Source: Candidatus Altimarinota bacterium (GTDB lineage: Bacteria > Patescibacteriota > Gracilibacteria > JAUYGZ01). From it: a DNA stretch of 64,000 bases. The translations under genes were made by a program, and so were the position numbers. The notes below the pieces were generated by a model. That model saw only the letters and a list, made by a program, of their open reading frames with translations, did not search any database and was not told the origin of the DNA. The stretch covers positions 743,096 to 807,095 of the forward strand of contig JARGOK010000001.1 of NCBI GenBank assembly GCA_029233985.1, written 5' to 3'. Positions 1 through 64,000 of this stretch are shown here, one piece after another; within the stretch, counting starts at the first letter, position 1, and each line of letters starts with the position of its first letter.

Positions 1-3000
1 GTGAGGTAGTCTTTGTATTGTTGGTTTTTTGTGAGCGCCCCTGACTTTATGAGGAGATCATAATCATCTGGGAAACCGTTGCCATCTGAGTCTATGTTTT
101 GAGGATCCATACCCAAGGCTAATTCGTCTGTGTCGCTGATACCATCATTGTCACTGTCCTTGTCTTGAGTGATGAGAACGGCTTCATTTTGTTTTCCTGG
201 AGTGCCTTCTGAAAGCAGCTGCCAACTCTGAGTGACAGGGTTTCGTGACCAAGACTGGTCATCTTTGACAGAGAGCGAATACGTGAAAGTGTCTCGAACT
301 GTTTCAAGAGGATCGATCAACAAAATAGTCTCTTCTTTGTTTTTCAGACTTCTGCGGAGACGGGTAAAAGCGATGATGCCACCACCTGAAACATTCCCAG
401 GTAGCAGAGTCTCAGAACTAGCTCCTAGCAAATTTGGACTATCAGAGAAACTGACCCCATCCATTAATACGTCTTCCATCAATTCAACTAGTGATTTTTG
501 CTTGCTGTTTATGATCTTCCAATCTGTAAGGTCAGCAGATAATTCGCTGAGGTTTTTTATCTCGATATACTCTCCACCTTCGGTGTCTTTGCCTTTGGGG
601 TTCGCCAAGACCTCATTGAGCTTCACAAACTCCCAGGCCTCTTGATTGTATTTTTTCTCTGGTTTTTCTTCTGCTTCTTTTTCTTTTAGCTCCTCTTCTT
701 TTTCCTCTTTCTCAGGCTTGAGCTCTTCTAGCTTTTCTTCGATAGCGACAAATTCCTCGAGCTCCTCGTCTATTACCTCATCTTGTTTTTCTCTCACCTG
801 CATTATTTCATTACTGGCCCACATCCCGACTTTATTTTGTTCGGCTTGAATCTGGAGCTGACGGAATTCTTCCCAGAACTGAAAGGGGAACTTGAGATAG
901 GCGAAGGCATATCCTTTTTCGATAAGGTCAGCATTGAAGTGACGGTCAGCAAGATGGATGTACGCGAGAAGACGCCCGTATTTTCCTCGCTTGGTCAGAT
1001 CGTACTGGAGCTGAATGGTTTTTCCGGTCAGTTGATCCTTGGTGTAATTGGAAGCTTCTTTCCCGAATTTTTCCAGAGGCTTGAATGGATGCACGGTCTC
1101 TGGTGTATCTACTCCGATCAGGCGAACTCGTTCTTTCTTTCGGATCAAGATGGCTTTGGACTCGAGGCCTGAGCTGAAACAGTTGAGAGGCTCTGAAGTG
1201 CGACTCTTGTAGAGAAAAATGTCGATAGTGTCTCCATCTACAACACTGATCACCTTGGCACAATCAGGAGTGACCTTATCGATATTGAGGAGGTCGTCTC
1301 GAGTGAGGACAAGACCATCGGCCACTGGCGTCTTCCATTCTAAAATATCGACCTGTACACCCGTAGGGTCGAGAAGCCTAATCTGATCGGCTGTATTGCG
1401 GAGTGTGATGCCAGTGATGTCTGATGAAAAGCGATAGTACTGTTTTGGTGGAAGCGTAACATTGAGAATACTAAAAGGTTTTGACCCCCCAGGACGATTG
1501 TCGATTTGCCAGCCCTGAAGTGAGAAAGATTCATTCGAACTATTTTTGATTTCAATCCACTCTCTGCCTTTGTCGGACCCTTTTGGATTTGCCAAAAACC
1601 TGTGGATATATACTTTTGCTGAAAGCTGCAGGTAGACATCTTCAGTTGCGAAAGGGAAGTCATTGGCAAGGTTTGGGGTTGGGATAGTCCAGCGAAAAGC
1701 TCCTTCCTCATCTAGACTAAAACTTTGTCCTTCCTCAGAATCTGGATAATTGGCAGTTGCGACGAGTTCTTTATTTGGGTTGAGCAACTGGATACTGTCG
1801 CCTGCGTTGCGAAGAGTTATTTTATTAATAGCTAAGTGCTGGCCAGATGAGATAGTGAGCTCTCTAAGTATTTTTTTTGACTTCGCTCCAATTCTCCAAC
1901 CATTCAGGTCTATTTCTTTACTTCCTGTGTTTTTGATTTCTACAAATTCTACTCCAGTATCTCTCCCATATGGGTTTGGGAAGATCTCTGAAATCTGAAG
2001 ATGTGTCGGGTACACCTGCGGAGCAGGTCCTCCACCGCCAGCGCCTGCTGCCCTTCTACTGCTCTTGCACACTCCGAGTTTGATATCTTTTTCAAGAACT
2101 GTACTCACTCCTCCAAAGCCATCGCTTACACTGAGCTGAACTTCGAACTTTTCTCCCATTTCCTCTGTGAACTTGAAAGAAAGTGGGTTTTTTTCAAATG
2201 AAGTGAAGAGTGTTTGCCCACTAGTATTCTTGTAAGCCCACGAATATGTAAGCTCATCTTGGTCACCATCAGTGGAATTGGCTCCGGTTGTGTTGAAATT
2301 CAGAACCGTACAGCCTTCTTTTGAACCTGATCCCTGGACAGTAATAACCGCCTGTGGATTTGCGTTGCTAAAAATATTTGGGGCATTTGGGGTAGGGTGG
2401 TGGAGTACGGTCTGGAGATTGTCATCGAAAATAACAGAGACGCCTTTTGGAGGCGCAATGTAGTCAACAGAAGCCAAAGGAAAGCCATCCAAATCAAAAA
2501 TGGAGATTCGACTAGAAATGTTTGAGAGCCGGAACCCATAAAAATCTGGGTCGATCTCGATGGCAAAGTGCTCACCAGGAAAGAGCACGAAGCCAAAGAA
2601 GATGAATGACCCGCTCGGGTCGCTGATGTCATTGGAAGCATTGGAGACCACGAGCTCGAATTCGTCCATATCGATCTCTTCTTCTGAAGCATTAAAAAGC
2701 TCGATAAACTCTGGGTTTCCTGTCTTTGGATTTGGAAGAACCTCACTGATCACCAACCCGAGGAGATTTACAAAGACGGTTTTTTCCTCTCCCCCCTGTG
2801 CCTCTACCCCGGAAGAGTTGAAGGTGAGGAGCTTGATGAGATTGAATTCTGGTGCAAGGTCTTGGAGGACTACCTCGCTCGATGTAGCAGGTACGACATC
2901 TATCAAGATAAACTCGTCATCCGTATCGATATTGGAGAGAAAAATTTTTGTTCCCGCAAAAGTAGAGAAGATAGGGTTTGTCCAGGTGATCCGAACACTG

Positions 3001-4427
3001 GATTCGTTATTGAGCACCACGGTATTGCTGACCCCTGGCACAGGAGTGAAATCTGGGTTTGGCGAATTTTTCGTAACGAACCCATCGTGAGGAAACCGGA
3101 ACCACAGGCTTGATCCGTCGGGGCTTCTTCCGAGAGTATTTTCACCATTTGGTGCTGGAAGAAACCCAGAGCTTTGGAGATGACCAACAGTGGACTGAAT
3201 AACGCCCTCTGGCGAGCTGTTTCCGTAAAATATGGAGTCTGTACTAACCACACCCTCTTCGAGCGTGCAAAAGAGCGCAACGGTATCACCAGCATCATTC
3301 AGTTTTTGAGCACTAAGGTCTGCTGTGAAGTGAGAGGAAGGCCCGATAGCATCGGTGGAAATGAAGGTATGGATGAGCCCAGTTTTGTCGTAAAGGACAC
3401 AAGACGAGAGGTCAACCCAGTCGTTGGTGGTGTTGAAGAGCTCGATCCATTCTCCTTCGCCAGCTGGCGGAAGTGTTTGGAGTTCGTTGATGAGAATCTC
3501 TGCAGGTGCTGGCGGACGAGGAGGGACGAAAGTGGTACTTGCATTGGATGATGCTGATTCAAGGAGAAAAAGGTCAGTCGCCACGAGGTCGAAGCTGAGT
3601 TGTGATGACCCAGTCGGAGTGAGAATATGGGAATTTGTATTGCCGAGGTCAATGGTGAGACTATCTTGTGTGAGACGGTAGAACGTGAATTCACTAGCGA
3701 GATCCCAGCTCAGCTGAACTCGATGGTCGAGCTGAGCAGCGCTGAAGTTTTGCGGTGCAGAAGGAGCACCCGAAGAAACAATCCCCAAGTACCCGTACCC
3801 GAAGGCTCGAATAGTGTGACTATTTTGAGAGCGTGGCGTTCCAAAAACTTTTCCTCCACCTGCATCGAGTCCCGAAGTGAGTTGTTGATTATTGATGCGC
3901 CAATTGAGACTGGCGTCTCCTGAGAGCAGGGGATTGATACGCTCCATTGTAGAATTACTGGAGAACCCCAAAGGTGGACTAGAAAGATCTACATAAAACT
4001 CAGAGACCTTGTCTACCTCAGAATCTGAACTATCTTTCAAAATGAGAGTCACACCAGAGTCGGTGAGCGACCCCGTATAGAGATAGTCTGCATCGATATT
4101 TGAAATGGTTTGATCGTCAGTTCGCTCGAAAAGGAAAAAACTAAAAGCATCGATTGTGCCAGAGAGCGGGAGAACCTTGTCATTGATATGGAGAGACCAT
4201 CCTGCGAGGTCAACTGGAAGGGAAGTGGTATTGTAGAGCTCTATCCACTCATCTGAAGAAGAGGCTTCTGTCCCTCTATACGCTACTTCATTGATGACGA
4301 CTGCAGCGGGCTGAAGAGCCAATAAGTGTGTCATTTGGTAGCCCAAGAGGATGACAACATGAATGGCAATGAGGATTTGAATACCCCACTCGGACCACGA
4401 AGACGTATGAGACTGATTTCCTGTCAT
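1..4427 (-). CDS. Giant anchored lamin-tail/PKD/thermonuclease protein (3' end beyond window)
   Basis: One open frame runs from the ATG at 4427 to the left edge (at least 1,475 residues, no stop). Residues about 15-38 form a hydrophobic signal-anchor. Lamin-tail-like repeats (motif INE/SEv..NP....E(W/F)IE(L/I).N) lie near residues 37-150, 305-420, 556-675, 807-910, 935-1040 and 1268-1395. FN3-like stretches lie near 215-300 and 455-545, and a PKD-like domain near 690-785. A staphylococcal-nuclease domain spans about 1055-1195 with VDGDTI, RLIGVDTPE and YGRLLAY, so the catalytic Arg, Asp and Glu positions look intact. A Glu/Lys-rich linker follows, then thrombospondin-3-like calcium repeats (DSDNDGISD, DSDGNGFPD). 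Lamin-tail domains are known to accompany secreted nucleases in bacteria. I infer a surface-held extracellular nuclease that degrades DNA or RNA for uptake. The end is not in view. Confidence 0.9.
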   Translation of the reverse strand, partial: MTGNQSHTSSWSEWGIQILIAIHVVILLGYQMTHLLALQPAAVVINEVAYRGTEASSSDEWIELYNTTSLPVDLAGWSLHINDKVLPLSGTIDAFSFFLFERTDDQTISNIDADYLYTGSLTDSGVTLILKDSSDSEVDKVSEFYVDLSSPPLGFSSNSTMERINPLLSGDASLNWRINNQQLTSGLDAGGGKVFGTPRSQNSHTIRAFGYGYLGIVSSGAPSAPQNFSAAQLDHRVQLSWDLASEFTFYRLTQDSLTIDLGNTNSHILTPTGSSQLSFDLVATDLFLLESASSNASTTFVPPRPPAPAEILINELQTLPPAGEGEWIELFNTTNDWVDLSSCVLYDKTGLIHTFISTDAIGPSSHFTADLSAQKLNDAGDTVALFCTLEEGVVSTDSIFYGNSSPEGVIQSTVGHLQSSGFLPAPNGENTLGRSPDGSSLWFRFPHDGFVTKNSPNPDFTPVPGVSNTVVLNNESSVRITWTNPIFSTFAGTKIFLSNIDTDDEFILIDVVPATSSEVVLQDLAPEFNLIKLLTFNSSGVEAQGGEEKTVFVNLLGLVISEVLPNPKTGNPEFIELFNASEEEIDMDEFELVVSNASNDISDPSGSFIFFGFVLFPGEHFAIEIDPDFYGFRLSNISSRISIFDLDGFPLASVDYIAPPKGVSVIFDDNLQTVLHHPTPNAPNIFSNANPQAVITVQGSGSKEGCTVLNFNTTGANSTDGDQDELTYSWAYKNTSGQTLFTSFEKNPLSFKFTEEMGEKFEVQLSVSDGFGGVSTVLEKDIKLGVCKSSRRAAGAGGGGPAPQVYPTHLQISEIFPNPYGRDTGVEFVEIKNTGSKEIDLNGWRIGAKSKKILRELTISSGQHLAINKITLRNAGDSIQLLNPNKELVATANYPDSEEGQSFSLDEEGAFRWTIPTPNLANDFPFATEDVYLQLSAKVYIHRFLANPKGSDKGREWIEIKNSSNESFSLQGWQIDNRPGGSKPFSILNVTLPPKQYYRFSSDITGITLRNTADQIRLLDPTGVQVDILEWKTPVADGLVLTRDDLLNIDKVTPDCAKVISVVDGDTIDIFLYKSRTSEPLNCFSSGLESKAILIRKKERVRLIGVDTPETVHPFKPLEKFGKEASNYTKDQLTGKTIQLQYDLTKRGKYGRLLAYIHLADRHFNADLIEKGYAFAYLKFPFQFWEEFRQLQIQAEQNKVGMWASNEIMQVREKQDEVIDEELEEFVAIEEKLEELKPEKEEKEEELKEKEAEEKPEKKYNQEAWEFVKLNEVLANPKGKDTEGGEYIEIKNLSELSADLTDWKIINSKQKSLVELMEDVLMDGVSFSDSPNLLGASSETLLPGNVSGGGIIAFTRLRRSLKNKEETILLIDPLETVRDTFTYSLSVKDDQSWSRNPVTQSWQLLSEGTPGKQNEAVLITQDKDSDNDGISDTDELALGMDPQNIDSDGNGFPDDYDLLIKSGALTKNQQYKDYL

Positions 4428-4617
4428 CTGCAATGTGAGGAATTTGGTGTATTCTAAAGAATATAACTGTGAAGATATAGTTTTATGACAATTTTGTGAC
4501 AGAAATCATGATGGTCAGTGGTGATGGTACTGACGAGGCAACAGAGCTTCTTCTTTAACTTTTTGGGGAATTTTGAATTATACTGATAGTGTTCCTGTCG
4601 CCACTTAAAAAAATATC

Positions 4618-5481
4618 ATGGAAAATTTAGAACATGCACACGAAGAGCAACCTGATAATTCTTTCTCTCGTCTCTTATCTCAATTCGATAAGTATGCAAT
4701 TGACTATACCTCACCAGGCTTTCATTTACATGAGCCATTTATGCGAGCTGAACAGCTCGGAGAAGTATCTCCTCATGATTATGCACGGTATGTTATTGGA
4801 AAAGAATATACCCCTGAATACCTAAATCAGGCTGAAACAATTGTTTCAGAAATGGTCAAATATATGGAGCCCAAAATAATGTTTAACGGTGCTTGTGTCG
4901 ACGCTTCGATGGTTCTTTCAAGTATGTTGGACGAACTTGGTGTGTGGAATTACATTGCCACAGGTGGTATGACTATTAGTTTTAAGCCCTCTACAGGAAC
5001 CCCTGGAATAGTCCACTTTGCACCATTAATGGCCCCAGGAAACCCTGCCATCACTGGCCACGCCTGGATTGTATCTCCGCCATTTAATATTGTTGATATT
5101 ACGGCCTCGAAACAATCATACCAAAATTCTCAACTCAAACAGTATGTTCCAAAAATTACACTTTCAAAAACATTCACCACCTCAGAGTGGGAAATCGATG
5201 ACATTGTGGAAAACAAACTTCAACCAATTCTCTGGGCTCAAGGTATTTCTCAAACAAGGGAGGGGATTGAGTTGATTGACCCCGGTCTTCTCTCTAGACT
5301 GGTGGAATACGGCGTTCGATCTATTGATGATCAACATGTGTCGATGAAGTATCTGTGTACATCACCTGGTCTTCAGGATGGAAACTTAGATGATATGAGA
5401 AAAAAGAAATTTTCAAATAGCTCGCCCAGAGATCTCCTTCAAGATTTCCTTTCTCAATCAAATATTCGCCCCATTTCTTGA
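4618..5481 (+). CDS. Putative papain/transglutaminase-fold protein (Cys-His-Asp)
   Basis: 287 residues with no signal peptide or membrane segment, so probably cytoplasmic. I do not recognise a named family. The middle carries NGACVDAS (about residues 98-105), GHAWIV (about 149-154) and NIVDIT (about 158-163). This Cys, His, Asp order and spacing is that of papain-like and transglutaminase-like hydrolases, including some papain-fold toxins. The start is the ATG at 4618 after an AT-rich stretch with a weak TATACT -10 at about 4579. It is divergent from the giant nuclease gene and stands alone. Function is inferred from the motif order only. Confidence 0.75.
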   Translation: MENLEHAHEEQPDNSFSRLLSQFDKYAIDYTSPGFHLHEPFMRAEQLGEVSPHDYARYVIGKEYTPEYLNQAETIVSEMVKYMEPKIMFNGACVDASMVLSSMLDELGVWNYIATGGMTISFKPSTGTPGIVHFAPLMAPGNPAITGHAWIVSPPFNIVDITASKQSYQNSQLKQYVPKITLSKTFTTSEWEIDDIVENKLQPILWAQGISQTREGIELIDPGLLSRLVEYGVRSIDDQHVSMKYLCTSPGLQDGNLDDMRKKKFSNSSPRDLLQDFLSQSNIRPIS

Positions 5482-5552
5482 TAATCGAAGAGGCCACAAA
5501 ACCCCGCCTTCATTATTTTTGAAAACCATCATCATTATAGGTACCAAACGAA

Positions 5553-5573
5553 GGCGAGGATTCGCTCCTCGCC
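5553..5573. repeat. Strong GGCGAGGA/TCCTCGCC hairpin
   Basis: A perfect 8-bp inverted repeat with a 5-nt loop (ttcgc) in the gap after the gene ending at 5481. No T-run follows on either strand, so it is not a normal intrinsic terminator. Similar GCGAGG...CCTCGC hairpins occur at 28828-28847 (imperfect) and 52214-52233. Confidence 0.7.
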
Positions 5574-5702
5574 GTGGGATAAACGGATGGTATACAAATG
5601 AAGACTGGCGAGAATTTTTATTCTCACCTGCAGTTTTATGAGAATGACAAAAACACCCCATGTCTAAACAAGAGGTGTGTGAGTTTACATTGAAAAAGAG
5701 GA

Positions 5703-5912
5703 CTATGCTGCCGCAGCTATCACTCCGTATTCGTCTCCTTTATCTTGTGGAGGAGTAGTATTAGCCAACACAAGAGCTGTTCTTGCTCTTGTCGCTAAGA
5801 CATCACCTCTCATAGAGTCTGCTTGCTTGTCTGTAAGAGTCCGCGTTTGGGCAGATCTGTTTTTTACGCGAGAGGCAAGCTCTGATGAGATATGTAATTC
5901 GCTTAAGTTCAT
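5703..5912 (-). CDS. Possible small protein, unknown function
   Basis: 69 residues from an ATG at 5912 in a stretch that otherwise holds no gene (5482-5977). It is predicted soluble and mixed in charge, with an Ala-rich end. No Shine-Dalgarno or familiar motif is seen. It could be a real small gene or a chance frame. If it is not real, the whole 500-base stretch is non-coding apart from the hairpin at 5553. Confidence 0.4.
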   Translation of the reverse strand: MNLSELHISSELASRVKNRSAQTRTLTDKQADSMRGDVLATRARTALVLANTTPPQDKGDEYGVIAAAA

Positions 5913-5977
5913 AAGAATGAATTAAGAACGTATATAAGTATTGTACGCTTTCTGGACTAAGGTGCAAGAAGTTTTTT

Positions 5978-8059
5978 TTACATTGCTACCAATTGATGAG
6001 ATTGCCAGTTCATGAGGACCAAGGTGTCTGCAATGAAACTGAGCACTCGTAGCCTTCCATTGTAATAATCAAAAACAAAAGGCAGCAGCTCTTGAATATC
6101 TACCTCAATCTTGCCAGAAGACACCATCACCCGTGAGTCCCTTCTTATCAAATGCTCTAAAACATGACCTCTAAAAACAAATTGATTGAGGAAATAGGCA
6201 TTATAGGCTTCTGAAAGCTGATTGAGTGGCTTCTCATCCTTTTGAACAACAATCTCACCTCTCGCATAGCTCAGCACGCGATGACACTTTTCTTCATAGC
6301 TTTTCATAAATGCCGTCTCCTCGGCAGTCTCAGGGATTGCATCAGCAAACTCTTGCGTACTACTAAACAATAGCGCATCCCATGACCGCTGGGTGTGCTG
6401 AGTCATGTCACCTAAGGCAATATCACACAAATATCGATATACTTCATGGTTTCTGTACATGCTTTTGAGATGACAATGAATGAGCCTCAGGCGATCTGCA
6501 ATATGTGTGTCTTCTTGTGAAAGCGAGGAACGGATAATGTTTCTAATATCCACCCCTGGCAATAATATTTCCAGAGCCTCCTTCACATTTTTTGAGCGAG
6601 CAAAAGCTCTTCGTATTGAGATCATGAGATAAGTGAGGTCTTCATTACTGACCTCTCTCTCGTAGTTATTATCATCGGCAAAAGTAGACGGATCAGTCTT
6701 TTTGTAATACTCAGCCTTTCGAAAGGGCTTGAGTAACATGAGATACTTGGTCTGTATAGCTGCCGTAATAGCAGCCATTTTCTCTGATTTTTTTTGTTGC
6801 CAAACCTCGAAATCATCATCTTCGGAATCTTCAATTGTCTTTTCAACCCTCACTTCTCCAGGGTACAGATACTCAATGAATGGCTGCAAAACACTCAAGT
6901 CTCCTAAAGCAGGGTTTTTTAGAGCAATCAGTTCTTTTGGCTTGAAAGCATTGAAAGCCTCGTACACTGGTGCTGAAAGAGGGACCATTTTCATCATGAT
7001 AATTGCTGACGTCACCGCATTGAGGAAATAATACTGCCTTGTGCTTGGAAGAATGTTTTTATAAGCCGTATCAAAGTCTTCTTCCATCGAGCCTTCTTTT
7101 GCCTCGCCCAACACCGAAAGAATATCGTGAGTACTCATCGGGTCTTTTTTGCAAGCGGCAAGCATCTTTGAAACTTGGCCCTCCATCAATAATGGATAGA
7201 TCCGCAGTCTTTCACCTCTCAGCTTACCCCTTTGGGCAAGGTCAAAATATCTCATTCCTTCAATATCAGTCACCTCAAGACTGGAAAGATCTCTCAAAAT
7301 ATTATGGGGATTTAAGACTCCTTCTGCTGGAGTACTGAGCCTTTCCTCAGTCTCCTCCTGAATAGCAGCCTCGAGAGCCTCGATTAGCTTTGGCATAATG
7401 TCTTTTATTTCTCCTCGGACAATGTTTTGTTTGTGACAATAGAGCCGACTATAGAGCTGAGTAGTGCTTCTCAATATTTTCATCGTATCGAGTGAACCCT
7501 GATGTGAGACTGCTTCTTGATAGAGATCCTTCAATGGGATTTCTAAATCCCTACCCACCACTATGGATTTTCTTGAAGGAATAAAAACGAAAGGTGCCTC
7601 CAACCCCTGAGTATTTTTATCCGAATAGGAGAGGAGACGATCTGCATCATGAATAGCATCTGCAATAATCTGAGCTAAAAGAATGTTTTGAGGAAGTTTT
7701 GGGTCCTGGATGAGGTAGCCCATCGCATGCATGGCATTTCGAACTAATTTGAGAGATTTCCCCCTGGTATGGAGACTTTCTAGGTTTTCATGATATGTCC
7801 GATACTCTTTTCCAATACTCCGTACTTCATCAAGCTCATCTCTCGAGAGCTGTTGGTCTTCAAGTGCGAGACTCGCCTCATTCTCAAACCCTAAACCTTT
7901 TACAATACCCAAAACCTCTCTCCGAGCAGAGATCTTGATACCAATGAGTTGAGCTTTTCGCAGTGCATAATCTACCATGCGCTCTACCATTGGCTTCTTT
8001 TTGTATTCTTGTGTTCTTCTTATCCGCTCTGAATCTGTTTCTTCTCTCACTTCTTTCAT
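5978..8059 (-). CDS. Orphan helical protein, 693 aa
   Basis: A long intact frame from ATG 8059 to the TAA at 5978. There is no signal peptide or transmembrane segment, and composition is strongly helical and charged with Arg, Lys, Glu and Leu throughout. An acidic patch (EDSEDDDFE) lies near residue 420. No catalytic motif or known domain was recognised. It lies downstream of the L,D-transpeptidase on the same strand but is separated from it by a terminator, so it is probably its own unit. I cannot assign a function. Confidence 0.85.
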   Translation of the reverse strand: MKEVREETDSERIRRTQEYKKKPMVERMVDYALRKAQLIGIKISARREVLGIVKGLGFENEASLALEDQQLSRDELDEVRSIGKEYRTYHENLESLHTRGKSLKLVRNAMHAMGYLIQDPKLPQNILLAQIIADAIHDADRLLSYSDKNTQGLEAPFVFIPSRKSIVVGRDLEIPLKDLYQEAVSHQGSLDTMKILRSTTQLYSRLYCHKQNIVRGEIKDIMPKLIEALEAAIQEETEERLSTPAEGVLNPHNILRDLSSLEVTDIEGMRYFDLAQRGKLRGERLRIYPLLMEGQVSKMLAACKKDPMSTHDILSVLGEAKEGSMEEDFDTAYKNILPSTRQYYFLNAVTSAIIMMKMVPLSAPVYEAFNAFKPKELIALKNPALGDLSVLQPFIEYLYPGEVRVEKTIEDSEDDDFEVWQQKKSEKMAAITAAIQTKYLMLLKPFRKAEYYKKTDPSTFADDNNYEREVSNEDLTYLMISIRRAFARSKNVKEALEILLPGVDIRNIIRSSLSQEDTHIADRLRLIHCHLKSMYRNHEVYRYLCDIALGDMTQHTQRSWDALLFSSTQEFADAIPETAEETAFMKSYEEKCHRVLSYARGEIVVQKDEKPLNQLSEAYNAYFLNQFVFRGHVLEHLIRRDSRVMVSSGKIEVDIQELLPFVFDYYNGRLRVLSFIADTLVLMNWQSHQLVAM

Positions 8060-8163
8060 GTGTGTTTTTTTTATAGCAGGTCACTTATATGATGTCTGAA
8101 AACCTTGGTCAAGCCAAGCATCTTGATGCTTTTGAGGAATGTACTGAAGCGTTTTCACATGCT

Positions 8164-8193
8164 AAAAAAGCCCCTGAAAGAGGGGGCTTTTTT
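8164..8193 (-). terminator. Intrinsic terminator of the L,D-transpeptidase gene
   Basis: Stem AGCCCC/GGGGCT flanked by A and T runs on both sides, so it can work in both directions. It lies just beyond the stop of the minus-strand gene at 8242. Confidence 0.85.
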
Positions 8194-8241
8194 ACAGAAA
8201 AGAGAAGTTTATACAAGGACCTCTTTGCAGTCCGAAAAGAA

Positions 8242-8865
8242 CTAAAAATTGTTCACAAGATTGAGAACATCAGAGGTGTTTTGCTTGGTGGTCACGACCT
8301 TGAGGACTCCACCGTTTAGACTGTAGATATATTCGAGAAATTTTAGTGTTTGATATTTCGTAAGTACACACCCCCAGCTATTAAATCCGTCATTGGTATC
8401 AAGAAGTTCATCGATATTTGGCACAGTGTGGATCCCGTAATGACTATATATACGCTCTTCTCCACGGACGCGATAAAGTCTCATGAAGAGTTGTTCGTCT
8501 GATTCTTGTGAACCAAAGACATTAAACCAGTTTTGTTGATGAAGAGACTGGACTTCCCAGACATCTTCTGGTGTAGCTGGAACATAGTTCATTCCGAGAT
8601 AATTGATAGGCCCACCCATTTTTCCAGATCCAATATCGATAGGTGCTGAGGTTTTTGAATTGTCTTCACGGACAAACTGGAGGGTGTTCCTCTCTACATT
8701 CACGATAATCCAGTCACCCTGAAGAGGATTCCAGTTGTATGACTGTTGCTCTTGTGTCAGCTCTAGCTGAGCGTTTACGACCTCTATTGGTTGTGCGAAC
8801 GCCATAGAGGCAAGCATTGAAAATGAGATCGCGAGTACCGATATAAGACGAGTGAACTTATTCAT
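8242..8865 (-). CDS. Secreted L,D-transpeptidase (YkuD family)
   Basis: 207 residues from the ATG at 8865. A TTG four codons upstream would add MPPF, but the ATG gives a normal signal peptide (MNKF, hydrophobic core, cleavage after AMAFA near residue 23-25). The C-terminal half carries the YkuD signature as HYGIHT followed by SWGCVLT, supplying the His and the catalytic Cys of the family. These enzymes make 3-3 cross-links in peptidoglycan or anchor proteins to it, outside the membrane. The gene has its own promoter (8898-8926) and terminator. The family call is firm; the exact substrate is not shown by the sequence. Confidence 0.88.
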   Translation of the reverse strand: MNKFTRLISVLAISFSMLASMAFAQPIEVVNAQLELTQEQQSYNWNPLQGDWIIVNVERNTLQFVREDNSKTSAPIDIGSGKMGGPINYLGMNYVPATPEDVWEVQSLHQQNWFNVFGSQESDEQLFMRLYRVRGEERIYSHYGIHTVPNIDELLDTNDGFNSWGCVLTKYQTLKFLEYIYSLNGGVLKVVTTKQNTSDVLNLVNNF

Positions 8866-8897
8866 AAACGGGGGCAAAAAATTAAACTTCGAAAAAC

Positions 8898-8926
8898 AAT
8901 TTACTGCTTATTTGCTTTTTTGTCAA
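8898..8926 (-). promoter_or_regulatory. Sigma70-type promoter of the L,D-transpeptidase gene
   Basis: On the minus strand, TTGACA (8926-8921), a 17-nt spacer, then TAAATT (8903-8898). The start codon lies about 33 nt past the -10 box. Confidence 0.75.
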
Positions 8927-8939
8927 TGATGTGTCATTG
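8924..8939. promoter_or_regulatory. Possible operator overlapping the -35 box
   Basis: Perfect inverted repeat CAATGA-TGTG-TCATTG overlapping the TTGACA of the transpeptidase promoter. Position and symmetry suggest a repressor site; no candidate regulator is adjacent. The gap up to 9154 also holds the short inverted repeats AATGGC...GCCATT (8958-8977) and CACTAG-AACC-CTAGTG, of unknown use. Confidence 0.4.
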
Positions 8940-9154
8940 ATAAACTATTGCTTTTTAATGGCTTCTATTAGCCATTTCTACCCTCTGAAAATGCTCTCTA
9001 AGAGGTGTTTGGCTGAAACCACTAGAACCCTAGTGAAATGATATTTCCACGGAATGAAATTGCCTATTATTTCATATTTTCTTGCAGGAAGATTCAAAAA
9101 AATGGTATTTTTCAGGCATATTAAGTGTTTTTTGGCTCTTTTCACCCTTGTTTT

Positions 9155-9745
9155 ATGAAAATATGTGTTTTTGCATCCACCAATGGGACTGATTTAGGGG
9201 CAATCCTCGAAGAGATACATAAAGAACGCCTCCCAGGAGTAGAACTAACATTTGTCCTTGTGAATAAAGAATGTGGAGCTGCTGAAAAGGCTCGAAATGC
9301 TGGAATTTCTGTCATATTGGTCGATCCGAAGGATGAAAATGGAAAAAAGAAGGACCGAGAGGTGTATGACCGGGAAATACATGCTGTTTGTGAAGAATAT
9401 GGGGTTGAATTGGTTGTTTTAGTAGGTTGGATGAGAATCTTGAGCCCGTGGTTTGTGCAGCAGTTTCCAAAGAGTATCTTGAATATTCACCCCTCATTAT
9501 TGCCTAAATACCCAGGAATGGACCTCAATGTGCATGCTGAAGTGATCAAAAATGGCGAAAAAGAGAGCGGCATGACCATTCATTATGTCGATGAAGGCGT
9601 CGACTCAGGAGAGGTCATTCTGCAAAAAAGTGTAGAAGTGGTAAAGGGAGAGACTCCGGAGAGCTTGAAAGCGAAAGTTCAGAAGCTGGAGAAGGCTCAT
9701 TATCCTGCTGTTATTTTACAGATTGCCCAGGAAAGGTCGGAATAA
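9155..9745 (+). CDS. purN: PurN-like formyltransferase
   Basis: 196 residues from ATG 9155; a GTG ten codons upstream is less likely because the family begins at the KICVFAS strand. PurN transfers a formyl group from 10-formyl-tetrahydrofolate to glycinamide ribonucleotide in purine synthesis. The fold's first loop (STNGTDLGAIL), the catalytic ILNIHPSLLP (Asn, His) and the HYVDEGVDSGEVIL segment with the catalytic Asp are all present. Length matches the family. No other purine gene is nearby, so it may act in a pathway encoded elsewhere or on another formyl acceptor; related enzymes formylate tRNA or sugars. Confidence 0.82.
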   Translation: MKICVFASTNGTDLGAILEEIHKERLPGVELTFVLVNKECGAAEKARNAGISVILVDPKDENGKKKDREVYDREIHAVCEEYGVELVVLVGWMRILSPWFVQQFPKSILNIHPSLLPKYPGMDLNVHAEVIKNGEKESGMTIHYVDEGVDSGEVILQKSVEVVKGETPESLKAKVQKLEKAHYPAVILQIAQERSE

Positions 9746-9758
9746 ATGGTTTCTCAAC

Positions 9759-9874
9759 TTGGCATTCCGATTGGAGCAGAGCAGAGGAATACCTTTCTTA
9801 AAACACCTAAGACAAGCCAGCAAATGAATTTCTCCATTTCATTACGCTAGGCTTCATTTCAGTCGACATGCCAA
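9759..9874. repeat. Palindromic intergenic element, copy A
   Basis: About 116 bp with ends TTGGCAT and ATGCCAA. Inside both ends it aligns with the element at 21629-21743: left CATTCCGATTGGAGCA, then AGAGGAA; right CATT(A/T)CGCTAG, then ATTTC and TCGACATGCC against CCGAGATGAC. The terminal bases differ in a paired way (GGCAT/ATGCC here, GTCAT/ATGAC there), so the stem is kept. Confidence 0.75.
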
Positions 9875-9890
9875 AGGAAGTGCTTAGCTA

Positions 9891-11675
9891 TTACTTCTCA
9901 AAACAGTGATGCTTCCATAAAATCATCTTTTCCACTGGTGCTACTTTGTAATCTGGCAAGGTTTTTTCCATATAAAAAATGACCTCAAAGGTGTCGAGAC
10001 GATCGTCTCCAACATGACTGGTATTCCATTTTCTGCAGAGATGCTGCCCATAATAAAGCCGATAATCGGTATTGTCTTTGGCCGTGATATTCATCATATA
10101 CTTTCTCCAGCGCTGGCTCGGGTATGTGAGAGAGACGAGCTCTGGCTTGGCATGGCTGACATCCGATTTCCCTGTGAAGAGATCGACTTCTCGGCCATTG
10201 AGCAGCTTCCCGGGAATGACATGCCACCCGTCTTCCTTGAGTGGAGAAGGAGCAAACATGCTCCATTCTTGATCGATACTGACCAATCGTCCGAGCCATA
10301 CCAAGTCTTCTGGAAACCACCCCTCTTGTTGCTTGATATTGCTAATATTCCAAGCGGAGATGTAGAAGATCAGAAAGAGAGCCACAATATTGCCAATCCA
10401 TGAGGACTTCACCAAAACAGGCTTGAGCTGAACTGGAGCAATACTACAATGAAGTGTTCTTCTCTTGGCTACGATGCGATAGCAGATATTCCCAAGCCAT
10501 CGTATTGGAGTAAAACCGAGAAGAGGAGCAAGGAAAAACCACACAGGAGAAGCCCGAAAAACTTCGATGAAACCATTAAACCCATAGAACTTTTCTTTAT
10601 TATGTCCGACAACAACCCAAGAATTATTCTTTTGCATGAGAGAACAGATCTCTTGGTCTTTTTGTGCTGGATAGACAGCGACTCCAGGTAAGACTAGGAA
10701 GGTTGTTACTATTTTGACTGCCTTTTTGCAGAACCCACAGTCATCATCGTAATAAATCTTCATCTTTTTCCGATATTGTGACCTGAACTGAGAAAGCTCA
10801 CTCCAAAACCAGGAGGGGATGAAGCCAAACATAGCTACTGCTGCAATCCATGGAAAAAGACCCAGATAAAAAGAGCTACCAAAGCCAAACTGCATAAAGA
10901 TAAAAATCAGAATGACAGCCATTCGAATAGGACCGAACCAAAATGGATTTAGTAATAAGAGAGGACCAATCGACTGCCAGAAAATCACCAACCGGGTGAA
11001 GAACGTGGTGAAGAATGCAAACTGCCCTAACCACAGCCCGAAAGGTCTGGCGAGTTGATCTATCTGAAGCGTGTAATAGACCGCCGTCCCTTCCCCCCAC
11101 CATTCTGGCCCTGATTTGTGTAGTACTGCCACCCAATAAACCAACATAATCTGCGTGTAGAGACCAACTGACCCCATCGAAAGAAATGGTTTGTCGTGCT
11201 TTGTCTCCACTCCACGAAGTGCTGCGTCTATAGAAAACTTGGCCCCCAATGGAAGGAACATTGCCCAAAAGAGCAGCATTTTAAAAAAATTATCTCCTCC
11301 CTGAAGGACCATAGGATTTCGTAGCTGAAGTGAGATTAGGAGGAACCAAGAGACAATCGTTGCAAGGCGTGTCTTGTAGCCAAAGAGCAACATTAGTGCA
11401 AATATGAAGGCAATAGCAAACATCAAAACCTGAAAGCCAACTGTCCCATTTGCGAGATGCAGCGAGATATGCCATTCGTTGGCAAAGTATTCCAGCAAAG
11501 CATGACGAGGAAGGACTCCAAAATCGGTATAGTGTGCCACCAAATACCACCCTCTGTTTATGAGATCACATATCAGAAGAATCCCGAGAGACACTCGAAA
11601 CAAAGCGAGAGATCGTAGATCGAGGCCGAAGATTTCTCGGAGCCTAGAGAGACATAGCTGGATTGATTTCATCAT
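9891..11675 (-). CDS. HTTM membrane protein fused to a DCC thiol-disulfide oxidoreductase domain
   Basis: 594 residues. The N-terminal ~300 residues hold multiple membrane helices and resemble the HTTM domain (the membrane part of vitamin K-dependent gamma-carboxylase relatives). Residues about 310-420 form a DCC/DUF393 domain, with YYDDDCGFCKK giving the CxxC-type redox motif. A further membrane segment near 435-455 precedes a ~135-residue C-terminal domain rich in Trp and Tyr. HTTM-DCC fusions are known in other phyla; the exact reaction is uncertain. A quinone-linked or redox-coupled membrane reaction is an inference. The gene has no operon partner and is divergent from the MATE gene. Confidence 0.82.
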   Translation of the reverse strand: MMKSIQLCLSRLREIFGLDLRSLALFRVSLGILLICDLINRGWYLVAHYTDFGVLPRHALLEYFANEWHISLHLANGTVGFQVLMFAIAFIFALMLLFGYKTRLATIVSWFLLISLQLRNPMVLQGGDNFFKMLLFWAMFLPLGAKFSIDAALRGVETKHDKPFLSMGSVGLYTQIMLVYWVAVLHKSGPEWWGEGTAVYYTLQIDQLARPFGLWLGQFAFFTTFFTRLVIFWQSIGPLLLLNPFWFGPIRMAVILIFIFMQFGFGSSFYLGLFPWIAAVAMFGFIPSWFWSELSQFRSQYRKKMKIYYDDDCGFCKKAVKIVTTFLVLPGVAVYPAQKDQEICSLMQKNNSWVVVGHNKEKFYGFNGFIEVFRASPVWFFLAPLLGFTPIRWLGNICYRIVAKRRTLHCSIAPVQLKPVLVKSSWIGNIVALFLIFYISAWNISNIKQQEGWFPEDLVWLGRLVSIDQEWSMFAPSPLKEDGWHVIPGKLLNGREVDLFTGKSDVSHAKPELVSLTYPSQRWRKYMMNITAKDNTDYRLYYGQHLCRKWNTSHVGDDRLDTFEVIFYMEKTLPDYKVAPVEKMILWKHHCFEK

Positions 11676-11873
11676 AAGAAAAGGTCACATTGAGGTTATT
11701 TTCTCACGAGCAAGGGGAAATTACATGAGATCGAGCTTTCGTGCACGGCAAAATGATGTGTGATTGATGATTATTATCACATAAGAATTAGGTTCATGTC
11801 TCCATGACGAAGAAGGAAAGCCCTCGGTTGCTCGTGAACCATGATATGGTGGATGAGTTCTTTACTCTATTCT

Positions 11874-13208
11874 ATGAAACTCACTCAAGATCATATTCCT
11901 GATTTGATTTGGAAGATTGCTGTGCCTGCTAGTGTGGGGATGTTTTTTCAGACTATGTACAACCTCGTCGACACCTACTTTGCTGGACAGATATCGGCAG
12001 ATGCTCTTGCAGGGCTTTCCATGAGCTTTGCGCCTTTTTTGCTGGTTATTTCACTAGGAATAGGGATAAACCAAGGGGCTAATGCCCTTATTTCAAATGC
12101 CCTTGGAGCAGGAAGCACCCGCAAGGCGAGCTTATACCAAGTTCAAGCAATTGGCCTGGCTTTTTTAAGCTCTATCGCTCTTTCTTTTGTGGGATGGCAG
12201 TATTCTGAAGAAATTTTTCGTATTATGGGAGGAGAAGGAGAAGCCTTGTCCAATGGGCTAGAGTATATCTCCGCTATCTGGAAAGGAGCCTGGGTAATGG
12301 TCCTCGTCTCAGTTGCAAACTCTGGACTCTTGGCTCAAGGAAATACAAAAATAAATCGAAATGCCCTCGTGGTTGGGTTTTTTGTGAATATTGGTCTAGA
12401 CCCACTCTTGATGTATGGATGGGGCCCTATACCTGCCTTTGGCATTGCTGGAATAGCCTGGGCAACGATCGTGATTCAGTTTTTTGTCTTGCTCTATATC
12501 TTGTGGAAATTGATCAAGAGCCCCCTCATGAAATATTTCTCAAAAGGTGACTGCAGACCAAATTGGAAGATTGCTGGAGAAATTGCTCATCAAGGATTTC
12601 CCGCGAGCCTCAATATGATGATGGTGTCTGTTGGAATTTTTATTATTACTAGTTATGTGGGCCGATTTGGAACTGAAGCGATCGCAGCTTTTGGAAGCGC
12701 GATGAGAATCGAACAAATAGTCCTTTTACCTGCTATTGGCTTAAATTTCTCAGCCTTGTCTATCACCGGTCAAAATTTTGGAGCAGGTTTTTTCAAACGA
12801 ATAAAAGAGGTTTACAAGATCTCAATGGCTTATGGAGCTGGATTGATGATCCCTGGAGGAGTACTGGTGTATTTTGCCAGCCCATATATGATGGGGATTT
12901 TCACAGACAACCAAGAAGTGATACGGATTGGGGTAGAATACCTCCGAGTTGATGCCTTTGTCCTTCCGGCCTATATCATCCTTTTCTTGTCACTTTCTGT
13001 TCTTCAAGGCCTAAAACGCCCTCTTTATGGGGTCTTTGTGACACTTGCACGACAAATAGCAGCTCCACTCAGTATTTTTCCTATTACCGTTGGAATGATG
13101 GGGCTGGGAATGTATGGAATCTGGTGGGGGATAGCGGGTATTGTTTGGACGGCCGCTCTGGTAACGGTGAGCTACACGATGTGGGCTTTTTCGAAGGACT
13201 TGAAATAG
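11874..13208 (+). CDS. MATE family efflux transporter
   Basis: 444 residues from the ATG at 11874; an in-frame ATG at 11841 would add 11 residues. Twelve hydrophobic helices in two repeated halves. The N-terminal segment IPDLIWKIAVPASVGMFFQ, then TMYNLVDTYFAGQ and later IGINQGANALISNALGAG, are typical of NorM/DinF-like MATE pumps, which export drugs or metabolites by Na+ or H+ antiport. It ends in a hairpin terminator and is separate from the TetR operon that follows. Confidence 0.9.
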   Translation: MKLTQDHIPDLIWKIAVPASVGMFFQTMYNLVDTYFAGQISADALAGLSMSFAPFLLVISLGIGINQGANALISNALGAGSTRKASLYQVQAIGLAFLSSIALSFVGWQYSEEIFRIMGGEGEALSNGLEYISAIWKGAWVMVLVSVANSGLLAQGNTKINRNALVVGFFVNIGLDPLLMYGWGPIPAFGIAGIAWATIVIQFFVLLYILWKLIKSPLMKYFSKGDCRPNWKIAGEIAHQGFPASLNMMMVSVGIFIITSYVGRFGTEAIAAFGSAMRIEQIVLLPAIGLNFSALSITGQNFGAGFFKRIKEVYKISMAYGAGLMIPGGVLVYFASPYMMGIFTDNQEVIRIGVEYLRVDAFVLPAYIILFLSLSVLQGLKRPLYGVFVTLARQIAAPLSIFPITVGMMGLGMYGIWWGIAGIVWTAALVTVSYTMWAFSKDLK

Positions 13209-13209
13209 T

Positions 13210-13246
13210 TTTTTGGCTTTTTGATACAGATAAAAGCCTTTTAATG
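13210..13246 (+). terminator. Terminator after the MATE gene
   Basis: Inverted repeat GGCTTTT (13215-13221) / AAAAGCC (13232-13238) followed by a short T run, just past the TAG stop. Confidence 0.6.
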
Positions 13247-13359
13247 CCCCGGATACCTAGCATCCACTGCTTGAAAGAGAGAAAACTGATGGATTCAACT
13301 GACCCGAAGTCATGTTTTGCACCCTTGAATAAAGAAAAGGAGATGCTGCCTTTTTATGT

Positions 13360-13388
13360 TTGACATAGTTGACAGAGGGGTATACTGT
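13360..13388 (+). promoter_or_regulatory. Promoter of the TetR-MFP-RND operon
   Basis: TTGACA at 13360-13365, with TATACT at 13381-13386 (15-nt spacer) or TACTGT at 13383-13388 (17-nt spacer). The -35 is a perfect match; the -10 register is uncertain. Confidence 0.65.
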
Positions 13389-13389
13389 C

Positions 13390-13405
13390 CTTACCTACTG
13401 GTAAG
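13390..13405. promoter_or_regulatory. Candidate TetR-family operator
   Basis: Perfect inverted repeat CTTACC-TACT-GGTAAG, directly after the -10 box and 13 bp before the TetR start codon. Size and symmetry fit TetR-family binding sites. A repressor bound here would block its own operon, which also holds the MFP and RND genes. Confidence 0.65.
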
Positions 13406-13418
13406 TAACCCTGTCATT

Positions 13419-13967
13419 ATGCCTCCCTCTACGCGCGACAAAATCATCTTTTCTGCTAAAAAACTCCTGTCTGAAGGTGGTTTCAAAGAAATGACGATGC
13501 AGCGTATTGCGGATGACGTAGAAGTCACCAAGGCAGCGCTTTATCACTTCTTTTCTTCTAAAGAAGATATTTATGTCGCCGTGATGAATGATTTGATCTC
13601 GCAGGTGACGGAAGAAACTCGAGCTATTGATGACGAGAATGCTAGTCCCGAACAAAAACTGAAATCCATGATCACAAGCCGTCTCACTTTTGGATCTAAG
13701 AACAAATCGATCATTCAGTTTTGGGATATGGCTCAGAGAACGATCGACCATGAAAAACTGAAACAACTCTGCACCTCTCATCAAGAATTGAGAACCCTCA
13801 GTAAAAAAATTCTTGATGAGAATATGATCCCTCAGTCTGAAATGGCTCTCCTGGTCTTGATGAGTAGCGTTCTAAAATTTGTGAAAGATGACCAGCATAT
13901 GCCCCCCCTCAAGGATTTTTCTGAGTACCTCCTTCAAATGTTTCTCAAACAACGCATTGATTCTTAA
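13419..13967 (+). CDS. TetR family transcriptional regulator
   Basis: 182 residues from ATG 13419. An upstream in-frame ATG at 13356 would overlap the promoter, so it is rejected. The N-terminal 50 residues form the TetR helix-turn-helix (TRDKIIFSAKKLL, then MTMQRIADDVEVTKAALYHFFSSKEDI). The C-terminal part is a variable helical ligand-binding domain. It is the first gene of an operon: the MFP gene starts 9 bp after its stop and the RND pump gene follows. By context it is a self-regulating repressor of the pump, released by a pump substrate. The ligand is unknown. Confidence 0.9.
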   Translation: MPPSTRDKIIFSAKKLLSEGGFKEMTMQRIADDVEVTKAALYHFFSSKEDIYVAVMNDLISQVTEETRAIDDENASPEQKLKSMITSRLTFGSKNKSIIQFWDMAQRTIDHEKLKQLCTSHQELRTLSKKILDENMIPQSEMALLVLMSSVLKFVKDDQHMPPLKDFSEYLLQMFLKQRIDS

Positions 13968-13976
13968 TTTTGCACT

Positions 13977-16007
13977 ATGTTTTTCCTCCAACAATCAAAA
14001 TGGCGCCTCCCCCTCATTATTCTCACAATTCTTGTGCTCTTGGGAGGTGTTTTGTTATTGCTCAGCTCTGAAGAAAGTGTCTCAACGGATGCTCCGCAAG
14101 CGAAGAGAGAAGTCCAGCTGGTCTCTGCAAAAGAGCTGGCTGAAAAAGACCAGTTTGTAACAGCTCTTGGGACAGTAGAGTCTTCTCAACAAGTGGATGT
14201 CCGAGCAAAACGGTCAGGACAAGTCATGAAACTCAACTTTCGAAAAGGACAGTATGTCAACGCAGGGGATGTCATTGCAGAACTTGAACGAGAAGACCTT
14301 GATGCTGAAGTTTTGCAGGCACAGGCAAATGTTGATTCGAATAGAGCCGTGTATTCTCGGATGGCAAATGGCGCGAGGCCCGAAGACGTAAGCATTCTCG
14401 AACAAAAACTTGTTGGAGCTCAACAAAAACTAAAAGAACTTGAGCGGGGGAGTAGAGCAGAAGAAGTAGAAATCTCTCGAACCCAATTTGAAACTTCTCA
14501 GATAAGCCTGGGTGATGCTGAGATTTCCCTCGACAATACGACCGACAAAGCAGAACGCGATATTGCATCACAAATTCAATCAGCTGAGAATAGTCTTCGT
14601 TCATCAATGGTCACTATTAATAGTATTTTGGATCAGAGTCTGGCTGATATTATCACGGTGAAGACATTTACCACTGGTGCTCATTGTGTGCTGAAGATTA
14701 GCGGAGGAAACAACCAAGAAAATGTTTTGACTGGATGTAGCGAAGCTCTAGTGGCTTCTCGTGAATTTGAAGCTCTCTTAAAAGGCCTTCCCGAAGACAT
14801 GAGTACTGAAGAAATGCAGTCCACTCTTCAAACAGCAGAACAATTTATGAATCCTACACGGAAGTTTTTAGCGGATATTCTTGTCTTTTTAAATGGTGCA
14901 ACTGGCCTGGAGGATTTCAATAAGACCTTTACCGATACCCTTCGATCAACTTTCAAATCAACGGTCACCTCTTCACAAAGTCAGCTAGAGTCTAGTATCA
15001 GTTCACTCAACACTCAGCGAGAGATTTTGATGAATCTCATCGTGACCAGCCAAACCATGATCGATGATGCAAAACGACGAGTAAACGATGCTGAGAATGC
15101 CATGAAAAAATCCGAACAAGAATTTGAACTGAAACAAACCTCTGCTCCTGAAGAAACGATCGCTATTCAAAAAGCTCAGATTCGAGAACTCGAAGTGCAA
15201 ATAGAAATTGCGAAGAAAGGAGAGCGTCCCGAAGTCTTGAGCCAGCAACTTGCAGCTATCCAACAATCCCAAGGATCTCTTGCTCGTGCAGTCGCTACGA
15301 AGAACAAAGCGATTGTGCAGGCACCTGTGAGTGGCACTCTTATTTTTCTTCCTGTAGATCTTGGAGACCTCGTAAATACTGCCGAAATCGTAGCAACGGT
15401 AGCGAATGAAGATGACCTCATGGTGAAGGCCTTTATTACGGAAAAAGAACGCCGACTGATCGATCTCGGGGCTGATGTAACCATTCGAGACACACTAGCA
15501 CGAGGAGTGGTGACAACCCTCTCTCCTGCTCTCGACCCACAAACAAAGAAGCTCGAGATAGAGGTCGCCATCAGTCAAAACAAAGAGGAGCTTATTATCG
15601 GTGAAACTGTGTATCTCGATATCACACAGGATGCAACCCTCCAAATAATGCGTATTCCACTAGCTGCATTAAAACTGAAAGCACAGCAGTCATTTGTCTT
15701 TATCGTGAACGATGACCTCACCATACAAACCCAAGAAGTAGTCGTTGGAAAGGTTTTTGCTGAAAGTATCGAACTGATAAGTGGACTTCGTCCAGACGAT
15801 CTCATCATCCCTGTGATTGCAGGACTGCAAGAAGGTCAGGAAGTAGTGGTAGCAAAGAGATCTGAAAAACCTATCGGAACACCTTTTGACCTCCAAATGA
15901 ATACTTCTCAGCAAACCCAGGAAGATTTCCCAAGTCCTGAGTTTTCTTCTGAAACAAGCTCGCTCGGAAACGACATAGACTCTGAAACGAGTGAATCACT
16001 TCAATAA
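13977..16007 (+). CDS. RND efflux membrane fusion protein (HlyD/AcrA type), extra long
   Basis: 676 residues, against about 400 in typical AcrA-like adaptors. One N-terminal membrane anchor (residues about 11-30) is followed by the biotinyl-lipoyl-like motif VDVRAKRSGQVMKLNFRKGQ, a very long helical hairpin region (about 95-440), a second lipoyl half (AIVQAPVSGTLIFLP), a beta-barrel and a Ser/Glu-rich tail. It would bridge the pump to outer layers of the envelope. It sits between the TetR and RND genes and is co-transcribed. No outer-membrane factor is encoded nearby, which is odd for a three-part pump and fits a cell with no classical outer membrane. The long hairpin may span a thick surface layer. 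Confidence 0.88.
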   Translation: MFFLQQSKWRLPLIILTILVLLGGVLLLLSSEESVSTDAPQAKREVQLVSAKELAEKDQFVTALGTVESSQQVDVRAKRSGQVMKLNFRKGQYVNAGDVIAELEREDLDAEVLQAQANVDSNRAVYSRMANGARPEDVSILEQKLVGAQQKLKELERGSRAEEVEISRTQFETSQISLGDAEISLDNTTDKAERDIASQIQSAENSLRSSMVTINSILDQSLADIITVKTFTTGAHCVLKISGGNNQENVLTGCSEALVASREFEALLKGLPEDMSTEEMQSTLQTAEQFMNPTRKFLADILVFLNGATGLEDFNKTFTDTLRSTFKSTVTSSQSQLESSISSLNTQREILMNLIVTSQTMIDDAKRRVNDAENAMKKSEQEFELKQTSAPEETIAIQKAQIRELEVQIEIAKKGERPEVLSQQLAAIQQSQGSLARAVATKNKAIVQAPVSGTLIFLPVDLGDLVNTAEIVATVANEDDLMVKAFITEKERRLIDLGADVTIRDTLARGVVTTLSPALDPQTKKLEIEVAISQNKEELIIGETVYLDITQDATLQIMRIPLAALKLKAQQSFVFIVNDDLTIQTQEVVVGKVFAESIELISGLRPDDLIIPVIAGLQEGQEVVVAKRSEKPIGTPFDLQMNTSQQTQEDFPSPEFSSETSSLGNDIDSETSESLQ

Positions 16008-16029
16008 TGCAACTTAACCCAAGGATAAT

Positions 16030-19000
16030 ATGAGTCGCTTTTGGAATTTTTTTATTGATAAATATCGCTTTACGTATTTGCTGACAGCAGTGGTTGTTCT
16101 GCTAGGTTTTGTGTCTGCTATCGCTTTGCCAAAAGAATCTGACCCCGAGGTAACCGTACCTATCGGTGTTGTCACAACAGTATACCCAGGAGCAAGCCCC
16201 TTGGATGTAGAGGAGCTGATCACCAATGAAATAGAAGACGAGCTGAATGACTTGGAAGATCTTGAAACCTTTACTTCGACATCTGCCGAGGGGGTTTCAA
16301 GCATTGTGGTGGAATTTGATCCGAGGGCAGATATCGATGGACGAATCCGTGCCCTGAAGGATGCAGTCGATGATGCTGTTCAAGACCTACCTGGTGAAGC
16401 CGAACGCCCAGTAGTGAATCAAGTCTCGGTGAATGATGAGCCAATAGTCGTCATCTCGATAGCAATCGATTTGAGCCAGGAAGCCCTGAAGGAAGTGGGA
16501 AACGAGCTCCAGGATGAACTGGAAAAAATTGCTGGCGTCTCTGAAGCAAAAATTATTGGAGTAAGAAACCGCGAGATTCAGGTAACAGCTGACCTCTCGA
16601 AACTCGAAACCTACCAACTTTCGGTGAGAGACCTTGTCACTGCACTACAGCAGCATGATGCAAAGTTACCGGTAGGTGCTATTGAGCAGAACAACATTAG
16701 TTATACGGTACGGTTTGAAGGAGGTATTGATCAACCTGAGATTATTTCATCTATTCCCATTACAACAGTAGGTGGCACACCTGTAAATATTGGAGATGTG
16801 GCTACCGTGACCGATGGGCTACAGGCGACGTCCTCTTATTCCAGATTGAGCCTCGGCGGAGAACAAGCCAGAGCATCAATTGGGATTGAGATCTTTAAGA
16901 ATGATGGGAATGATGCCATTGGAGTTGTAACAGCCGTGAAGGCAGAAATCGAAGTACTCAAAGGGAACTTACTGCAAGGAGCTGATGTGTATTACTCTCA
17001 AGACAAGGCAGAGCGAATTCAAGAGGATTTGGCAAACTTACTCTCAAACGGTATCCAAACCGTTATAATCGTCTTTTTACTCTTATACCTTTTTCTCGGT
17101 TTTCGTGAAGCAGTGCTAGCAGGATTGTGTATTCCTCTGACATTTTTAATGACATTTTTAGGACTGTATGTTTTTGGATTTACGATTAATTTTTTGTCGC
17201 TTTTTTCTCTTATTCTTTCCTTGGGAATATTAGTAGACAGCTCGATTGTGATCGTGGAAGGGATGCACAAGTATCTCTACCTCGGAGAGAAACCTGCCAT
17301 GGCAGCAAAGAAAACTATTCTGGAGTTCCAGGCTCCGGTGGTGTCTGGGCTCTTTACGACGATCAGTGCCTTCGTTCCCATGATGTTTGCATCTGGAGTA
17401 ACTGGACAGTTTATTCGAGTCATCCCAGTGACGGTCATTATGGTGCTGATGTCATCACTCTTTGTAGGACTCGCTATTATTCCTATGGTGGGGTCTCGTT
17501 TTTTGAAGACGAAAGATCTTCAAGGAGGAACTGTTACAGAAGAAGATTCACAAATGAAATTTGTTCAGGCTTTATCCCGGTGGTACGAAGTGAAACTACA
17601 AGAAATGCTGGAGAACACGAAACTCCGGCGAATCTTTATGGCTGTCCTTGGATTACTCTTCATTGGGAGCATGGCTCTGCCTATTTCTGGTCTCCTAGAG
17701 TCTGTCCTCTTTCCAAAAAATGATTCGGACCAGGTTTTTGTAGGAGTAGAAATGCCAGCAGGAACACGTGTAGATGAAACTGACCGAATAGTGAGGATTC
17801 TAGAAGAATACCTTTATGAGGACAAGCGCATTGATTCTTTTGTCAGTAGCACAGGATCCTCTGGTGGACAATCCGCACGAAATTCCGGTTCGAATGGAAA
17901 TACTGGAAGGATTAGCATTACTCTGGTGGATGAAGATGAGCGGTCTGAATCGAGTGATGAAATTTCTCAGGAACTCAGACAGCTCTTGCCGAGTGTCGCA
18001 CCAGAAGCGACCATAACCTTTTCGCAGATCAATGCTGGCCCTCCCCAAGGATCGCCTGTGGAGATTACTTTTCGTGGAGAGGATATTCGAGAGCTGGAGC
18101 GCCTAGCCTATGATACCGAACAAATTTTGAAAAAATTAGACGGCCCTGTAGATGTCTCACGCTCGACTCAAGATACTCCATTTGAGTTTGCATTTGTCAT
18201 CAACCGAGGGAAAGCAGCTCAAACTGGACTGACACCACTTGCCATTGCTCAGTCTCTGCGAACAGCTCTCTTTGGAATAGACGCGATAGAGCTAAAACTG
18301 AAAGATGAAGATGTTGATGTGGTGGTACAACTCAACCTCAATCCATACTCTGAAGACCCACACAACACAAAGAAAACCAATATAAATGCTATTGAAGCGC
18401 TCTTGATCCCAACAAGCAATGGAAGCATTCCTCTTAGCGCTCTTGTAGAAACTCAAGTCCAGAGCAGTACTGATTCTATCCAACATGAAGATGCTGATCG
18501 CATCGCCAAAGTAACGAGTGCACTTCAACCAGGTTTTACAACTCAGCGAGTACTAGATGCTTTTAAAGAGGAACTCGTTGGTCTCGAAATGAAAAATGGA
18601 TACACTGTAAAATACGGTGGTGAAGCTCAAGATGTCGCGAAATCTTTTACCGACCTCTATTACGCGATGGTTATCGGAATCTTTTTGATCGCGAGTATTC
18701 TTATCTTGCAGTTTAATTCTTACCGACAACCGTTCTTTATCCTCCTTGCACTGCCTCTTGCCCTCATCGGGGTTCTTCCTGGGCTGACCATCACTGGTCA
18801 ACCATTGAGCTTCCCAGCCTTCATTGGGATTGTAGCGCTACTAGGAATTGTGGTGAATGATGCCATTATTTTGATTGATCAGATCAATACCAATCGCCGA
18901 AATGGAATCCCTAAAAAAGAGGCTATTCTAAAAGGTGGCCGATCTCGACTTCAGCCTATTTTACTGACAACTATTACGACTGTGGCGGGAATTCTTCCAC

Positions 19001-19131
19001 TCACATTAAGTGATGAAGTATGGGGGCCGCTTGGGTTTACGATTATTTTTGGCCTCATGTTTGCGACGGTGTTAACCCTCATGGTGATCCCGATTTTGTA
19101 CAACGCGTATGGCGAAGAGGAGCTCGAGTAA
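16030..19131 (+). CDS. RND family efflux pump
   Basis: 1,033 residues, the usual AcrB/MdtB size. The N-terminal helix (YRFTYLLTAVVVLLGFVSAIALP), PGASPLDVEELITNEIE, two large periplasmic loops and 12 membrane helices are present. The proton-relay helix reads GILVDSSIVIVEG, where most drug pumps have two adjacent Asp (VDDA); helix 10 reads GIVVNDAIILID, where a Lys or Asn is usual. Charged relay residues are thus rearranged, so coupling may differ. It starts 22 bp after the MFP gene in the TetR-controlled operon. The substrate is unknown. Confidence 0.93.
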   Translation: MSRFWNFFIDKYRFTYLLTAVVVLLGFVSAIALPKESDPEVTVPIGVVTTVYPGASPLDVEELITNEIEDELNDLEDLETFTSTSAEGVSSIVVEFDPRADIDGRIRALKDAVDDAVQDLPGEAERPVVNQVSVNDEPIVVISIAIDLSQEALKEVGNELQDELEKIAGVSEAKIIGVRNREIQVTADLSKLETYQLSVRDLVTALQQHDAKLPVGAIEQNNISYTVRFEGGIDQPEIISSIPITTVGGTPVNIGDVATVTDGLQATSSYSRLSLGGEQARASIGIEIFKNDGNDAIGVVTAVKAEIEVLKGNLLQGADVYYSQDKAERIQEDLANLLSNGIQTVIIVFLLLYLFLGFREAVLAGLCIPLTFLMTFLGLYVFGFTINFLSLFSLILSLGILVDSSIVIVEGMHKYLYLGEKPAMAAKKTILEFQAPVVSGLFTTISAFVPMMFASGVTGQFIRVIPVTVIMVLMSSLFVGLAIIPMVGSRFLKTKDLQGGTVTEEDSQMKFVQALSRWYEVKLQEMLENTKLRRIFMAVLGLLFIGSMALPISGLLESVLFPKNDSDQVFVGVEMPAGTRVDETDRIVRILEEYLYEDKRIDSFVSSTGSSGGQSARNSGSNGNTGRISITLVDEDERSESSDEISQELRQLLPSVAPEATITFSQINAGPPQGSPVEITFRGEDIRELERLAYDTEQILKKLDGPVDVSRSTQDTPFEFAFVINRGKAAQTGLTPLAIAQSLRTALFGIDAIELKLKDEDVDVVVQLNLNPYSEDPHNTKKTNINAIEALLIPTSNGSIPLSALVETQVQSSTDSIQHEDADRIAKVTSALQPGFTTQRVLDAFKEELVGLEMKNGYTVKYGGEAQDVAKSFTDLYYAMVIGIFLIASILILQFNSYRQPFFILLALPLALIGVLPGLTITGQPLSFPAFIGIVALLGIVVNDAIILIDQINTNRRNGIPKKEAILKGGRSRLQPILLTTITTVAGILPLTLSDEVWGPLGFTIIFGLMFATVLTLMVIPILYNAYGEEELE

Positions 19132-19195
19132 GAAAAGAATCTTTGGTGGTTGAATGGGACAAACCTGAAAAATAATTTATTCCGTTAGGCTTAGC

Positions 19196-19924
19196 TTGAA
19201 TACTCCTGAAACGACTTACCGGCAGGACTGTAGACACTCTCTCAAGAATATCGAGAAAGAGCACTCTGTTGTCCTTAACCCTGATGATTGGCTGTTTTAC
19301 TTGAGCGATGAGGGGCTGCGGAGACAAAAAGAACAACTGACCTACCGCAAGAGATTACTGCAAATCATAGTCATCGCAAATCTTGTGTATTTTTTCTTTG
19401 CTGTTTTCCCAGTAGGATACATGACATATCCCGTTCTCCCGACGAGAGAATATTTAGCGATAATGACGGCACTCATCTCTTTTCGAGTATTCAGTGCTCT
19501 AGCTGGGACATACTCATACCACAGCAATTTTTTCATTCATTCATCATCAGAGAGTTCTTGTGAGTTTTTACTAGAGCGCCCCCTATATTTTTTGTTTCCT
19601 GAGGCCTTGATAAGGGAGGATATTCACCGAGTGAAAAGACAAATAGCTCAGCCCGCCTCAGCTAGCACAATACAAGATCTGTCTCGTAAGGAAATTTTTT
19701 TGCTGATACAAAAGCATAACAACCGACCTGACCTTGTAAATCTCAGAAAAATACTTGATGAAGCGTTAAAAAAAGCAGCGAGTGAGAGCAGGTCAGAGAA
19801 GATTATATCCAAAGGCCCTTATGAAGGGTATCAAGAGCATGAAGCAGATTTTCTCGGAACAATGCAGCTGGTGAATAAGAATATTTTCTCTCAGTGCTTC
19901 AAAAGCACATCTGAAAAGGAGTAG
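19196..19924 (+). CDS. Hypothetical two-helix membrane protein
   Basis: 242 residues from a TTG start at 19196; no in-frame ATG lies before the first membrane helix. Two hydrophobic segments near residues 58-80 and 85-105 are followed by a charged helical cytoplasmic tail. No recognised domain. It lies 64 bp after the RND gene on the same strand and ends before the terminator at 20007, so it may be part of the efflux operon's transcript. Confidence 0.65.
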   Translation: MNTPETTYRQDCRHSLKNIEKEHSVVLNPDDWLFYLSDEGLRRQKEQLTYRKRLLQIIVIANLVYFFFAVFPVGYMTYPVLPTREYLAIMTALISFRVFSALAGTYSYHSNFFIHSSSESSCEFLLERPLYFLFPEALIREDIHRVKRQIAQPASASTIQDLSRKEIFLLIQKHNNRPDLVNLRKILDEALKKAASESRSEKIISKGPYEGYQEHEADFLGTMQLVNKNIFSQCFKSTSEKE

Positions 19925-20006
19925 GGTGAGTCTCATAGGAGACAAAGCGTGATCCTCTTGAAAGGAAGCGATTGCATCATAGCAGGACCTTTTGGAACAG
20001 AAGGAT

Positions 20007-20037
20007 AAAAAACCCCGAGAATACTCGAGGCTTTTTA
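20007..20037. terminator. Bidirectional terminator
   Basis: A-run, stem CCCCGAG/CTCGAGG with one mismatch, T-run; placed between two convergent genes (ends 19924 and 20051). Confidence 0.75.
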
Positions 20038-20050
20038 TAGTACGAAAAAA

Positions 20051-20446
20051 TTAAAGGCTTACTAAAACAGCACTAATAGCAAGAAGCGAAACGAGCCAGT
20101 ATCCTGCATTTATCGCATAGAACTGCAGACTCTTTTTCATCCAGAGAACTGATCCGAGCTGACTGGTTGCAAAGAACCCCAACCAAAGCCATGCTCCTAC
20201 TTTGAGAGCTGCTTTGAGATCCCCACCAGCTGGAAGAAATTTCATGAGAACATATGCCATCACAAGAGAGCTTGCCAAGGCGCTCATCAGCGTAATAGCC
20301 ATCCCTTCTTTCTTGTTCATGTCTGCCTCACTAATACCAGCTTCTTTGGCCCATGGCTTTACAAATAAAAGTGGTGAATACCAGAGCATTCCGATAACAA
20401 AATGGACCACTGCTGCAGCAATGATGGGTAAGTATGAGATCTCCAT
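20051..20446 (-). CDS. DUF1761 family small membrane protein
   Basis: 131 residues from ATG 20446; the longer frame reaches into the tRNA gene and is rejected. Four membrane helices begin MEISYLPIIAAAVVHFVIGMLWY, and with SPLLFVKPW this is the DUF1761 pattern. The family has no known function. The gene is divergent from tRNA-Arg. Confidence 0.82.
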   Translation of the reverse strand: MEISYLPIIAAAVVHFVIGMLWYSPLLFVKPWAKEAGISEADMNKKEGMAITLMSALASSLVMAYVLMKFLPAGGDLKAALKVGAWLWLGFFATSQLGSVLWMKKSLQFYAINAGYWLVSLLAISAVLVSL

Positions 20447-20528
20447 AAGAAAATAGTGAAAAAATAAGGTGATGATGACATCAGAGCTATTGTAGAGACA
20501 ATGATCTCTGCTTGAGAAGGGAAGGAGT

Positions 20529-20557
20529 TTGTCAAATGGCCTAAAATAGGGTAAAAC
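20529..20557 (+). promoter_or_regulatory. Promoter of tRNA-Arg
   Basis: TTGTCA (20529-20534), 17-nt spacer, TAAAAC (20552-20557). The tRNA begins 19 nt later. Confidence 0.55.
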
Positions 20558-20575
20558 TAAGGGGATCTTTTTTAT

Positions 20576-20652
20576 GCACCCGTAGCTCAGCTGGATAGAG
20601 CAGCGCCCTTCTAAGGCGAAGGTCACACGTTCGAATCGTGTCGGGTGTACCA
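20576..20652 (+). tRNA. tRNA-Arg (anticodon UCU)
   Basis: Cloverleaf of 77 nt with encoded CCA. The acceptor GCACCCG pairs with CGGGTGT (one G-U). The D arm is GCTC/GAGC, the anticodon loop CTTCTAA gives UCU (reads AGA), and the T arm is ACACG-TTCGAAT-CGTGT. One pair in the anticodon stem (G27-A43) is mismatched. Confidence 0.95.
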
Positions 20653-20890
20653 CAAACATTCCCTGAATACTTGCCCCTCTTCCTTTGCTTTGTTCACTAT
20701 ATGCATATGAACTGACTGCGAATGCTTTAGTAATAACGAGTGAGTCGAAGGAATACAGATTGAAAACAGGCTCGTGATTGAACTCATGGAGTGTTCAAGA
20801 AAGGGGAGTTTTCATTGGAAGAAGAGCCTTGTTTTTGCTATTCTGTGACCACGTAACCTTTTTTCATTTCGTCAGATAAACACCATTATT

Positions 20891-21544
20891 ATGGACGGAC
20901 AAGATCCACAATCAAACACGCAAAGTCAGGACCCACAAGCTGGAGCGCCTGTTCCACAAGCAAGTGAACAACCAGGACAAGCCGCCCCAATTGGTGGAGG
21001 GCAACAAACAGGTACTGGAGACAGCTCCCAACCTCCTGCAGACCAAGGTGGCGCTGCAACTGGAGGCAAAGGAGATGAAGAGAGTTTTCTCCGTCCTCGA
21101 CCACCAGATAGCGAGCTTGGGATTGGGACAGTAGGAGGGTTTGCTACCTCTGTGGCAATACCTGCTCACCCCAACACCACATTTGACGAAGCCTACTTTT
21201 TGAAAATGCTTTCTGGATCTATTTCTCTTACAAAAAATGAGAAAAAGAAGATTGTTGACTCCATTGGAAAACTTTCTCAGTACCAAATAGACGAACTGAT
21301 TAAGATTTTTGAAGAAGAACGTAGAAAATTTGCAGAACTGGATGAGAAGCATCAAGTGAAGATTCGTGAGCTCCAATCAAAACAAGAAGAAGACTGGAAA
21401 GACATGGAAATGGAAGAGCAACAAACAGGAAAAGTCGAAGAAGACGCCGCTGCTGCTGAAGCCTTGAAGGCTCAATTGATGGGTGGTGCGCCAGCTTCTA
21501 CAGCAGAAAGTGAAGACGAGCAGCCGCCAGAACAAGCGGCCTAA
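20891..21544 (+). CDS. Hypothetical protein with disordered N-terminus and coiled coil
   Basis: 217 residues. Residues 1-70 are rich in Gln, Pro, Gly and Ser and look disordered. Residues about 95-190 are a charged helical, coiled-coil-like stretch (KIFEEERRKFAELDEKH..). The tail is acidic and Ala-rich. It has no signal peptide or enzyme motif. A TTGGAA-18-TATTCT promoter-like sequence precedes it and a terminator follows, so it is a single-gene unit. I do not recognise the family. Confidence 0.75.
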   Translation: MDGQDPQSNTQSQDPQAGAPVPQASEQPGQAAPIGGGQQTGTGDSSQPPADQGGAATGGKGDEESFLRPRPPDSELGIGTVGGFATSVAIPAHPNTTFDEAYFLKMLSGSISLTKNEKKKIVDSIGKLSQYQIDELIKIFEEERRKFAELDEKHQVKIRELQSKQEEDWKDMEMEEQQTGKVEEDAAAAEALKAQLMGGAPASTAESEDEQPPEQAA

Positions 21545-21564
21545 AGTTTCGATCAGAATTGAAT

Positions 21565-21596
21565 AAAAACTCTCAGTGAAAGCTGGGGGTTTTTTG
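21565..21596 (+). terminator. Intrinsic terminator
   Basis: Stem AACTCTCAG/CTGGGGGTT with G-U pairs, tgaaag loop region, followed by six T. Confidence 0.75.
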
Positions 21597-21628
21597 TATG
21601 GGGAAATACAATCAACAAGCCGCTCCTA

Positions 21629-21743
21629 TTTGTCATTCCGATTGGAGCATAGCGGAACAGAGGAACCCCTCTCCTTAGGGCACCCCTCCAAGGGATCTCT
21701 CAGCTGCATTTCGCTAGTGCTCTATTTCGGCCGAGATGACAAA
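21629..21743. repeat. Palindromic intergenic element, copy B
   Basis: About 115 bp with ends TTTGTCAT / ATGACAAA and the inner segments shared with copy A at 9759. It sits between the terminator at 21565 and pgk. Confidence 0.8.
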
Positions 21744-21812
21744 AAATAGCGATACCTATTTGGAGTGCCCGTCATGATTTGATAGGGTGGTGGTGATCTT
21801 AAACACCCCCAT

Positions 21813-22982
21813 ATGAATTTTCTTTCTGATCTCGACTTTACTGACAAGCGTGTGCTCTACCGTGTGGATATTAATTCTTCCATTTCGGATGGAGCTATTG
21901 CTGATGATACGAGAATCCAAGCCATCGTTCCCACACTGAAACTGATGCTGGATGCGGGAGCAAAACAAGTGGTGATCCTCGCCCATCAAGGTCGTGGGAG
22001 GGAAAAGAGCCCGAAGACTGTACTCAACCTCCATGCCGTACGGCTGAGTGAACTGATGGAGCAAGAGGTGATAAAGCTGGATGCGTGTCGAGGAGTCAGT
22101 ATTCCTGCTGAGGCAAAGCTCGTGATGCTAGAGAATGTCAGACTGGATGATGAAGCGGATGAAGATGTCAGCAAGCGAGAAGCTTTTGCAAACGAGCTCT
22201 CTGAATACGGAGATGTGTATGTGAATGATGCCTTTGCAGCCTGTCATCGCGACCACGCGACTATTTCTGCACTGCCTCGCATAATGACTGATAAAGCAGC
22301 AGGTCTGCTCTTACAGAAAGAGCTTGAAGCTCTGCAGCCGCTCCTCGATGGAGATGTTGAGCATCCTTTCACGATGATCGTAGCGGGGGCAAAGATTGAT
22401 ACGAAGATTGGGGTCATTCAGCAGTTTTATGATATTGCTGACCATGTCCTGCTCGGTGGGGGAATTGCCAATACATTTTTGGCAGCAGAAGGATATGATG
22501 TGGGAGAGTCTCTAAAGGAAGAGGATAAAATGGAGCTCGCTCGTGAAATCGCCCTGGAGATTGATAAAAGAGGCAAAAAACTCCATATACCAGATGATGT
22601 CATCTGTGCTGATGAGATATCCGAAGATGCTGTAGCTATCGATGTGCCTATTGAAGATGTGATGGGTAGCATGAAAATTCTCGATATTGGACGAAAAACT
22701 GCTAAAGATTTTGCTCGGATCATCAAGGAATCAAAAGCGGTTATTTGGAATGGGCCTGTTGGGCTAGCTGAAATCTCGTCCTTTCGAAACGGCTCAGAGA
22801 TGATTGCTCGAGCCATGGTGGATTGTGAAGGGAAAACCTTTGTAGGAGGAGGAGAGAGTGTAGGTGTGATCAACTCACTGGGTATTTCTCATGATTCCTT
22901 TACGCATGTGTCGACGGGTGGAGGTGCGATGTTGGAATTTTTGAGTGGAGAAAAACTCCCGGGGGTAGAAGCGCTGTCATAA
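21813..22982 (+). CDS. pgk: Phosphoglycerate kinase
   Basis: 389 residues, full length for the family. It converts 1,3-bisphosphoglycerate and ADP to 3-phosphoglycerate and ATP in glycolysis. Landmarks: RVLYRVDIN (usual VDFNVP), AHQGRG (usual HLGRP), ENVRL, NDAFAACHR, AGAKIDTKIG, WNGPVGLAE and the nucleotide loop STGGGAMLE. Several motifs differ slightly from the textbook form but the key residues remain. No other glycolysis gene is adjacent. Confidence 0.95.
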   Translation: MNFLSDLDFTDKRVLYRVDINSSISDGAIADDTRIQAIVPTLKLMLDAGAKQVVILAHQGRGREKSPKTVLNLHAVRLSELMEQEVIKLDACRGVSIPAEAKLVMLENVRLDDEADEDVSKREAFANELSEYGDVYVNDAFAACHRDHATISALPRIMTDKAAGLLLQKELEALQPLLDGDVEHPFTMIVAGAKIDTKIGVIQQFYDIADHVLLGGGIANTFLAAEGYDVGESLKEEDKMELAREIALEIDKRGKKLHIPDDVICADEISEDAVAIDVPIEDVMGSMKILDIGRKTAKDFARIIKESKAVIWNGPVGLAEISSFRNGSEMIARAMVDCEGKTFVGGGESVGVINSLGISHDSFTHVSTGGGAMLEFLSGEKLPGVEALS

Positions 22983-23064
22983 AAAAACATTACTCTCCTC
23001 AGGGAAATTTTCGTTTTCTTTTCATCCCTACCTACTCCAATCACTACAAAAGTTGGATTGCTGC

Positions 23065-24084
23065 TTAGAATAACCCTGGAAGGATTTCGGTTAGTTTTTT
23101 TAGCATTTCTTCAGTGAAATCGAGATGTGTAACAAACCTGATCAGCTGTGGCCCCATCCCAACTGTTTTCACTCCTTTCTCTTCTAAGGTTTTGAGGAAA
23201 ATCTCATTTGTGATGTCTTCTCTGATTTTGAAGATGACGATATTGGTTTCAACTGGAAGTACATCGAGGACATAGCTACATTTTTTGAGCGTTGTCGCGA
23301 TGATATGTGCTCGTTCGTGGTCTTCATCAAGCCGTTCGATATGATGATCGAGAGCGTAGAGTCCTCCTGCAGCAATGATTCCTGCTTGTCTCATGCCTCC
23401 GCCAATACGCTTTCTAATTCTTCGTGCCTCATTGATCTGCTTTTTTGTTCCCAAAAGAACTGACCCAACAGAGGCGCCGAGTCCTTTTGAAAGACAGACT
23501 GAGATAGTATCGAAGTATTGACCGAGCTCTGCTGGGCTTTGATGCTTGGCAACAAGGGCATTGAAAACCCTTGCTCCATCTAGATGAAGAGGGATCTCGT
23601 TTTTTTTGCATACCTTTGCTATTGCTGCAATTTCTTCTAATTCGTAACATGCCCCACCTCCTTTATTGGTAGAGTTTTCGAGAGAGACGAGTGCTGTATG
23701 AGGGAAATGAACATTATCGGCATTTATACTTTCTCGGACTTGCTCTGAGGTTATCTTTCCTTGATTCCCAGGCAGGGTTTTGACCGATGCACCAGCGTTT
23801 GCAGCCACACCTCCTCCTTCGTAGAGATGCACATGAGAATCCTGATGACAGATCACTTGATCCCCAGGTTTTGCATGTAACATGATGGCGATTTGGTTGG
23901 TCATAGTGCCCGATGGACAGTATAAAGCGGCTTCTTTCCCAAACATATCGGCAGCCTTTGCCTCAAGAGCATTGATACTGGGATCTTCGCCGAAGACATC
24001 ATCTCCGACTTCTGCGTCGAACATAAACTGCTTCATTTCCAGTGTTGGCTTGGTGACGGTGTCACTTCTGAGATCGATATTCAT
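23065..24084 (-). CDS. ltaE: Low-specificity L-threonine aldolase
   Basis: 339 residues from ATG 24084; the upstream extension lacks family sequence. It is a PLP enzyme that splits threonine or allo-threonine to glycine and acetaldehyde. It opens with DLRSDTVTKPT, has GDDVFGEDPS, LYCPSGTMTN and HLDGARV, and the PLP lysine lies in CLSKGLGASVGS. It is downstream of thrS on the same strand but a terminator lies between them. Together they make a small threonine-related pair. Confidence 0.92.
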   Translation of the reverse strand: MNIDLRSDTVTKPTLEMKQFMFDAEVGDDVFGEDPSINALEAKAADMFGKEAALYCPSGTMTNQIAIMLHAKPGDQVICHQDSHVHLYEGGGVAANAGASVKTLPGNQGKITSEQVRESINADNVHFPHTALVSLENSTNKGGGACYELEEIAAIAKVCKKNEIPLHLDGARVFNALVAKHQSPAELGQYFDTISVCLSKGLGASVGSVLLGTKKQINEARRIRKRIGGGMRQAGIIAAGGLYALDHHIERLDEDHERAHIIATTLKKCSYVLDVLPVETNIVIFKIREDITNEIFLKTLEEKGVKTVGMGPQLIRFVTHLDFTEEMLKKLTEILPGLF

Positions 24085-24180
24085 AGGATTGGGGGTTAAT
24101 GAATTGGAGAGAGTAGTATAAGTATTTTGAAGGATTTGAACAGTTGGGAAGGCCACCAGGACTGTGGGCAAACAAATATT

Positions 24181-24222
24181 CAAAAAACAGAGAAAGCAGG
24201 TGAGCTCTCTCTGTTTTTTTTA
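24181..24222 (-). terminator. Terminator of thrS
   Basis: On the minus strand, ACAGAGA...TCTCTGT stem followed by a run of six T; it starts 14 bp past the thrS stop. Confidence 0.75.
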
Positions 24223-24235
24223 TTTTAAACAACAG

Positions 24236-26023
24236 CTAGAGCTTTCTTTCTTTTATTTCCGTCACAACCTCAGAGACAAATTGCTCGAGATCAATAGCCT
24301 TTTCCTCCTTCGTTTTATAAGACCTGGCATTGACCTGTCCTGATTCAGATTCTTTATCACCGATCACGAGCATATATGGAATTTTTTGCTTTTCCGCATA
24401 ACGGATCCGCTTTCCAAGACTATCATCTGGAGGAAGGATTTTTGTGCGAACCCCTTGTTCTCTGAGCATGGTTCGGACCTTGATGGCGTACTCCTCGTGT
24501 GGTGCTGCAATTGGGATCACTTGGACTTGAACTGGTGCAAGCCAGGCAGGGAAAGCTCCAGCAAAGTGCTCTATAGCTACTCCCATGAAACGGTGACTCG
24601 ATCCGAGAATCGCTACGTGAAGGACTGCTGGGCGATGCTTTTCTCCGTCGTCTCCAATGTAGCTCATGTCGAAATTTTCGGGTTGAACGAAGTCGAGCTG
24701 CACTGTAGTAAGCTGCCATTTGCGCCCTATGGCGTCTTTTACTTGGATATCGATCTTTGGCCCGTAAAAGGCTGCTTCGCCTGTCTCAACGGTGTATTCA
24801 GCACCCCATTTCTTTACGCTGGAAATGAGGGTTGCTTCAGCTTTGTCCCAGAGTTCGTCATCTCCAAAGTATTTTTCTTTATTTTCTGGGTCGCGAATCG
24901 AGATGTCGACCTTAAAGTCCTCGAAGCCGAAGGTTTTGTAAGTGCGTTCCATCAGTCCAAGAATCATTTCAATCTCGGATTCTATTTGGTCGTGTCGTAC
25001 GAAATGATGGGTGTCATCTTGAGTGAGAGCCTTCACTCGAGTGAGTCCTGAGACTTCTCCGGATTTTTCGTTTCGGTAGCAGGTAGTGTTTTCAGCGTAG
25101 CGAAGCGGAAGGTCACGATAACTGTGAGGGAGCGATGAGTAGAGCTCAAAGTGGTGAGGGCAGTTCATGGCTTTCATGACAAACTCGTGATCCTCTCCAT
25201 CTTTCATAACCGGCATCATGGCATCGTATTTCCCCATATGACCAGACTTTTCGTACAAAGCACGCTTGGCAATATGTGGAATCTCTACGAAGGAGTAGCC
25301 CAGCTTTTCTTTCTCTTCTCTCATGTATTTTTCAAGCTCGTACTTGATGATCTCCCCTTTGGGGTAGAACATCGGAAGTCCTGGACCGACGTTTTCGCTG
25401 AAGGTGAAGAGCTCAAGCTCAGTTCCAAGCTTGCGGTGGTCTCGCTTTTTGGCTTCTATCATCATTTTTTCGTATTCCTGGAGCTCCTCTACTGTTTCGA
25501 ATGAAACTCCGTAGATCCTCTGCATAGAGGCATTCGTGTCGTCTGCTTGCCAGTAGGCAGATGAGATATGACTGAGCTTGAAGGACTTTGGATCGATTTC
25601 CTTGGTGTTTTCGACATGTCCTCCTTCACAGAGGTCTACGAAGACAGGTTCTTCTTTTTGAGCGATGAAGTTTTCGTAAAAGCTGACTTGTGTGATCCCT
25701 TGTTGCTCGACGAATTTGTTCACAAGGTCGACCTTGAAAGGTTGTTTGATTTTTTTGAGAAATGCGATGGATTCTTTGATGGGCTCGTCTCTCCGCACAA
25801 AATTTTGCCCTTGTTGGACGTATTTCTTCATTCTTTTTTGAAGAAGAGGAAGGTCCTCTGGAATGAGAGGCCGGGGCAGCTCAAAATCATAGTAAAATCC
25901 ATTTTCTGTCACAGGCCCTGTTCCGAGTTTTGCTTCGGGGAACATATCGAGGACTGCTTCAGCGAGCATATGAGCGAGGGAATGGCGGATATTGTAGAGG
26001 GCAGAGCCTTTATCGGGTTTCAT
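24236..26023 (-). CDS. thrS: Threonyl-tRNA synthetase lacking the TGS domain
   Basis: 595 residues. The common bacterial enzyme is about 640 and starts with a ~60-residue TGS domain; here the protein begins directly at the editing domain (HSLAHMLAEAV, the HxxxH motif). The class II catalytic core has MKAMNCPHH, DDTHHF and the C-terminal HRFMGVAIEHFAG, which supply the zinc ligands Cys, His, His. An anticodon-binding domain closes the protein. It charges tRNA-Thr in the cytoplasm. A threonine-rich leader peptide and attenuator precede it (26093-26206). Confidence 0.96.
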   Translation of the reverse strand: MKPDKGSALYNIRHSLAHMLAEAVLDMFPEAKLGTGPVTENGFYYDFELPRPLIPEDLPLLQKRMKKYVQQGQNFVRRDEPIKESIAFLKKIKQPFKVDLVNKFVEQQGITQVSFYENFIAQKEEPVFVDLCEGGHVENTKEIDPKSFKLSHISSAYWQADDTNASMQRIYGVSFETVEELQEYEKMMIEAKKRDHRKLGTELELFTFSENVGPGLPMFYPKGEIIKYELEKYMREEKEKLGYSFVEIPHIAKRALYEKSGHMGKYDAMMPVMKDGEDHEFVMKAMNCPHHFELYSSLPHSYRDLPLRYAENTTCYRNEKSGEVSGLTRVKALTQDDTHHFVRHDQIESEIEMILGLMERTYKTFGFEDFKVDISIRDPENKEKYFGDDELWDKAEATLISSVKKWGAEYTVETGEAAFYGPKIDIQVKDAIGRKWQLTTVQLDFVQPENFDMSYIGDDGEKHRPAVLHVAILGSSHRFMGVAIEHFAGAFPAWLAPVQVQVIPIAAPHEEYAIKVRTMLREQGVRTKILPPDDSLGKRIRYAEKQKIPYMLVIGDKESESGQVNARSYKTKEEKAIDLEQFVSEVVTEIKERKL

Positions 26024-26092
26024 GGGAAGGGATTAGAGAAATACTGGTGATTATTTGGGTTGTCGGGATAGTATTCCTCGACATCGTATAAT

Positions 26093-26115
26093 AAAAAAAG
26101 ACCTCTGACGAGGCC
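26093..26115 (-). terminator. thrS leader attenuator (intrinsic terminator)
   Basis: On the minus strand, GGCCUC-GUCA-GAGGUC followed by seven U, 70 nt before the thrS start codon. Its 5' arm (26115-26109) can instead pair with CGAGGUC (26156-26150), which lies just before the stop of the leader peptide. That pairing would prevent the terminator from forming. Confidence 0.8.
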
Positions 26116-26143
26116 GACTAATGAATTGTTTTGGGACATAGCA

Positions 26144-26206
26144 TCAGACGACCTCGGGAGAGAGGAGAGTTGTGGTGGTGGTCGATGTAGTAGAAACAGT
26201 GTTCAT
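26144..26206 (-). CDS. Threonine-rich leader peptide of thrS
   Basis: A 20-codon frame from ATG 26206 to TGA 26144: MNTVSTTSTTTTT then LLSPEVV. Eight of 20 residues are Thr, with five consecutive Thr codons (ACC ACC ACC ACA ACT). It starts about 13 nt after the predicted transcription start and has no Shine-Dalgarno. It is translated, by inference, as a sensor: a ribosome stalled for lack of charged tRNA-Thr would favour the antiterminator, while a ribosome that reaches the stop codon would mask 26150-26156 and allow termination. Confidence 0.8.
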   Translation of the reverse strand: MNTVSTTSTTTTTLLSPEVV

Positions 26207-26225
26207 ATGTGTTTATTTCATATAT

Positions 26226-26254
26226 ATCATAGCACTTTTTTGCTGTTTTTTCAA
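26226..26254 (-). promoter_or_regulatory. Sigma70-type promoter of the thrS leader
   Basis: Minus strand TTGAAA (26254-26249), 17-nt spacer, TATGAT (26231-26226). Confidence 0.8.
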
Positions 26255-26391
26255 TCTGCCACATCTAATGAGCCCCTAAAAAAGCCCCACAAAGATTGCT
26301 TTTTGTCGTTCTCTCCACTTGTGAATTATTGTTTTTGATCATTATTTCTGTCCCGTATTCAATCAAAACAAGAAGGAGATCTACTCGCCTA

Positions 26392-26420
26392 TTGACTTTT
26401 TTTAATATTCCTTCTATAAT
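26392..26420 (+). promoter_or_regulatory. Sigma70-type promoter of the sigma-factor-like gene
   Basis: TTGACT (26392-26397), 17-nt spacer, perfect TATAAT (26415-26420). Confidence 0.85.
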
Positions 26421-26429
26421 GCACATCTT

Positions 26430-26447
26430 ATGCCATTCATTCTTTAA
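26430..26447 (+). CDS. Possible 5-codon upstream frame
   Basis: ATG CCA TTC ATT CTT TAA begins about 3 nt after the expected transcription start and ends 1 nt before the ATG of the sigma-like gene. It could couple translation to the main gene, or be chance. Confidence 0.35.
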   Translation: MPFIL

Positions 26448-26448
26448 T

Positions 26449-27111
26449 ATGTCGGAAATACTATCAGACTTTGAAGCATTCGATAATGCAATACGCAAAG
26501 GTATTGATGCAGCTGCAAAAAATGAAACAAGAGACTTTATCATTCGTGATTACCTCAGTGAAATATTTTGTGCAGTCAGAAAAAAATGCCATATATACCT
26601 AGAAAAACATGAGAATATAGAGGGGGAGAAAAAGACTCTTGATAAGAATTTTGTCATTATGACGACTCGAAATCTTGTCATCGATAAATTCATGAGAAAA
26701 TGGAAGGTATCAAAAAACACCTCTCTCCTTATTGCCTTAAGAGAGAAAATAGAACAGGATCAGCAAACTTTTCACTCTGAAGAACATTTCTATAGAATAT
26801 TTTCCGAAGCTAAAAAAGTGCTCTCAAAAAAATCAAAGCTGGCATCCAAACAGGTTCACTGTTTACAATTGATTCTTGAAGGCAAGTCATACAAGGAACT
26901 CTCCGAGTATTATCCAAACGTAAAAATTGGAACACTTCGACAATGGGTGAGAAGAGCCCGAATGATGATTTGTGAGCATAACTCAGATATTACAGACTTT
27001 TTTGTAAAAAATGATTCACATTATAGTAACAAGGTTTTCTTATTGAGCGAAAGTGATAAAATCGCTGTTCGCCTCTTGGAAGATCCAGAGTCTTTTAATA
27101 TTGCAGAATAG
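26449..27111 (+). CDS. Sigma-70 family (ECF-like) sigma factor
   Basis: 220 residues from ATG 26449; the longer in-frame starts overlap the -10 box. The N-terminal half contains FVIMTTRNLVIDKFMRKWK, resembling the sigma region 2 pattern (typically TIARNLxIDxxRR). The C-terminal helix-turn-helix, KQVHCLQLILEGKSYKELSEYYPN then IGTLRQWVRRARMMI, is region 4-like. It would steer RNA polymerase to a small gene set. A small membrane protein lies 82 bp downstream and could be its membrane partner, which is inference only. ECF factors usually have an anti-sigma factor, and none is obvious here. Confidence 0.72.
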   Translation: MSEILSDFEAFDNAIRKGIDAAAKNETRDFIIRDYLSEIFCAVRKKCHIYLEKHENIEGEKKTLDKNFVIMTTRNLVIDKFMRKWKVSKNTSLLIALREKIEQDQQTFHSEEHFYRIFSEAKKVLSKKSKLASKQVHCLQLILEGKSYKELSEYYPNVKIGTLRQWVRRARMMICEHNSDITDFFVKNDSHYSNKVFLLSESDKIAVRLLEDPESFNIAE

Positions 27112-27193
27112 GGTACTATCTTTAGATTTGTAAAATTGATGTAACATTTTTCTCTTTACCCCGTATAAAAGGTTGTATCACTAACACCCTGCT

Positions 27194-27388
27194 ATGGACG
27201 AAAGACAATTTTTGCTAGAGTATCGATCAACACGAATCTTTGTGAGCTTTTGCTTTGCAATGATGATGATGGTGATCGGTATTATCTCGGGTTACAACCA
27301 CTCCGATGTGGTTGGTTCATTTGCCGTTCAGGCCTTTGAGAACCCTTCGCAAGTGTTTTCGTCTGCCATCAAAGGAATGGCTCAATAG
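27194..27388 (+). CDS. Small single-span membrane protein
   Basis: 64 residues with one membrane helix (about 13-35, including a Met4 run) flanked by charged ends. It lies between the sigma-like gene and a strong terminator and may share its transcript. No family recognised. Confidence 0.65.
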   Translation: MDERQFLLEYRSTRIFVSFCFAMMMMVIGIISGYNHSDVVGSFAVQAFENPSQVFSSAIKGMAQ

Positions 27389-27415
27389 AACGTGCTGTGA
27401 TGACACCCTCATCTT

Positions 27416-27454
27416 CAGCCCCACCGCGACACGCAAGTGACGTGGGGCTTTTTT
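27416..27454 (+). terminator. Intrinsic terminator
   Basis: Stem AGCCCCAC/GTGGGGCT followed by T6, after the gene ending at 27388. Confidence 0.9.
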
Positions 27455-27800
27455 AGATCCCATGACGGCGTTCGAACCAGTCTGCGTATCGAGACTGAGT
27501 AAAAGTGAAGACGTAAGTGTGATCCTTCCCTTGGGTGTTTTGCACAATAAGTCGACGAACTGTGCAGATAACCTCCTCTGGGATGCCTTTTGGCAGCTCA
27601 TCTACAATGATTTTTGCACAACACGGGTCGATGAACTCCCATTTTAGCTTGTTACATCCTGAGATATTTTTCAGCCCCCTTTGAATATACTTCGGCTTAT
27701 TCTCTGAAAAGCTTTCATGACTTTTCTCAGATACATACGAGGATACTGGTTTAAGTTTTTGCCAAGGAAACATGAGGGAATTATTGTGAAAGGTCGACAT
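27453..27800 (-). CDS. Hypothetical protein, 115 aa
   Basis: It starts at ATG 27800, overlapping the 3' end of proX by 20 bp, which suggests translational coupling. An alternative start is the Met at residue 10. It is soluble, with two Cys (DPCCAK) and a conserved-looking C-terminus (TQSRYADWFERR). No family recognised. Confidence 0.7.
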   Translation of the reverse strand: MSTFHNNSLMFPWQKLKPVSSYVSEKSHESFSENKPKYIQRGLKNISGCNKLKWEFIDPCCAKIIVDELPKGIPEEVICTVRRLIVQNTQGKDHTYVFTFTQSRYADWFERRHGI

Positions 27801-28266
27801 TTTGCCAAGAATGACCAGTTTTGTCGAGCAGTTTAGAGATATCTGCTGTCCCTATGCAGAGAGTGCTGTCATTGACTCCCGGATGAGATTGGAACCATTC
27901 TTCATCCATCAGGTCTTGATCAATAAAAACCCTTATCTGAGCCTGAATATCATTGATGAGGGCGAGGAGACCTACGGAACCTGGCTTCACCTTGAGAAAT
28001 TCATCAAGGCGGTCTGTGGAACCAAATGAGAGGCTTTTTGCACCTATAATAGATGCGAGATCTTTCAGGGGAATTTCCTTGTTTTGAGCCATACAAACCA
28101 AGTACGAGTTCTTCTTTTTATCGCGCAGAAAGAGATTTTTGTTCTTCATCCCTGGCATGGGTGGGCATAGTCTTTCGGCTTCTTCACAAGTGAGCACGGG
28201 AGGATGAGAGAAGGTTTTATATTCCAGATCTAGGTCCTGGAGAAAGGGGATAATAGAATGAGGCAT
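27781..28266 (-). CDS. proX: Prolyl-tRNA editing protein (ProX/YbaK)
   Basis: 161 residues from ATG 28266; the upstream part of the frame lies in the rnpB region and is rejected. The YbaK domain removes wrongly attached amino acids (Ala or Cys) from tRNA-Pro. KNKNLFLRDKKKNSYLV is the characteristic ProX segment. It is divergent from rnpB. Confidence 0.88.
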   Translation of the reverse strand: MPHSIIPFLQDLDLEYKTFSHPPVLTCEEAERLCPPMPGMKNKNLFLRDKKKNSYLVCMAQNKEIPLKDLASIIGAKSLSFGSTDRLDEFLKVKPGSVGLLALINDIQAQIRVFIDQDLMDEEWFQSHPGVNDSTLCIGTADISKLLDKTGHSWQNVDLSQ

Positions 28267-28344
28267 GATGATAAAGGGAGGAAGGATTGATAAGGAGATG
28301 ATAGCGGATGATGGGAAAATGGTGAAATTTGTGCTATTCTGAGC

Positions 28345-28756
28345 GTCCTGTCTGAGAGATCGCTTCTGGCATGCTCTGCGTGCCGGGGGAGGAAAGTCCG
28401 GACTCCACTTGGAATACCTGTCGCTAACGGCGACCGTGCGGTGTGAAAGCACCGCTTAGGACCATTGCCACAGAGACGAGCCCTGCAACTTGTTGTGGGG
28501 CATGTGAAACGCCCTTCAAAGCTTCGGTGAAGAGGGGAGCCTGTCGGTGACGACAGTGGCTCGGTTAAATCTGGTTGGAGCAAGTTGGGACGGGAAGAGA
28601 CGGTTTTGTGTTCATTTGTGAGCTCCAGTGTCCAAGCACTCGTCTCTTGCCCAACGCGTGAGGTGGTCAGCAATGATCATCCCAGATAGATGGTCTCACC
28701 CCGAATGCGTAAGTACTGAGGGGAACAGAATCCGGCTTATGATGATGGGTTCAGGA
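28345..28756 (+). ncRNA. rnpB: RNase P RNA, bacterial type A-like
   Basis: The universal core is present at both ends: GAGGAAAGTCCGGACTCC near 28389 and ACAGAATCCGGCTTAT near 28725. GCCACAGAGACGAGCCC and several paired arms lie between them. The RNA is the catalytic part of RNase P and matures tRNA 5' ends. The outer ends are approximate: TCCTG/CAGGA may form P1. A weak TATTCT -10 lies at 28335. Confidence 0.93.
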
Positions 28757-28778
28757 AAGCACCTTTGGGTGCTTTTTT
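28757..28778 (+). terminator. Terminator of rnpB
   Basis: AAGCACC-TTTG-GGTGCTT followed by further T. Confidence 0.9.
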
Positions 28779-28827
28779 GAAAAATTTGTTCAACTGCGAT
28801 TAATCGGGTCTCTGGAAAGCGAGGTTT

Positions 28828-28847
28828 CGTTACTTTGCGAAATATGG
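28828..28847. repeat. Imperfect GCGAGG...TTCG hairpin copy
   Basis: GCGAGGTTTCGTTACTTTGC closely matches the perfect hairpin at 52214-52233, with changes in the right arm. The surrounding 28779-29046 stretch holds no gene that I can support. Confidence 0.5.
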
Positions 28848-28919
28848 TGCTCCTGCAGCGAGGACTCGAATCCTCTCCTTTGCTTGTGCTGGGTGGTGAG
28901 TACTGCATGGTTTGGCTTT

Positions 28920-28943
28920 AAAACCCCTCACATGACTGGGGTA
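28920..28943 (-). terminator. Probable terminator of the surface-protein cluster
   Basis: Minus strand ACCCC...GGGGT stem (10-nt loop) followed by TTTT; about 100 bp past the stop at 29047. Confidence 0.55.
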
Positions 28944-28969
28944 ATAATTTTCGTTTTGATTTCCTCAAG

Positions 28970-28999
28970 GCCAGGATTCTTTGGTCCCTCAGAATGATA
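28970..28999. repeat. Half copy of the palindromic element
   Basis: GATTCTTTGGTCCCTCAGAA then TGATAA matches the right end of the element at 50294-50434 (GATTCTTTTGTTCCTCAGAA then TGACAG). No left half was seen nearby. Confidence 0.55.
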
Positions 29000-29046
29000 A
29001 ACAGAAAGGATGGATGGCCAAGAGGGGAATATTGAACCAAGAAGAG

Positions 29047-30360
29047 CTACTCCTGAGCCTTGCGGAGGAGCTCGGTGATAAGTTGGGCGAACTCTGCTCG
29101 ATTGATACGCCTTTCAGCTTTTCCCTCAAGAATATCGAGACCCTCGAAGGCTTGGGCTCCGTAAGAAAGATACTTGAAAAACCATGGGTCGCTTGCGCCG
29201 AAACCAGTAAGGAAACGTTCTAGAGATTCAATTTGAGATCTCATAGACTCGAGGGAAACCTTCATAGCCTCAGCTTGATTGATACTATTACCAGGACGAA
29301 ACTCCCCATTTGGGTACCCTTCGACAGCTTTTTGCAGAGATGCGACGTGAACATAAGGAGCAAACCATTCTTTTTGCCGAACATCAGGGTAGGCTGTCTC
29401 AGGCCCATCTCCTGCAGCTTGCCGAGCTCTTGGATATAGTTGATCGAAAGACTGATTGATTTCTTCGTCAGAAGAAAGAGCGAGCATCATGATTTTGACG
29501 TACTCAGCACGGTTCAGGGTTTTTTTAGGCTTGAAGGTGCCATCTGGATATCCGGCAATAATTCCCTCATTTTTGAGAAAACACACATAATCGATCATGT
29601 CATCAGAAATATCTGGGAAACATTTTTCACTAGAGCTTTTGCCCGTTGTTGATATTTCTCCTGGGAAGCCCCTGAAGTATCCACCACCCCCACCTCCGCC
29701 TCCTCCACCGCCTCCACGTGCTGATCCGACTGTTGCACACCCTGAAGAGTCAATGGTACAGCTAGCCGAACAGCTAATTGTTCCCCCAAGTCCTGTAAAT
29801 TGCTGACAGCTTGTCTCCGTAGGGAATTTAATACCATCGCATTGCTCTCCAGGATCTAATACTCCATTGCCACATAGTGGTGCAGCTGACTTGGGAGATC
29901 CCGTAGCTGGAGTAATAACAGTACCTGCGCCAAGTGAGAGTGTTTGTTTAAAAGGGGTGCTAATGCTTCTATTGGCCGCAGACACAAAGAATATTTCAAG
30001 GTCTAAGGACGCACCCGTAGGCCGTGCAAAAGTGAATATTTCTGGTGGCCCTCCTATTCCTTGTGAAAAAAGGACATGATCTATTGAGTTTGAACTGAAT
30101 GTTTTGAATGACCAAGTGTTTGAAAGACTGTGGGCTGGCAATACGCTGTTTAAACCTGTGATGTTGATATCGATGAAAAGGGCAGGACTGAAATTTGTAT
30201 TGCTCATGGAAATAGTACAATCAGAAGCTGTACAGCTGATATTTAGAGGTTGAGCAAACTGAGCTGAAACATGATGAAGCTGCCCCCACATCATGAGTCC
30301 GAGAACAACGGCTGCCAAACTGATTGCACGAGGAGCAAAGCGCATGAAGATCTGATTCAA
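29047..30360 (-). CDS. Secreted SLH-domain surface protein with poly-Gly linker
   Basis: 437 residues. Signal peptide to about residue 34 (cleavage after HVSA). The N-terminal ~130 residues are beta-rich. CGNGVLDPGEQCD near 165 is the Cys-rich motif seen in many surface proteins. A run of about 12 Gly precedes three C-terminal SLH domains (FPDI...GIIAGYPDGTFKPKKTLNRAE; YPDV...VEGYPNGEFRPGNSINQAE; and a third ending INRAEFAQLI). SLH domains attach proteins to wall-bound polymers. It is the last gene of the cluster, 3 bp after its neighbour, so it is co-transcribed. Confidence 0.9.
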   Translation of the reverse strand: MNQIFMRFAPRAISLAAVVLGLMMWGQLHHVSAQFAQPLNISCTASDCTISMSNTNFSPALFIDINITGLNSVLPAHSLSNTWSFKTFSSNSIDHVLFSQGIGGPPEIFTFARPTGASLDLEIFFVSAANRSISTPFKQTLSLGAGTVITPATGSPKSAAPLCGNGVLDPGEQCDGIKFPTETSCQQFTGLGGTISCSASCTIDSSGCATVGSARGGGGGGGGGGGGYFRGFPGEISTTGKSSSEKCFPDISDDMIDYVCFLKNEGIIAGYPDGTFKPKKTLNRAEYVKIMMLALSSDEEINQSFDQLYPRARQAAGDGPETAYPDVRQKEWFAPYVHVASLQKAVEGYPNGEFRPGNSINQAEAMKVSLESMRSQIESLERFLTGFGASDPWFFKYLSYGAQAFEGLDILEGKAERRINRAEFAQLITELLRKAQE

Positions 30361-30363
30361 ATA

Positions 30364-31098
30364 TTATGGTTTCCAGAATTCGAAGAGGTATTGCACGTCG
30401 AGATTGTCGACTCTTCCATCAAAATTGACATCTGGGTGCCCAAGAGGGTAGAAGGTTGTCGGAAGGACGACGTCTTTTATATCTATTGCATACACTGGGG
30501 TAGAAGTCGTTGCTCCAGGTGCGACTGGAGGATCTATAACAACTTGCCCTGTCTTAATGGTGATCTTCACACTGTATGCGTCACCATTTAGGTTTGTAGC
30601 GGCCCGAAGAGGGATTGTGAAGACCGTTTTCTTTTCTCCTGGCTTGAGAAACAGAGGGTTTCCACCGGTTCCACTGTACCCTTTGTAGTAGACGATATTA
30701 TCAATGAGATCAATTCGGTGTCCCTCAACGAGGAACGCATTGTATGTCTGTACGGGAGCGCCTTCTTCTACAGACACTCCTGTCGCAGGATCAGGTAGTA
30801 CAATATCGAAACCAACACCATATACTGAAACACTGTCAGTTGTGCTGGGATTTTGGAGTTCTACTCCAAGCGCTACGAGATCACCTTGAGTCGGTTGTCC
30901 GATGATCACCTGAGCGGCTATTGATTTTGGGACTATTGGACTGTTTCCTGTTCCGCCTTGAGGAGTGACGCCAGTACCCGTTTCACTCAAGAGTACCGAA
31001 GACTGAAGTGTCCCTCCGGTGGTCATAAAGTAGTACCCGCTCCCCAGGATAAGAGCCGAGAAGAAGATGAAAGCGATAGATTTGAGGGGGTTCCTCAT
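30364..31098 (-). CDS. Anchored surface protein with dockerin-like Ca repeat
   Basis: 244 residues. N-terminal anchor (about 8-28), then TGGTLQSSVL, a beta-sandwich region of about 130 residues that could be cohesin-like, and a C-terminal DVNFDGRVDNLDVQYLFEF matching one dockerin-type calcium loop. A full dockerin has two such loops, so binding by this half is uncertain. Tight spacing (9 bp before, 3 bp after) places it in an operon. Cohesin-like is a guess from position and composition only. Confidence 0.78.
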   Translation of the reverse strand: MRNPLKSIAFIFFSALILGSGYYFMTTGGTLQSSVLLSETGTGVTPQGGTGNSPIVPKSIAAQVIIGQPTQGDLVALGVELQNPSTTDSVSVYGVGFDIVLPDPATGVSVEEGAPVQTYNAFLVEGHRIDLIDNIVYYKGYSGTGGNPLFLKPGEKKTVFTIPLRAATNLNGDAYSVKITIKTGQVVIDPPVAPGATTSTPVYAIDIKDVVLPTTFYPLGHPDVNFDGRVDNLDVQYLFEFWKP

Positions 31099-31107
31099 AA
31101 GGAAAAA

Positions 31108-33171
31108 TTAGAGTCCTTTACTAATTGCAAAATCGATGAAGTTTTTGAGGTCTTTATCTGTAAGGCTGTTATCCATTAGATAGTCCAAAAACTCCTGGAA
31201 AAGCTCTTCTCCAAGATTGGAGAACCTGAGACTGACTGGGGGAAGACTTTGGACCACTCCGACATTTACATTTACTCGAGATGAAGCGAATCCCTTTTTG
31301 TTGGGTGAGATTGTAAGTGACTTGAAGCCTGGCGTAGGAAAAGTACAGATGATCCCGTCAGCAGTGATAGGGTTGTTCTCACAGAACACTTGATTTGTTC
31401 CGTCAAAAATTTTTACATCATTTGTATAGAGAACGAGCCCATTCGCTAAGACAGCAATATCTAGCTCTGGACTTCCAGCAGGAGGTCGTATAGGCCCCTG
31501 ACTGTTGCCTGGGTTTGGACCTGGTGCTGCTCCTGTAAGAAAACTACTAAAATCAGGAATAGAGGTCGGATCGTTGGTATTCATTCGAAAACGATCTGAT
31601 TGTCCATTAAGAGAGATTTCTACTTCGTACTCTCCATCGTTCAGATAGAAAATTTCCTCACCAATATCACTGACGACTTTCCAGTAGGATTCCTGTGCAA
31701 TACCACCATCGTATCTTTGGAGGCGAATTTCTAATTCTGGAATACCAGGATTGATAGGGGTAGGTATAATGATTTTATTTGGGAGTTGTTGAGGTGCAAA
31801 GTTTGAAACCGATGTTTGGTACTGAGCTGGAGGACTCCCTGCTAGCAAGAACGAGGACTGTGTGAATCCTTGATCTGGTCCATTTCCATTGAGCACCCCG
31901 AATGCGTAATCAAGGGTTCCATCAAAATTTTCTATGAGCAGCGGCTGAGTTTCCCAGTTTTCACAAAGGTCTGAAACTTCTTCGAGAACTTCATAATTTT
32001 TTGTGATAGGGTTTCTGACCAGCATTGTGAGGTAATATCGACTCCCTGGTTGGTCACATTGAGTTGTAATCTCTACCGAGCTGGTGGCATTCGCAGTGGT
32101 GTTTACTGGAGTGGTAACTCCCACGGCTGGAGATGAAATATACGGCTCTTCACATGCTGTATTCGTTGAAGCATAAAAATTAATGAGGCGCTGAAGATCA
32201 ACTACATCTGGCTCGGTGCTTTGTCCTTTACTGCCTACAAAATTACAGTTTCCAAGTGGATCTCCGTTGAGGTCACGGTTTTGACATGCAGATAGTGGTT
32301 GCACTCCTAAAACAATATCTAAAAGGATATTAATGTCTGCATTTGTATTGTTGATTGGATTCCCATTTGCATCAAGAGCTGTGGAGCTGTTTATTCCGTC
32401 TCCATTAACGTCATAAAAGCTGCAGTAGCTGTTAGGGGGACGCATCACACTCTGTGAAAGTTGTCTTGTGGATGCTGCATTGGAGGCAGGGATAATACTA
32501 TTGATAAATTTTGTGAAATCAGGAGGAGTTTTATCTGCCTCGTCAGAAGTTTTTACAAAAGACTGGGATTTTTGTTGGAAAAATGCAGTAAATCGAAATT
32601 TTGAGTTTCTTGGGAGAAAAATAAAATCAACACCCTTCCCTCCAGCACCTGCGGAGTTCCATTCATAGTAGGCGATTGTGTTGTCGTTGGCATCGAGTTC
32701 TTCTACTACCAAAAATGTTCCAACAGCAGCAGGGTCTGTAGAAACAAGGAGCTCAATATTTTGTTTCAAGTTGTTTGGATCTGCAAGAGATACCTTTACA
32801 GCTCCATTTGTTGGGATATCTGCAACGGATGTTTCTCCGGACACAGTGTCGTAAATGCTTACTTTCTGATTTATTCCTGGTTGTAAAGCCTGCATGATGT
32901 TGTGAGGGAGATTTGAACAGGGGATAGAAGCAGCTGTATCACGAAGAAAATGTCCTGGTCTGGATTTATCTTCTGAGAGGACAACTTTATTATGAATACT
33001 CTTCGTGGTTGGGCAAGGACTTGCTGTAATAATCTGAATCGTGTTTGAACTTGCGATTTGCGCCCCTAAAAAAGGCCCAACGACAGGATTTGAGGCCACT
33101 TGGAAGAAGATTCCCATAAGGGGTAGAACAATCATTCCAAAGACGAAGGTACGAATATGTTTTGAAGGCAT
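31108..33171 (-). CDS. Large surface protein with dockerin-like repeats
   Basis: 687 residues. N-terminal hydrophobic segment then PFLGAQIASS. Two calcium-loop stretches near residues 255-330 (DVNGDGIN...ADINILLDIVLG and DLNGD...EPDVVDLQRLINF) make a dockerin-like pair. The remainder is beta-rich repeats with carboxypeptidase-regulatory-like flavour, with no enzyme motif. It lies 132 bp after the SLH gene upstream and 9 bp before the next gene. It is likely an extracellular structural component. Confidence 0.82.
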   Translation of the reverse strand: MPSKHIRTFVFGMIVLPLMGIFFQVASNPVVGPFLGAQIASSNTIQIITASPCPTTKSIHNKVVLSEDKSRPGHFLRDTAASIPCSNLPHNIMQALQPGINQKVSIYDTVSGETSVADIPTNGAVKVSLADPNNLKQNIELLVSTDPAAVGTFLVVEELDANDNTIAYYEWNSAGAGGKGVDFIFLPRNSKFRFTAFFQQKSQSFVKTSDEADKTPPDFTKFINSIIPASNAASTRQLSQSVMRPPNSYCSFYDVNGDGINSSTALDANGNPINNTNADINILLDIVLGVQPLSACQNRDLNGDPLGNCNFVGSKGQSTEPDVVDLQRLINFYASTNTACEEPYISSPAVGVTTPVNTTANATSSVEITTQCDQPGSRYYLTMLVRNPITKNYEVLEEVSDLCENWETQPLLIENFDGTLDYAFGVLNGNGPDQGFTQSSFLLAGSPPAQYQTSVSNFAPQQLPNKIIIPTPINPGIPELEIRLQRYDGGIAQESYWKVVSDIGEEIFYLNDGEYEVEISLNGQSDRFRMNTNDPTSIPDFSSFLTGAAPGPNPGNSQGPIRPPAGSPELDIAVLANGLVLYTNDVKIFDGTNQVFCENNPITADGIICTFPTPGFKSLTISPNKKGFASSRVNVNVGVVQSLPPVSLRFSNLGEELFQEFLDYLMDNSLTDKDLKNFIDFAISKGL

Positions 33172-33303
33172 AGAAAGTGGTTCACTTGCTTCTCACCTTA
33201 AGGGGTTGATGCTCTTTTTTAGAGTACTTTTGCTTGAGGCATATGAGGTTTTGTTGCCCACTCCTTGTTTTTTGTACATCTTTATAATGAGAACAATGGC
33301 CCC

Positions 33304-35214
33304 TTATTTGAACTTTGTATTTGGGTAAGCTTGATGGAGCCGAAGTAATACGTCGGCTATCCACCCTCTTTGAGCAGGGGATTCAGGAGCTACGTTTCCA
33401 ATGGTTGCTCCGAGATATTGAGCAAGGGTTTGGTATCCTTCGAACCAGTCTCCCTCAGGAAGAGCGTCTAGGTCGTCAAAAACTTGTGTATTAAGCTCTC
33501 CGAAAGATTCAAAGACAAGCTTCATCGCTTCGGCTGCGTTCAAGGTGTCAGCAGGACGATAAAGCGTGTTGTCGATGATGATACCCTGACGGAAAAGGTA
33601 GTAGACATAGGACGCATACCAGTCACCAACAGTCACATCGTTGTAATTGACAAAGGAAGACTGGCTAACGGCAGCGAAAGGAGAGAAGGTCTCGTCAACC
33701 ACCGATTGATCAGCAACAATAAGGCTTGTTATCTTGGCAGCTTCAGCTCTGTTGAGAGAATCAGTTGATCGAATAAGTCCTTCAAAACCACGCATTATTT
33801 GATTTCGACAGGTATACTGGAACGCTTCGTAGTATTCGTCTTGTGTTCCAAGGTCAAGGAAGTCGCAGCTTTGTTCGGCGCTGAATTTGAATGAAACATC
33901 AGTCTCTGGAGTGATGATTTCGAGGGTAATGTCACGTGATGTAGAGTGCTTTAGGGTGTCTACAGCTGTAATGGTGAAGAAGAACTGTCCTGGAGTCTCA
34001 GGAATGAAGCGGTAAAAAGCTTGGTTTTTATTTGGCGTCAGAAAAGTTTCTTCTACTGGTTGTTCACCTGCATGGGCGAAAACGTAAGGTTCAACACCTT
34101 TGCTCGCGGTGAAAAAAGCTTCACAAGGTTCGTTGATAATACAAGTATGCGTGTCCTCAGGGAAAGATGCCTGAATACTGAGACCAACGGGGTTTCCAAA
34201 AGCATCATGGACGGAGAGGTCTAAACTGAACTCAATGATAGAGAGGTCATCTCGGACAAAACCTGTAAAGCGGTAATTCCCCGCAGTGACATTACTTGGC
34301 TCTCCCACGAGGTTTCCCGAAGGTTTGAGACGAACTCCAGAGTCTCCTAAAAGAAAGCTTCCGTCACTGGCAGGGGCTTGAGTGCTGAGTCCAAACTTGT
34401 GAGCTCCTTTTCCATTTTTTGCCTTGAGCTGAAAAAGATACTGCAGCCCTTCTTGAGCAGGAGGAAGAGTGATGAGATTATTAGAAGAAAGCATTCCGGC
34501 TGGGAGATCAAGTGAGAGTGGTGTCACTACTGGTTCTTGATCAGGGATATTGAGAAAAGGGTTTTCTTCTTCTTCCTCTGGCTCTGGTGTTGGTTCTGGT
34601 GTCGGTCCGAGGTTTTTAAGGGCTCCGTTTTCGTCAAATTCAATCTCTTTGAAACTGTCGATAAAGATTGGGAAGTGTTGGGAGGCAGGAAAGCCTGTAT
34701 CAGGTATGCTTGCGAGCCTTATCGAGATGACTTTAATGGAGCCTTCCGAGAGGTTTGAAAAAACGGTTTTCCCAAGTGACTGGCCGAGGACTCCTTTTGG
34801 AAACTTTGCAATGAGTTGGAGTTGCTGAGGGTTGTTTGGGTGAAGTTGATTAAGTATTGGTGAGAAAGGCGGACTCAATTGCCAAGGTGAGAGCGTTGCT
34901 TTTTCTGATTCTATCACGATCGAAAGCATCGTTGCTTCGCTTGCTACTGCACCGGGGAGGGAATCTAGAGAGAGCTCTCCAGGTGTTTCAATGGTAAAGG
35001 AAAAAACTGATGAAGAAAGTCTACTCAGGCTTTGGTTTGAATCGGTTGAAGAGCTGGTAAGAATAGAAGTTTGTAATAAACCTCCCGACCCATAGATTTG
35101 CCATCCTGCAAAAATCAGGAATGCAAGGATCCCAAAAGTAATCGTTTTCCTCATGGAGCTAATAGCCCATGTGGCTTTTTTGAGAGACGCTGGTTTGGTA
35201 ATTCGTCGGCTCAT
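33304..35214 (-). CDS. Anchored surface protein with SLH-like C-terminus
   Basis: 636 residues from ATG 35214, which overlaps the previous stop as ATGA; an internal Met at 35154 just before the membrane segment is an alternative. Membrane segment about 28-45, then GGLLQTSIL. A Pro/Glu linker (PTPEPTPEPEEEEE) follows the first beta domain, then Ig/cadherin-like repeats. Divergent SLH-like repeats end the protein (LNRAEAAKI, LNAAEAMKL). It probably holds its partners near the cell surface. Confidence 0.85.
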   Translation of the reverse strand: MSRRITKPASLKKATWAISSMRKTITFGILAFLIFAGWQIYGSGGLLQTSILTSSSTDSNQSLSRLSSSVFSFTIETPGELSLDSLPGAVASEATMLSIVIESEKATLSPWQLSPPFSPILNQLHPNNPQQLQLIAKFPKGVLGQSLGKTVFSNLSEGSIKVISIRLASIPDTGFPASQHFPIFIDSFKEIEFDENGALKNLGPTPEPTPEPEEEEENPFLNIPDQEPVVTPLSLDLPAGMLSSNNLITLPPAQEGLQYLFQLKAKNGKGAHKFGLSTQAPASDGSFLLGDSGVRLKPSGNLVGEPSNVTAGNYRFTGFVRDDLSIIEFSLDLSVHDAFGNPVGLSIQASFPEDTHTCIINEPCEAFFTASKGVEPYVFAHAGEQPVEETFLTPNKNQAFYRFIPETPGQFFFTITAVDTLKHSTSRDITLEIITPETDVSFKFSAEQSCDFLDLGTQDEYYEAFQYTCRNQIMRGFEGLIRSTDSLNRAEAAKITSLIVADQSVVDETFSPFAAVSQSSFVNYNDVTVGDWYASYVYYLFRQGIIIDNTLYRPADTLNAAEAMKLVFESFGELNTQVFDDLDALPEGDWFEGYQTLAQYLGATIGNVAPESPAQRGWIADVLLRLHQAYPNTKFK

Positions 35215-37823
35215 AAGCGATTGCAGAGGGTTAGGAGGTCGAGGAAGACTTGGAAGCTATTTGCATTTTCGAGAAGCTCTCCTGCCTGGGGTTGTTGGGA
35301 AAGGACTTGCTCACACTGCTCAGGAGTCGGAGCAGAGGGAAGCACGTCGAAGTAATTTTTTATTTTTGCTGGGGTGTGAAGATCACTCTGCAGAGTATTG
35401 ATATTCCAATGATGAGCATTGCTGGTATGAACCAACCACACATCATCGGTTGACTGGATCAAAAAAAGATAAGGGTATTGTTCTCCATTTATGAGTGGTT
35501 TTGCGAGTTGAGATTCGAGCAATTGACCTTCAACAGGAATGAGTTCTACTACACCGGTTGGGGCAATTCTTTGGAAAGCATAATCATTTTGAGCCATGGA
35601 AAGGACACTCGGAGTGATGAACTGGAAACGTTGCTTTCCGTTTCGCTGAACTAATTTGTCCATTTGTTCTACCGGACCGAAGAGCAACAGTGTGTGTGCT
35701 ACCGATCCGTCAAGACTATCAATAGAGCGTACATGAATAACGAAGCCTTTGAGAGAGTTTGCCTGCCCTCCTTTGAACTGACTCGGATCTTTATCGAAGC
35801 TGAGGGAGCAGGTAGGACAGCTAGAGCTAATCTGAACGCCTTCATCTTGAATGAGGAGATCTTGAGGGAGTTGCTGTAGTGAACTTGTTTGATGCCCGAC
35901 GCTAATTTGGCGAAGAGTGCCTGTCTGCTCTTGGATATCAGGACATGTTGTCACATCACAAACTCCATCTGCATCACTGTCCTTACAGGCGAAGATGTGC
36001 TCCAGAGATTTCGTCGTCTGTTTTGTGCTCAATGGAATTGTTCCCTCAAATGAAACCGGTGCAATCCATATGGCAATTTGACCGCTAATGTCATTCAGTC
36101 GATACGTGGTTTGTGCACCTTGTGGAGTTTGAGGAGTAATATTTTGGAAGTCTTGAATAGCTCCAAGATCACTGACTAATGAGGCATTTGAGATATTAAA
36201 AGTTTGAGGGCTTTCAATACGAGTTTTTCGCTCGCGGATATATGAAATATTCATTCCATTACTCGGAGGAATCAGTATTCGATCGGCTCGAATACTCGAT
36301 GTATTAAAAGGAACTGAAAAGCTGCCCTGAGGTTTTGTAAGAATAGCAACTCTCTGGCCATCTAGGTAAAAAACGATGTTTGAAGTGTTTCCTTGCTGGA
36401 TTGTTATTTTTGTGACCAAAATATCGTCTGGAACAGTTTCTGCTGGGTCGAGATCACTCCTAATGAGTTCGATAAGGTCGATTTCTACTTGGTTGTTGTT
36501 GACCCCAAGACCTTTTGAACCGACAAACTCTTCAAAAATTTCTTGCTCAAGAGTGTAGACTCCCACTTTTTCTTCTGGAGTACAGATATTAGGGTCTGTA
36601 AAACTACACTCTACATAGAGTTCGTCGAGCCCTAGAGAGTCTGGTAGGGTCTCGCAGGTGGTCGGTTGGCATGTGGTACACGTATGGCAGGTATTGCTCA
36701 ATGGAGTAGTTGAACTGGGATCACGAAGTGACCCATTTTCATCGCAAGTAATACTTTGTGATGATTCACAAAAACCAATACTCGAAGTTCCAAATGAAGA
36801 TCTTGTCGGATTTGACGTATTTTGAGTGCTGGCATCGTGAAGAGGAGCGCCTGGATGGAATGCTAAACAAGCTGTGTTTGATGGACTTTGGTCATCATGG
36901 TTTTTTGAAGTCTGCACACAGTTTCCTGTGAGTGTATTTTCTCCCCCCACCCTCTCACAAGCTTGGTTTCCTGATTCTCCTTTTTTTACTCGAACATAGT
37001 GTAATCCCTCCAGGTACTGAACATCGTCTGAGGTGATTGATATTCCTGACGTGGTTGGTTGAGATGGAGGAGAAAGCTGGAGATTTACAATTTCTTGTAT
37101 TTCATTGGCGCTAAGAGCAGTGTTATATACTCTTGGTTCATCAATCAACCCTTTGAATGGGTTTCCTCCAAGTGCTCTCCCAATTTTCACGTTATTGATA
37201 CCAATAAAAGGCCCATGGTTTTCGGATTTTTTATCCAATACTCCATTTACATAGATGGTTTGTTCTAGGGTTGATTTTTTGTATCGAAAAGCGAGGTGGA
37301 CCCATGTATTTGAATTGAGTGTTGTTGTTCCTTCTGTATCGTTTCCAAACATTCCAAAGTAGGGTTTTTTATTTTTTACTCCGAGATGTAAGCCAGCACT
37401 CACAATGGAAGAGTCTGTACCAAAAATGGCATTCATCGTCGAATTATTTGAGCTGCTTACAAACCCCTTCCCATTTATCCAAGCCATCATCGTAAAATCG
37501 CCATCAAAAACACCTAATTCTTGTGTTGTTTTTCCTACATCTAAAAAATCATCAATCCCATCAAACTCCAAACATCCACCGACTTTGCAGTTTTGTGCAC
37601 TGAGAGGGTTTCCTGTTATTTGAGCAGTTTGAATTGTCTGCGTTGGATCAAGAATATTGCCATCCAAAGGTAAATACATGGTCAGGAACTGATCTGACTG
37701 GATTGAGGGAAGCAGTTGCGCACCATAAAAATCACGAAGAGGAGTGTTTGAGACAACTGTCATTAGGAGCATTGCCCCTAAAACCATACTGGGAAGGTAT
37801 TTTTTCATAGATTTAGCATTCAA
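35211..37823 (-). CDS. LamG-domain surface protein
   Basis: 870 residues. N-terminal hydrophobic segment, then FYGAQLLPS. Residues about 45-250 form a concanavalin/LamG-like domain (LPLDGN, CLEFDGIDDFLDVG, WVHLAFRYK, YVNGVLD, GLIDEPRVYNTALSANEIQ), a fold that binds sugars or proteins. A Cys-rich segment (CHTCTTCQPTTCE) lies near 390, followed by beta-rich repeats. It is the first gene of the minus-strand surface cluster and is overlapped by the next gene by 4 bp. Confidence 0.87.
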   Translation of the reverse strand: MNAKSMKKYLPSMVLGAMLLMTVVSNTPLRDFYGAQLLPSIQSDQFLTMYLPLDGNILDPTQTIQTAQITGNPLSAQNCKVGGCLEFDGIDDFLDVGKTTQELGVFDGDFTMMAWINGKGFVSSSNNSTMNAIFGTDSSIVSAGLHLGVKNKKPYFGMFGNDTEGTTTLNSNTWVHLAFRYKKSTLEQTIYVNGVLDKKSENHGPFIGINNVKIGRALGGNPFKGLIDEPRVYNTALSANEIQEIVNLQLSPPSQPTTSGISITSDDVQYLEGLHYVRVKKGESGNQACERVGGENTLTGNCVQTSKNHDDQSPSNTACLAFHPGAPLHDASTQNTSNPTRSSFGTSSIGFCESSQSITCDENGSLRDPSSTTPLSNTCHTCTTCQPTTCETLPDSLGLDELYVECSFTDPNICTPEEKVGVYTLEQEIFEEFVGSKGLGVNNNQVEIDLIELIRSDLDPAETVPDDILVTKITIQQGNTSNIVFYLDGQRVAILTKPQGSFSVPFNTSSIRADRILIPPSNGMNISYIRERKTRIESPQTFNISNASLVSDLGAIQDFQNITPQTPQGAQTTYRLNDISGQIAIWIAPVSFEGTIPLSTKQTTKSLEHIFACKDSDADGVCDVTTCPDIQEQTGTLRQISVGHQTSSLQQLPQDLLIQDEGVQISSSCPTCSLSFDKDPSQFKGGQANSLKGFVIHVRSIDSLDGSVAHTLLLFGPVEQMDKLVQRNGKQRFQFITPSVLSMAQNDYAFQRIAPTGVVELIPVEGQLLESQLAKPLINGEQYPYLFLIQSTDDVWLVHTSNAHHWNINTLQSDLHTPAKIKNYFDVLPSAPTPEQCEQVLSQQPQAGELLENANSFQVFLDLLTLCNRL

Positions 37824-37995
37824 TTACTAGTGTACGGAATTCAAGTGGGGATTGGGTGGGTTTTTTGTTGCGGTCAGTGGGAAAACATTGGGAACTGTGA
37901 GAACTCCTCAATTGCCTACTCGAGCAAGAGGTGAGAGCAGATAAATAGAAGAACGAAGATCCGAGAAAAGATTGCTCAGATGAAAAAAATAAATC

Positions 37996-38032
37996 AAAAA
38001 AAGATCCAGATAAATACCTGGATCCTTTTTTT
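37996..38032. terminator. Terminator after dnaK
   Basis: GATCCAG...CTGGATC stem with A and T runs on both sides. It serves the minus-strand dnaK ending at 38072. The rest of 37824-38071 holds no gene. Confidence 0.85.
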
Positions 38033-38071
38033 CATATAACAAGAGACGCGATGAATCGATGTCTCTACGAG

Positions 38072-40033
38072 TTATTCTTTTTTGTCGTCTGCTTCTATAT
38101 CATTCTCATTTTTTTCTTCACCTCCTTCTTCTTTTTTTTCTTCTTCAACAATATCTGCATCGACGGCGTCTTTATCTGCATCAGCCCCTTCGGCTTTCTT
38201 GTCATCAGTACCTCCTTCGTTGGCCTCGGCTTGTTGCTTGTAGAGCATTTCACCAATTTTTTGAGAAGACTTCATAAGTTCTTCAGTCGCTGCTTCAAGC
38301 TCTTCTTGCGTAGCGTCTTCCTTTTTGAGGAGTTCTTTGAGGGCTTCGAGTTTTTCAGTTGGTTCTTTTTTATCGTCATCACTAACCTTGTCTCCGAGGT
38401 CTGTCATGGATTTTTCAACTTGATATATAGCAGAGTCTGCCTTGTTTCGTGCCTCGATACCATCTTTCTTCTTTTTATCTTCCTCAGCATGCGCTTCGGC
38501 GTCTTTTTGCATTTGCTCGACTTCTTCGTCTGTGAGACCCGAAGACCCTTGGATCGTAATTTTTTGCTCTTTTCCTGTTCCTTTATCGACGGCCTTTACA
38601 TTGAGGATTCCGTTAGCGTCAATATCGAAGGTTACTTCTACTTGAGGCACTCCACGTGGTGCTGGAGGAATTCCATCAAGGACGAATTTTCCGAGTGACT
38701 TGTTATCAGAAGCCATTTCCCGCTCACCTTGTGAAACGTGAACCTCTACAGCTGGTTGGTTGTCGGCGGCGGTTGAAAATATTTGTGAGTGACTGGTTGG
38801 AATTGTGGTGTTGCGCTTGATCATCGGTGTCGCAATACCTCCCATTGTTTCTATTGAGAGTGAAAGGGGAGTGACATCGAGAAGAAGCACGTCCTTTACA
38901 TCTCCTTGGAGGATTCCTCCTTGAATAGCAGCCCCAAGAGCTACTGCTTCATCTGGATTAATCCCTTGAGAGGCTTCTTTTCCAAAGATTTCTTTTACCT
39001 TCGCCTGAACAGCTGGCATCCGTGTCATTCCCCCTACGAGGAGGACTTCATTGATATCTCCCTTTGATAACCCTGCATCTTTTAGGGCTTTTTCAGCTGG
39101 TCCTACTGTACGAGTCACCAAGTCTGAAACGAGTTCTTCGAACTTCGCTCGGCTGAGTTTTACATTGAGATGCTTTGGCCCACTTGCATCTGCAGTGATA
39201 AAAGGAAGATTTAGGTCTGCTTCTGTTGTAGAAGAGAGTTCCTTTTTGGCTTTTTCAGCTGCCTCTTTGAGACGTTGCATGGCCATTGCATCATTACTCA
39301 GATCGATACCTGAATCTGATTTAAATTGTTCGAGAAGCCATTGCATAATTGCGTCATCAAAATCGTCTCCTCCAAGGTGCGTATCACCATTTGTCGAGAG
39401 GACCTTGGTCACTCCATCTGCGATCTCAATAATAGAGACATCGAATGTTCCTCCACCGAGATCGTATACTGCCACTGTGAGTTCTTTGTCTTTCTTGTCC
39501 ATACCGTATGCAAAAGCTGCTGCGGTTGGTTCGTTGATAATACGTTCTACCTGGAGACCTGCAATCTTTCCAGCGTCTTTTGTTGCCTGACGTTGAGCAT
39601 CATTAAAATACGCCGGTACAGTAATAACAGCTTTCGTAACCGGTTGACCAAGAAATGCTTCTGCATCAGCCTTTATTTTTTGAAGAACCATTGCAGAAAT
39701 CTCTGCTGGCCGGTACTCCTTTCCATCCATCACAATCTCACATTCTTCTTTTTTTCCTTTTACCACTTTGAAAGGGAAAGACTTCGCTTCTTTCTGTACT
39801 TCGGAAAACTTGTGTCCAATGAAACGCTTGGAAGAAAAAATGGTATTTTCTGGGTTCACAACAGCTTGGTTTTTGGCAGTCTTTCCAACGAGTCGGTTTC
39901 CTTCGCGAATAGCAACTACTGATGGGGTAGTTCTTTCACCTTCGGCATTGGCGATGACTTTTGGTTCTGTTCCTTCGATAAAGGCAAAACAAGAGTTTGT
40001 GGTACCGAGATCGATTCCTATAATTTTTGACAT
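38072..40033 (-). CDS. dnaK: Chaperone DnaK (Hsp70)
   Basis: 653 residues from ATG 40033 ([15 protein letters not shown]); the upstream extension overlaps the promoter. ATPase landmarks: [33 protein letters not shown]. Substrate-binding domain with [15 protein letters not shown]. The C-terminal lid has an acidic, Lys/Glu-rich tail. It refolds proteins with GrpE (55546) and DnaJ (not in this window). A CIRCE operator over its promoter shows HrcA control. Confidence 0.98.
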
Positions 40034-40092
40034 AAGACAAGGGGTTAAAGAGTGACGTATAGTCTGCTGAGCTTGTTTTTTTATAAATAAAG

Positions 40093-40119
40093 TTAGCACT
40101 CTCTATTATAGAGTGCCAG
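40093..40119. promoter_or_regulatory. CIRCE operator (HrcA site)
   Basis: TTAGCACTC-N9-GAGTGCCAG. The consensus is TTAGCACTC-N9-GAGTGCTAA, so the left arm is perfect and the right arm has two changes. The -10 box lies inside the N9. Confidence 0.92.
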
Positions 40120-40133
40120 AAAGAAGTGGTCAA
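40105..40133 (-). promoter_or_regulatory. dnaK promoter
   Basis: Minus strand TTGACC (40133-40128), 17-nt spacer, TATAAT (40110-40105), overlapped by the CIRCE. Confidence 0.88.
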
Positions 40134-40231
40134 GGGTAAAATAGCGCAAGCCATAACCCTTTTGAAAGGTAAATATCGCATCTCATGATTGATCATTAGT
40201 GTTACATTGGTATTACTCTTATATTTGAACC

Positions 40232-42034
40232 ATGTCCTACCTCCTCTTTGTCGTCGCTTTAGCCATGAACCCCGTGGGATATAATGTCTATGAACTGCCG
40301 AAACTATGGGTGTTGGGCGTATTGGTTTTTGTCGGGTGTTTGGGGCTTTGGGCTAGAGGAGAGATCAGGTTGCCTAGAGGTAAATGGGTATGGGCATTAT
40401 TGATAGGGTGGATGCTGAGCCTGGTGGTTTCAACCGTCTTTTCTGAGGCTCCTTGGATTAGTTTGATTGGTGATGGGCAAAGGTATCAAGGATTGATAAG
40501 TCATTTTCTCTATATATCGATTTTTCTGCTCTCTTTGAGTTATTTTACTTACGAAGATGATCGAGAGAAACTCTATAGTGTCACTCTTTGGGGAACGATG
40601 ATTGTTTGTGGGTATGCCATTCTGCAGTCATTAGGTATTGATCTATATTTGGCTGAATCCCTGATGGACTTTAAAGGACGGGTCTTTTCTACTTTTGGCC
40701 ACCCAAACCTCTTGGGACAGTTTCTTCTTTTTCCTTTTTGGATCGCTGTTTACGAATGGAAAAAAAAACGCAGCTTGAAGTCTGCCCTTGTGGTCGGAGC
40801 GATTACTTGGGTCCTGTTTTTAACAGGGAACCGCGCGAGTTGGATTGGTGTTGGTTTGGGTGGTTTGTTTTATCTCACGAGAAATATTTCTTTGAAGAAA
40901 CAATTGGGTATGTGGAGTGGAGGAGTTGGGCTTTTTTCTTTCCTCATTTTTTTGACTCGACCTTCACTCAGTAGTTTTTGGCACCGATGGGAGGTGTGGA
41001 AAGCAACGCTTGGGGTTCTTCCCGAAGCTGGGGTTATTGGGTTTGGTCTCGAGAGATTTACTCAAGCTTTTGAAGGCGTGATACCTGTTGAGATGTATGA
41101 ATATGAATATGTGTATGTGGTGGTGGATAGAGCTCATCAGTTTTTCTTGGATTTGTTTGTAACCCAAGGTTTGTTTGGTGTTGTGGTGGTGGCTGGAGTC
41201 ATGGTTGGATTAGCTCGAGTAGTGTATAGAGGGTGGGGGACAATGAATAACGAGCAGTGGATGATCGTATTGTCGATGTTGAGTTTAATAACCTCTTTGC
41301 AGTTTGGTTTTTTGGGCGTAAGCCATAGTGTTGAAATTGCTGTTTTGCTTGGGTTGTTTATTGTTCTCTTTTTTGAGAAAATCAAGATCAATCACACCTT
41401 TAAAAATAGCTACGCCTTAATTGTTGGAGTTGTGTTTGTTGTATTACTGTATTCAACTCGTGTGATGGTTGCGGATTCTGTTTTTTCTTTTGGGAGGCTC
41501 TCATTTGATTCTGGAGATATTTATAAGGCTCTTGCTCAGATGGAGCTTTCTACTGTGATCCATCCTCATCAAGAATACCTTTATACTCAACTAGGTGGTG
41601 TGTTGTATGTGCTTCGTTTGACAGGAGGGGATGAATTGATGGGTGGGGCAGCTCTTGAATCTTTTGATAAGGCAGCGAAATATAAAGGAGAAGACTTTCG
41701 GTATTTCTTTGAGAAGGCTCGAGTGTATTTAGCAATGGGTCAAGAAGACATAGCTGAAGAATATTTTAACTTGGCACAACAAGAGTCGGGGAATAAAGTG
41801 GTGCTCTATGAGGAATGGGCGCGAGTACGTTTTGATAAGGGAGATGTCAGTGGTTCACAACAACTTCTTGAGAAATACTTCTTTATTCTTCCTCGTATTC
41901 ATAGAAGAGTCGGTGAATTGGATACTTTGAGCTCTCAAGAAAAGACTCGTCTGAGATTACTATTGAAGAATACGGACTATTTTAAAATGAGGATATTGTG
42001 GAATAAGGCACAAAAAAACCGCCCTAAAAAGTAG
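40232..42034 (+). CDS. O-antigen ligase-like membrane protein with TPR tail
   Basis: 600 residues with about 11 membrane helices. The Wzy_C/O-antigen-ligase signature appears as FSTFGHPNLLGQF and FLTGNRASWIG. A C-terminal part (about 430-600) has TPR-like helical repeats. Such proteins join or polymerise surface glycans, or transfer sugars to proteins. It is divergent from dnaK and ends inside a bidirectional terminator. The substrate is unknown. Confidence 0.85.
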   Translation: MSYLLFVVALAMNPVGYNVYELPKLWVLGVLVFVGCLGLWARGEIRLPRGKWVWALLIGWMLSLVVSTVFSEAPWISLIGDGQRYQGLISHFLYISIFLLSLSYFTYEDDREKLYSVTLWGTMIVCGYAILQSLGIDLYLAESLMDFKGRVFSTFGHPNLLGQFLLFPFWIAVYEWKKKRSLKSALVVGAITWVLFLTGNRASWIGVGLGGLFYLTRNISLKKQLGMWSGGVGLFSFLIFLTRPSLSSFWHRWEVWKATLGVLPEAGVIGFGLERFTQAFEGVIPVEMYEYEYVYVVVDRAHQFFLDLFVTQGLFGVVVVAGVMVGLARVVYRGWGTMNNEQWMIVLSMLSLITSLQFGFLGVSHSVEIAVLLGLFIVLFFEKIKINHTFKNSYALIVGVVFVVLLYSTRVMVADSVFSFGRLSFDSGDIYKALAQMELSTVIHPHQEYLYTQLGGVLYVLRLTGGDELMGGAALESFDKAAKYKGEDFRYFFEKARVYLAMGQEDIAEEYFNLAQQESGNKVVLYEEWARVRFDKGDVSGSQQLLEKYFFILPRIHRRVGELDTLSSQEKTRLRLLLKNTDYFKMRILWNKAQKNRPKK

Positions 42035-42044
42035 GGCGGTTTTG
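42018..42044. terminator. Bidirectional terminator
   Basis: ACCGCCCT-aaaaagt-AGGGCGGT with A and T runs. The + gene's TAG stop lies at the foot of the right arm. Confidence 0.92.
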
Positions 42045-42064
42045 TGTTGTGTATATAGCGTTTA

Positions 42065-43567
42065 TTATGGAGATATTCGAACAAATCCAGATACTGGGAG
42101 ACCGTTGATTTGAGATGAAACATTTAGTACTGAGATGTCATTGTCTATAATAGCAAAACCAAGTGGCGAGAAGTTCCCCACGAATGCTTGAAGAGTGGAA
42201 TTTGGTGCTACTGAAGTTATCGCACAGAAGACAAAATGTGTGCCTCCTGAAGAACTCGTAGGAGCGTTACCTGCTGATATTCTTTTTCCAGCAGCAAAAG
42301 AGGCTTCATCAAACTCTACGATAAGTGGAGTCCCTGATTGGAGTTGTCCTGAGAGACCAGCAACAGTTGCTAATACATCATTTGTAGCGTTTCGGATTTC
42401 ACAAGAGTCTACATCTACACTTCCTGCTGATAGAAGCTCGAGGCTAAAAAGCGAGTTGTTTAGCCCGTCTCCAATTTCAAGAGTTCCTGTTCCCAGCTTT
42501 CCAATATCAAGTGACAAGAGGTCTAGGTTTGAAGCACTGAGGAGGTCTGATGAGACTTGACGTGATCTGATCCGAGGAACGGCTTGTTGGACGATAAATG
42601 TCTCACCAAATACACCAGGTGTTGGATCTATAAAGGCTTGTCCGGTAGCGCTATTGATCAGCTGTCCTCTTGTAGGGTCTTGAAAGATGTTTTGTCTCAA
42701 ACTGAGCGCAAAATCGCTTCCTTGTTGAGCACCACCTGTAACAACTACCTTCGGTGACACTTGAACCATAAATGTTCTGAGAATGTCTGCTGCCATTGCT
42801 TCCTGAAGGTTGTCAAATACGATCTCATTTGCAGATATCACTCCGGTTGCTCTAAAGACACTATTTATGAAGAGATCTGCTTTTCCTATTTGGTCATTTG
42901 CTGGTTGTTGTCCAGTTGATACATCAACAACGAGTTTGTTGAGTGTTCCATCAGCTCCTTCTGATGCCAATTGGAAAACAAGAGCGTTTTGAACGATGCT
43001 TTGTGGTGTTGTTTGAGCAATATACACTCCTGGTTCTTGTGTTTGGGTGTTTACTACTACGCGTGGAACCCCTGGGTTTGGATTTGTATTTGGCACTGGT
43101 GCTTGTGTTTGTGGGCGGATTTGAGCGTACGGTGGGAGTCCTTGGTTTACAGCCAGGGTGTGAACTCTTCTTTGAATATCTAGTAAGAGGCTTCCAACTG
43201 TCCAAGAGGAGTTCCTATTAATACCAAGGTCTTGTTGTTGGAGAAAAAGTGATTGAAGAATGTTGTTGTGTTGAGCGGTGTTCATGACACTGAGTGGGGC
43301 AGTGGTCACATGATTGATGCGATCGGTAATGAGTTGATTGAGCATTGAGGTACTCGCTCCTCCAGATGACGAGCTGAAGAGTATTTGTCCTCCTAAATAA
43401 TCTTTGGTGATGTGTCCTGGTGTAAGTCCAATAGCTAGAATAGGTGTTATAGCAACAATAAGCCCACAAAGACCTCCATACATCATCACTTTAAATTCAC
43501 GCTTTCTTTGTTTTTTTATCGTCAGCTCAGCTTTTGTGAGTTTGCTTTTCCGTTTGAAAATTGCCAT
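42065..43567 (-). CDS. Anchored surface protein of unknown function
   Basis: 500 residues from ATG 43567; an earlier in-frame ATG at 43606 is less likely. A Lys/Arg-rich cytoplasmic stretch precedes a membrane helix (about 28-48). After it comes DYLGGQILFSS, a motif shared with two proteins of the 29-38 kb cluster. The rest is beta-rich with Thr, Gln, Asn and Pro, and a Pro-rich linker near residues 155-180. No enzyme motif. Its promoter region contains the palindrome at 43584. Confidence 0.8.
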   Translation of the reverse strand: MAIFKRKSKLTKAELTIKKQRKREFKVMMYGGLCGLIVAITPILAIGLTPGHITKDYLGGQILFSSSSGGASTSMLNQLITDRINHVTTAPLSVMNTAQHNNILQSLFLQQQDLGINRNSSWTVGSLLLDIQRRVHTLAVNQGLPPYAQIRPQTQAPVPNTNPNPGVPRVVVNTQTQEPGVYIAQTTPQSIVQNALVFQLASEGADGTLNKLVVDVSTGQQPANDQIGKADLFINSVFRATGVISANEIVFDNLQEAMAADILRTFMVQVSPKVVVTGGAQQGSDFALSLRQNIFQDPTRGQLINSATGQAFIDPTPGVFGETFIVQQAVPRIRSRQVSSDLLSASNLDLLSLDIGKLGTGTLEIGDGLNNSLFSLELLSAGSVDVDSCEIRNATNDVLATVAGLSGQLQSGTPLIVEFDEASFAAGKRISAGNAPTSSSGGTHFVFCAITSVAPNSTLQAFVGNFSPLGFAIIDNDISVLNVSSQINGLPVSGFVRISP

Positions 43568-43583
43568 AAGTGAAAAAAGAGAT

Positions 43584-43595
43584 AATACTAGTATT
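43584..43595. promoter_or_regulatory. Palindrome in the promoter region
   Basis: Perfect 12-bp palindrome AATACTAGTATT, 17 bp upstream of the start at 43567. A TTGCCA-17-TACTAG promoter-like pair lies across it on the minus strand. The rest of the 282-bp gap to yebC shows no gene. Confidence 0.4.
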
Positions 43596-43849
43596 CTTTT
43601 TATCAAAGATTGGCAAAGAAGGAAATCTATTGGGTTTGCTAAGAGTAGAGAAGGATTGTAGGGATTCGTATTGCACTGCTTGTTTCTCGGGGGGTGATTG
43701 TGGTTTGTGTTGAGAAAAGGGGTGTTGTGAGCGATAATAGCTGAGCAATTGGGTGTATTGGTGATCTTATTTCTACAGTGAAGAGTTTGTAATGATGCGC
43801 TCGCAATGATATGAATTCATAATTTCTTATTTCTTTATTTCTTCTCGTT

Positions 43850-44590
43850 ATGGCTGGACATAGTAAATGGGCAAATATCAAACATAAAAAAGCTGCTGCT
43901 GATTCTAAAAGAGGGAAGGTTTTTACAAAAATGGCAAAATTGATCACGGTGGCAGCACAGCAAGGTGGAGGTGATGTAGACATGAATGCGAGTCTTCGGA
44001 CTGCGGTTCAAAAAGCGAAGGCTGCTGGGGTTCCCAATGCAAATATCGACCGAGCTATTAAAAAAGGGACAGGAAATACAGGCGGTGAGCAAATGGTGGA
44101 AATGACTTATGAAGGATATGGACATGCTGGAGTAGCGATTATGATCAAAAGTCTGACGGATAATAATAAGCGTACTTATTCTAGCGTTCGGGATATTATG
44201 AATAAAAATGGTGGGAGCTTGGGAGGGAGTGGATGTGTTTCTTATCTGTTTGAACGGAAGGGGATTATTGAAGTGGAAAATATTTCTGGTGACCATGATG
44301 AGTTTGAGTTGAAGGTGATAGATGCTGGTGCAGAAGATATCCAATGGAATGAAGATCAAGTGCGAATATTGACGTCTCCTGAGGGTTTTGAACAAGTGGA
44401 GAAAGTTTTACACAGCAATGATGTTCAAAAGGCTGAAATAAGCTTTGTAGCCAGTGATGAGATAGAAATAAGCGATGTGGAAAACTCTCAAAAGCTCCTC
44501 GCTTTGATCGAGAAAATAGAGGAAGATGATGATGTAGATGAGGTTTTCACAAATGCATCGTTTAGTGAAGAGGTTTTAAAACAATGTTGA
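43850..44590 (+). CDS. yebC: YebC/PmpR family protein
   Basis: 246 residues, the usual length, starting MAGHSKWANIKHKKAAADSKRG with GKVFTKMAKLI next, the family's hallmark. The family was long annotated as DNA-binding regulators and members are now linked to helping ribosomes at difficult sequences such as proline runs. The gap after it holds the origin-like sequence. Confidence 0.96.
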   Translation: MAGHSKWANIKHKKAAADSKRGKVFTKMAKLITVAAQQGGGDVDMNASLRTAVQKAKAAGVPNANIDRAIKKGTGNTGGEQMVEMTYEGYGHAGVAIMIKSLTDNNKRTYSSVRDIMNKNGGSLGGSGCVSYLFERKGIIEVENISGDHDEFELKVIDAGAEDIQWNEDQVRILTSPEGFEQVEKVLHSNDVQKAEISFVASDEIEISDVENSQKLLALIEKIEEDDDVDEVFTNASFSEEVLKQC

Positions 44591-44600
44591 AAACTTTAAG

Positions 44601-44888
44601 ATGGTGGAAAAGTTTTTGAGTGAGATGCAGAGAGGGGTGTGGAAAAGTGAAAAGTTGTTATGTGTTTGTATGTGTAAAAAGTGTAGAAGGAGAGAGGTTA
44701 TACCCGAATGGAATAGGTTATGAAAATTATTTTAGAGAGGTTTCGCAGGAGTTGTGCACAGAAAATTGAGGTTTTGAACAGGTGGTATGGCTTGTAAAAG
44801 CCAATTGTGGAAAAGGTGTTAGGGAATGTTTTAGGGGGCTTTATTATTATGATTATTTTATTTAAATTATTATTTATTTATTAATACT
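44601..44888. other. Possible replication-origin-like intergenic region
   Basis: DnaA-box-like 9-mers TGTGGAAAA (44638 and 44806), TGTGTAAAA (44671) and TTGTGCACA (44752), each near one mismatch from TTATNCACA or its complement. A G-rich patch at 44833-44839 and a ~50-nt AT tract (44840-44888) with ttattattatgattatt follow. Between 44601 and 44700 I count 37 G and 1 C. No dnaA or dnaN gene is in the window, so this is only a candidate. Confidence 0.35.
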
Positions 44889-46436
44889 ATGAAGGTTTTC
44901 AGAAGAATTAGTGTTTTGTGTTTTGTTTTTCTTTTAAGTCTTGGAATGCCTATTTCTGCAATGGCACAAGAGTTGGAAAAGATTGAAATAAATAACGGAG
45001 AACAAATAGAAAATCTTGAAAAAGAAACTCCTTATCAACCTACGATTCGATCAGGAGATAGTGTGCAGGTAGGGAGAAATATTATTTTTGCTGCAGACAA
45101 TGTAGAAGCACCAGATGGATATGAAGTAAGAGAGTTTTTGTGGGAGTTTGGGGATGGGGAATTTAGCTCGCGTGAAGAAGTGGTACATATCTATAGAGAG
45201 CCTGGCCGGTATAATGTAAAGCTCCAGGCTTCTTTTTATCCGTCCAATAGTCGAGTTATTGAAACAGTGGAGTTTACGAAAGAGATTTTTGTGTATGAAA
45301 GAACTGTCTTCCTTTTGACGGATCTAGAACAGTCTTTGGATCGTATTGAGGCTCTCCAGGCGACTGCCGAAGATCAGAATGTGTATTTGAACTTAATTCG
45401 ATCTTCAGTAAACATGCGCTTGAAGAATCGGGTTTTAAAATTGATTGAGCGAAAGCTGGATGAGATCCAAGAAAGCGATTCTATTATTATTTGGTCTGAT
45501 AGTGTGGAGCTCCTGACTTTGCTCAACACCTTTTCTGCGCAACTGGATCTCTCTCAGAAAGACTTTGTGGTTATAACCGATGGGAACATCGGATTTTTGA
45601 AAACAGTCGCTCAGGGAGTGAATGCTGTGCTCGGTCCGAAGCGAATTATCCTTACTCGAAGAGAGGCTGTAGATGAGTTTTTTACAAAGGACTCTGATCG
45701 AGATGTGACAGAACTCATCATGAGTCGAGGATATGATATCTCTCTCCTTTCAGCTGAAGATCTCAACAAGGTCGACCTCTGGGCTCTGCCGAGTCTTGGT
45801 ATTCGTTTTCTTCAAGAAAAAGGAGTAGAAGATGGTGTTCTCCTTTTGGTTCTTTTTCTCCCTGTTATCGTAACACTCGTAACATTTTTGAAGGTAGTGA
45901 TTGGTTTCTCTTCGGCTGGTGCTCGTGTTCCGATTATTTTTGCTTACTCCCTTATTGTGTTGGGATGGAAGCTGGGGCTTATTACTATTGTGATACTTGC
46001 TATTATTTGTTATCTCTTTCGGCTTTATGTGTTTCGACGTCATTTATTGTATGTTGCGAAAGTCGGGATACTCACTTCTTTCAATGGGCTTGTGTTACTT
46101 TTTATTATTGGGATGAGTTTGTATTTTGATTTTCAAGCCGTTGGATTTAGTAGTGCACTTATGATGATCATTTTAGCCTCTATTGTCGATCGGCTCGTAG
46201 GAGTAGAAGGTGAGAAAGGTCTTTGGTCTATTATGAGGATTTTCTTTGAGACCTTGTTTATTTCATTGATGTGTTTTTGGGTTGTTTCACTTACAGACTT
46301 CCAACTTTTATTGATGGCTCACTCAGAGGTGCTTATTCTATTTATTGTGGCGAATATTTTTATGGGAAGGTTTACGGGATTGAGGTTGATGGAGTACTTT
46401 AGGTTTCGGGAGATTCTCCGGTATACTGAAGAGTAG
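44889..46436 (+). CDS. PKD-domain protein with 7TM (transglutaminase-associated type) C-terminus
   Basis: 515 residues. Signal peptide (about 1-26, cut after AMAQ). PKD-like domain about 50-135 (FLWEFGDGEFSSREEVVHIYREPG). Helical linker, then seven hydrophobic helices from about 320. The start of the membrane part, FLKVVIGFSSAGARVPIIFAY, resembles the 7TM domain usually joined to inactive transglutaminase proteins. Family assignment is moderate; function is unknown. Confidence 0.7.
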   Translation: MKVFRRISVLCFVFLLSLGMPISAMAQELEKIEINNGEQIENLEKETPYQPTIRSGDSVQVGRNIIFAADNVEAPDGYEVREFLWEFGDGEFSSREEVVHIYREPGRYNVKLQASFYPSNSRVIETVEFTKEIFVYERTVFLLTDLEQSLDRIEALQATAEDQNVYLNLIRSSVNMRLKNRVLKLIERKLDEIQESDSIIIWSDSVELLTLLNTFSAQLDLSQKDFVVITDGNIGFLKTVAQGVNAVLGPKRIILTRREAVDEFFTKDSDRDVTELIMSRGYDISLLSAEDLNKVDLWALPSLGIRFLQEKGVEDGVLLLVLFLPVIVTLVTFLKVVIGFSSAGARVPIIFAYSLIVLGWKLGLITIVILAIICYLFRLYVFRRHLLYVAKVGILTSFNGLVLLFIIGMSLYFDFQAVGFSSALMMIILASIVDRLVGVEGEKGLWSIMRIFFETLFISLMCFWVVSLTDFQLLLMAHSEVLILFIVANIFMGRFTGLRLMEYFRFREILRYTEE

Positions 46437-46497
46437 TTTATACTAAAGTCGGAGTTTTGATGCTCCGCCTGGATGTGCTGAATTATAGCGAGGTAAT

Positions 46498-46532
46498 GAA
46501 ACCCCGTGGGATTATTAAGGGCTGGGGGTTTC
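46498..46532. terminator. Strong hairpin, possible terminator
   Basis: GAAACCCC...GGGGTTTC, 8-bp perfect stem extended by AATG/CATT with a bulge. There is no long T-run. A smaller hairpin CGGAG...CTCCG lies at about 46450. Both are between convergent genes. Confidence 0.5.
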
Positions 46533-46604
46533 TCATTCATGACCTTCGAATGTGTTGTGCAAGCAGGCGTAGCTAACCCGGATAGACGGGATTGCATAGA
46601 TTTT

Positions 46605-48392
46605 TTATTCCAATGCTTTTTCTAGCTCTGCTTCTTTGTCTATATTGCTTTCTAGTTTTTGATAGAGTTCTTGGAGCTTTATTGCGATGGTTTTTATTTT
46701 ACCTCCGAAGTGTTTTATCTCTTGCTCGTTTTTTTCTTCGATCGCTTTCTGAAGAAGGGGAGGGATGTTTTTTTGTTCTGCTTCAAGCTGCTCTATTTCA
46801 GCACCTAGTTTTTTCTGTGTGTTCTTTACTTTGTTGAGTTCTTTTTTTTGTTCTTTTTTTCTCAAGTAATCTTCTTTGTTTGTTGACGTTTTCTTGGTTT
46901 CTTTTTGCACATCTTCCTCCTCACTCCACCCTTCTGTCGCGAGGAATTCAGAATAGGTTTTATCTTTAATGGTGACTGTATTGTTGTCGAAAACGACTAA
47001 CCTGGTTGCAACTTTTGCGATCATGTTTTCGTCATGGGTGACGAAAATGAGGGCTCCCTTGTATTCTTGGAGAGATTTTGTGAGAGCATCACAAGATTCC
47101 ATATCGAGATGATTGGTTGGTTCGTCGAGGAGGAGGAGGTGTGAGGTGTAGAGCATTACTTTTCCTAGGCAAAGCCTGCTTTTTTCTCCACCAGAGAGTT
47201 TTTCGATATGTTTTTTTGAGTCATCTCCTGAAAAAAGCAGGGCACCGCAGAGGTTTCTTAGTTCTTGTTCTTTGATATTTGGAAGTGTTCGGAGTTCTTC
47301 TAATATGGTTCGTGAAGGAAGAAGCTTGTCTTTACTATCGGACCCAAAGTACCCAATTTTTGCATTCACATGTTTTTTTATGATTCCTTCATTGGGCTCA
47401 AGTTGTTCCGCCAGCATTCTTAAAAGTGTTGATTTCCCTTTTCCATTTTTCCCAATGACGGCAATTTTTTCTCCCGGTTGAATACGGAGAGAGAATTTTT
47501 CAATAAGGATATCTTCTGGTGTGTATCCAAAAGTGAGCCCTTCAGCTTTCATGAGATTGTTTCCGAAAAACTCTTCTGAGTGAAAGCGGAATGCGATATC
47601 TGGAATTTTTTCTAACTTTTCGTGTGTTCCTTGTTTGTCTAATGCTTTGATTCGAGATTGAACCATTCCTGCTGACCTTGCACCTGCTCGGAACCTCGAT
47701 ATGAACTCTTTTGTTTTCTTTTGTTTTTTTTCTTGGTTTTGTCGAGTTTTTTCATAGATCTCTTCGTCCATTGCAATATGATCGATTATTTTTTGTGGAC
47801 CACCCTTCATTTTTCTCACTCGTTGTCGATGGATTGCGAATGTGTGAGTCACCACTTCTTCCATAAAGCTTCTGTCATGAGTTACCAAAATAAAAGCACC
47901 GTCCCAGTTTTTGAGGAATTTTTTTAGCCACCGGAGTGATGTGATATCAAGATAGTTGGTGGGTTCATCGAGAAAAAGTAGGTGAGAGTCTTGCACGAGT
48001 GCTTGTGCTAGTCTTATTCGGATTTGGAAACCACTGGAAAATTCTCCTGGAGCTTTAGTGAGGTCATCGTAACTAAACCCTAGCCCCATAAGAACCGTCT
48101 CTGCTCTCCATTCTTCATGTTTGGATTCTTGACCTAATGAGGTACAAACTTGTTCTCTAAGGCTTGGCTCGGTGAAGTTGAGGTTTTGTTCTAGTGAGCT
48201 AATAAGAAGGGTGTTTGCACAATCGATTTCTTGGTATTGGTTTCTGTCGAGAAGCATTTTTAGGAATGTACTCTTTCCAGATCCGTTTCTTCCAATGAGA
48301 CCTATTTTTTCGTTGTCTTCGATGGAGACGGAGACGTCGCGGAAGAGGGTGCGAGATCCGTATGATTTATTGAGATTTTTGATTCTGAGCAT
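46605..48392 (-). CDS. ABC-F family ATPase
   Basis: 595 residues from ATG 48392 (MLRIKNLNKSYG). Two nucleotide-binding domains: Walker A GRNGSGKST and GKNGKGKST; second signature LSGGEKSRL; Walker B LLLLDEPTNHLD. The first signature is degenerate (SSGFQIRI). A linker lies between them and a coiled C-terminus follows (EEDYLRKKEQKKELNKVK). There are no membrane helices, so it is a soluble ABC-F acting on ribosomes (translation factor or antibiotic protection) rather than a transporter. The exact subfamily is not clear. Confidence 0.92.
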   Translation of the reverse strand: MLRIKNLNKSYGSRTLFRDVSVSIEDNEKIGLIGRNGSGKSTFLKMLLDRNQYQEIDCANTLLISSLEQNLNFTEPSLREQVCTSLGQESKHEEWRAETVLMGLGFSYDDLTKAPGEFSSGFQIRIRLAQALVQDSHLLFLDEPTNYLDITSLRWLKKFLKNWDGAFILVTHDRSFMEEVVTHTFAIHRQRVRKMKGGPQKIIDHIAMDEEIYEKTRQNQEKKQKKTKEFISRFRAGARSAGMVQSRIKALDKQGTHEKLEKIPDIAFRFHSEEFFGNNLMKAEGLTFGYTPEDILIEKFSLRIQPGEKIAVIGKNGKGKSTLLRMLAEQLEPNEGIIKKHVNAKIGYFGSDSKDKLLPSRTILEELRTLPNIKEQELRNLCGALLFSGDDSKKHIEKLSGGEKSRLCLGKVMLYTSHLLLLDEPTNHLDMESCDALTKSLQEYKGALIFVTHDENMIAKVATRLVVFDNNTVTIKDKTYSEFLATEGWSEEEDVQKETKKTSTNKEDYLRKKEQKKELNKVKNTQKKLGAEIEQLEAEQKNIPPLLQKAIEEKNEQEIKHFGGKIKTIAIKLQELYQKLESNIDKEAELEKALE

Positions 48393-48514
48393 GAGAGCGA
48401 AAAACGTGAGATTTATAACACACAAAAATCCTTAATGAGCTGCTGGGCTATTGTAAGGGGTTTTTTGGGGGAGGGCTATGGGAAAACCCAGTTTTATCTT
48501 TTCTTAGAACTCTC

Positions 48515-48835
48515 CTAAGGTTTTTCAAGTTCATTTAAAACAGCATCAATAGTTTCTTCATTATTTTTTCCCATACTAGCTCCTATTAGATTGAACTCTA
48601 ACACATTTCCCTTATTATCTAATTTCGCGATTAAAACCATGTCTCTATGGTACATTGGGCAATCTTTTTCTACTTCTACTTGAAACCCTGTTTTACACTT
48701 TAATACAGTTATTTTCCCCTTTGAAATAATTGGTTTCACAAGCCACTTAACCGCTTTAGTAATGATTAATTTATTATTCAGTATTTTATTGATCCTTTCG
48801 ATAATACTTGGTGGTGATTCGTTGGGAGAATTCAT
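48515..48835 (-). CDS. Hypothetical protein, 106 aa
   Basis: A small soluble protein starting MNSPNESPPSI with one CPMYH segment. It sits between the SLH-CAP gene and the ABC-F gene on the same strand. No family recognised. Confidence 0.6.
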   Translation of the reverse strand: MNSPNESPPSIIERINKILNNKLIITKAVKWLVKPIISKGKITVLKCKTGFQVEVEKDCPMYHRDMVLIAKLDNKGNVLEFNLIGASMGKNNEETIDAVLNELEKP

Positions 48836-48897
48836 TGATTAATAGTTATTTTTTTCATGGGGTGTGAATGTCTTTACATTTCCTTATTAAAATATAT

Positions 48898-50145
48898 TTA
48901 TTTCAATTTCGTTCCGTAATGAACACTTAGATAGTACTTGTTCTTTTCTTTGTCCAAAGCGATCCCAAGACCAATCTCATTGAAATATTTGTTCATAATA
49001 CTGTTGTAATGAGCGGCGTCATCGCTTCCTTTTTCTGCCATGTAGGCGTCAAACGTTGATTTTATTGCAGTAATGAGTTCTTGGGTGCAGTCGTCGCTAC
49101 AGATCACTTGACCCGCACCAATATTTTCGGAGAAAGTCACTCGCTGAACGTTTTCGAAGTCGAGATTGAGGTTATTAAACCAATTTTTGATAATGTCGTA
49201 ATTGTAGAAGTCTGATTCACCTTCACGCTTATGGCTCACACTTTCCCTTTCTTTCATCGTATCTGACCAAACAAAAGCTGATCGATTGAGCTGATTGTTG
49301 TAGGTATAAGGGTGAAGACCGATTTTTTCCCGCTCCTGATTGTACCAATTGAGCCACTCTGTTCGAACAGTCTTCATGTTTATACCTGTCATCACACTAT
49401 CACCAAATCCTGGTGCGTCTGATTGACATGTTGATGAAATCAGATCGCAGGTCGTGAGAGAGGGGTGGGTTGTATCACCTTTGTTTATTCTCATGATCAT
49501 TTCAGCCATTTCTGCACGAGTAATGTTGTGATTGTGTTTTGAAATAGACCCTGGAATAGCTTTTTTTTGAGAGAGCGCGTCCATAAATGTTACATACCAA
49601 GGCTGGTCTTCTTTCGGCTCTTCTGTAGGGAGTGTGAAGGTGTTTGAGATAATCTTGGATGCTTCGGCGAAGTTGATATTGTCTACAGGACGAAATGATC
49701 CATCTGGGTATCCACCAAGGATGTTGTTTGATTTGGCGTAGCAGACGTATTTTTCAAACCATACTCCGTTTTCTACATCTTTAAAACATGGTTCTGAGGG
49801 AGATGATGGTTCTTCTTGAAGTTTTCCTAGTATGAGTATTTTTGTGAACTCAGCTCGGTTTATTACATTGTTTGGCTTGAATGTTTTGTCGCTGTATCCA
49901 TTCACAATATTGTTTTCCTGAACATATTTAACTGCTGATTCGTAGCGATGTTTTTCAATATCTTTGAATTGTACTGGTTGGGAAAGGATGCTTGCTGTCC
50001 CGTGTTGTTCTAAACAAAGCCGTTTTTGGTAACCAAAAAGATTGCCATCACAGTCTATTGCTTCAGCGTATGTTGTTGTGACCTTAGGGATCAAAAAAAG
50101 ACTCGCAAGGAAGAGTAGCAAGAGATACTTTGACAAGTTATTCAT
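48898..50145 (-). CDS. SLH-domain protein with CAP/SCP-like domain
   Basis: 415 residues. Signal peptide (about 1-27). Three SLH domains about 55-220 (VNGYSDKTFKPNNVINRAE; LGGYPDGSFRPVDNINFAE; and a third with ITRAEMAEMIMRI). C-terminal CAP domain about 265-415 with WLNWYNQEREKIGLHPYTYN, FSENIGAG and HYNSIMNKYFNEIGLGIA. CAP proteins are secreted and often bind lipids or polymers; some are proposed proteases. It is held on the wall by SLH. Confidence 0.88.
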   Translation of the reverse strand: MNNLSKYLLLLFLASLFLIPKVTTTYAEAIDCDGNLFGYQKRLCLEQHGTASILSQPVQFKDIEKHRYESAVKYVQENNIVNGYSDKTFKPNNVINRAEFTKILILGKLQEEPSSPSEPCFKDVENGVWFEKYVCYAKSNNILGGYPDGSFRPVDNINFAEASKIISNTFTLPTEEPKEDQPWYVTFMDALSQKKAIPGSISKHNHNITRAEMAEMIMRINKGDTTHPSLTTCDLISSTCQSDAPGFGDSVMTGINMKTVRTEWLNWYNQEREKIGLHPYTYNNQLNRSAFVWSDTMKERESVSHKREGESDFYNYDIIKNWFNNLNLDFENVQRVTFSENIGAGQVICSDDCTQELITAIKSTFDAYMAEKGSDDAAHYNSIMNKYFNEIGLGIALDKEKNKYYLSVHYGTKLK

Positions 50146-50293
50146 AATTATTGATGATTTGGATACTGGTTGTAGTATATGTGAAATACTTGTGTAACCA
50201 AGTTTCTGTGATGGGGATTGCTTGATGCTCGTTTGTTAATGTGGTTTAACGTAGTTAGGGGTGTGGATTATTGATACTGATTTTCCCATACCC

Positions 50294-50434
50294 CTGTCAT
50301 TCTGAGATATCGAAGAATTTTTTCTGACAGGCTTGGTAGGGGTGTTTGATAGGTGCTTAATTCAAAACCGGATTTACTCTTCATTGAGAGTGCTTTTTTT
50401 ATGCTCAAGATTCTTTTGTTCCTCAGAATGACAG
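50294..50434. repeat. Palindromic element, copy C, reaching into a gene
   Basis: 141 bp bounded by perfect 13-bp inverted ends CTGTCATTCTGAG / CTCAGAATGACAG. Its right part (50374-50434) codes the last ~20 residues of the DUF1653 protein. Related copies are at 9759, 21629 and a half at 28970. Confidence 0.85.
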
Positions 50435-50658
50435 AAGCGGAAGCGTGGTGTGACGACTCCTTTTATTTCAATTTGTTTGGTGAATTGGGTATATGGTCTG
50501 ATGAAGTGTGGCTCATCGCCATATTCTTCAGTGAGTTCTGGAGTCGGGTAGAGGGCTTTGTAGATGACCATTTTTTCTCTGGTTTCGGTATGAAGCCCAA
50601 TTCCAATCACCTCGTAAAGTTGCCCCTTGTAATGTTTGTAGGTGCCGAGAGGAATCAT
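50374..50658 (-). CDS. DUF1653 protein with repeat-encoded tail
   Basis: 94 residues. The core (YKHYKGQLYEVIGIGLHTET... VIYKALYPTPE...FIRPYTQF) is a clear DUF1653 domain, found in many bacteria with no proven function. From about residue 75 the tail CHSEEQKNLEHKKSTLNEE is encoded by the palindromic element and is unlike the family. Its ATG overlaps the stop of the flippase gene (4 bp), so the two are co-translated. Confidence 0.85.
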   Translation of the reverse strand: MIPLGTYKHYKGQLYEVIGIGLHTETREKMVIYKALYPTPELTEEYGDEPHFIRPYTQFTKQIEIKGVVTPRFRFCHSEEQKNLEHKKSTLNEE

Positions 50659-52130
50659 TTTTTTATGTAAGAGATCATTTCTTTATTGATAACGCCTAGA
50701 GGTATGAGACTTGTGACGTAGATGAGAGCTGCTATCCCTATGAGAGGGATCGTGGGAATAGTTGACTGTGATATATATACGAAGACACCCATTATAGCGC
50801 CCCCTAGAGATATTTTTATTAGTGTGCTCCAGTCGAAATAAAGGTCTGCGTATTTTTTAGATTCCCATAAGGTGATACTAAAGAGCAGGAGTTCAGATGC
50901 GAGAGTAGTGATTGCTGCTGCTGGAAAGCCATATGTGGGGATAAGAATTAGGTTTGCGATGATATTAAATAAGACAGCAATGATGTTTATCTTGAGGAGT
51001 TTACCTTGGTTTCCACTGGCGATGATAGTGAAGCTGAGGAGTGTAGTGAGATAAGCGATCGCGCAAGGTATTAAGAGGACTTGGAAGGCAAAATCTGCTC
51101 CATATGTGGAGGCGGTGTTGCCAGTGAGAAAGGCGTCATTAGTAATGAGAGCCATGAGTGGTCGCGCGAGAATAATCCCTCCAATGGTCATAGGGAGAGC
51201 CATGGTATAGAGGAAGTTGAATGCGAGGGAGAATATTTTTTTGATCTGTTCTTGGTTGTTTTTAAAAGCTCTACTCAATGTGGGGAGGGTAGAATTCATA
51301 AAATAAATGGGGAGAATGAGGAGCAGCTCAATCATTGATGCAGGATATCCGTAGAGGGCGATTTCTTCTTTTGGACGCATGACGGAGAGGAAAAGAATGT
51401 CGACTTTGAGATAAATGGTTCCCAAAATAATAGCAAGTCCATAAGGGAGAGCTTCTTTTAAAATTTTTTTCCAGTACTCTTTTTCGAACTTTGGAGAAAA
51501 AGGAATGAGGGTTTTGGTGTAGCTAAACGTGATACAGAACGACACAAATGTTCCAAGAATACCCGCTCCTATAAGGTGATAAAAGGCATTTTCAATGGTT
51601 TGGAAATAGGTGACGGTGTAGATAATATAGGTTGCCATGATGATTTTCCCAATCACGAGAGATATCGTTGGAACCCACATTTTTAATCGAACCTGGAGAA
51701 TTGAAGAGGTTGTGCTCGTAAGCATTGTGAAGACGGTCGTGATAGCGGCTATGGCTACTCCCAGCTTTACTTGATCGGTATAATTTTCGAACGGGATCAA
51801 GAATACAAAAAGAGATGCCATCCCCATAGCTAGGACGATGGTCATGAGTCGCATACCAAAAATATTACTCAGAATATTGTGGGTTTCTTCGTCACTCTGA
51901 GATTGAGACATTTCTCGGACTGCGATGGTGAATAGGCCAAAATCCGCGAGGATACCAAAAAACATCAGATAGGTGTAGATCAGTTTATATTCTGCTGGGA
52001 GACCCGACAGTGATGGGATGGTTTCAAGAGAAGTGATGTATTTAATAATCACGATTGAAAGTACTGCAGTAATGAGTTTTCCAGTAACTTGAATGGCAGT
52101 ATTAGAGAGGATTTTTCTAGCGATGGACAT
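50655..52130 (-). CDS. Polysaccharide flippase (MVF/Wzx-like)
   Basis: 491 residues from ATG 52130 (MSIARKILSNTAIQVTGKLI); an in-frame ATG at 52211 would add a Gln/Pro-rich 27-residue tail and is less typical. About 14 membrane helices, lipid-linked sugar flippase type. It would move sugar carriers to the outer face and may serve the O-antigen ligase-like protein at 40232, which is inference. It is followed by DUF1653 with a 4-bp overlap. Confidence 0.85.
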   Translation of the reverse strand: MSIARKILSNTAIQVTGKLITAVLSIVIIKYITSLETIPSLSGLPAEYKLIYTYLMFFGILADFGLFTIAVREMSQSQSDEETHNILSNIFGMRLMTIVLAMGMASLFVFLIPFENYTDQVKLGVAIAAITTVFTMLTSTTSSILQVRLKMWVPTISLVIGKIIMATYIIYTVTYFQTIENAFYHLIGAGILGTFVSFCITFSYTKTLIPFSPKFEKEYWKKILKEALPYGLAIILGTIYLKVDILFLSVMRPKEEIALYGYPASMIELLLILPIYFMNSTLPTLSRAFKNNQEQIKKIFSLAFNFLYTMALPMTIGGIILARPLMALITNDAFLTGNTASTYGADFAFQVLLIPCAIAYLTTLLSFTIIASGNQGKLLKINIIAVLFNIIANLILIPTYGFPAAAITTLASELLLFSITLWESKKYADLYFDWSTLIKISLGGAIMGVFVYISQSTIPTIPLIGIAALIYVTSLIPLGVINKEMISYIKK

Positions 52131-52213
52131 GGAGGGAACAGTGAGAATGGTGAGAGCTTTGGGAAGGGGAAGAGACTGACCTTGAGAGTTTTGAGGACCT
52201 TGGTGAAACATTA

Positions 52214-52233
52214 TATGCGAGGTTTCGTTACCT
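52214..52233. repeat. GCGAGGT-TTCGTT-ACCTCGC hairpin
   Basis: Perfect 7-bp stem between fmt and the flippase. It matches the imperfect copy at 28828 and resembles 5553. Confidence 0.7.
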
Positions 52234-52245
52234 CGCTACTGGGAG

Positions 52246-53190
52246 TTAGGAGGGGAGATTGGTTCCAGAGAAGGTTGATTGACCATTGAGAAAGGATTTT
52301 ATATCGGTTGGTTTTTTTCCGGCCAGTTGGAGGGAGGTGATGATAATTGAGCCGGTTTTACAGGCGATGTGGGTTTCGTTTTCTTGTTGGAAGATGGTGC
52401 CTGGAGAGTTTGGGGTTTGGAGTTCGGATTTTGGAGTGAATTCGAGGAGGGAAAGCTTTTGTTTGTTGAGCCAAGTGTAGGTACCTGGCCAGGGTGTGAA
52501 GGCTCGGAGTTTGTTGTGGATTTGTTTTGCAGTTTCTTTTGAAAAGTTGATTTCACCGTCTTTCTTGCTGATCTTTTCACAATGGCTGGCGTCTCGCGCG
52601 TCTTGATGTATAGGAGTGATGCTGTCGTATTTTTTTATCACTTCGATCATCAGCTCTGTTCCGATATTTGCGGCAGCTTTTTCTAGGTCGGGGTATTTCC
52701 ACTCAGGATCGATGTCGAGGACTCGCTTTGCGAAGACAGGACCGGCATCCATGGCTTTTACCATACGGATAATACTGACACCTGTTGTTGGGCTGCCACT
52801 TAGAAGGGCTGACTGCATTGGGGTTGCACCGCGGTATTGTGGGAGGAGAGAGGGGTGAATATTGAGGGCGTCAGTTTTTGGGAGTTTGAGGATTTTTGTA
52901 GGAAGGTATTGGCCGTAGGCAGCGGTGACGAGGAAGTCGGGGGTGGGAATATTCAGACCCCTTAGGTTGTTGGGGGTTTTTGGATTTAAAATGTCGGATA
53001 TTTTTTCTGGCTGGAGGACTGGGATCTTGAGTTCTTCTGCTTTTATTTTTACTGGAGGTGCTGTGAGAATTTGTTTTCTCCCTATGGGTTTGTCAGGTTG
53101 GGTAATGACCGCGACCACATTGAATTCTTGATGGAGTGCTTCGAGGATAGGGCAGACGAATTGAGGGGTTCCGAGGAAGATGAGGTTCAT
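52246..53190 (-). CDS. fmt: Methionyl-tRNA formyltransferase
   Basis: 314 residues. It formylates Met-tRNA for initiation using 10-formyl-tetrahydrofolate. Signatures: MNLIFLGTPQFVCP, NIHPSLLPQYRGATPMQ (Asn and His) and DAGPVF with the catalytic Asp. The C-terminal tRNA-binding domain has TPWPGTYT. Full family length. Confidence 0.95.
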   Translation of the reverse strand: MNLIFLGTPQFVCPILEALHQEFNVVAVITQPDKPIGRKQILTAPPVKIKAEELKIPVLQPEKISDILNPKTPNNLRGLNIPTPDFLVTAAYGQYLPTKILKLPKTDALNIHPSLLPQYRGATPMQSALLSGSPTTGVSIIRMVKAMDAGPVFAKRVLDIDPEWKYPDLEKAAANIGTELMIEVIKKYDSITPIHQDARDASHCEKISKKDGEINFSKETAKQIHNKLRAFTPWPGTYTWLNKQKLSLLEFTPKSELQTPNSPGTIFQQENETHIACKTGSIIITSLQLAGKKPTDIKSFLNGQSTFSGTNLPS

Positions 53191-53236
53191 TGGTAGGACG
53201 GTTAGGACAGTTATGACTGTTAGGACGATTAGGACT
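53191..53236. repeat. Short tandem repeat, 9-bp units
   Basis: About five imperfect copies of (G/A)TTAGGAC(N), reading GGTAGGACG, GTTAGGACA, GTTATGACT, GTTAGGACG, ATTAGGACT. It begins right at the fmt start codon, so it is in the 5' leader of fmt. Similar GAGTTAGGAG motifs occur at 52238 and 53784-53820. Confidence 0.65.
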
Positions 53237-53264
53237 TTTCCTTCTTAGGATACCCCAAATTTAA

Positions 53265-53292
53265 CAAAAAAGCCCCTGATGTATGGGGCTTT
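53265..53292 (-). terminator. Terminator of rpsG
   Basis: Minus strand AGCCCC...GGGGCT followed by T6; about 35 bp past the rpsG stop. Confidence 0.88.
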
Positions 53293-53326
53293 CCTAATTG
53301 TCTAATGTTGTCTTGTCGTCTTTTCT

Positions 53327-53782
53327 TTAGTAACGAGCGAAATGAGCGAAAGCTTTGTTGGCTTGGGCCATTTTGAAGACGTCTTCTTTTTTCTTCACAG
53401 CTGCACCTGTTCCTTCACATGCTTCGATGAGCTCATCAGCAAGACGCTTTGAAAGAGGAGAACCTTTCTTTCCTCGTGCAGCACTCAAGATCCATCGGAA
53501 TGAAAGAGCAATTTGACGTTTTTGTTGCACCTCCATAGGGATTTGATAGACCGAACCACCTACACGCTTTGCTTTTACTTCGAGACTTGGACTAACGTTT
53601 CGTACAGCACGTTCGAATGTTTCTTCTGGTTTTTTGTATCCTCTTTTTTCGATTAACTCGAGAGTATCTTTGAAGATTCGACGAGCAACTGATTTTTTCC
53701 CATCGAGCATCACATAGTTGATGAACTTTTCGATAAGCTCAGTAGAGTTTGCAGGGGTAAATTGAGGAGAACGTTTAGCCAT
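53327..53782 (-). CDS. rpsG: Ribosomal protein S7
   Basis: 151 residues with KFINYVMLDGKKSVARRI, PSLEVKAKRVGGSVYQIPMEV and RWILSAAR, the S7 pattern. S7 starts assembly of the 30S head. It follows rpsL by 68 bp on the same strand. fusA is not next: it lies 6.4 kb away, so the classic str operon is broken here. Confidence 0.97.
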   Translation of the reverse strand: MAKRSPQFTPANSTELIEKFINYVMLDGKKSVARRIFKDTLELIEKRGYKKPEETFERAVRNVSPSLEVKAKRVGGSVYQIPMEVQQKRQIALSFRWILSAARGKKGSPLSKRLADELIEACEGTGAAVKKKEDVFKMAQANKAFAHFARY

Positions 53783-53850
53783 GGGGAGTAGGGAGTTAGG
53801 AGTCTTGAGTTAGGAGTTGAGAACTATTTGAGTAGTAAAATGAGAGGGTT

Positions 53851-54267
53851 CTATGAGTCTTTCTTTGCACCATAGAGAGAACGACCTTGTTTTCGATCCT
53901 TCACACCTTCTGTATCGAGACGACCACGAACAATGTGGTACCGCACTCCAGGAAGATCTTTTACACGACCACCACGGATAAGAACAACGGAATGTTCTTG
54001 AAGGTTGTGACCTTCCCCTCCGATGTAAGCGGTGACTTCTTGACCATTTGTGAGTTTTACACGAGCAATTTTCCGGAGCGCTGAATTTGGTTTCTTTGGG
54101 GTCATTGTTCGTACTTGAGTACATACTCCACGTTTTTGTGGACAACCACGACGCATCTTTACTTGCTTGTTTTTTAGCGTATTAAAGAGGAACTGCATAG
54201 CAGGAGACTTGCTCTTTTTTTTCTTAGAGGTTCGTCCGTGTCGAATGAGTTGGTTGATTGTAGGCAC
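53851..54267 (-). CDS. rpsL: Ribosomal protein S12
   Basis: 138 residues. [33 protein letters not shown] and [29 protein letters not shown] are the S12 core. Lys of the PKKPNS loop, a classic streptomycin-resistance site, is unchanged. An insert of about 14 residues before CPQKRGVC matches the longer Firmicutes-type S12. It has its own promoter. Confidence 0.97.
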
Positions 54268-54284
54268 TGAGAAAGGTTTAAAGT

Positions 54285-54313
54285 GTAATATTCAAAATGA
54301 AAATGTCTTTCAA
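54285..54313 (-). promoter_or_regulatory. rpsL promoter
   Basis: Minus strand TTGAAA (54313-54308), 17-nt spacer, TATTAC (54290-54285). It leaves only about 10 nt before the start codon, so the mRNA would have almost no leader. An inverted repeat CTTGCA-ttacc-TGCAAG lies further upstream near 54355. Confidence 0.65.
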
Positions 54314-54452
54314 AAGGTCTCTTTAATTAAGAGCTTTAGTATTTTACGGATTCTTGCAGGTAATGCAAGTGTAATCTTTGTTTTTTTCGCAGCCCTTTCC
54401 TGTTTTTATGCGTATTTGAGGTGTGATACTATAGAGGTGCTTAATAAGACTT

Positions 54453-54734
54453 ATGGATTACGCAGCATTACAGCAATTATTTCGACACATATGCGACTTG
54501 CTCTCGACTGAAGAGGGTGGTCGTCAGATGGGTTTTAGAGGGGCTTTTGGAGGTGACTCAGAGGATGGCGTCGAATTTTTCTTTTTGTTCCAGAGCTCTG
54601 TAATGTCGATGAAGTTTGAATCTGAGGATGGGTTTGATTCACCAGAATTGATGGATCTTGATACCGTTCTGGATATGCATGATTCTCTTGCAGCTCATAA
54701 AGGAGGGATTGTGGACTTATTTTTGTCTCATTAG
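54453..54734 (+). CDS. Hypothetical small acidic protein before hrcA
   Basis: 93 residues from ATG 54453, acidic, with no recognised domain. It ends 6 bp before hrcA and so is likely co-transcribed with the heat-shock regulator. No CIRCE lies upstream. Confidence 0.6.
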   Translation: MDYAALQQLFRHICDLLSTEEGGRQMGFRGAFGGDSEDGVEFFFLFQSSVMSMKFESEDGFDSPELMDLDTVLDMHDSLAAHKGGIVDLFLSH

Positions 54735-54740
54735 TCAGTT

Positions 54741-55448
54741 ATGAAAGAAAGAGAACAGCAATTGTTATTGGCTATTGTAGATAATTTTATCCGGACTGCT
54801 GCGCCGGTTGGTTCGCGGACGATTGTCCATGAATATAAAATGAAGGTTTCTCCAGCCACAGTGAGGAATGAGATGGCAAAGCTTGAAGAACAGGGTTTGA
54901 TTATCCAACCTCATACTTCGGCAGGAAGAGTGCCTACAGCCAAAGGGTACCGGCAATTTGTGGATCTGTTGAAACAGTCCAAACAAGAAGAAAAAGTCGC
55001 CAAGGATGCTTTTATGTCTACTTTGGATGAGTATCAGGGGCAGATGGATCGACAGCAAGTGTACCGAGCAGTGGATGTGCTGTCACGTGTTGTAGATAAT
55101 ATTGGTTTTGCGACTATTCCTGATAATGATCGAACGATTTTTGTAGGGATGTCTAATGTTCTCAGAAAACCTGAGTTTATGGCCAATCCAGAAGTAGCCT
55201 CTCAGGTCGTGGAGATCTTGGAGCGTGATTTTTTAACCCTGCTTGAAACCATAGATATTGGACGAGCTGTAAAGATTTATATTGGTGAAGAAAACCTTAT
55301 CCATCAGTTTCAGAGCTGTAGTATGTTGATTTCGGAGTATGAACTTAATGGAAGAAGAGGCGCTATTGGGGTTGTAGGCCCAATGAGAATGCGGTATTCG
55401 TATAATAAAGCAGCACTTGAGCAGGCAAGGGAGTTTTTGGAAGGGTAG
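54741..55448 (+). CDS. hrcA: Heat-inducible repressor HrcA, shortened
   Basis: 235 residues, against about 340 in typical HrcA. The N-terminal winged helix is well kept (GSRTIVHEYKMKVSPATVRNEMAKLEEQGLI and HTSAGRVPTAKGYRQFVD). The central GAF-like domain looks reduced, but the end GVVGPMRMRYSYNKA is present. It should bind the CIRCE at 40093 that controls dnaK. The short form is seen elsewhere in reduced genomes. Confidence 0.9.
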   Translation: MKEREQQLLLAIVDNFIRTAAPVGSRTIVHEYKMKVSPATVRNEMAKLEEQGLIIQPHTSAGRVPTAKGYRQFVDLLKQSKQEEKVAKDAFMSTLDEYQGQMDRQQVYRAVDVLSRVVDNIGFATIPDNDRTIFVGMSNVLRKPEFMANPEVASQVVEILERDFLTLLETIDIGRAVKIYIGEENLIHQFQSCSMLISEYELNGRRGAIGVVGPMRMRYSYNKAALEQAREFLEG

Positions 55449-55486
55449 AAAGGATGGGTTTTTTGGGATATTGCTTTTTTGAGATG

Positions 55487-55515
55487 TCGACACGGGCTTT
55501 TTCTTGTGGTAAAAT
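55487..55515 (+). promoter_or_regulatory. grpE promoter
   Basis: TCGACA (55487-55492), 17-nt spacer, TAAAAT (55510-55515). Confidence 0.6.
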
Positions 55516-55545
55516 TTCGCTTGCTGTAGCCTTTTAAACTGTTTT

Positions 55546-56154
55546 ATGGCTGATAAAGATACTTCTCAAGATCCTCAACAAGATGATTCTGCTGTGCCCT
55601 CCTCTGAAGAGCCTTCTTCTTCGCAGAAACCTTCTCCTGAGGATGAATTAATGAAAAAAATTAATGATTTGAAAGCTTCTGAAGAAGTCGGTGTACATGA
55701 TAGCTATCAAGAGCAAATTGAGGTCTTGGAAGCTAAAGTGAAGGAGGCTGATGATCGTGCACTTCGTTCTATGGCTGAATTGAAGAATGCTCAGCAGCGT
55801 ATGGAGACAGAGAAATCGAGCTTTGCAGTGTTTGCTACGCAAAAGCTTATTTTGCAGGTCTTGGAGGTATATGAGAATTACCATCGTTTGATGGCTCATA
55901 AGCCAGAAGATTTGCCTGAATCGGAGTGGTTGAAGGGGCTTGAGCTCATTGATCAGCAGTTTGTGAAATTTATGGAACAACAAGGGGTTATGCAGATTGA
56001 ATCCAACATAGGTGGACGTATTGATCCAGAAAAACATGAGGCTATGATGACTGATGAGGGAGAGAAAGATGTGATATTGGAAGTCTTTTCTGAAGGGTTT
56101 GAGATGAATGGGAGAGTTATAAAGACGGCGAAAGTGAAGGTAGGGAAGGGATAA
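55546..56154 (+). CDS. grpE: Nucleotide exchange factor GrpE
   Basis: 202 residues. A Ser/Pro/Gln-rich disordered start, a long helix (55-110, YQEQIEVLEAKVKEADDRALRSMAELKNAQQRM) and the C-terminal beta domain ending RVIKTAKVKVGKG define GrpE. It releases ADP from DnaK. It is next to hrcA but away from dnaK. Confidence 0.93.
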   Translation: MADKDTSQDPQQDDSAVPSSEEPSSSQKPSPEDELMKKINDLKASEEVGVHDSYQEQIEVLEAKVKEADDRALRSMAELKNAQQRMETEKSSFAVFATQKLILQVLEVYENYHRLMAHKPEDLPESEWLKGLELIDQQFVKFMEQQGVMQIESNIGGRIDPEKHEAMMTDEGEKDVILEVFSEGFEMNGRVIKTAKVKVGKG

Positions 56155-56284
56155 AGCCTTGTAGAGCGAGAAAATCTTCATTTCTAAAGCCTGAATACAA
56201 AAAGGTTGTGGGATAATTCCCGGAATTATCGAATTTTCAGAATGTAACGTATGATTAGATGGCTTTTGATATGTTTTTTTTGTT

Positions 56285-56884
56285 GTGCAAACCTGGTGGA
56301 AATTATTGGATAGGCAGATGAAAGGGGTAGAGAGAGTTTTGGGTATGGATGAAGTAGGGAGAGGACCTTTGGCAGGGCCTGTTTGTGTTGCTGGAGTGAT
56401 TTTACCGAAAAAGCATGGGATAAAGGGCTTGAATGACTCGAAGATGCTTACGGAGGCGAAGAGGGAAGAGTTGTTTGTTCAGATTATGGAAAAGGGTGAG
56501 TGTTGGGTGAAGATGGAATCGAATCGGCGTATAGATAAGGATGGTATAGCGGTGTGTATTCGACGGATGATGTTGCAGATTGCAAAGCAAGCACAGCCGG
56601 ATTTTCTTTTTTGTGATGCGATGACGGTGAATATGCGAGATATACCTCAAATAGCGCTGACAAAAGGGGATATGAAGGTGGACTGTATTGCCGCGGCTTC
56701 TATTATTGCGAAGGTAACCAGAGATCGTTTGATGGTGGAGATGGATCAGAAGTATCCGGGCTACGGATTAGCTGGGCATAAGGGGTATGGGACGAAAGAG
56801 CACCGGGATGCTATAGGAGAGAGAGGGGTGACGAAGATTCATCGGGTGAGTTTTTGTAGAAATATCGATAAGGGAGATTTATGA
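56285..56884 (+). CDS. rnhB: Ribonuclease HII
   Basis: 199 residues from a GTG at 56285; ATG 56318 is a possible later start, but the N-terminal WWKLLDRQ is family-like. RNase HII cuts RNA in RNA-DNA hybrids and single ribonucleotides. GMDEVGRGPLAGPV carries the DEG motif, and CDAMTV, DCIAAASIIAKVTRD and GYGTKEH follow; the four acidic residues are visible. Its TGA stop is followed at once by the bidirectional terminator. Confidence 0.95.
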   Translation: MQTWWKLLDRQMKGVERVLGMDEVGRGPLAGPVCVAGVILPKKHGIKGLNDSKMLTEAKREELFVQIMEKGECWVKMESNRRIDKDGIAVCIRRMMLQIAKQAQPDFLFCDAMTVNMRDIPQIALTKGDMKVDCIAAASIIAKVTRDRLMVEMDQKYPGYGLAGHKGYGTKEHRDAIGERGVTKIHRVSFCRNIDKGDL

Positions 56885-56893
56885 AATCGGCGA

Positions 56894-56926
56894 GAAAAAA
56901 ATCCTCACTTTATGAGGAGTTTTTAA
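56894..56926. terminator. Bidirectional terminator
   Basis: TCCTCA-ctttA-TGAGGA with A7 on one side and T5 on the other, between convergent genes. Confidence 0.9.
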
Positions 56927-57735
56927 AAACATTCCCTGAGTTTTTTTTCTAGAGATGATTGCTTTTTGGAACGATAATGAAAGGTAATGGTGTGGCGGGC
57001 GCGTAAGAAGGTAATGGCGAGTGTTTCTTCTGGGGTCGGGTTCTTGCCGTCTTCAAAGAGTTGACGGATACGACTGGCTACTACGGGATTGATTTTAATT
57101 TCAATTAAGAAATCACCGATGCAGTTGTAATAGTTGATCATCTGTTTTTTTGTAAAGACGTCGGTGCTAAAGCAGACCTTGGCGCCGAATTTTTGATGCC
57201 ATTTGAGAGCTTCTTTATTCACCGTGTTTACTTCTCCGAGGACGAGGTGGAGTTGGGCACCGTCTTTCTTGAGGTTGCGGAGGACTTGCTCTTCTTCGAC
57301 AGGGTGAACGATGAAGTACCAGGAGTTTGGATTGTAGGAATAAATATCGGTTTTCTTGCCGGATTGCTTTACGATCTGGAGATAGATATGAGTCCAGAAA
57401 TAATCCAGATTGGCGAGGTCGTAAAAGTGAAAGGTTTGTTTTCCGGTGCTTATTATTTGCTGCAAGATGTGATCATTTTTGCTGACGCTGGAAAAGAGCT
57501 GTTGGCCAAGGTCTGTCATACTCATGGCCCAATTTTGATTGAGAAAATAGGTCGTCTTTTGTTTGATGACGACTCCTGAACTGATGAGTTGACGGAGTCG
57601 TTTGTAAAACCCCTGGAGGGTAGGGCGATGTTTGAAGTGTATACATGCCATCATCTCTTTTACCGTGGCTTGATGGTTTTTTGAGAGGTAGACAATGATT
57701 TTTTCGTCTAGCTCTTGGTTTTCGGTAAAGAACAT
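56923..57735 (-). CDS. Winged-helix (TrmB-like) transcriptional regulator
   Basis: 270 residues. N-terminal winged helix (about 8-75: IVYLSKNHQATVKEMMACI, TLQGFYKRLRQLISSGVV). The remaining ~190 residues have no obvious metal or nuclease motif and could be an effector domain as in TrmB-like proteins. It is divergent from the split LysO genes and a sharp inverted repeat lies at its start codon. By position it may regulate the exporter and itself. Confidence 0.72.
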   Translation of the reverse strand: MFFTENQELDEKIIVYLSKNHQATVKEMMACIHFKHRPTLQGFYKRLRQLISSGVVIKQKTTYFLNQNWAMSMTDLGQQLFSSVSKNDHILQQIISTGKQTFHFYDLANLDYFWTHIYLQIVKQSGKKTDIYSYNPNSWYFIVHPVEEEQVLRNLKKDGAQLHLVLGEVNTVNKEALKWHQKFGAKVCFSTDVFTKKQMINYYNCIGDFLIEIKINPVVASRIRQLFEDGKNPTPEETLAITFLRARHTITFHYRSKKQSSLEKKLRECF

Positions 57736-57738
57736 TTT

Positions 57739-57755
57739 TTAAACTATTTGTTTAA
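57739..57755. promoter_or_regulatory. Candidate operator between regulator and lysO
   Basis: Perfect inverted repeat TTAAAC-TATTT-GTTTAA, 3 bp upstream of the regulator start. It sits in the 95-bp shared region with the exporter, where GATATAAAAG near 57801 could be its -10 or the AAAGGAG a ribosome site. Confidence 0.55.
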
Positions 57756-57830
57756 TAACTTCTTTAATATAGCTTTTTTGAGCTTCTAGCGCAACTTTTA
57801 GATATAAAAGGAGTGTCTTTAATACTTCTT

Positions 57831-58103
57831 ATGTTCGAAATTTTACTTAGCTTGCTGAGCGGTTTTTTCCTATTTTCTGTCTTTTCCCTTCCTGTTCGCT
57901 GGCATGGTTTTCTCGATAAGGCCATGATGCTGATGGTGATGATGATTGTGTTTTTGATCGGTAGAAACCTGAGCCGGATGCCAGACGCCCTCGAAGTGAT
58001 GAGCTCTATGGCTTTTCATTCGTTTCTCCTCAGTAGTTTGGGAATCTTGGGGAGTATTTTTGCGTGCTTGTTATTTTTTATTTTTTTACGACGACGATTA
58101 TGA
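57831..58103 (+). CDS. LysO-type exporter, N-terminal half
   Basis: 90 residues from ATG 57831; a GTG at 57813 would add six residues. Three membrane helices. LysO (DUF340/YbjE) exports lysine; the usual protein is about 300 residues in one chain. Here the N-terminal domain is a separate gene whose stop overlaps the next start as ATGA, so the halves are translated together. Confidence 0.75.
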   Translation: MFEILLSLLSGFFLFSVFSLPVRWHGFLDKAMMLMVMMIVFLIGRNLSRMPDALEVMSSMAFHSFLLSSLGILGSIFACLLFFIFLRRRL

Positions 58104-58690
58104 GATTTGTCTTTTTTTTGATCGCTTCATTTGTTCTGGGGCTCTTCAGTTTTGTTTGGTTTCCTTTTGATTTACTTCCAGGAAATGCGATTTCTTTGTT
58201 GCTCTATATGCAGTTATTTTTAGTAGGGGCTTCTTTGGTGGGGACCTTTGCAAATGGGCAAAGCTGGCGTGATGAGTTTCACTGGAGTTGGTTGTGTTAT
58301 CCGATCTTGATCACTGGTGGTGCATATCTTGCTGGTCTATTGTTTTCGCTGGTGTTCGATTATCCGCTCTTTGATATTCTCGCTGTTATGTCGGGATTGG
58401 GGTATTACAGTATTACTAGTACTTTGATTGCGGAGGTGAGGGGAGAGGAGTTGGCGGTCTTGGGACTCTTTACCAATATGTTTCGAGAATTGATGTCGAT
58501 CTTTTTGGCACCTCTCTTGATTCGTCTGTTTGGAAAAATGGCTCCTATAGCTAGTGCGGCTTCGACTTCGAGTGATACGGTGTTGCCTATCATATTGCGC
58601 TTTTCTGGGAAGGAATATGCTCTTTTGGCAGTTTTTAATGGAATTGTGCTGACGATAGCAGTGCCGTTTTTAGTGGTGGCATTTTTGTGA
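58100..58690 (+). CDS. LysO-type exporter, C-terminal half
   Basis: 196 residues from ATG 58100, with about six membrane helices. GLGYYSITSTLIAEVRGEELA and NMFRELMSIFLAPLLIR are typical of LysO-family C-terminal halves. It pairs with the 90-residue N-terminal gene. Lysine or a related amino acid is the likely substrate, from the family; the sequence does not show it. Confidence 0.78.
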   Translation: MRFVFFLIASFVLGLFSFVWFPFDLLPGNAISLLLYMQLFLVGASLVGTFANGQSWRDEFHWSWLCYPILITGGAYLAGLLFSLVFDYPLFDILAVMSGLGYYSITSTLIAEVRGEELAVLGLFTNMFRELMSIFLAPLLIRLFGKMAPIASAASTSSDTVLPIILRFSGKEYALLAVFNGIVLTIAVPFLVVAFL

Positions 58691-58816
58691 TCGTAAAAAA
58701 TATTCCCGTGAAATAATTGAGGAAATGAGGCTGAATAAGATTCACTGGAGTTGGCCTTGGCTTTTGTTGACATTTTCTGTTGACTTTGTTATGGTCGGCT
58801 CCATTAATACCTAAAT

Positions 58817-60097
58817 ATGTCCTTAGATCATCGTGACGGTTCATTAGAGCGAAATATTGAGTTGTTTTTTCAACAGGCTGAGAACGACCCAAATACTATT
58901 GCTTATGAGAATCTTTGTTCAATCCTTGGGCAACTCACTCGGCATGGAGAAGCATTGATGGTTCGCTTTCGAGAGCGCTTTCTCGATCTTTTTTTAGATC
59001 GATATTGTGAGCTGAGATCGTTTCTCGTTCATACTGATACTTTCTTTAGCTATGATGACTTATGCAAAGCTTCTGAGGTAGAGAGAGCCCTTGTGAAGTT
59101 TTTTGGTGCGAAGCTTTATTTTTTTAACGCTCTCGATCTTTCGCGTTTTCTAGAGAGAGTGCCTGAACTCAAGCTTGGAGGAGTGAAGTTTCGGTTTCCT
59201 TGTCCAGGAGAAGCAGATGATGATGCGTATTTTATTGATGAGCCTTTGATTGAGAAGCTTTCCCAGCATCAGTTGTTGACGGAACTCCCTTGTCCTGTCC
59301 GAGGAGATGCTCCACTGGCGTTTTTTGAGAGATTGGGACAGATGAAGGCACTGGAGCACCTACAACTTGCTCCTTCAACACCTCTTTCACAAGAGAAACT
59401 TGATGCACTTCACAGCTTAAAAAAACTTCAGATTTTCACATTGTTTGGGCGTGGTACCGTGCATATATCTCTTGATTTTCTTCAGAATATGGAATCGATG
59501 GTGGAAATGACATTCATCGACTGCTTTTTTCCCGAAGGAGAGTTCCAAAAATTGGCGCATATGAAATTATTAAAAAAATTCACACTTACTGGAGAGTTTA
59601 GCGTGCCCGATATGAGTGCTTTCCAGGGTGGGGGCTTGGAGGAACTTCGTATGCATACGCCTTTTAATAAAAGAGGTTTTGAGAGTCTTGGCGAGCAGCC
59701 TTTTCTTCGGGTTTTAGACTTGGAGGGAGCTACAGATGTTGGAGATAGCTGTATGGACCATATTACAAAAATGAAACAATTGGAGGTTTTAGAGATTGAT
59801 TTCACCTCGATGACTTCGCGAGGTCTTTGCCAACTGCCACTTTTACCTGAGCTTCGTAAAGTAACACTTGGAGGTCTGGAATTTGGTCCAGAAGTGTTTC
59901 ATTCCTTGTCTAAATGTAAAAACCTAAGGGAGGTTCACCTGAGTGGGAATCCTGTGAGTGACCGCTCATTGAGACGTCTTTTGAAGCTCGAAAATCTTCA
60001 GATTCTTTCTGGCGTTCCTGCAAGCAGTGTTTCTGAAGAGCTCTCTCGGGAATTTGGAGAGAGAAGGGTGCAGGTCGTGTTTTCTCTTTCGAACTAG
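58817..60097 (+). CDS. Leucine-rich repeat protein
   Basis: 426 residues, no signal peptide, so likely cytoplasmic. A helical N-terminal region (1-170) is followed by about 8-9 leucine-rich repeats from about 190 (MKALEHLQLAP, LHSLKKLQIFTLFG, PFLRVLDLEGATDVGD, MKQLEVLEIDFTSMTSRG, CKNLREVHLSGNPVSD, LENLQILSG). LRRs bind proteins. The N-terminal half is unlike known families. It is a lone gene before the fusA terminator. Confidence 0.85.
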   Translation: MSLDHRDGSLERNIELFFQQAENDPNTIAYENLCSILGQLTRHGEALMVRFRERFLDLFLDRYCELRSFLVHTDTFFSYDDLCKASEVERALVKFFGAKLYFFNALDLSRFLERVPELKLGGVKFRFPCPGEADDDAYFIDEPLIEKLSQHQLLTELPCPVRGDAPLAFFERLGQMKALEHLQLAPSTPLSQEKLDALHSLKKLQIFTLFGRGTVHISLDFLQNMESMVEMTFIDCFFPEGEFQKLAHMKLLKKFTLTGEFSVPDMSAFQGGGLEELRMHTPFNKRGFESLGEQPFLRVLDLEGATDVGDSCMDHITKMKQLEVLEIDFTSMTSRGLCQLPLLPELRKVTLGGLEFGPEVFHSLSKCKNLREVHLSGNPVSDRSLRRLLKLENLQILSGVPASSVSEELSREFGERRVQVVFSLSN

Positions 60098-60134
60098 CTT
60101 TAATTTCATGTTCTGTTGGTTGTAGTGGGTATTA

Positions 60135-60161
60135 AAAAAGCCTCGCATTGCGAGGCTTTTG
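60135..60161. terminator. Bidirectional terminator
   Basis: GCCTCGC-att-GCGAGGC with A5 and T4 on either side, between the LRR gene and fusA. Confidence 0.93.
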
Positions 60162-60183
60162 CTTTTTTTGATGTTTTCAAGGT

Positions 60184-62259
60184 CTAATTGCTCATTCCAC
60201 GCTTTTCTCGGATCTTTTCTGCAACACCTCCTGGTACTTTTTCGTATTTACCGAATTCCATACTGTAGCTGGCACGTCCTTGGGACATGGAACGCAGATC
60301 AGTAGCGTACCCGAAGAGTTCGGAGAGGGGAACGAGTGCGTCGATGGTCTTGGCCATTCCACGGTCTCCCATTTTTTGGATTTGACCACGACGACCTTGG
60401 AGATTTCCCATGATGTCTCCCATATATTCTTCTGGAGTAACGATTTCTACTGTCATTACTGGCTCGAGAAGTGTCGCTCCTGCTTTTTCACACCCTCTTT
60501 TGAAGGCGATAGAGGCAGCCATTTTAAAGGCGAGCTCAGATGAATCAACTTCATGATAAGATCCGTCGTTGAGTGTGACTTTTACATCTACTACTGGGTA
60601 TCCTGCGACGACTCCTTTTTGCATGGCTTCGTTTACTCCCTTGAGAACAGCTGGGATGTATTCTTTTGGAATACGTCCTCCTGTCACCTTATCGATGAAT
60701 TCGAACTCTTTCCCTTCTTCTTGTGGCTCTACTGTCATGAGTACATGACCATATTGACCACGACCTCCTGTTTGTTTGGAGTATTTTTCTTCTACTTCTA
60801 CAGATTTTTGGATGGTTTCTCTGTAGGCTACTTGTGGTTCACCGATATTCGCTTCAACCTTAAATTCTCTCTTCATACGGTCAACGAGGATATCGAGATG
60901 GAGTTCTCCCATTCCTGCGATAATGGTTTGGTTGGTCTCAGGGTCAGTATTGACTCGGAATGTTGGATCTTCTTCAGCAAGCTTTTGTAGTGCTACTCCC
61001 ATTTTTTCTTGATCAGCTTTGGTTTTTGGTTCGATCGCAATTCGAATTACTGGTTCTGGGAAGGTGATGTTTTCGAGGATAATAGGAGCGCTGTCATCAC
61101 ATAGTGTATCTCCTGTACGTGTAGCTTTTAGTCCGACTACAGCACCAATATTCCCAGCGGAAATTTCGTTGATTTCTTTTCGATCATTCGCATGCATTTG
61201 GAGAAGACGACCAATCCGTTCTTTTTTACCAGAGTTTGTATTGTAAACATATGACCCACTCGTGAGCTTTCCAGAGTAGACTCGGACGAAGCTTAGACGA
61301 CCCACGAATGGATCAGACATGATCTTGAAGGCCATAGCCGCTACTGGTTCGTTTACGTCTGCTTTCCGTACGACTTCTTTTTCTTCGTCTTTTGGATCGT
61401 GTCCAACAATGGTTGGGTTGTCCATTGGAGAAGGGAGGTATGCGTTGATCGCATCGAGAAGGAGAAGAACTCCTTTGTTTTTTAGTGCAGATCCACACAT
61501 AAGTGGGAAGAATGTTCCAGAAACTACTCCGGCCCGAACTCCTGCAACAATTTCTTCTTCGGTGAGTTCTTTTCCTTCGAGGTACTTTTCCATCAGGGCG
61601 TCGTCAAATTCAGCAATTTTTTCAATAAGGATTTCTCGGTGTTCTTTTGCGAGATCTGCCATATCCGCAGGAATTTCACTTTCATTTACTTTTTTCTGGA
61701 GTTCGTCTTCGAAGGTAAATGCCTTCATTTTGATTAGGTCAATGATCCCAGAAAAGTCTGCCTCTGCTCCGATAGGGATTTGGATGGCTGCAGCGTTTTT
61801 ACTGAGACGGTCGTGAATAGATTTAAGGGTCATGAAGAAGTCTCCACCTGTTTTATCCATTTTGTTTGCAAAACAAATTCGTGGAACCTTGTATTTATCT
61901 GCTTGTCTCCATACGGTTTCAGATTGAGGCTCAACTCCTTGTGATCCATCGAAAACAGCTACTCCTCCATCGAGAACACGGAGTGAACGCTCTACTTCAG
62001 CGGTGAAATCTACATGGCCAGGAGTGTCGATAATATTAATTTGATGATCATTCCAGAAGCAAGTTGTTGCAGCTGAAGTAATAGTGATTCCTCGTTCTCG
62101 TTCTTGTTCCATCCAATCCATAGTAGCCTCTCCTTCATGTACTTCTCCTATTTTATGAGTTATTCCTGTATAAAGAAGGACACGTTCGGTACATGTGGTT
62201 TTACCAGCATCAATATGGGCAATAATACCAATATTACGGACTTTTGAGAGATCTGACAT
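60184..62259 (-). CDS. fusA: Elongation factor G
   Basis: 691 residues. G-domain [30 protein letters not shown]; domains II-V follow (RGRGQYGHV-like [26 protein letters not shown]). It drives translocation of tRNA and mRNA. It lies apart from rpsL and rpsG and has its own promoter. Confidence 0.98.
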
Positions 62260-62347
62260 GAGGAGAAGGGTTAGGGTGTAGGTTGTAGTGTATTCACTTT
62301 TTGAGAGTTGAATGCTTTTTTTTGAATTTTAGCACGCAAGCTAGAAG

Positions 62348-62376
62348 AGTGTATGGACTTTGTGGCTTTTCGTCAA
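62348..62376 (-). promoter_or_regulatory. fusA promoter
   Basis: Minus strand TTGACG (62376-62371), 17-nt spacer, TACACT (62353-62348), giving a leader of about 85 nt. Confidence 0.7.
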
Positions 62377-62427
62377 GGGAGAGGGCTTTCCTGTGCTTTT
62401 GGCTGTATTGACAAAAATCTATAATGT

Positions 62428-62456
62428 TTGACAATAGTTAAAAACTATGTAATAAT
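62428..62456 (+). promoter_or_regulatory. Promoter of the VanW gene
   Basis: TTGACA (62428-62433), 17-nt spacer, AATAAT (62451-62456). An additional TTGACA (62408) and TATAAT (62420) lie just upstream with wrong spacing. Confidence 0.65.
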
Positions 62457-62486
62457 AATATGATATGTCAATAACCCACCTTTCTT

Positions 62487-64000
62487 ATGAAACGAGGAGC
62501 CGCCAGCCGCTTTGTAGATGGCCTTTGGCCACAGAGAAGTGTCCATAATGTTGGGTTTTCGAGCTCTATAACGGGCTTGGGAAATATGGTTTATCTTTTA
62601 GCAATAGCTGTTGCGCTGTTTTTTTTAGGCGTTTTTACTTTTCGATTTTACTCGCAACATTATTCACCATTACCTGTTGGAACGACCTTTATGGGTACGG
62701 ATCTTTCAGGAATGGTTCGAGATGATTTAGAGGCTACAGTTGAGGGACTTTTGGCGCAGAAAGCTTTTCCAGATGTTCAAGTAGTGGTTGATTATGCTGA
62801 TCGGCAGATTGTCTTTCCGTTTGATATGGAGAACTTAGGTTTTTCTTATGATGTGCGAGCTTCGGTCGACCAAATACTTTTAGAAGAAAGATCATTTTTA
62901 GCAAGTGTGATTACCGATAAGCTCCATAAATCAGCCTTTGAACCAATTTTGATGCATGATGGAGCATTTTTAGAAGATGTTTTTGAGAAAATCACAAGGC
63001 TAGAGCAACCTATGAGACAGGCTTTGATTGATTTTGATGATGACTGGTTTGTTGTTCCAGAACAAATTGGTCTTGAATTTACACAATCTCAACAGCAGGA
63101 GCTCTATCAGCAACTTCTTCGACTTCAAGACCGCTTGAATGAAGAGTTTATACAAATCCCTGTTGAACTTGAACAAACGACACCGAGAATAACAGAACCT
63201 GAAGTTATGGCTTTATTTACTGAATTGCAGTTGGTTTCTCAGAGATCTGTGGAGTGGACACTGGATGGCGAGCGCTCAATATTGCGGTTATCAGAAAACC
63301 CTGACCTCTTGAGAATTGATATGGAGAAGAGAGAAGTTGTTTTGGATGAAGGAAAGTTGACCCTGTATGTGCAAGCGTTTGCTCGATCTTTTGATCGCGA
63401 ACCTGGCGAAGTATTGATTTCTGCTCCAGTAAAACAAGAAAAGGGACATTTTCAGAGCACTTTTGATGGCGATTTTCATGAAGGACGATCTGTTGATCAG
63501 AATCTGATGTATGAACAACTCTGGAAGGCTTTTTCTACTGATATGCCTTATCAGATAGTAGAACTGGCTTTTTCTACAGCACCTGTGAATATGGAAATGG
63601 CTGATCTTGGGCAGCTTTCACTTTTGTCGAAAGGACAGTCGAGTTTTGTATTGAGCCACAGTGAAGACCGAACCTTTAATGTGAAGAAAGGATTGGGGAA
63701 ATATAATGGAGTGGTTATACCGCAAGGATCAGAGTTTAGTTTCAATGATATTTTGGGGTATGTCCGGTATAAAGATGGTTGGAAGCCTGCTCTAGCGATA
63801 TTTGGTGGTGGTGGTGTTCAGCCTGTTCCGGGAGGGGGACTGTGTCAAGTATCGACAACGACGTATCGTGCTGCCATTCATGCTGGACTGCAGATTACTC
63901 AGAGAAAACCGCATAGCTTGGATGTATCGTATTATAGAGCATATGGAGATGGGATCGATTCAACGATTTACCCTCCAGAAGATATCGATCTACGGTTTGT
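62487..64000 (+). CDS. VanW family surface protein (3' end beyond window)
   Basis: 504 residues visible from ATG 62487. Membrane anchor about 32-52, then PLPVGTTFMGTDLSGM. The next ~300 residues look like two PG-binding type 4 repeats. The VanW domain follows with FSFNDILGYVRYKDGWKPALA, PGGGLCQVSTTTYRAA and PHSLDVSYYRAYGDG, the family's core. VanW proteins are linked to cell-wall functions but the reaction is unproven. The right edge of the window cuts the gene. Confidence 0.9.
   Translation, partial: MKRGAASRFVDGLWPQRSVHNVGFSSSITGLGNMVYLLAIAVALFFLGVFTFRFYSQHYSPLPVGTTFMGTDLSGMVRDDLEATVEGLLAQKAFPDVQVVVDYADRQIVFPFDMENLGFSYDVRASVDQILLEERSFLASVITDKLHKSAFEPILMHDGAFLEDVFEKITRLEQPMRQALIDFDDDWFVVPEQIGLEFTQSQQQELYQQLLRLQDRLNEEFIQIPVELEQTTPRITEPEVMALFTELQLVSQRSVEWTLDGERSILRLSENPDLLRIDMEKREVVLDEGKLTLYVQAFARSFDREPGEVLISAPVKQEKGHFQSTFDGDFHEGRSVDQNLMYEQLWKAFSTDMPYQIVELAFSTAPVNMEMADLGQLSLLSKGQSSFVLSHSEDRTFNVKKGLGKYNGVVIPQGSEFSFNDILGYVRYKDGWKPALAIFGGGGVQPVPGGGLCQVSTTTYRAAIHAGLQITQRKPHSLDVSYYRAYGDGIDSTIYPPEDIDLRF

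Follow-up and report, generated by a model that had tools for sequence, protein, structure and literature searches.

The threonyl-tRNA synthetase gene, thrS, is a textbook gene for two kinds of control, the T-box and autoregulation by the protein acting on an operator. Attenuation of a synthetase gene is known from E. coli pheST with its leader pheM. In the same species, the leader of thrABC (thrL) is rich in Thr codons, carries a terminator and an antiterminator, and senses both Thr and Ile. His leaders at hisS*/hisZ, including a switch from T-box to leader, were described in bacilli in a work that also named the E. coli ThrRS as self-regulating (PMC2965389). Attenuators of leuS and trpS were reported in Streptomyces (PMC1262725), and in Streptomyces lividans leader attenuators were reported at leuS, trpS and alaS, together with a leader ORF before thrS, thrL, with 2 Thr in 18 residues and no clear U-rich terminator (PMC8079986). 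A literature search on leader peptides or attenuation in Gracilibacteria, Patescibacteria, Peregrinibacteria and the candidate phyla radiation, with most subscription journals outside the search, returned no relevant paper. The original prediction knew of no well-described Thr leader before a synthetase gene in the phylum; outside the phylum such a claim needs softening, because thrL of S. lividans was reported upstream of thrS. What is new here is the phylum, the strong form of the leader on thrS and its wide recurrence, the mechanism itself being already known.

The window analysed, a stretch of 64,000 nucleotides from the genome of a Candidatus Altimarinota bacterium (Gracilibacteria), carries thrS on the minus strand; the features of its leader are collected in Table 1. 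With a probability of about 0.9, we consider this leader to be a classical ribosome-mediated transcription attenuator, through which thrS expression follows the amount of charged threonine tRNA available. This reading rests on elements, predicted pairings, geometry, recurrence and specificity that are established at the level of the sequence.

Table 1. Coordinates in the window of thrS and of the features of its leader.
Feature	Position	Strand	Basis
thrS, threonine--tRNA ligase, 595 aa	24236..26023	(-)	TIGR00418 640.5 bits, cut-off 383.65
Sigma-70-like promoter TTGAAA-17-TATGAT	26226..26254	(-)	consensus 10/12, TG before second hexamer
Leader peptide ORF MNTVSTTSTTTTTLLSPEVV, then stop	26144..26206	(-)	translation
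Five Thr codons ACC ACC ACC ACA ACT, putative sensing site	26168..26182	(-)	sequence
Antiterminator 5' arm CGAGGTCG, over last leader codons	26149..26156	(-)	predicted to pair with 26116-26109
Antiterminator 3' arm CGGCCTCG, overlapping terminator 5' arm	26109..26116	(-)	minimum-energy leader structure
Intrinsic terminator stem-loop GGCCUC-GUCA-GAGGUC	26100..26115	(-)	terminator scan and folding
Terminator U7 tract	26093..26099	(-)	sequence

The promoter-like sequence, the leader frame and the terminator with its U tract had all been proposed in the original prediction and were found in place. The promoter would give a transcript starting near 26219, and no second promoter-like site was found on the minus strand between 26254 and thrS. 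Translation of the leader ORF, which begins with ATG and ends with TGA (26146-26144) after 20 codons, confirmed eight Thr, at codons 3, 6, 7 and 9-13, the last five being consecutive. The gap between the terminator and thrS was 69 nt. The coordinates given in the original prediction were correct.

The competing pairing was likewise present and was stronger than stated: the two arms pair over 8 bp instead of the predicted 7, and the pairing continues in a further 6-bp helix (CUGAUG/AUUAGU). The predicted duplex reached -13.5 kcal/mol, with a p value of 0.003-0.004 when compared with dinucleotide-shuffled sequences. When the entire leader was folded, the antiterminator was obtained (-27.9 kcal/mol, z = -3.97); when the 5' arm was hidden, the rest of the leader folded as the terminator (-9.9 kcal/mol, z = -2.6). 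The two structures are mutually exclusive, as both use the 5' arm of the terminator. The geometry also fitted attenuation as had been claimed, with the 5' arm of the antiterminator beginning 11 nt past the last Thr codon and ending 2 nt before the stop codon. These structures bear on the possibility that ThrRS regulates its own translation by binding a tRNA-like operator in its mRNA, the leader peptide being secondary, as E. coli thrS is controlled in that way. Nevertheless, the structures found, at some distance ahead of the start codon, are those of a terminator and of an antiterminator, an operator-like element was neither seen nor needed, and it is the run of Thr codons that recurs; such autoregulation is considered extremely improbable here.

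From this arrangement we infer that the leader is translated, that the ribosome stalls in it, and the direction of the regulation. Transcription of the leader would start at the upstream promoter, and translation would follow immediately. Under a shortage of threonyl-tRNA, the ribosome would stall among the Thr codons, with about 11 nt still separating it from the 5' arm of the antiterminator, which would then be free to pair with the 3' arm; no terminator would form and the polymerase would read into thrS. When threonyl-tRNA is plentiful, a ribosome at the TGA would cover the arm, the terminator would form and transcription would stop near 26093. A ribosome usually covers about 15 nt downstream of its P site. 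With such a footprint, a ribosome waiting anywhere in the Thr run should leave the arm exposed, and a ribosome that has reached the stop codon should cover it. If the leader is left untranslated, a weaker pairing of the same arm with the region around Thr7-Thr10 may restore termination. The folding of 3'-shortened leaders gave a 1:2 (protector-type) pairing, of 5 bp and then longer and interrupted, which was weaker than the antiterminator, the whole-fold energies being -6.4 to -9.7 kcal/mol.

In this genome TGA acts as a real stop codon, since 113 long ORFs end in it and a search for a UCA tRNA found none; several families of the class read TGA as an amino acid in thrS. The Thr tRNAs of the genome carry the anticodons UGU and GGU, and the Thr codons of the leader are not unusually rare in it. 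No Shine-Dalgarno-like site was found at the leader ORF, which is normal here because only 33 of the 769 genes of the genome have one.

A scan of 1.64 of the 1.66 Mb of the genome, in which short ORFs lying before a terminator were ranked by enrichment in a single residue, placed the thrS leader first (binomial p about 1e-6), followed by Glu- and Trp-rich frames that are not cognate to their genes. The thrS element thus exceeds what chance would give. Where short ORFs ahead of other genes held runs of Lys, Leu or Ser, these were attributed to chance, since they are not cognate to the downstream genes. A W-rich frame before C3:449029 was discarded, as a Gly/Cys-rich peptide is encoded there in another frame. 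A Gly/Cys-rich ORF of 36 residues (MKTTINGGGDGGGCGNCGCGFMLNGGCGGQCNCDCK, C3:448814-448924), placed before a terminator, is possibly a metal-binding or modified peptide.

Additionally, several features of the surroundings were recorded. An L-threonine aldolase-like gene (23065-24183) lies directly downstream of thrS, with a terminator-like hairpin (24219-24182) between them, and genes for the use and the charging of threonine thus adjoin. On the other side, a divergent ORF on the plus strand (26296-27111), with weak similarity (E = 9e-6) to sigma factors of RNA polymerase, and the thrS promoter have a common intergenic region. Shortly downstream of the window, a single open frame spans about 13,350 codons (C3:815657-855709).

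The upstream regions of 150 thrS genes from the same class were then compared, 149 of them being usable by length. A Thr-rich short ORF was present in 31 of the 149, distributed over nine families (f1, f3, f6, f7, f11, f15, f16, f17 and f22; examples are MKSTTTTTTTTTE, MSQRATTTTTTTTSR, MHLGTTTTTTTSQ and MHRPLTTTATTTTSV), and in 24 of these 31 the stop codon was followed by a terminator at a distance of 5-110 nt. The antisense strand of these regions, used as a control, gave two Thr-rich ORFs and none with a terminator. ORFs rich in any other residue and followed by a terminator numbered at most five (Leu, the best). Furthermore, runs of at least four identical residues upstream of thrS occurred 22 times for Thr and no more than twice for any other residue. 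Negative controls with His, Phe and Trp leaders at the hisS, pheS and trpS genes of the relatives gave none before a terminator, and neither did Val leaders at their valS genes, where the sole match was the genome of the window itself.

The stretch separating the last Thr codon from the terminator paired with the 5' arm of the terminator better than dinucleotide shuffles in 21 of the 24 leaders. The combined Fisher p value was about 1.6e-24 and overstates the independent evidence, since some of the leaders share a genus; the count of families does not. In each of the 24, the arm started 0-15 nt downstream of the last Thr codon, and it mostly straddled the stop codon. These leaders contained 23 different terminator 5' arms, each complementary to both of its partners, so the partners change together, which, on sequence grounds, amounts to covariation without an alignment.

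Regarding the conservation that had been proposed as a check, the Thr runs and the competing hairpins did recur, in nine families, but the check failed locally: in the closest genomes compared, two from other genera of the same family and one from the same order, thrS had no Thr leader. Conservation is thus class-wide but patchy. In a tree of 48 thrS proteins, with weak deep branches, the leader label required at least five changes, and the leader would accordingly have been gained and/or lost repeatedly. Outside the class, one genome of the phylum (L405) carried MKSLIVITTNTTTL and a terminator before thrS.

This comparison also served to weigh an explanation in which the hairpin terminates partially and constitutively, or marks where another transcript ends, the Thr-rich ORF being a chance frame. 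The lack of a homologous leader in the closest genomes would agree with it, as would the fact that simple terminator scans also pick up chance sites (7 sites were found here, against 4.2 expected in shuffles). Nevertheless, the enrichment in Thr upstream of thrS was specific to residue, strand and gene, the competing pairing recurred in the same geometry, and the hairpin sits behind a promoter and shortly before thrS. A chance origin is therefore very unlikely, and the class-wide comparison supported the original interpretation as ribosome-mediated attenuation of thrS.

Other families of the class appear to control thrS by T-boxes. T-box cores were found upstream of thrS in families f10, f12, f23 and f27 and in one genome of f3, the loci of the class matching the Rfam model (RF00230) with E values down to 2e-8, all below the gathering score. 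The T-boxes of f10 were clear by their core motif, and one T-box locus had no Rfam match. Among named thrS relatives, only T-boxes and no Thr leader with a terminator were found, and outside the class the T-box was the only recognised thrS element in most of the sampled genomes having one. A T-box riboswitch binding uncharged tRNA-Thr could thus be proposed for the thrS of the window as well. However, neither a match to the model with E up to 10 nor the GGGTGGAACC core was found in its leader, and the stretch between promoter and terminator (about 125 nt), shorter than a usual T-box leader, is taken up by the leader ORF and the hairpins; the probability left to a T-box is almost negligible. 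A search of 25900-26500 against Rfam up to E = 10 returned only an unrelated sRNA at E = 5, and the enterobacterial Thr_leader family did not match the leader of the window.

Units formed by a leader and a terminator were also found in the same genome before hisS, valS, pheA, ilvB and a threonine synthase gene. hisS (C3:355533-356840) lies behind the leader MIQKLSHHHSHFIHLI (HHHSHFIH), valS (C3:119392-122073) behind MKSFQTVVVVQKKTLV (VVVV), pheA behind MNTPLYSFGTFFYFSF, and ilvB (C5:152920-154668) behind a branched-chain leader, MNASFVILVNVVGIPLN, with a strong antiterminator. The threonine synthase gene (C5:105860-107680), with a LeuA-like C-terminal region, has an Ile leader (MKNTIIIIDL), which points to a role in isoleucine synthesis or to control by isoleucine. 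In the shuffle test, the antiterminator was significant at thrS, pheA, ilvB and the threonine synthase gene, and not at hisS (p 0.15) or valS (p 0.63). The leaders of hisS and valS were not seen in relatives, that of hisS not being conserved in genomes of the same family. The Phe-rich leader of pheA and its classical alternative hairpins were kept in three genera of the family (L321, L322 and L323), the leaders of the other two genera being MNASNNNWFYFYFFSA and MSISKAFYSFYFWNFSA. Since this unit is conserved, leader-peptide attenuation very probably belongs to the repertoire of the family, even where thrS has no leader.

These units are relevant to the possibility that the short ORF before thrS couples translation to the progress of the polymerase or to the access of Rho, and thus senses translation in general and not threonine. 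Leader ORFs can act in this manner, and the pausing of a coupled ribosome would affect any ORF. Against this, the codon bias is specific to Thr at thrS and cognate at the five other genes, and an intrinsic terminator with a U tract is present, so that a general sensing of translation is highly improbable. Taken with the attenuator proposed for thrS, it is likely that leader-peptide attenuation is a major form of amino-acid control in this class of ultra-small, Gracilibacteria/Peregrinibacteria-like Patescibacteria, that the Thr leaders of thrS have been gained or lost many times and are interchangeable with T-boxes at that gene, and that this genome has specialised in such attenuation, its cognate leaders numbering at least six, among them those of thrS, hisS and valS. 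The leader would be a third solution for the control of thrS, and its presence in nine families beside others with T-boxes makes a natural experiment on the replacement of one sensor by another. It also suggests that Patescibacteria with small genomes regulate through a tight coupling of translation and transcription.

Compared with the described systems, the T-box on thrS shares with this leader the gene and the signal, the charging of tRNA-Thr, and is found in sister families of the class; unlike it, the T-box is an RNA structure that senses uncharged tRNA without a translating ribosome, and it is absent from the thrS of the window. E. coli thrABC has in common a Thr-rich leader, a terminator and an antiterminator, but controls biosynthesis genes. 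E. coli pheST is likewise a synthetase unit whose leader peptide is enriched in the cognate residue and accompanied by alternative hairpins and an intrinsic terminator; it differs in sensing Phe rather than Thr and in belonging to another phylum, and no sequence homology is expected. The attenuators of leuS and trpS in Streptomyces and of hisS*/hisZ in bacilli are also leader attenuators of synthetase genes outside Proteobacteria, for other amino acids and in other phyla; in the bacilli, as proposed here, the leader replaces a T-box at the same gene. Finally, thrL of S. lividans resembles the leader of the window in having been proposed as a leader ORF with Thr codons ahead of thrS, but in the window 8 of the 20 residues are Thr, and both a clear terminator and an antiterminator are present.
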